Shown here: positions 1-19,970 of the stretch, one piece after another | Numbering within the stretch: the first letter of the stretch is position 1 | Layout of the letters: each line of letters opens with the position of its first letter | Origin: Gammaproteobacteria bacterium | Lineage (GTDB): Bacteria; Pseudomonadota; Gammaproteobacteria; UBA1113 | DNA: 19,970 bases | Reading direction: 5' to 3' | Assembly (NCBI GenBank): GCA_019752835.1 | Contig: JAIELR010000184.1 | Location: 1-19,970, forward strand | The notes under the pieces: generated by a model | The model's database searches: none | Told to the model about the DNA's origin: nothing | What the model saw: the letters and a program-made list of their open reading frames with translations, nothing else | Made by a program: the position numbers and the translations under genes

Positions 1-464
1 CCTCAAATAAATGTCATTTTAATACAGCCATAAGATAAATTTTTGGGCTTTTCTGATAAATGGATTTTGTTCTTTTTGAATAAATGAAACTTATTCTCTA
101 TTTTTATTGTTTTTCAAAGGTTTAATATTGATTTTGTCATAAAAAACAGCTGAAAGTTTTGTAATTTAACTTAAGTGATCAATATCTACTTTTATGCTTT
201 CTTATTAGTTGCTTTTTAAAAATAATAATTATTAAAATAATCAATTTAATAACAACTTTAATAATCAGTAGTGAATTCAAAACAGCTTGTTGATTTAGTT
301 GATTTTAATAAAGCGCTCGATCATCGAAATTAACCGATTCAGGATAAAAATCAACGAAAAAAATGTACTGGCATGATTTCTTATTGGCGCCATCAAGCCG
401 TCACAAATTGCCGCAGGTTCAATTTATCCCAGTGTTGAAATATTAATTAGCGGAGCAAATAACG
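1..464. other. AT-rich stretch without a recognisable gene
   Basis: This stretch is dominated by A and T, with many stop codons in all frames. I see no open frame with a plausible ribosome binding site. Short A/T-only symmetric runs occur, for example around 224-240 (AATAAT/ATTATT), but such runs are expected by chance in DNA of this composition. The last 40 bases must contain the leader of the gene starting at 465. I could not pick a convincing -35/-10 pair for it. The window edge may cut a neighbouring gene's regulatory region. Confidence 0.5.
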
Positions 465-869
465 ATGACTAGTTCAATTTTAAATACTTTGTGTGTTGAG
501 TTGGTTGATAATATTAAACAAGCAGATAAACAAATGTTTGTTACCATGATACTCAAACAGATGGGTGAAACCCAAAAACTTTATGAGCATCTCTACACAT
601 CTAATGTAATTACCGAAAAAGAGAATACATTTGTTATTTCATCGACTGCTAATGATAGTGATTTGCATATTGAGTTTACTGATTCGGCCTATCTTCTTCA
701 TTCGGTTTGTTATCTCGGTTATGACTTATTAACGGGTGAAATTAATTATCATTTACTCAATAGTTTATTGCTAGTAAAGAAATGTGTTGGGAAAATGGTA
801 GAAATTATTGAAGAGATTAATTTACGTAAATTCCCCGGTTTTACCCCAGCAAACTCGGATTGTGAATAA
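465..869 (+). CDS. hypothetical protein, 134 aa
   Basis: I do not recognise this protein. It is acidic, with no signal peptide and no obvious membrane segment, so it is probably cytoplasmic. The predicted secondary structure looks mostly helical: an N-terminal stretch with leucines and charged residues (1-45), a strand-like middle (residues 50-75) and a leucine-rich helix near 95-120. The ATG start is supported by a CGGAG ribosome binding site about 9 bases upstream. Its last 29 bases overlap the 3' end of the convergent lytic transglycosylase gene, which is unusual but leaves both reading frames intact. No operon partner lies on the same strand. Function is unknown. That it is a real gene rests on the clean start signal and the uninterrupted frame. 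Confidence 0.7.
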   Translation: MTSSILNTLCVELVDNIKQADKQMFVTMILKQMGETQKLYEHLYTSNVITEKENTFVISSTANDSDLHIEFTDSAYLLHSVCYLGYDLLTGEINYHLLNSLLLVKKCVGKMVEIIEEINLRKFPGFTPANSDCE

Positions 870-1560
870 GTATCACCAGCACATCAAAATGAATCATATA
901 AGGCAATAAATCAGCGGGTGCTGCATTTGATCGTGCTAGCACCCAAGCATTATGCGAACCCACGGTTTGTATTAATTTCAAAGTACCTCCATCTCCTAGT
1001 TTGTAAGCAATAAGCACTAAATTCCAGTTATGAAATATGGCATATAAAGTATTTAAATAATTAACGGCAGCGATTGTTTCCAGCTCGGGTATTAATCGCT
1101 CATCGCGATTCGTATTGACGGTTAAGCCTAACTGTCGGGCTGTGCTCGGAATAAATTGCCATATTCCTGCAGGACTCATAGAGTTATTTGTTGTTGTGGG
1201 TATTTGATAGCCTGATTCAATTAATGGGGTGGTGCTAAATTCAAAAGGAATATCATTTTCTGAGAATGTCTTATAAATGTGAGCAAGGTAGGGTTTCATC
1301 AATGAAAATGAGGTCAGCATGACTGACCTAGTGTTTGAGTTCGCGCGAATTTTATTGATTTGATCTAATATGTCAGGCGTGGCTGATATTTCAAAATCGG
1401 GATTAAAATCGGATTGATCAATTACAGCGCTTAATTGCGCTGTTGTTAATGGTGGCAATGGGTCAGTGGAGGTTGATGGTATACTTGCCGAGTATGCCGT
1501 GATCTGCAGATTGAAGACTAGGAGCAATGACAGAATAATTCTTTTACAGTTAAAAAACAT
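841..1560 (-). CDS. MltD-like lytic transglycosylase (GH23/SLT fold)
   Basis: Predicted secreted enzyme that cleaves the MurNAc-GlcNAc bond of peptidoglycan in the periplasm. The start was set to the ATG at 1560, giving 239 aa. It is preceded by GGAG and followed at once by a signal peptide (basic residues, then a hydrophobic stretch at 8-19, with likely cleavage near Ala-22 to Ser-25). A longer frame exists upstream but would ruin the signal peptide. The SLT domain spans about residues 85-239: PLIESGY carries the expected catalytic Glu-115, SPAGIWQFIPSTARQLGL is the family signature (129-146), and the ending NPSLLG resembles the NP..YG end of MltD domains. There are no LysM repeats. The usual AYN.GEG motif reads AYKLGDGG (185-192), so a normally conserved Asn is Lys. 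This could affect activity or be a lineage variant. Confidence 0.8.
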   Translation of the reverse strand: MFFNCKRIILSLLLVFNLQITAYSASIPSTSTDPLPPLTTAQLSAVIDQSDFNPDFEISATPDILDQINKIRANSNTRSVMLTSFSLMKPYLAHIYKTFSENDIPFEFSTTPLIESGYQIPTTTNNSMSPAGIWQFIPSTARQLGLTVNTNRDERLIPELETIAAVNYLNTLYAIFHNWNLVLIAYKLGDGGTLKLIQTVGSHNAWVLARSNAAPADLLPYMIHFDVLVILIHNPSLLG

Positions 1561-1610
1561 ACTATACTCCGCGCATTCAGTATATTTTACGCAAAAACAA
1601 TTTTGCCGTA

Positions 1611-1647
1611 TTACTCTCCCTTTCCACAGTATATAAAGGGAGAGTAA
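1611..1647 (-). terminator. stem-loop downstream of the BON-protein gene
   Basis: A perfect 13-bp stem (1611-1623 with 1635-1647, arm AAAGGGAGAGTAA) encloses an 11-base loop. It begins 14 bases after the stop codon of the BON-domain gene, reading on the minus strand. A second smaller inverted repeat (GCAAAA/TTTTGC, 1591-1606) follows and supplies a short U-rich segment. There is no long U tract directly at the stem foot, so it may be a weak intrinsic terminator or an mRNA 3'-end stabiliser rather than a strong terminator. It also lies in the leader region of the transglycosylase gene, so read-through from the BON gene would be the likely source of some transglycosylase transcript. Confidence 0.5.
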
Positions 1648-1660
1648 CACCACAAAATTT

Positions 1661-2248
1661 TTATGCTTTTATTTTTACAGTGGTCTGCACATTTTTGACA
1701 CCATCAATGGACTTCGCAATGGTAACCGCTTCATCTGCTTCTGCTTGATTATCTGCCGTGCCTGATAAATAGACATTGCCATTTGTCGTTTCTACGGTGA
1801 TGCTCATGACTGGAACGGAAGCTGAGCCAAATAACTGTTCACGAAGGAATGAACCTCTAATTTTAGCAGTAATCACGGTATCTGTATAAGGTTGTATGCT
1901 CTTCTTAATTACAAGCTTTGAAGCATCTACATCTTTTACACCTTCAACCGACATTGCATCTTGAATAGCGGCACTGGCTTGTTCATCTGTGTCGATGTTT
2001 CCTGTTAACATAACAATACCCTTTGAGGTATTAACGTGAATAGACAGAGCAGATACTGTTTTATCAGCGGCAAGAGCTGTGCGTACATTGGTGGTTAGGG
2101 TGGTGTCAGGTACAACAACGTTACTCTTGGCCGGTGTGCTTTGTGTGGTTGCTTCGCTAGATGTTGAGAAAATATTGGCCGCGGCATATCCTGAAACTAA
2201 TGTGGTGGCAGTTAGGACCATTAATGCAAGTGTGTTTTTAGTCTTCAT
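1661..2248 (-). CDS. periplasmic double BON-domain protein (OsmY-like)
   Basis: Secreted protein of 195 aa with two BON domains, a fold associated with envelope-stress proteins such as OsmY and thought to bind phospholipid or other envelope surfaces. Residues 1-24 form a signal peptide (KTK, a hydrophobic core, then GYAAA), followed by a Ser/Thr-rich linker. BON domain 1 spans about 48-114 and BON domain 2 about 122-194. Each has the pattern of a start helix (TTNVRTAL; VITAKIRGSF), a strand-Gly turn (GIVMLTGNI; GNVYLSGTA) and a helix ending in the motif GVKDV or GVKNV. The start has GGAG 9 bases upstream. It is divergent from the NlpC/P60 gene across a spacer with two inverted repeats. The exact role is not deducible; the OsmY-like assignment is at domain level. 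Confidence 0.85.
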   Translation of the reverse strand: MKTKNTLALMVLTATTLVSGYAAANIFSTSSEATTQSTPAKSNVVVPDTTLTTNVRTALAADKTVSALSIHVNTSKGIVMLTGNIDTDEQASAAIQDAMSVEGVKDVDASKLVIKKSIQPYTDTVITAKIRGSFLREQLFGSASVPVMSITVETTNGNVYLSGTADNQAEADEAVTIAKSIDGVKNVQTTVKIKA

Positions 2249-2292
2249 GACAATTTCTCCTGATGTAAAACAGATAATATAGGTAGAAAAAT

Positions 2293-2350
2293 CTAGTATT
2301 TATGACGAATACTAGACTCTTATCTACTCTAGCACAATTAATCTAGAGTA
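2293..2350. promoter_or_regulatory. two tandem perfect inverted repeats in a divergent spacer
   Basis: Between the divergent BON and NlpC/P60 genes lie two separate 8-bp perfect inverted repeats. The first is CTAGTATT/AATACTAG (2293-2300 and 2308-2315, 7-base spacer). The second is TACTCTAG/CTAGAGTA (2325-2332 and 2343-2350, 10-base spacer). Both contain CTAG, a tetranucleotide that is usually rare in enterobacterial genomes. Their placement upstream of both genes and next to the plus-strand promoter at 2370-2397 suggests operator sites, but the regulator is unknown. A role as RNA hairpin cannot be excluded. Confidence 0.4.
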
Positions 2351-2369
2351 CATATCAATAATTATTGCC

Positions 2370-2397
2370 TTGACTTAATTTTGAAAAAGGCTATGGT
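2370..2397 (+). promoter_or_regulatory. sigma70-like promoter of the NlpC/P60 gene
   Basis: TTGACT (2370-2375), a 16-base spacer, then TATGGT (2392-2397). The -35 box matches the consensus at five of six positions and the -10 box at four of six. Transcription would start near 2404, leaving a leader of about 30 bases before the ATG at 2435. Confidence 0.5.
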
Positions 2398-2434
2398 TGT
2401 GCACCCATAACGTTTGATTTTATAAGAAACATAC

Positions 2435-3151
2435 ATGAACATAAGTTTATTAAATTCCCCACGAAATATAATTTGCCTCAAAAAACGAACGAATATACAA
2501 AATTGCCGAAAACCGCGAGGAATAAATTACTATATTAAACTTCTCATTTTTTTGTTTTCAATGAACATATTAAGCGCATACGCAATACCCAGCACTGGCG
2601 CACCGGTGACCATTCCTATTTTGCAGCTCAGTCAATTTGAACATTATCCCCCCATTACTCAAAAACTCATTACGAAAGCCTTAGGGATGGCTGCATTGGG
2701 TTTAACTTATACCTATGGTTCAGCTAATCCAAAATCAGGTGGCATGGATTGCTCGGGAACGATTAATTATTTATTGCTTGGTATGGGCGTTAAAAATGTG
2801 CCCCGTGATGCTAATGGGCTTTATGAATGGACTGTCGCACAGGGGCATTTTTACCCGGTAAAGAGTAATAGCTTTAGTTCACCTGAGTTTAATGAACTAA
2901 GGCCTGGCGATTTGTTGTTTTGGTCTGGAACCTATGTAACCAAATCCAATGCACTTGTTACGCATGTGATGCTTTATCTTGGAATAAATCTTGATGGTAA
3001 ACCGCTCATGTTTGGTTCTAGTAACGGTCGTACCTATGAAGGCATTCAGCGTTGGGGCGTTAGTGTTTTTGATTTTAATTTGCCATCGGCCACATCAACA
3101 AGTCATTTTTTAGGCTTTAGTTGTATTCCAACTCTTACGTGTGGGGTCTAA
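2435..3151 (+). CDS. NlpC/P60 family peptidoglycan endopeptidase
   Basis: Predicted cysteine peptidase that cuts peptide cross-links or stem peptides of peptidoglycan outside the cytoplasm. The NlpC/P60 domain covers about residues 82-235. MDCSG supplies the nucleophile Cys-106, VTHVMLYLG supplies His-177, RPGDLLFW (156-163) is the typical strand before the His block, and GSSNG (194-198) may give the third polar residue. A hydrophobic segment at 34-48 ending SAYA looks like a signal peptide with cleavage near Ala-50, but it has a long basic N-terminal extension of about 32 residues. No better ATG exists and the ribosome binding site is weak, so the true start may differ. It ends one base before the end of the convergent MFS gene, with no terminator between them. 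Confidence 0.8.
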   Translation: MNISLLNSPRNIICLKKRTNIQNCRKPRGINYYIKLLIFLFSMNILSAYAIPSTGAPVTIPILQLSQFEHYPPITQKLITKALGMAALGLTYTYGSANPKSGGMDCSGTINYLLLGMGVKNVPRDANGLYEWTVAQGHFYPVKSNSFSSPEFNELRPGDLLFWSGTYVTKSNALVTHVMLYLGINLDGKPLMFGSSNGRTYEGIQRWGVSVFDFNLPSATSTSHFLGFSCIPTLTCGV

Positions 3152-3152
3152 C

Positions 3153-4481
3153 TTATTCTGATTCCAGAGGGTTGTTTGACGCATTTTTATCGTACGACAA
3201 TGTTCGCTGCTCTAAAAAGCGCTGTAAAACTAAAACTATCATTCCTGCTAAAATCGCTGCGGGAACAATATACATGGCATGTGTGTATGCACTGCTTACG
3301 CTTGTAGAGGTTTTATCCGCAATTAACGCTGCCGAGTGTGTGCGCATTAGAATACCGATTAAGGGTTGAAAGAGGATGCTGCCGCCCATGATAATCATAT
3401 TGGTTGTTGCCATCCCTGTTGCCAATAACGTTGGGGGGCAATGATCGCGAGCGATGACCATCATTAAAATTTGCCCTGAACATAAGAGGCCTAATAGAAA
3501 CATAGCCGCAAATAGGGATGTATTGCCATGAAATTGCGTGTGGAGCACATACAATATAAAAACAAAAGATAGCGCGCTGCAGGTCAATACCACGCGGTAA
3601 CGACTGCCTGTTTTATCAGCTAACCAACCGACTAAGGGTGCACCTACCGCCCAACCCCACATTAACCATGAAATAGCCAGTGCAGCATCAACAGGATTGA
3701 GTTGTTGCGCGTTTTGCAAATAGGACACGCCCCATAGTTCACCGAACACCGACAAGGGGATGTATAATAGACTGCCTGCCAGTGCATTTAACCAAATGAC
3801 CGGCATCCGTAAAATCAACAGGGTTTGTTGCCATAATTGAGCCCATTGTAAGCTTCTCTGAGACTGTTTGAATGAAGTAACAGAACCTTCAGGGATAAAA
3901 TACAAAGGAAGCATCAGAGCTATGCCTATCCATGCGGAAAATACCACCGCATTATGCCAGCCTGATCGTATAACGAGATGATTTAATCCAACATCCCCCA
4001 ATACGCCCCCAATCATACCTAGGGTCGTAATTAAGCCTGTCGCGAGGGCGAAGCGATTAATCGGTAACCACAAAGACGCAAGACGCAATACACCAACAAA
4101 ACCAAATGCTGAGCCTAAACCGATTAGAAAACGACCTAAACCAGCCAGAAAGAGTGAATTCGTTGAGGCAAAGAAAAATGATCCAATCGCACAAACTGCA
4201 CTTGCCATGAGTAACAGGCGTCGTGGACCATAAGTATCAATCAAGAGTCCAACAGGCAGCTGCATCGCCGTGTACACAACATAGTAAATGCTGATGAGAT
4301 AGCCCAAACCCGCAGTGGTGACATGATGAGCTTGCATTAAATCAGTCGTCATCACACTGGGCATAATACGAAGTAAAAATTCATAGCTGTAAAAGACAGC
4401 ACCAATCACAAATACGACCCAGCCCAATACCGGATTGATTGCAGGGGGACTGCTTTTAGGAGGCACTAACTTTGCTCGCAT
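3153..4481 (-). CDS. major facilitator superfamily (MFS) transporter
   Basis: Inner-membrane secondary transporter of 442 aa with about 12 hydrophobic segments. MFS motif A appears in the loop between segments 2 and 3 as GLLIDTYGPRRLLL, and a weaker repeat after segment 8 reads GWLADKTGSRYRVVL. The central hydrophilic loop lies around residues 200-220. The substrate is not identifiable. The sequence has the general look of the Legionellales MFS proteins that import nutrients or metabolites, but this is only a resemblance. The start was set to the ATG at 4481 because GAGGG lies 5 bases upstream; a TTG four codons further up is less likely. The gene is divergent from rpsF, and each has its own promoter in the 164-base spacer. 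Confidence 0.8.
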   Translation of the reverse strand: MRAKLVPPKSSPPAINPVLGWVVFVIGAVFYSYEFLLRIMPSVMTTDLMQAHHVTTAGLGYLISIYYVVYTAMQLPVGLLIDTYGPRRLLLMASAVCAIGSFFFASTNSLFLAGLGRFLIGLGSAFGFVGVLRLASLWLPINRFALATGLITTLGMIGGVLGDVGLNHLVIRSGWHNAVVFSAWIGIALMLPLYFIPEGSVTSFKQSQRSLQWAQLWQQTLLILRMPVIWLNALAGSLLYIPLSVFGELWGVSYLQNAQQLNPVDAALAISWLMWGWAVGAPLVGWLADKTGSRYRVVLTCSALSFVFILYVLHTQFHGNTSLFAAMFLLGLLCSGQILMMVIARDHCPPTLLATGMATTNMIIMGGSILFQPLIGILMRTHSAALIADKTSTSVSSAYTHAMYIVPAAILAGMIVLVLQRFLEQRTLSYDKNASNNPLESE

Positions 4482-4512
4482 ATATACCCTCAATATCTAG
4501 AATTGGGAGATC

Positions 4513-4541
4513 AGTATAATCCCTATACCTACAGCCATCAA
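4513..4541 (-). promoter_or_regulatory. promoter of the MFS gene
   Basis: On the minus strand TTGATG (4541-4536), a 17-base spacer, then TATACT (4518-4513). This is a near-consensus sigma70 arrangement with optimal spacing. Transcription would begin near 4506, about 25 bases upstream of the ATG at 4481. Its -35 box lies only six bases from the -35 box of the oppositely directed rpsF promoter. Confidence 0.6.
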
Positions 4542-4547
4542 ATAAAT

Positions 4548-4576
4548 TTGCATTTTCGTTTCATATCGCATAAAAT
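4548..4576 (+). promoter_or_regulatory. promoter of the rpsF-rpsR-rplI operon
   Basis: TTGCAT (4548-4553), a 17-base spacer, then TAAAAT (4571-4576). The -35 box matches the consensus at four of six positions, the -10 box matches at five of six, and the spacing is optimal. The predicted start near 4583 gives a leader of about 63 bases. That leader contains CCG (4627-4629) directly before the AAGGAG ribosome binding site (4631-4636). In other bacteria a CCG in the rpsF leader is part of the site by which the S6:S18 complex represses its own mRNA, so autoregulation here is plausible but unproven. Confidence 0.6.
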
Positions 4577-4645
4577 CGCGAGCCTCTCTCCTTGCTTTAT
4601 GGCATAGGGCTATAAAGCTGGATAAACCGTAAGGAGCTAACTTCA

Positions 4646-5008
4646 ATGTTAAAGCACTATGAGATTGTGTTTTTGGTCCACCCTGACCAAAGCGAACAGG
4701 TTTCTGGCATGATAGAACGCTATAAAACCCTGATTGAAAGCCATGGCGGCGGAATTGATCGCCTGGAAGACTGGGGGCGTCGTCAACTTGCCTATCCTAT
4801 CAATAAAATGCATAAAGCGCATTATGTCATGATGAATATCCATGCAAATCAACAGATTTTGGATGATTTGATGCATAATTTCCGCTTCAATGACGCAATA
4901 TTGCGCCATTTAATCGTTCGCATGCCTAATGCTGTTGTTGAGCCATCAATTATGATGCGCAAAGAAGAGCGATATGAGCAGCGTGATGATGATAGCGCTC
5001 GCGATTAA
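4646..5008 (+). CDS. rpsF: 30S ribosomal protein S6
   Basis: Small-subunit ribosomal protein, 120 aa, that pairs with S18 on the platform of the 30S subunit. The whole length matches the family: the N-terminal [16 protein letters not shown] strand-helix start, [19 protein letters not shown] in the centre, and HYVMMNIHA followed by [14 protein letters not shown] at the end of the fold. The C-terminal tail is short and charged ([13 protein letters not shown]), ending without the long acidic tail of E. coli S6. The start codon has AAGGAG 9 bases upstream. It is the first gene of the operon with rpsR and, further down, rplI. Confidence 0.97.
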
Positions 5009-5033
5009 ATTTTATTAGTTAGGAGAATTTAAA

Positions 5034-5267
5034 ATGGCAACTTTTTCTCGCCGCAGCCGTAAGAGCTGTCCCTTCGCTTCGATTGGAGTGAAGTTTATTG
5101 ATTACAAAGACGTTGTTACTTTAAGAAAGTACATCACTGAAACAGGTACGATAGTACCAAGCCGAATCACGGGCGTGTCAGCAAAATATCAACGTATGTT
5201 AGCCGATGCAATTAAATTAGCGCGTTTCTTGGCCTTGTTGCCTTATACCGATCAGCATCATCATTAA
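5034..5267 (+). CDS. rpsR: 30S ribosomal protein S18
   Basis: Small-subunit ribosomal protein, 77 aa, the binding partner of S6. It shows the family features: an N-terminal basic segment ([11 protein letters not shown]), the [35 protein letters not shown] core and the terminal helix [15 protein letters not shown]. The tail ends in three histidines. AGGAG lies 8 bases before the ATG. It is 25 bases downstream of rpsF in the usual order. Confidence 0.97.
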
Positions 5268-5272
5268 TATTG

Positions 5273-5290
5273 CGCCCTCATCAGAGGGTG
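5273..5290 (+). other. small stem-loop between rpsR and the DUF2232-like gene
   Basis: CCCTC (5275-5279) pairs with GAGGG (5284-5288) around the loop ATCA. The stem extends by a G-U and a C-G pair to 5273-5290. No U tract follows, so it is more likely a partial attenuator or an RNA processing point than a terminator. It would separate high expression of the two S proteins from the membrane protein gene and rplI. Confidence 0.35.
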
Positions 5291-5318
5291 TAATTAAAAT
5301 GCTAGGAACTTTGTAACA

Positions 5319-6347
5319 ATGCAGAAACTAACAAATTGGTTGTTAGGAAAAAGAGTTTTGATGCTCTTTTTAATTGTTTTGTTTTATTATGTTCCTTATT
5401 TGAGTTGGTTTAGCCTTGTTTTAGCGGCGTTGTTTACATTGGCAAACAATGTGCGCATTAGCTTGTTGGCCTTGGCGGCCTTGCTCGTGCCAGAGTTGAT
5501 AAATAATTTCTGGCATGAAACGCCTTTTGCATGGTTTATTCCACTGAAGCTTGCGTTTTTTTGGGCGGCTGCCGCGGTTCTAAGGCATTATGATGTATCA
5601 GCGTTTAATAGTAAGGCGTCGGAGCTATCTCCAATCACAGCGCCGGATAACGCGTGGAGTCAGGTTTGTAATCTAACTGCCGCCGTGACGATTGTGGTTA
5701 TTCCACTGGTTTATTTGCTAAACCCGCAAATACAACTGATTTGGAGTAATTTTTGGGGGTGGTTGCTTAACTCAATAGGTTTGTCGCTTCATACCTATGC
5801 TCCCATGTTGGGACAAGATGGGATAGATTTACCGATATGGACCATGTGGCTTACGCTGCTTGATGAGCTAAAGGCAAGTCATGTCATGGTTCTTTTGCCT
5901 AAGATAAGCACCGGTGTCTTGATATCTGGGTATTTTTGGGGTGAGTTGACAACGTTAATGATAGTTAGGGCTTGGTTCCTAAGCTATCAAAAAAGAACTC
6001 ATACAACGGCACAAGAATTGCAGCGTATACGATTGCACATGGCTGCAACGCTGGCTTTTTTGTTGGTGCTGGTTGTACCGAATGCTAGCCTAGCTTGTCG
6101 TTTGGATTTGTTATGCGCGCTAGGCATTCTGTTCTTTTTAGCGGGTTTAAGTTTGGTTCATTATTTGCTTCATTCGTGGGGCAATAGAATTTTTTGGATG
6201 GGTATCATTGCGCTATATGTGCTACTGATATTTATGCCGATAACAATGAGCTTGTTTTTAATTGTGCTGGCGATTGTTGACAGCATAGTCGATGTAAGAA
6301 AAAGATTAATGAGAGAGGTAATTCACGATGGAAATCATCCTGCTTGA
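5319..6347 (+). CDS. DUF2232-like multi-pass inner-membrane protein
   Basis: A very hydrophobic protein of 342 aa with roughly eight to nine predicted membrane segments, for example at 12-30, 33-60, 72-88, 118-136, 190-213, 236-256, 260-283 and 288-325. It has no enzyme motif that I recognise. Position is the best guide: DUF2232 (YybS-like) membrane proteins are often encoded between rpsR and rplI in gammaproteobacteria related to Legionella and Pseudomonas, and the length fits. The ATG has AGGAA about 10 bases upstream. Its 3' end overlaps the start of rplI by 20 bases, so the two are probably translationally coupled. The molecular function of the family is not established. Confidence 0.7.
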   Translation: MQKLTNWLLGKRVLMLFLIVLFYYVPYLSWFSLVLAALFTLANNVRISLLALAALLVPELINNFWHETPFAWFIPLKLAFFWAAAAVLRHYDVSAFNSKASELSPITAPDNAWSQVCNLTAAVTIVVIPLVYLLNPQIQLIWSNFWGWLLNSIGLSLHTYAPMLGQDGIDLPIWTMWLTLLDELKASHVMVLLPKISTGVLISGYFWGELTTLMIVRAWFLSYQKRTHTTAQELQRIRLHMAATLAFLLVLVVPNASLACRLDLLCALGILFFLAGLSLVHYLLHSWGNRIFWMGIIALYVLLIFMPITMSLFLIVLAIVDSIVDVRKRLMREVIHDGNHPA

Positions 6348-6777
6348 AAAAATTCGTAATTTGGGCGCGTTAGGCGACAAAGTTAATGTTAAACCCGGTT
6401 TTGCGCGTAATTTTTTGATCCCGCAAGGCTTAGCAGTCCCTGCTAATAAAGACAATCTTAAGGCCTTTGAAGCTCGCCTTGTTGAGCTTGAGTTAGCCTC
6501 GAAAGAGCGTCTTGCTGCAGCGAAAAAACGTGCCGAAACATTGGAAGGTCTGGTTGTTACTATGGCAGCTCGTTCCGCAGAAGGTAAATTATATGGTTCT
6601 TTGACAGTAAGAGATGTCGCAGAAGCCATTACTGCTGCTGCCGGTATGACTGTTGCCAAAAGTGAGCTACAAATGCCTGAAGGTCCTATTCGCTATTTAG
6701 GCGAGTATGATTTTATGGTTGAGCTGCATAGCGATGTAGAGTCCACTATTAAAGTTGTTGTCGTCGAAGACAAATAG
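6328..6777 (+). CDS. rplI: 50S ribosomal protein L9
   Basis: Large-subunit ribosomal protein, 149 aa, the standard length. The N-terminal rRNA-binding domain has MEIILLEKIRNLGALGDKVNVKPGFARNFLIP..LAVPA. This is followed by the long connecting helix (about 40-75, rich in Lys, Glu and Ala) and the C-terminal domain with GKLYGSLTVRDVAEAI and the final strand TIKVVVVEDK. AGAGAGG lies upstream inside the end of the preceding membrane-protein gene. It closes the rpsF operon. No dnaB gene follows, unlike in some relatives. Confidence 0.97.
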   Translation: MEIILLEKIRNLGALGDKVNVKPGFARNFLIPQGLAVPANKDNLKAFEARLVELELASKERLAAAKKRAETLEGLVVTMAARSAEGKLYGSLTVRDVAEAITAAAGMTVAKSELQMPEGPIRYLGEYDFMVELHSDVESTIKVVVVEDK

Positions 6778-6786
6778 TTTCAAACT

Positions 6787-6823
6787 GTAGCCCGGATGCA
6801 GCGCTGCGCTGCATCCGGGCTAC
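6787..6823. repeat. REP-like perfect palindrome downstream of rplI
   Basis: A perfect 18-bp inverted repeat with a single central base: GTAGCCCGGATGCAGCGC at 6787-6804, T, then its reverse complement at 6806-6823. It starts 10 bases after the rplI stop codon. The GTAGCCCGGATG...CATCCGGGCTAC pattern is typical of dispersed REP-type intergenic repeats in many gammaproteobacteria. It can fold into a very stable RNA hairpin that would protect or end the ribosomal operon transcript, but it has no following U tract. Confidence 0.75.
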
Positions 6824-6859
6824 GCAATCATCCTCGTTACGCTGTTCAAATCTTGCCAA

Positions 6860-6887
6860 TTGCTATTTAAATTTATTTCGGCATAAT
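6860..6887 (+). promoter_or_regulatory. possible promoter of the 147-aa coiled-coil gene
   Basis: TTGCTA (6860-6865), a 16-base spacer, then CATAAT (6882-6887). Transcription would start near 6894, 27 bases before the ATG at 6921. It is a moderate match, made more likely by the stable palindrome that separates this gene from rplI. Confidence 0.45.
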
Positions 6888-6920
6888 GACTGTCAGTAAT
6901 TTCGCTGATGGAGTCTAAGC

Positions 6921-7364
6921 ATGGAGCAATGGCTGAGTAAATTATATGAGATGACAACGGATGTTGACGATTTAGTAGGTGCAGTTGCCTTTGGGCAATC
7001 ACGGCTGCAACAATTTCACGATGCATTACAAGTCCTCGAGCAGGATATTCAAACGATCCAACATTATCAACATTATCAAACGACCATACAAGAGCACCGC
7101 CGTATTATGGCGATGTTGCATACAACCATTCAATCATTGAATAGTTGGCGCACACAGGCGGGTCAGCACGAAGATGTCTTAGCTGACTTATGTGCTGCTG
7201 ACGCGGATGTGTCGCATCCTCTTGTTAAAACAGTGCGCACAAAAATAGCCTGTTTACTTGGAGATGTTGCGCGTCACATTCAAGAGTTGCAAAAAATGCA
7301 CGCAAAAATTGCAATGGCTGCGCGACAATTGGATATAAAAAAGTCGGTGCTGCAGTTGGTTTAG
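6921..7364 (+). CDS. hypothetical coiled-coil protein, 147 aa
   Basis: I do not recognise this protein. It is almost entirely helical in appearance, rich in Gln, His, Leu and Ala, with heptad-like spacing of hydrophobic residues across about 25-95 and 108-145, so one or two coiled coils are likely. There is no signal peptide or membrane segment. GGAG lies 7 bases before the ATG and a promoter candidate precedes it, which supports a real gene. Its base use resembles the flanking core genes more than the AT-rich island that follows. It stands alone between the rplI palindrome and the island, and may be either a lineage-specific core gene or the first accessory gene. Confidence 0.65.
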   Translation: MEQWLSKLYEMTTDVDDLVGAVAFGQSRLQQFHDALQVLEQDIQTIQHYQHYQTTIQEHRRIMAMLHTTIQSLNSWRTQAGQHEDVLADLCAADADVSHPLVKTVRTKIACLLGDVARHIQELQKMHAKIAMAARQLDIKKSVLQLV

Positions 7365-7636
7365 TTGTAACGAATGTTTTGATTAGCGCTATCCAGTTTG
7401 TTCGGAAAAGGCGACAGATAATGCTTGTGCAGTTACTGCCTAGATTTTCTGTCCCCTATAATCTATTGCGCGGAAAAAAAATCGAAAAGAGCTATGGCTG
7501 TTGTAGGGGCAAACCGCCGTGCAAAATAAAATCAGCTATACGCTGCATATTCTAGTTTGAGTCAAGAAAAAATAGCAAACTAAATGCCCACCTCTAAAAA
7601 TGCAATAGCAAGATTGGAGGCTGCAAGATATTGAAT
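7365..7636. other. non-coding stretch between the coiled-coil gene and the island
   Basis: I see no supported gene here. Only very short frames occur, for example 7584-7634 (16 codons and a stop). No clear terminator follows the preceding gene. The stretch ends at the first copy of the palindromic repeat at 7637. It could be decayed sequence from an earlier insertion, but I cannot recognise any remnant. Confidence 0.5.
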
Positions 7637-7683
7637 ATTGCGCATCGAGTATTACGCGTGTTGTATAACGCATGATGCGCAAT
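7637..7683. repeat. palindrome A, copy 1 (left island edge)
   Basis: The outer arms ATTGCGCATC (7637-7646) and GATGCGCAAT (7674-7683) are perfectly complementary. The inner parts (ATTACGC and GTATAACGC) pair imperfectly. The same sequence type recurs at 11541-11591 and 11682-11726. Together with the linker and palindrome B it forms the left copy of a composite repeat that flanks the island. Confidence 0.8.
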
Positions 7684-7728
7684 GGAAAAAGGTCGCAAGA
7701 GGCTATGTTAAGTTTTGAGGGCGTAAAT

Positions 7729-7780
7729 TAACTCGTAACTTTACGTATCGCAAACTTACGATACGTAAAGTTACGAGTTA
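7729..7780. repeat. palindrome B, copy 1: perfect 22-bp inverted repeat
   Basis: A perfect 22-bp inverted repeat (7729-7750 with 7759-7780) around an 8-base spacer. The arm starts TAACTCGTAACTTTACG and ends TATCG. It lies 33 bases upstream of the ATG of the short ATPase-like gene. The right edge of the palindrome merges with a -10-like TATACT (7779-7784). A damaged second copy is at 11639-11671. It is likely an operator and also part of the island-flanking repeat. Confidence 0.8.
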
Positions 7781-7784
7781 TACT
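7756..7784 (+). promoter_or_regulatory. possible promoter overlapping palindrome B
   Basis: TATACT (7779-7784) is a strong -10 candidate. At 17 bases upstream stands TTACGA (7756-7761), a poor -35. The right arm of palindrome B lies between and over these boxes, so a protein bound to the palindrome would block RNA polymerase. Transcription would begin near 7791, 22 bases ahead of the ATG at 7813, which has AAGGAG. Confidence 0.4.
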
Positions 7785-7812
7785 TGTGGCGTATATTTAA
7801 GGAGCTGATCAG

Positions 7813-8130
7813 ATGCTGCATGTAAGAGATTATTTCCCGTTAGGGCTTGCTGAAAAGCGAGCATTTTGGCAGACCATTTTAATGGAAGAAAAAAGTGATG
7901 CTGTTAAAGATATTTCGGCTTTATCATTGGGACAAAAGAATGTTTTGCATTATCTCGCCACTCAGCAAACAACACTTTTGACGAGTAAACAAGCCATGCT
8001 CAATTTAAAAATGTCGAGTAGTTCTATTGTCGCAGCATTGGTTGGATTAGAAGAAAAAGATGTTATCGAGAAAGTGGAAAATGAATATCAAATTATCAGC
8101 CCAATAGTGCATTATTATGCATCGAAATGA
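7813..8130 (+). CDS. truncated Arch_ATPase-like protein lacking its ATPase core
   Basis: 105 aa. The C-terminal 70 residues (36-105) align without gaps, apart from one residue, to the winged-helix end of the full-length ATPase at 10399-11526: LSLGQKNVLHYLA against LTINQRKLLIIIA, KMSSSSIVAALVGLEEKD against QMQPSSTRRALKTLQLKD, then YQIISP against YRVVDP. The first 16 aligned residues also match the N-terminus of that protein (DYFPLGLAEKRAF against NYFPTHLAMGKAF). What is missing is everything between: Walker A, Walker B and the sensor. I therefore infer an internally deleted paralogue, which may be a relic or a DNA-binding fragment still expressed. The start has AAGGAG 8 bases upstream. The stop lies four bases from the stop of the convergent ABC ATPase gene. 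Confidence 0.7.
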   Translation: MLHVRDYFPLGLAEKRAFWQTILMEEKSDAVKDISALSLGQKNVLHYLATQQTTLLTSKQAMLNLKMSSSSIVAALVGLEEKDVIEKVENEYQIISPIVHYYASK

Positions 8131-8134
8131 AAAA

Positions 8135-9925
8135 TTACCACGCGCCCATTTTAAATAAACGTCCTTGCTCGTTTTCATCGTGCAAAACTAACACTATTTC
8201 ACCTTCATCAAATACACTTGCTTTGTTTCCCCATTCGTTTGGTAAGTCAGAATCAATTAAGGTGATCACTGATTGAATGCCTAAGTTAGCATATCCACGC
8301 ATAACTGCAAGTAACTTTTCTTTTTTTCGTGAGTCTAATGATTCAAAAACACCATCGTGATAGACAAAACGAGGAAATTTTTCCTCGAGATGAGCTCGAA
8401 GTAACGCCATATCAAAAGCAATACAGAGTAACTTACGATAGGTGTGCCCTAAATCGGCACTCGTTGTATTCCCCAATCCATCAAGAATTTCAGCTTTGAA
8501 ATCAAGGTGACCTTTACTATTGACAGAAACACTTAATATAGCATTGCGATCGATTACTATTTTGACAATTTCATTAAAAAATCGTTGAATAGAAGAAAAT
8601 AAACTTGTTGAATCAGAAGTTTGTTGTTCAACGTTTTCTTCGATTTGAGCTTGAATATGTCGGCATTCATTTTTTAATTCACGAACCTCACTACGTAAGG
8701 CCTGTAAACGATGCAAAAATTCTCGCTGTCGCTCAAGTTCGATGATATCTGCACGAAGAAAAGTGAGCTCATTACTCATTTGTTTATATTTGTTGAAAAC
8801 ATCAGTATCGCTTAGAAAATCTAATGTGTCTAAACGCTGCGTATTTAATTTCAGTAGTTCAGCATTAACTTGCTTTAGTCTCGCCTCGACTTCCAGGAAC
8901 TCCTCTTGCAGATAAGCAGAACGTTCATCTGTAATGGCTCGATTAAATGCAATTAATTGTTCAAAATCTTTTTTTATCTGTCCTTCAAAAAACACATTAG
9001 CTTCTCTAAAAATTTTCGCTGCCTCATCTGGGTTAAACAAAATTTTATCCTCTTTTATGGCAGATAAGATTTTTTGACGACTTTGTTTAAGTGAGTAAGA
9101 TTCCGCGTTCAGCTCAGCAATTTCTTGATCAATTTTATCAACTAATATTTCTATTTTATCTTTATCTTCTTCTCCAAAGTCGAAACCATTAAGAAAAGCT
9201 TGTTTTTTCCCCAATTCTTCTCGCTTAATTAATAAAATACTTTCAATTTTACTAATGTCTTCGAGTGAACCACCTAGTTCCCGATTAATAATTTTTGTTT
9301 CGTTTTCTTTGATTTTTAGCTCGTCTTCTTTTTTGTAATATTGTTTGATAAGTTCATCATTAAAACCAAAAATATGTGCAAGAAAAGGTTTCCAATCGGA
9401 TGCTTTACCCTTGAATGCATCCAGGCGAAAAACATCACGAAAATCATTTTGAGAACGTAAAAGGTAACCAAGACACTTTCGGTATGACCACGGTTTGAGT
9501 GCACGAAGATCAAGCAAGCTATCTAACATTATTTGAGCACGATCGAAGGGTATATCGAGATGATCCCATTTGGATAATGCGCTGAAGTCTTGATAGCATG
9601 CAGTATGTTTTTTAAAGCTGATTTTGGTCGCACTCTCAACACTGCGGCGCATAGTCAAGTAAGAACCTTCTTCCAACTCAATTTCAAGGAAAAAAATGAA
9701 ATCTTTAAATAATTGAATATGCTTAAAGAGAAAAAACTTGAGATCCTTCGTTGAGAGTAATCCAAAATCAAGCAAACTACCTAGTGTGGTTTTACCGAGA
9801 TTGTGGGTATCTTTTTCCTTGTTCTCGGGTAATCGAATTTCTGCCAGAATGACATTCATACCTTGTGTAAACTCAATAGGTTTGAATAGAGTTGGCTGGT
9901 TTGAGTAAAGTTTAGATAATTTCAT
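8135..9925 (-). CDS. DUF2326 ABC ATPase of an ABC-3C (three-component) system
   Basis: Large cytoplasmic ATPase of 596 aa with SMC/RecN-like architecture: an N-terminal half-ATPase, a long coiled-coil middle (about 195-445) and a C-terminal half-ATPase. Walker A is NLGKTTL (42-48), a variant lacking the usual first Gly. The C-terminal DUF2326 part has TSADLGHTYRKLLCIAFD (488-505), which corresponds to the ABC signature region, and RFVYHDGVFESLDSRKKEKLL (519-539), the Walker B/D-loop region with Asp-524. Its start overlaps the end of the MC6-like gene by 14 bases, which fixes the pairing. DUF2326 proteins are the ATPase part of predicted ABC-3C conflict systems, thought to sense unusual nucleic acid and activate an effector. 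Here no effector gene is recognisable. Compared with the core genes it is markedly AT-rich. Confidence 0.85.
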   Translation of the reverse strand: MKLSKLYSNQPTLFKPIEFTQGMNVILAEIRLPENKEKDTHNLGKTTLGSLLDFGLLSTKDLKFFLFKHIQLFKDFIFFLEIELEEGSYLTMRRSVESATKISFKKHTACYQDFSALSKWDHLDIPFDRAQIMLDSLLDLRALKPWSYRKCLGYLLRSQNDFRDVFRLDAFKGKASDWKPFLAHIFGFNDELIKQYYKKEDELKIKENETKIINRELGGSLEDISKIESILLIKREELGKKQAFLNGFDFGEEDKDKIEILVDKIDQEIAELNAESYSLKQSRQKILSAIKEDKILFNPDEAAKIFREANVFFEGQIKKDFEQLIAFNRAITDERSAYLQEEFLEVEARLKQVNAELLKLNTQRLDTLDFLSDTDVFNKYKQMSNELTFLRADIIELERQREFLHRLQALRSEVRELKNECRHIQAQIEENVEQQTSDSTSLFSSIQRFFNEIVKIVIDRNAILSVSVNSKGHLDFKAEILDGLGNTTSADLGHTYRKLLCIAFDMALLRAHLEEKFPRFVYHDGVFESLDSRKKEKLLAVMRGYANLGIQSVITLIDSDLPNEWGNKASVFDEGEIVLVLHDENEQGRLFKMGAW

Positions 9926-10160
9926 TTGAGCCTACATACTCCACTGCATCAGTTTTGGGACGATACTCAATCAGCCCCATCAGGTAAAGAAAATTCAGAG
10001 CGGGTAAAAATAGAATATCACCACCAATAACCTCTTGTTTAAGATATCTTCTTAATTCGCTATAATCAACAATTCGAGCCTTCTTTAAGCAAATTAGTAA
10101 TAATAAAGAGGCATTGATAATCGTACGATCAGGATGAGAATATTTAGTCGGTCTCAGCAT
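9912..10160 (-). CDS. ABC-3C middle component, MC6-like
   Basis: 82 aa, starting at the ATG at 10160, chosen because GGGAG lies 8 bases upstream; a TTG five codons earlier is less likely. It opens with MLRPTKYSHPDRTIINASLLL, very like the (M)LPTKH.P..RSL start of ABC-3C middle component 6. It then has a helix-turn-helix-like middle (ARIVDYSELRRYLKQEV), a helix FLPALNFLYLMGLIEY and a terminal strand, all consistent with a small winged-helix adaptor. Middle components are believed to link the ABC ATPase to its effector. The 3' end overlaps the ABC ATPase gene, so the two are almost certainly translated together. The family call rests on my recognition of the N-terminal motif and the DUF2326 neighbour. 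Confidence 0.75.
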   Translation of the reverse strand: MLRPTKYSHPDRTIINASLLLLICLKKARIVDYSELRRYLKQEVIGGDILFLPALNFLYLMGLIEYRPKTDAVEYVGSNEII

Positions 10161-10377
10161 CGGCTGTACTCCCAATATCGCAGTTCCAGTACATGAAAAA
10201 TAACATTGCGCGAGTCAGTCTTTTGTTGGCTCGTATGCCTGTTTTGTTGGGAATTGCATCATAATATGTTGCTTCCCAAGTCACTGCTTTCGTTGCGGCA
10301 TGCACAGGGCTAATCCCTAAAAAGGATAACAACATCGTATAGAGAAATTTGTGAATCATAACTCTGAAAAAATTCAT
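10144..10377 (-). CDS. signal-peptide-like 77-aa ORF in the ABC-3C operon, probably a remnant
   Basis: The first 27 residues look like a Sec signal peptide: MNFFRVMIHK, a hydrophobic LYTMLLSFLGI, then SPVHA before Ala-28. The remaining 50 residues match nothing I recognise. The last 17 bases overlap the start of the MC6-like gene in another frame and run over its ribosome binding site, so the C-terminus is probably not functional sequence. It starts 21 bases after the stop of the full-length ATPase gene, with no strong ribosome binding site. An exported protein would be out of place in an ABC-3C operon, so I favour either the 5' stub of a disrupted gene or a chance ORF. The ABC-3C effector would be expected at this position and is not there. 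Confidence 0.35.
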   Translation of the reverse strand: MNFFRVMIHKFLYTMLLSFLGISPVHAATKAVTWEATYYDAIPNKTGIRANKRLTRAMLFFMYWNCDIGSTADAETD

Positions 10378-10398
10378 AAAATTGTGCTCATCAAGGGG

Positions 10399-11526
10399 TC
10401 ATACCAGCACACCATCCCTAAGCCTTAACACACTCTTGATTAGCGGATCGACGACCCTATACCTTTTTTCACTATCTATGAATATATAATCTTTGAGTTG
10501 TAAAGTTTTTAATGCTCTTCGGGTACTGCTTGGTTGCATTTGTATTAAGCTGGAGAAGTCTTTTTCATAAGGCTCTTTACTCAGCTGATCATTGGCAATA
10601 ATAATGAGGAGTTTGCGTTGATTAATTGTTAAAAGCTCAAGTTCACGTTCTGTTACCGAACGATTCTCAAGTGTATATGCTAACCACACATTCATCACAT
10701 CCGCTTCTGTAGGATAATTGCTTAACCATAGCGTTGAACAAATTTTATTTATATAATAAGGATGGCGCTCTGTTAGTTTGAATAAACATTCAATGGTTTT
10801 TTCATCCAATGATTTTTGCCATTTTTCCATAGCTGCTTTTTGTAAATGAGGGATATAGTTTTCTACCGAAATTCTATTAAGATGGATAGTATCGCATAAT
10901 TTATAAAATGGCCTTTTTTTATCATAAAACATTTCCTCCATGAGGTGTCTGCTGCTTCCTGAAAATATATAAGCTACATGAGACGACTTTTGTGCAGATT
11001 CACGTATGGCCGCCTCAATCGAATAGTTGCTGCATATTTCACCGAGTATTTGAAATTCATCCATATAAAAAATCAATTTTGTTTTTCGTGACTGTGCAAG
11101 TGCATGTAATTTTTCAAGTGCTTTATGTATATTATCAGCTTGTTTTTTCTCTTGCCTATTAATGCTCACACTCACACCAACATCTTCAAGCACGATTTTC
11201 ACTTGCATATCAGAAAAAAATTCTCTGATCAGTTTAAGTAATTTTTGAGGTGTTTTTTCCATTTTCCCCAACAGGTCAGCGATACCATTTAAAATGGCTT
11301 TTTCGATATCAGCTTCACTTAGTTCTTTATAAAAATCAATATGAGTATACGGTATTTTTATTTTTGAGAATGCGTTTAAAACAAGGCTGGTTTTACCATA
11401 TCGCCTTGGTGAAATAATAAGAGTTGGATTCACATTTTCAATATTGTGCATGAGTCTGGCTAGCTCATTTTGTCGATTACAAAAGGCTTTGCCCATCGCA
11501 AGGTGTGTTGGAAAATAGTTTGTCAC
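10399..11526 (-). CDS. Arch_ATPase (PF01637-like) AAA/STAND-type ATPase with C-terminal winged helix
   Basis: 375 aa, cytoplasmic. An N-terminal element (NYFPTHLAMGKAFCNRQNEL) leads into Walker A SPRRYGKTS (39-47), Walker B LIFYMDEFQ (151-159), a sensor-like FSGSSRHLMEEMF (188-200) and the HPYYINKICSTLW helix (255-267). The C-terminal winged helix (297-370) has QPSSTRRALKTLQLKDYI and YRVVDPLIKS. These are the marks of the archaeal-type ATPase family, which is also spread in bacteria and often mobile; its role is mostly unknown. The start is GTG at 11526, with AGAGG 7 bases before it. That ribosome binding site lies in the edge of a perfect 26-bp palindrome carrying the promoter. It heads the operon that continues into the MC6-like and DUF2326 genes. 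A deleted relative lies at 7813-8130. Confidence 0.8.
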   Translation of the reverse strand: MTNYFPTHLAMGKAFCNRQNELARLMHNIENVNPTLIISPRRYGKTSLVLNAFSKIKIPYTHIDFYKELSEADIEKAILNGIADLLGKMEKTPQKLLKLIREFFSDMQVKIVLEDVGVSVSINRQEKKQADNIHKALEKLHALAQSRKTKLIFYMDEFQILGEICSNYSIEAAIRESAQKSSHVAYIFSGSSRHLMEEMFYDKKRPFYKLCDTIHLNRISVENYIPHLQKAAMEKWQKSLDEKTIECLFKLTERHPYYINKICSTLWLSNYPTEADVMNVWLAYTLENRSVTERELELLTINQRKLLIIIANDQLSKEPYEKDFSSLIQMQPSSTRRALKTLQLKDYIFIDSEKRYRVVDPLIKSVLRLRDGVLV

Positions 11527-11534
11527 GTCATTGC

Positions 11535-11597
11535 CTCTTTACATTGCGCATCGTGCGTTACGCATATTGTATAACGCACGATGCGCAATGTAAAGAG
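11535..11597 (-). promoter_or_regulatory. palindrome A copy 2: 26-bp perfect operator with embedded promoter
   Basis: A perfect 26-bp inverted repeat (11535-11560 with 11572-11597) around 11 bases. On the minus strand it contains TTTACA (11594-11589), a 17-base spacer and TACAAT (11571-11566), an excellent sigma70 promoter reading into the ATPase gene. Transcription would start near 11559, so one arm covers the -35 box and spacer and the other covers the transcript start and the AGAGG ribosome binding site. This is the geometry of an autoregulatory operator. If a transcript instead entered from upstream, the RNA hairpin would bury the ribosome binding site. Confidence 0.7.
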
Positions 11598-11671
11598 AGT
11601 GGCAAGTGGCTAGGTTATATTATGAGGAGAGGATGAATTAACTCGTAACATTGTGATATGTAAAGTTACGA
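11544..11671. repeat. composite direct repeat, right copy (A2-linker-B2)
   Basis: This segment repeats the order and orientation of 7637-7780: palindrome A, a linker of about 46-49 bases, then palindrome B. The linkers align clearly (CGCAAGAGGCTATGTTA at 7694-7710 against GGCAAGTGGCTAGGTTA at 11601-11617) and both run into AATTAACTCGTAAC. Palindrome B here is damaged: TAACTCGTAAC (11639-11649) and GATATGTAAAGTTACGA (11655-11671) remain, but part of the left arm is lost. The two copies flank the whole ATPase/ABC-3C island as direct repeats. Confidence 0.8.
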
Positions 11672-11681
11672 CCTTTAGAGG

Positions 11682-11726
11682 TTGCGCATCGTGCGTTACG
11701 CATGATGTATAACGCGCGATGCGCAA
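11682..11726. repeat. palindrome A, copy 3
   Basis: A 17-bp inverted repeat with one mismatch (TTGCGCATCGTGCGTTA at 11682-11698, partner at 11710-11726) around 11 bases. It starts 20 bases beyond the murA stop codon on the minus strand and could act as a 3' hairpin for murA, but the T run precedes rather than follows it. A -35/-10-like TTTACA-N17-TACATC reads on the minus strand, weaker than in copy 2. Confidence 0.75.
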
Positions 11727-11745
11727 TGTAAAAAATTAGCCATAT

Positions 11746-13253
<1,508 letters not shown>

Positions 13254-13551
13254 AAATCGGTAACATCCCGTCAACTGCGGTTGCTTTTGCCAAGGCAAGT
13301 AACTGAGCAGGTAAATTAATAAATTGAATTGGCTTTTGTGCGGTTTTTGAAAAACGCACACACTCGAGCAACAGCGCGACTCCTGCGCTATCACAATAAT
13401 CAATGTCGGTGAGATCGATCAATATTGAGGGCATGCTAGAAAAGAAGTCGACAAGCTTGTTCCAAAGGGCTGGAACAGTATCGAAATTTAGCGCCCCCGT
13501 CAATTGAATTTTGCAATCACTGACTTTCGTTAATTCACACATAGGCATGGA

Positions 13552-14160
13552 TCACTTACTTCTGCTTGCATTATGAGACTGTAGTGAGGCAAGCAGGGCA
13601 GTCATTCCACCTTGGTTTAATGTTTGAGTAAATTGTGAACGGAAGCTTTGAACTAAACTCACGCCATCGACACTAAAATCGTAAACCATCCATTGGCTAC
13701 CGCGTAAAACCAACTTATAACTCACGGGAATAGCGGGGCCGCCTTGTTGTAGAATTTTGCTATCAACTTGGACTTGCTTTTGATTCTCATATCCCCCACG
13801 AATTGGATTATATTGCACGACTTGATTCGTATAGGAGGCTAAAGCTGTGGAATAAGTTCGAATCATCAGTGTCGTAAATTGGGTGATGAATTCCTGTTGC
13901 TGTGCAGGTGTTGCTTTTTGCCAGCCATCGCGGCCTAGCGCTAAGCGTGCCATGCTGGAAACATCAATATGGGGCAATAAAATTTGACGCGCTAAGCTTT
14001 CAACCAACGCAGGGTTGGTTTTGATCGTCGTTTTATTTTGTTTCAAAGCACCTATCATGGCATTGCTGGTGCCTTGTAACATATCTACAGGCGAGGTGAC
14101 CGCTAAGGCGATACTGCAGAATATTCCTAAAAATAACGTTATTAAGAGTCGTTTTAACAT
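13552..14160 (-). CDS. mlaC: periplasmic phospholipid-binding protein MlaC
   Basis: Soluble carrier that shuttles phospholipid between the outer-membrane Mla complex and MlaFEDB. 202 aa from the ATG at 14160, chosen because AAAGGA lies upstream and the signal peptide starts there (MLKRLLITLFLGIFCSIALA, cleavage after residue 20). The longer frame from 14214 would overlap mlaD. The mature part carries the family pattern: LLPHIDVSSMARLALGRDGWQKATPAQQQEFITQF and a C-terminal VYDFSVDGVSLVQSFRSQF..L. These are the typical MlaC helix and the ligand-tunnel strand. Confidence 0.95.
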   Translation of the reverse strand: MLKRLLITLFLGIFCSIALAVTSPVDMLQGTSNAMIGALKQNKTTIKTNPALVESLARQILLPHIDVSSMARLALGRDGWQKATPAQQQEFITQFTTLMIRTYSTALASYTNQVVQYNPIRGGYENQKQVQVDSKILQQGGPAIPVSYKLVLRGSQWMVYDFSVDGVSLVQSFRSQFTQTLNQGGMTALLASLQSHNASRSK

Positions 14161-14185
14161 GGTATTTCCTTTATTAAATTTACTA

Positions 14186-14671
14186 TCATGAAGCCTTTGC
14201 TTTATCTTCATCACTTCCTTTCATGCTGAATAAAAGCTGCCCTATCATATCTTCCAATATCAGTGCGGGGTGCGTATCAGTAATAACCGCATTGTTTTGG
14301 AGCATTGCACTATCAAAACCAGGAGCAATGGACACATAATTAGCCCCTAACAATCCTGCCGTCACAATACTGGCGGTAGAGTCAACGGGCACATTCTGAT
14401 TTTGGTTACGGATGCGCAAATAGACGCTCGCCTTATACGTCGTTGGGTCAAGCGATATTCGGTCTACCTGCCCAATTTTAACACCGGCGATAGTCACTGC
14501 GGCACGTGGTTTTAAACCGCCAATATTGTCAAATTCCGCACGCACTTCATAGCTGTTTTTTTTATCCAAGCGATTAAAATCACTGACCTTAAAAGACAAT
14601 GCCAGCATGCTTGCAACAGCCATCATTATAAATATACCTACCAGGCTTTCTACCCATTTACTATTAGCCAT
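14186..14671 (-). CDS. mlaD: MCE-domain protein MlaD
   Basis: Inner-membrane anchored MCE protein that forms the hexameric ring of MlaFEDB in the periplasm. 161 aa. The N-terminal membrane helix is at about 7-26 (VESLVGIFIMMAVASMLALSF). The MCE domain covers about 39-120: YEVRAEFDNIGGLKPRAAVTIAGVKIGQVDRI, followed by VPVDSTASIVTAGLLGANYVSIAPG, the conserved loop and strand. A short C-terminal helix with ILEDMIGQLLFSM is the usual pore-lining part. Its start lies one base after the mlaE stop codon. Confidence 0.95.
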   Translation of the reverse strand: MANSKWVESLVGIFIMMAVASMLALSFKVSDFNRLDKKNSYEVRAEFDNIGGLKPRAAVTIAGVKIGQVDRISLDPTTYKASVYLRIRNQNQNVPVDSTASIVTAGLLGANYVSIAPGFDSAMLQNNAVITDTHPALILEDMIGQLLFSMKGSDEDKAKAS

Positions 14672-14672
14672 T

Positions 14673-15455
14673 TTACCAGCCCCCCATCATTAACGCAGTT
14701 AACACAAAATCGAGCCCCAAGACAGACAGTGAACTATAGACCACTGTTCGTGTTGTTGCGCGGGAGATGCCTTCGGCGGTGGGCACGGCGGCATAACCCT
14801 GAAAAAGCGCGATCCATGTGATGACAAAGCCAAAGACTACGCCTTTAACCAAACCATTCATAACATCGATGCGCAAATCTACAGAATCCTGCATATTATT
14901 CCAAAATGTACCGCTATCAACGCCCAGCCAGCAAACGCCGACGAGATAGCCACCAAATACAGCCACAGCGCAAAAAATCGTGACTAGCAAGGGCAAGCTG
15001 AAAAATCCTGCCCAAAATCGAGGGTAAATAATACGCCATAGCGGATCAACCCCCATCATTTCCATGCTCGCTAATTGTTCTGTGGCTTTCATGAGCCCAA
15101 TTTCTGCAGTTAATGCAGAGCCCGCGCGACCTGCAAACAACAGGCCAGATACGACCGGCCCAAGCTCACGCACCACACTTAAAGCAACCATTTGACCCAA
15201 TTCTTCGGTCGCACTGAATTTGCTAAGTATATTAAACCCTTGCAAAGCCAAGACCATACCAATAAATAAAGCAGAAACCAAAATAATCGGCAAAGATAAA
15301 ACACCTGTCGCATACATTTGCCGAATAAATAAGGGAAAGCTTTGTATAAAACGAGGCTTGCGTATTAATGTTCGAAAAAGGAAAATCGCCGATTCGCCCA
15401 GTCGGTCACAAATGACTATTCCACCGCGACCTAAATGTTGTAAGTGCTTTATCAT
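14673..15455 (-). CDS. mlaE: ABC transporter permease MlaE
   Basis: Inner-membrane permease of the Mla system, 260 aa, the E. coli length. It has the MlaE family marks: the amphipathic N-terminal segment, [78 protein letters not shown], and about five membrane segments. The ELGPV..GLLFAGR.GSA..AEIG block is diagnostic. Its ATG overlaps the mlaF stop by four bases (ATGA). Confidence 0.96.
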
Positions 15456-16258
15456 GACTGGGCCTCCAACAAATCAAGCGCATAATCCGGTGCTGGATAA
15501 TGAAAGGGAACCACACCATCGGCCAAACCATGCATAAATTGATCCACATAAGGGCTTGAGCTGCGCTCTAGTTCAAGCGGTGTGCCTTGTCCCACCACTG
15601 AGCCGCCAGCTAAAAGATATATATAATCGGCAATACTCGCTGTTTCAGGCACATCATGCGAAACAATAATACTGGTCATGCCAAGGGCATTGTGTAGGCG
15701 TTTAATCAATCGAACCAGCACGCCCATCGAGATAGGGTCTTGCCCGGTGAAGGGTTCATCGTACATAATCAATTGGGGATCCAGCGCTAACGACCGTGCC
15801 AAGGCAACACGCCTGGCCATTCCCCCTGAAAGTTGCGCGGTTCCCAGGTCTCGAGCACCTCGCAAACCTACTGCATTCAATTTCATTAACACCAACTGGC
15901 GTATCATGGACTCATTCAGTTGAGTGTGGGCGCGCAGCGGAAACGCAACATTTTCATAGACATTTAAATCGCTGAGTAACGCGCCACTCTGAAATAGTAA
16001 GCTCATATCTCGGCGTACTTTGTAGAGATCGCGTCGGCTTAGTTGGTTGATAATGTGTTCATTCACTTGAATATGCCCACTGGACGGTTTAAGCTGGCCA
16101 CCAATGAGTTGGAGTAGGGTGGTTTTGCCCGTGCCGCTTGGTCCCATGACGGCGGTAATTTTGCCGCGAGGGATATCCAGCGAAATATTATCAAAAATGA
16201 GGCGATCGCCTCTCGAAAAAGATAAATTTCGCACTTTAACAACGATATCATTGCTCAT
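15452..16258 (-). CDS. mlaF: ABC transporter ATPase MlaF
   Basis: ATP-binding subunit of the Mla phospholipid transporter, cytoplasmic, 268 aa from the ATG at 16258, matching E. coli MlaF length. GGGA about 10 bases upstream supports this start over the longer frame from 16306. Walker [10 protein letters not shown] (39-47), ABC signature LSGGM (143-147), Walker B LIMYDE (163-168) and the switch His-201 are all present. It is the first gene of the minus-strand run mlaFEDCB-ibaG-murA, with one- to four-base overlaps or tiny gaps throughout the mla part, so one transcript is likely. Confidence 0.95.
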
Positions 16259-16279
16259 GGTGAGATATTCCCTTAAACT

Positions 16280-16288
16280 CTTATACCA
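16280..16288 (-). promoter_or_regulatory. extended -10 promoter of the mla operon
   Basis: On the minus strand TGGTATAAG gives an extended -10 box (TG-N-TATAAG, 16288-16280), with only weak -35 candidates. Transcription would start near 16273, about 15 bases before the mlaF ATG, in a 102-base spacer shared with the divergent kdsD gene. For kdsD I found only a weak plus-strand candidate (TTGAAT at 16296-16301, TAAATG at 16321-16326, with a 19-base spacer). Confidence 0.4.
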
Positions 16289-16360
16289 CTCATACTTGAA
16301 TGGCATGAATATGGCAAGAGTAAATGCTGGCCACGCAGTAAATAAATTTTAAAATTCAGA

Positions 16361-17359
16361 ATGACGAAAAAAATGAATCTATCAGACGACAACATTAACA
16401 GATTTTGCCGCTTAGGCAAAGAAGTGATTCGCATTGAGGCTGAAGCTGTTAGCGCTTTGTCCGAACGAATCGACAAAACATTCGCCCATGCTTGTGATTA
16501 TTTGCTCAAATGTGAAGGGCGCATTGTTGTTTTGGGCATGGGAAAATCCGGCCATATAGGCAGCAAAATTGCTGCAACGCTTGCAAGTACAGGCAGCCCT
16601 GCTTTTTTTGTTCATCCAGGCGAAGCTAGCCATGGCGATTTAGGCATGATTACGGCTCATGATGTTGTGTTAGCACTCTCCTATTCGGGCGAAACGAAAG
16701 AGGTTTTATTTATTTTACCCTTGATTAAGCGTTTAGGCATTCCATTGGTCACCATCACTGGAAATCCGCAATCAACCATTGCGCTGGCAGCGAATGTCAA
16801 CTTGAATGCAAGTGTTAAGCAAGAGGCGTGTCCTTTAGGATTGGCGCCTACCAGCAGCACTACTGCAACACTGGCAATGGGTGATGCCCTGGCGATTGCA
16901 TTACTGCAAGCGCGTGGATTCACTGCCGAAGATTTTGCGTTGGCCCATCCAGGCGGAAGCTTGGGTAAGCGTCTTTTGTTGCATGTTGGGGATGTGATGC
17001 ATGTTGGGGAGGCGGTCCCCAAGGTTTCTTCAGATGTAACAATTAGCGAGGCGTTGGTTGAGATTACCCGTAAACGTTTTGGGATGACCACCGTCGTGAA
17101 TGATAAAAATGAATTACTGGGTATTTACACAGATGGCGATTTGCGGCGTACACTTGATAACCAGTTAAATCTTCACAAAACATGCATTGATAAGGTCATG
17201 ACCAAAATGCCCAAGACGATTACAGCGAATTTATTGGCGGCAGAAGGACTGCGAATGATGCAGATTTTTAAAATTACGTCTCTCGTGGTGGTTGAGGGAG
17301 ATATGGCTGTCATAGGGATTGTTCATTTACATGATTTATTACACGCGGGAGTTATTTAA
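16361..17359 (+). CDS. kdsD: D-arabinose 5-phosphate isomerase
   Basis: Cytoplasmic enzyme converting ribulose 5-phosphate to arabinose 5-phosphate, the first step of Kdo synthesis for LPS. 332 aa, close to the 328 of E. coli. The SIS domain (about 40-190) has VVLGMGKSGHIGSKIAATLASTG, FVHPGEASHGDLGM with His-91, SYSGET (107-112) and AHPGGSLGKRLL with His-195. Two CBS domains follow: VGDVMHVG...YTDGDLRR (209-266) and IDKVMTKMPKTI...HLHDLLHAG (272-332). No strong ribosome binding site precedes the ATG at 16361; the in-frame ATG four codons on is an alternative. It heads kdsD-kdsC-lptC-lptA-lptB. Confidence 0.96.
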   Translation: MTKKMNLSDDNINRFCRLGKEVIRIEAEAVSALSERIDKTFAHACDYLLKCEGRIVVLGMGKSGHIGSKIAATLASTGSPAFFVHPGEASHGDLGMITAHDVVLALSYSGETKEVLFILPLIKRLGIPLVTITGNPQSTIALAANVNLNASVKQEACPLGLAPTSSTTATLAMGDALAIALLQARGFTAEDFALAHPGGSLGKRLLLHVGDVMHVGEAVPKVSSDVTISEALVEITRKRFGMTTVVNDKNELLGIYTDGDLRRTLDNQLNLHKTCIDKVMTKMPKTITANLLAAEGLRMMQIFKITSLVVVEGDMAVIGIVHLHDLLHAGVI

Positions 17360-17892
17360 TGAATATGAATGAGTTGCGCACTAAAGCACGCGCCATTCAA
17401 TTGCTTATCCTTGATGTTGACGGTGTTATGACAGATGGCGGCATTATTGTCACTGACAAGGCAGAGGAAATTAAGGGTTTTCATGTTCAAGATGGTCTAG
17501 GGATACAGTTTTTGCTTGAAAGTGGCTTTCAGGTTGCGGTTATTACCGGGCGAAATTCACCCTTGGTTGCGGCACGCATTGAACAACTGAAAATTCCCCA
17601 TTTGTATCAAGGTCAAATCAATAAGGTGGCTGCTTATGAAGATCTTTTGAATAAGCTCAATCTTACACCCGCTCAAACGGCGCACGTGGGTGATGATTTG
17701 CCCGATATTCCTCTGTTTAGACGTGTAGGTCTTGCCGTTGCAGTAGCAAATGCTGTTCCTTTGGTTAAGGAGTATGCGGATTGGACAACACAAGCAAGCG
17801 GGGGGCGTGGCGCTGTTCGTGAAATATGTGATTTTATTCTTGATACCCACAATAAGTTAGCCGCTATTGAAAAAAGGTTTACGGAGGAATGA
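17359..17892 (+). CDS. kdsC: 3-deoxy-D-manno-octulosonate 8-phosphate phosphatase
   Basis: HAD-superfamily phosphatase of 177 aa that removes phosphate from Kdo 8-phosphate to give Kdo. The first HAD motif LLILDVDGVMTDG holds the nucleophile Asp-19 and the acid Asp-21. Motif 2 is ITGRNS (62-67), the conserved Lys is at 89, and motif 4 is GDDLPDIPLF (111-120). C-terminal GGRGAVREICDFIL is the typical tail that closes the active site of the neighbouring subunit. The cap is minimal, as in this C0 subfamily, which works as a tetramer. Its ATG overlaps the kdsD stop (TAATG). Confidence 0.96.
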   Translation: MNMNELRTKARAIQLLILDVDGVMTDGGIIVTDKAEEIKGFHVQDGLGIQFLLESGFQVAVITGRNSPLVAARIEQLKIPHLYQGQINKVAAYEDLLNKLNLTPAQTAHVGDDLPDIPLFRRVGLAVAVANAVPLVKEYADWTTQASGGRGAVREICDFILDTHNKLAAIEKRFTEE

Positions 17893-18476
17893 CACGTTAT
17901 TCGCTAAGTACGGGGCAGATTTTTCTTCTGATAGGGCTCGGCATTCTTGTGGGTTACACGGCGTGGTTATGGAAAGAAACAGAAAAAAGTAACCTTGTGC
18001 CTACTGTCGATAATCGGCATCCCGATTTTTATGCGTTAAATGTAACGGCCACTGAAACGAGCACAACAGGGATGTTGAAAGACAAATTTATGTCACCTAA
18101 AGTTGTTCATTATGCCCTTAATAATACGGCTTTTTATGACTCGCCACACATTATATCTTATCCTGAAGATGGTAAGTCACCGTGGGACATCACCGCTAAT
18201 TATGGTCGTTCTATTAATGGTACTGAAAAAATTATTTTATGGGATAATGTGAATATACACGAGCCTACGGGCATCAAAAATAATGATACACTCATTACAA
18301 CTTCTTGGTTAATAGTGTATCCAAAACAAAGTTATGCAGAGTCAAATAAGCCCGTTACGCTTGTTGAACCTGATCTGACTGCGAACTCTGTTGGCGTGCG
18401 TGTTTTTTTCAAGGAAAAACGAATTGAGCTCTTGAATCAGGCGAGTGGGGTTTATACGCAACCACAAACAAATTGA
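17889..18476 (+). CDS. lptC: LPS export protein LptC
   Basis: Bitopic inner-membrane protein that receives LPS from LptB2FG and passes it to LptA. 195 aa. A single membrane helix spans about 9-27 (GQIFLLIGLGILVGYTAWLW), followed by the periplasmic beta-jellyroll: DFYALNVTATETSTTGMLKDKFMSPKVVHYALNNTAFYDSPHI, with YPEDGKSPWDITANYGRSINGTEKIILWDNVNI typical of the family. The C-terminal strands show NSVGVRVFFKEKRIELLNQASGVY. GGAGGA lies in the end of kdsC and the ATG overlaps its stop. The protein diverges a lot between species, so the call depends on fold pattern plus position. Confidence 0.93.
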   Translation: MTRYSLSTGQIFLLIGLGILVGYTAWLWKETEKSNLVPTVDNRHPDFYALNVTATETSTTGMLKDKFMSPKVVHYALNNTAFYDSPHIISYPEDGKSPWDITANYGRSINGTEKIILWDNVNIHEPTGIKNNDTLITTSWLIVYPKQSYAESNKPVTLVEPDLTANSVGVRVFFKEKRIELLNQASGVYTQPQTN

Positions 18477-18511
18477 TTAAAAATCTTTTGCGGCAAAAAG
18501 GTATGAAAATA

Positions 18512-19060
18512 ATGTTAAAAAAATTTAAAAGACCGTTGCTACTTGCTCTTATTTGCTTGCTGCCACTGTTTGCCCTCGCCGAATTACCGAGCGATAAAAC
18601 CGCCAAATTGTATATTGTGTCAGACAATGCTCAGTTAAATAAAGCAACAGGTATTTCAGTGTTTTCAGGAAATGTTAAAGTCGATCATGGTTCAACTCAT
18701 GTGACTGCCGATAAATTGACAACCTATAGTGATAAAAATAATCAAGTGATCAAAGCCATCGCTGAAGGTGCCAATGGAAATTTCGCGACTTATCAAACGA
18801 TGACTGATCCGAAGAAGCCACCGTTAAATGCAAAGGCATTGATTATCCAATATTTTCCGCAACAACATTATGTTATTTTAATCGGCCAAGCAGTTGTTAC
18901 GCAGGGGCCTGATTCGATTACCGGACCGCAACTAGAGTATGATCTAAAAAATCAAATTTTGATTACAAAAAACAATGGTAGTATGGGATCAGGACGAACA
19001 AAAATCGTGATACAGCCCAACGATGTGGAGCAGAGCAGTGGCAACCTTATCAGCAAATAA
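18512..19060 (+). CDS. lptA: LPS transport periplasmic protein LptA
   Basis: Periplasmic bridge protein whose OstA-type beta-jellyroll units polymerise to carry LPS across the periplasm. 182 aa from the ATG at 18512 (E. coli LptA has 185). The AAAAGG ribosome binding site is 10 bases upstream. A TTG at 18473 overlapping the lptC stop and an ATG at 18503 are alternatives. A signal peptide lies at 1-23 (KKFKRP, a hydrophobic core, ALA before Glu). The OstA repeat core has [40 protein letters not shown] and the later [24 protein letters not shown]. The last 23 bases overlap lptB. Confidence 0.93.
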
Positions 19061-19763
19061 TTTATCAAAATCCTATAAAGGCAGACAAGTTGTCAAGAAT
19101 GTCTCGGTGACTATTTCCAGCGGCGAAATTGTTGGATTACTCGGCCCTAATGGTGCAGGTAAAACCACAAGTTTCTATATGATAGTAGGGTTGGTCGCCA
19201 ATGAAGGCGGCAATATTATTTTAGACGATGAAGATATTACGAACCTTCCCATGCACAAACGAGCGCGGCGAGGGATCGGTTATTTGCCACAAGAAGCCTC
19301 TGTTTTTCGCAAACTGTCGGTCGCAGATAATATTATGGCCATTTTACAATTGCGTAAAGCCTTAACAAAAGCACAGCGACTTAAAATACTTGATGATTTG
19401 CTCGAAGAATTTCATATTAGCCATCTGCGCGATAATTTAGGCATTAGTTTATCCGGCGGTGAGCGACGACGATTAGAGATTGCGCGAGCATTAGCCGCAG
19501 AGCCTAAATTTATCTTGCTCGATGAACCCTTTGCCGGTGTGGATCCGATTTCGGTTATCGATATCAAACGCATTATTAGTCATTTACGTGACCGAGGTAT
19601 AGGCGTACTCATTACCGATCATAATGTGCGTGAAACCTTGGATATTTGTGAACGTGCGTATATCGTGAATGCGGGCAGCCTCATTTGCAATGGTAGCCCC
19701 GAGGACATTTTGAAGAATAAACAGGTAAGGGAAGTGTATTTAGGTGAGGATTTTGCTTTATAG
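19038..19763 (+). CDS. lptB: LPS export ABC transporter ATPase LptB
   Basis: ATPase that drives LPS extraction by LptB2FG at the inner membrane. Starting at GTG 19038 gives [16 protein letters not shown]..., which aligns residue for residue with the E. coli LptB start and yields exactly 241 aa. GGAG lies 8 bases upstream. A frame from ATG 19023 adds five residues without support. Walker [10 protein letters not shown] (36-44), Q-loop Gln-85, signature LSGGE (138-142), Walker B FILLDE (158-163) and switch His-195 are all present. The usual next genes (hpf or rpoN) do not follow; a repeat element begins one base after the stop codon. Confidence 0.97.
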
Positions 19764-19764
19764 G

Positions 19765-19968
19765 ATATACTCTGCGTACTTCAATTTTGACTCGGGCCAT
19801 CCATGGCCCTCACCCCTTCGGGGCGGCTTGCAGCCGTCAAAATTGGCTTTCCTGCCAATTTTTCGGCGTTGTTGCTTTTGACGACTCACCATCGTCATGT
19901 ATTTCTATATACACTCCTCGGTTCGCGTCAAAAGCGCCTAGCCGAAAATCGAATTACTTTGAGTATAT
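19765..19968. mobile_element. MITE-like hairpin-rich element with imperfect terminal inverted repeats
   Basis: The left end ATATACTC-TGC-GTACTTCAATTTT (19765-19788) and the right end, read on the minus strand, ATATACTC-AAA-GTAATTCGATTTT (19968-19945), match at 19 of 24 positions. The inside is a series of hairpins: GGGCCAT/ATGGCCC (19794-19809), CCCC/GGGG (19813-19823), AAAATTGGC/GCCAATTTT (19839-19862), TGACGA/TCGTCA (19879-19897), and the longer-range GCTTTTGACG/CGTCAAAAGC (19874-19883 with 19926-19935). There is no coding frame. The third hairpin followed by T residues could end the lptB transcript. I infer a small non-autonomous element or dispersed repeat. The right end lies at the window edge, so the boundary is not certain. 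Confidence 0.6.
19839..19863 (+). terminator. possible intrinsic terminator of the kds-lpt operon
   Basis: A perfect 9-bp stem, AAAATTGGC (19839-19847) with GCCAATTTT (19854-19862), has a 6-base loop and ends in a T run (19859-19863). It lies 76 bases after the lptB stop codon, inside the repeat element. The symmetric A/T ends mean it could work in both directions. Confidence 0.45.
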
Positions 19969-19970
19969 AT

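What the first reader, a model, noticed from the sequence alone, without database searches (positions are those of the whole stretch)
7637..11726. Island with mirrored ATPase genes and direct palindromic repeats at both edges
The sequence shows a composite repeat (palindrome A, linker, palindrome B) in direct orientation at 7637-7780 and 11544-11671, with an extra palindrome A at 11682-11726. Just inside each edge sits an Arch_ATPase-type gene, and the two face each other. Between them lies an ABC-3C gene pair. The core genes on both sides (rplI, murA) are intact. Inference: an accessory module that entered as a unit, or a module whose edges are kept by recombination between repeats. Recombination between the direct repeats would delete about 3.9 kb and leave one copy behind.
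Basis: partly seen in the sequence, partly recalled or inferred. Interest (0 to 1): 0.8.

Follow-up and report, generated by a model that had tools for sequence, protein, structure and literature searches.

The report
Self-controlling ATPase genes with private operators
The odd palindromes at the two edges look like on/off switches that belong to two members of a little-known family of ATPase genes, each apparently controlled through its own private DNA switch and able to move between genomes as a gene plus its switch; here one of the two genes has lost most of its length.

Summary
The repeats are real: A (7637-7683), linker and B (7729-7780) recur in direct orientation at 11543-11671, plus a third A at 11681-11727. 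They are best read as operator-promoters, not island ends. Of 81 full-length relatives of the right-hand ATPase (X), 58 carry just upstream an array of three tandem mini-palindromes that beats all 20 shuffles; 57 have a 14- or 15-bp period. The sequence differs by gene, the period follows the protein tree, and the best-correlated of 349 protein columns lies in the recognition helix of the ATPase's own winged helix. A belongs to X, with a sigma-70-like promoter inside. B belongs to the clade of the left gene (Y), which is no longer an ATPase: 105 aa, ATPase domain deleted in frame; intact relative L122 carries a near-copy of B. Where tested, such operators lie once per genome, at the gene or a remnant, with one exception. 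Operator plus gene is shared between genomes with unrelated flanks. The window is most likely a duplicated, decayed pair X<-A-linker-B->Y around an ABC-3C gene pair. The ATPase's function is unknown; autoregulation is untested at the bench.

The parts
10399..11526 (-). Gene X: 375-aa ATPase (PF01637 type, P-loop SPRRYGKTS, Walker B MDEFQ) with C-terminal winged helix; recognition-helix Arg337
11544..11588 (-). Operator A, cognate copy of gene X: three tandem mini-palindromes, 14-bp period; perfect 26-bp arms at 11535-11560/11572-11597
   Evidence: (score 26, 0 of 20 shuffles); closest matches are upstream of L034, L021, L003, L004
11566..11594 (-). Sigma-70-like promoter of X inside operator A: -35 TTTACA (11594-11589), 17 bp, -10 TACAAT (11571-11566)
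11590..11636 (.). Right copy of the linker
11637..11671 (.). Right copy of palindrome B, decayed (about one 15-bp unit lost), no gene attached
11681..11727 (.). Third copy of palindrome A, no gene attached, just downstream of murA's stop codon
7637..7683 (.). Left copy of palindrome A, no X gene attached; symmetry partly lost (28 of 45 positions against 38 of 45 at 11544-11588)
7684..7728 (.). Left copy of the linker
7729..7780 (+). Operator B, cognate to the clade of gene Y: three mini-palindromes, 15-bp period
   Evidence: score 29, 0 of 20 shuffles; 45 of 52 positions shared with the site upstream of intact gene L122
7756..7784 (+). Promoter-like site of Y: TTACGA, 17 bp, TATACT (weak -35)
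7813..8130 (+). Gene Y: 105-aa internal-deletion remnant of a second, different ATPase of the family (N-terminal 18 aa plus winged-helix C-terminus)
8135..9925 (-). Neighbour, not part of the operator-gene units: SMC-like ABC-3C ATPase (DUF2326; PADLOC PDC-M68B)
9912..10175 (-). Neighbour: ABC-3C middle component (MC8; weaker MC6)

Best explanation
Palindromes A and B are operator-promoters of two different members of one family of self-regulating ATPases. Each intact member is a single gene: an ORC/STAND-like AAA+ domain followed by a winged helix. The winged helix binds an array of three adjacent mini-palindromes (six alternating half-sites, 14- or 15-bp period) laid over the gene's own promoter, and so controls its own synthesis. 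Paralogues have private half-sites, which is why one genome can hold several. Operator plus gene passes between genomes as a block. In the window an ancestral divergent pair X<-A-linker-B->Y has been duplicated in direct orientation around an ABC-3C gene pair; the left copy kept B and a gutted Y, the right copy kept A and an intact X; the left A and the right B are orphans. Well supported by sequence: operator architecture, its link to the winged helix, cognate pairing of A with X and of B with Y's clade. Inferred: repression (rather than activation), control by the ATP state, the order of duplication and loss. Unknown: what the ATPase does besides controlling itself.
For: Array score of at least 25 in 46 of 81 upstream regions against 5 of 300 control genes and 0 of 79 downstream regions; 58 of 81 exceed all 20 shuffles, periods 14 (36), 15 (21), 13 (1); after dropping near-copies 54 of 76. 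Period follows the protein tree of 58 genes: 3 changes, 17.3 in shuffles, 0 of 500 as low. Operator similarity tracks winged-helix identity with ATPase-domain identity held constant (46 genes, r 0.24, 0 of 2000; converse 0.09, 112 of 2000). Of 349 columns (55 genes) the best correlated is residue 337 in the recognition helix (r 0.337; largest value over all columns in 200 permutations 0.265): Gln goes with CATA (18 of 21, against 2 of 37 others), Arg with TGCG/CGCA/TGCA (9 of 10, against 0 of 48). Promoter-like sites score 9.5 or more in 44 of 59 regions, 8 of 59 shuffled; they overlap the operator by 15 bp or more in 36 of 59. Operator patterns lie at one place per genome. Operators of paralogues in one assembly are as unlike as any (20 pairs in 6 assemblies, 0.37-0.54; mean of all pairs 0.51). 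B and Y each have L122 as best and L116 as second-best partner among 81.
Against: 23 of 81 relatives show no significant array by this score, among them close relatives of X (L003, L005, L010), whose sites are visible only as palindromes. Over all 81 upstream regions, likeness to A does not rank with likeness to X (Spearman 0.10, p 0.39), although the four best matches are close relatives of X. In the blind column scan a second column, 375 in X's C-terminal tail (r 0.279), also exceeds the largest permuted value, and 319, 374, 158 and 46 exceed the 95% level of 0.221; I take the tail columns for gap effects but did not test that. The orphan A at 11682-11726 is as symmetric as the cognate one (38 of 45), so 'orphans decay' is not uniform. 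Motif classes for residue 337 were chosen after seeing the data, and independent evolutionary pairs are too few for significance (Arg 3.7 of 4 in the same direction, Gln 2.2 of 5). One of eight GRRRIGKT-type ATPase genes (L172) also had a 15-bp array above shuffles, so the array may not be confined to this branch. All tests share phylogenetic non-independence. No binding or expression data. Second operators upstream are rare elsewhere (2 of 82 genes, one being X itself), so the window is not typical.
Confidence: 0.82

Rival explanations
1. One reading: the composite repeats are the ends of an accessory island that entered as a unit (for instance a 3.9-kb circle integrated by recombination at A-linker-B) and can be lost between them.
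For: Direct A-linker-B copies flank the segment; one other locus has operator copies in direct orientation about 3.3-3.6 kb apart with a gene between (L195).
Against: Palindromes are gene-linked operators elsewhere; left and right flanks agree at 154 of 196 aligned positions, gaps aside, so any such event is old; the ABC-3C ATPase was not found in the 127 loci then held; none of the six proteins scanned is a recombinase.
Confidence: 0.25
2. Operator plus ATPase is a selfish single-gene element: the ATPase uses its own operator as its working site (replication, maintenance or mobility, as Orc1/Cdc6 proteins use origins), autoregulation being a by-product.
Against: No array on the downstream side, target duplications not tested, no transposase or nuclease family in X; a promoter inside the operator is explained by regulation alone; some copies sit at the same place in several genomes (L030, L112, L114).
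Confidence: 0.2
3. The palindromes act as RNA: terminators, attenuators or riboswitch-like hairpins.
For: Long near-perfect stems in some loci.
Against: The promoter-like -35/-10 pair often lies inside the palindrome, so much of it would not be transcribed; each array is three small palindromes with periodic half-sites; sequence follows the protein's recognition helix.
Confidence: 0.03
4. The palindromes are copies of a dispersed repeat (REP/MITE type) that happens to lie here.
For: Three A copies in 20 kb.
Against: In 36 genomes of a related order A-type sites occur in 3 and B-type sites in 4, at one place each; the reversed control pattern hit nothing for B and 2 genomes for A; a CATA-type operator occurs at one place in each of 5 of 6 genomes. 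The window's own genome could not be searched.
Confidence: 0.05

Closest known systems
ATPase_2 / archaeal AAA+ proteins SSO1545 (2fna) and PABY2304 (2qen), Pfam PF01637
   Different: 18% identity; I know of no operator for them and did not test their promoters; of eight GRRRIGKT-type ATPase_2 genes looked at here one (L172) had a 14/15-bp array above shuffles
Archaeal Orc1/Cdc6 initiators
   Different: Here the sites overlap a promoter just upstream of the gene and no origin function is indicated; solitary bacterial genes with private sites
Autoregulated winged-helix or MarR-type regulators (recalled)
   Same: Palindromic operator over own promoter; Y's remnant scores weakly as MarR_2, below cut-off
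   Different: An AAA+ motor is fused to the winged helix; six half-sites with a heritable 14/15-bp period; no second target found in the genomes searched
IniR of mycobacteria (PMC5760070, passages read)
   Same: Signal-transduction ATPase with an SSO1545-like domain that binds and activates a promoter
   Different: 818 aa, with MalT-like and SdiA-like domains; controls the iniBAC operon; no such partner here
Lamassu / ABC-3C defence systems (PMC10586767, passages read)
   Same: DUF2326 SMC-like ATPase plus middle component lie between the repeats
   Different: No effector gene recognised; its ATPase was not found near the other family members held
REP elements with RAYT transposases (recalled)
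   Same: Palindromes beside a gene with several copies at one locus
   Different: Palindromes on one side only, not dispersed in the genomes tested, no transposase family in X

Membership tests
Pfam PF01637 ATPase_2, gene X | score above the curated cut-off | tested here: met
   42 bits, cut-off 33.2
Pfam PF01637 ATPase_2, gene Y | score above the curated cut-off | tested here: not met
   no ATPase hit in 105 aa; only the two ends align
Operator-linked ATPase family described here | three tandem mini-palindromes, 14/15-bp period, directly upstream | tested here: met
   X: score 26, period 14; Y: score 29, period 15; 0 of 20 shuffles each
Operator-linked ATPase family described here | operator resembles that of clade relatives | tested here: met
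   B with L122 45 of 52; A with L034 34 of 45, L021 and L003 32 of 45
Operator-linked ATPase family described here | protein binds its own operator | not testable with these tools
   inferred from correlations
ABC-3C / Lamassu | SMC-like DUF2326-type ATPase | tested here: met
   101 bits, cut-off 28.7; PDC-M68B 1e-53
ABC-3C / Lamassu | middle component | tested here: met
   MC8 84.5 bits, cut-off 25
ABC-3C / Lamassu | effector component | tested here: inconclusive
   only short frames between X and MC8, not scanned against a library
REP/RAYT element | palindromes flank the gene on both sides and are dispersed | tested here: not met
   0 of 79 downstream; one place per genome; own genome not held
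Orc1/Cdc6 initiator | AAA+ plus winged helix fold | tested here: met
Orc1/Cdc6 initiator | origin at the binding site | not testable with these tools
   no replication data
Genomic island with empty site | empty site in relatives | not testable with these tools
   no close relative held; rplI and murA not together in relatives

The most novel reading that the evidence does not exclude
A previously undescribed class of self-contained operator-ATPase cassettes, spread over several bacterial phyla: one ORC/STAND-like AAA+ protein reads six half-sites over its own promoter, perhaps as a ring or as three dimers, has no other target in the genome, and keeps a private specificity through few recognition-helix residues, so that many cassettes coexist without cross-talk and pass between genomes as one unit. 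The operator would be both switch and identity tag of a selfish or defensive gene.
Probability: 0.3. Interest if true: 0.82.

Novelty: new variant of a known kind. Interest (0 to 1): 0.64.

Why it matters
Many PF01637-type ATPases have no known function (recalled). Here a whole branch of them comes with a readable DNA address. That gives a direct bench handle (bind, regulate, swap one helix residue), a way to find further members and their broken copies from DNA alone, and a natural set of apparently insulated regulator-operator pairs. It also warns that palindromic repeats at the edge of an 'island' may be promoters.

Tried and rejected
Transposon-like ends: rejected because arrays are upstream only and at one place per genome where tested. 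A conserved partner gene: not seen; 223 neighbour proteins (up to two on each side, loci up to L067) fall into nine pairs and otherwise singletons, and the next downstream gene lies on the same strand in 29 of 61. A conserved mini-family of gutted genes like Y: not supported; the search, limited to proteins of similar length, gave Y itself and one other (P0122, 93 aa on a 579-bp contig). Viral or plasmid carriage: no relative in viral contigs, only distant ones on 34 plasmid records (22-29% identity in the 30 rows shown) and 2 phage records. Of six plasmid genes examined upstream, three had arrays one or two points above 20 shuffles (L175, L177, L180), three did not. Array beyond the branch: of six SPRRYGKTS-type genes fetched (four of them at loci already held) five exceed shuffles with a 14/15-bp period, one only by a point, and L167 does not; of eight GRRRIGKT-type genes one (L172) does; of two other genes at L168 one exceeds shuffles with a 16-bp period. 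Clean empty site in Cryosericum: not found; the flanks of L078 lie 12.4 kb apart in one relative. Second operators 120-600 bp upstream: 2 of 82 genes (L035 and X), controls 1 of 86. Model of Y alone: pLDDT 51, not usable. Literature: eight searches (one search was on ABC-3C, on SSO1545) gave nothing on such arrays or cassettes; the library lacks most subscription papers.

Papers: PMC5760070, PMC4599002, PMC8195603 and PMC10586767, passages only; the SSO1545 structure paper seen only in a reference list; other papers only as search listings.
Full report
OBSERVATION. The repeats are as described. Palindrome A occurs at 7637-7683, 11543-11589 and 11681-11727; one strict pattern hits exactly these three places. 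Palindrome B is at 7729-7780, and a shortened B at 11637-11671. The stretches 7580-7812 and 11500-11760 agree at 154 of 196 aligned positions, gaps aside, and the linkers are homologous. The right gene is a 375-aa PF01637 ATPase; the left gene is not an ATPase but a 105-aa frame with a weak winged-helix hit. Between them lie a DUF2326 SMC-like ATPase and an ABC-3C middle component.

THE TURN. No whole genome is held for the window, so I went through the protein. The right ATPase (X) has 688 relatives in the protein database, 120 of them listed. A scan of the genome collection with an alignment of X and 51 of these found 253 stretches that encode a relative, of which the best 80 were kept. A hairpin scan of 79 of the 80 (L064, cut off within the gene, was left out) showed palindromes just upstream of many of the ATPase genes, each with its own sequence. 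By eye, each is three small palindromes side by side.

TEST OF THE ARRAY. I scored the best three-unit array (period 12 to 17) in the 150 bp upstream of each gene. From loci L001-L127 and the window, 92 distinct genes were taken, two of them the window's; 81 others are full-length (330-420 aa) with enough upstream sequence; four were dropped for short upstream sequence and five for length. 58 of the 81 beat all 20 shuffles; their periods are 14 (36), 15 (21) and 13 (1). A score of at least 25 is reached in 46 of 81, against 5 of 300 upstream regions of other genes in the same loci and 0 of 79 regions just downstream of the ATPases. Without near-copies it is 54 of 76. The 23 misses include close relatives of X (L003, L005, L010) whose sites are visible as palindromes but fail the array score.

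WHO READS THE ARRAY. Period (14 or 15), measured on DNA only, needs 3 changes on the protein tree of 58 genes against 17.3 in shuffles, 0 of 500 as low. Likeness of operators follows likeness of winged helices when likeness of the ATPase domains is held constant (partial r 0.24, 0 of 2000 permutations), much less the other way round (0.09, 112 of 2000; 46 genes). A blind scan over 349 protein columns in 55 genes put residue 337 first (r 0.337; the largest value over all columns in 200 permutations was 0.265). Column 375 in the C-terminal tail (0.279) also passes that bound, and four more columns pass the 95% level. In the model of X, residue 337 lies in helix 332-344, the recognition helix by position. 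Gln there goes with operators holding CATA (18 of 21 against 2 of 37), Arg with TGCG, CGCA or TGCA (9 of 10 against 0 of 48). These classes were set after looking; evolutionarily independent pairs agree in direction but are too few for a significant test.

WHERE IT SITS. Promoter-like hexamers score 9.5 or more in 44 of 59 operator-bearing upstream regions, against 8 of 59 shuffled, and overlap the operator by 15 bp or more in 36 of 59. In the window, TTTACA-17-TACAAT lies in and beside operator A. In 36 genomes of a related order, A-type sites occur in 3, each at an X-type gene (the reversed control pattern hit 2 genomes); B-type sites in 4: at the intact gene L122, at two broken genes (L120, L131), and alone beside another operator in G030. 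A CATA-type operator occurs at one place in each of 5 of 6 genomes. Operators of paralogues in one assembly are as unlike as operators in general (20 pairs in 6 assemblies, 0.37-0.54, against a mean of 0.51).

X, Y AND THEIR OPERATORS. B's best match among 81 upstream regions is that of L122 (45 of 52), then L116; Y's winged helix has the same two as best partners, in the same order. A's five best matches are L034, L021, L003, L004 and L008; four lie in X's well-supported clade of eight, and L003, which is not in the tree, ranks fourth in likeness to X. Over all genes, however, the ranking is not significant. X falls in a clade with 14-bp operators, and Y's closest relatives L122 and L116 in one with 15-bp operators. 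Y is a fusion of 18 N-terminal residues to the part from about residue 285 on. Its clade shows other losses: L120 is gutted, with stops, and L131 retains only the end.

MOVEMENT. Homology between loci often runs from about the outer edge of the operator to about the stop codon: L019/L020 90.7% over 1172 bp, seen again in whole genomes of one family with no shared flank beyond short repeats; L078's block lies at other sites in two other Cryosericum genomes; records titled Verrucomicrobiia and Deltaproteobacteria share it at 84%. Other copies keep their neighbours (L030, L112, L114). Neighbour genes hardly recur.

THE WINDOW. On the plus strand it reads A-linker-B-Y ... X-A-linker-B'-A'. A divergent pair X<-A-linker-B->Y, duplicated in tandem or integrated as a circle, then losing one X and one Y, gives this order except for the third A, which stays unexplained. 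The left A and right B have lost symmetry or a unit; the third A has not. rplI and murA are 0.16, 0.37, 1.15 and 1.42 Mb apart in the four genomes with both on one contig (G011, G014, G017, G018) and on different contigs in 13 others, so their neighbourhood looks particular to this lineage.

MECHANISM. The P-loop and Walker B residues are invariant in 52 aligned proteins; the fold is that of SSO1545 and close to ORC. The simplest reading: an ATP-dependent DNA-binding protein that sits on its own promoter and shuts it until its state changes. That it represses, that ATP matters and that six subunits bind six half-sites are inferences. What it does when released is unknown.

NOVELTY. Eight literature searches found no account of such arrays or cassettes. 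Autoregulation as such is well known; the family-wide geometry, private sites and block transfer make it a new variant.

Noticed in passing
L195:4373-4551 and 7793-8138: A second locus with two different operator-like arrays, each present twice in direct orientation 3.3-3.6 kb apart, around a GRRRIGKS-type ATPase gene and beside an intact SPRRYGKTS-type one (contig of L035).
   Followed up: partly
L131, L120, L130: Y-clade genes decay repeatedly: operator retained, gene gutted by internal deletion (L120, L131), or a gene-less B-like operator next to another operator (L130).
   Followed up: partly
L078:5770-5840; L020 about 7756-7866: Cassettes in Cryosericum and in G051/G052 lie near short dispersed repeats with many copies per genome; possible landing sites or only assembly edges.
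   Followed up: no
window:6787-6823: Perfect hairpin with 18-bp arms (GTAGCCCGGATGCAG...) after rplI; a similar CATCCGGGCTAC stem occurs in L130, so perhaps a dispersed repeat or terminator.
   Followed up: no
L176:964-3318: On a Stutzerimonas plasmid a distant ATPase relative sits between umuD and a Y-family polymerase gene.
   Followed up: no
window:10144-10377: Short frame (77 aa) with a signal-peptide-like start (by eye) between X and the ABC-3C genes, overlapping the start of the MC8 gene; no assignment.
   Followed up: no
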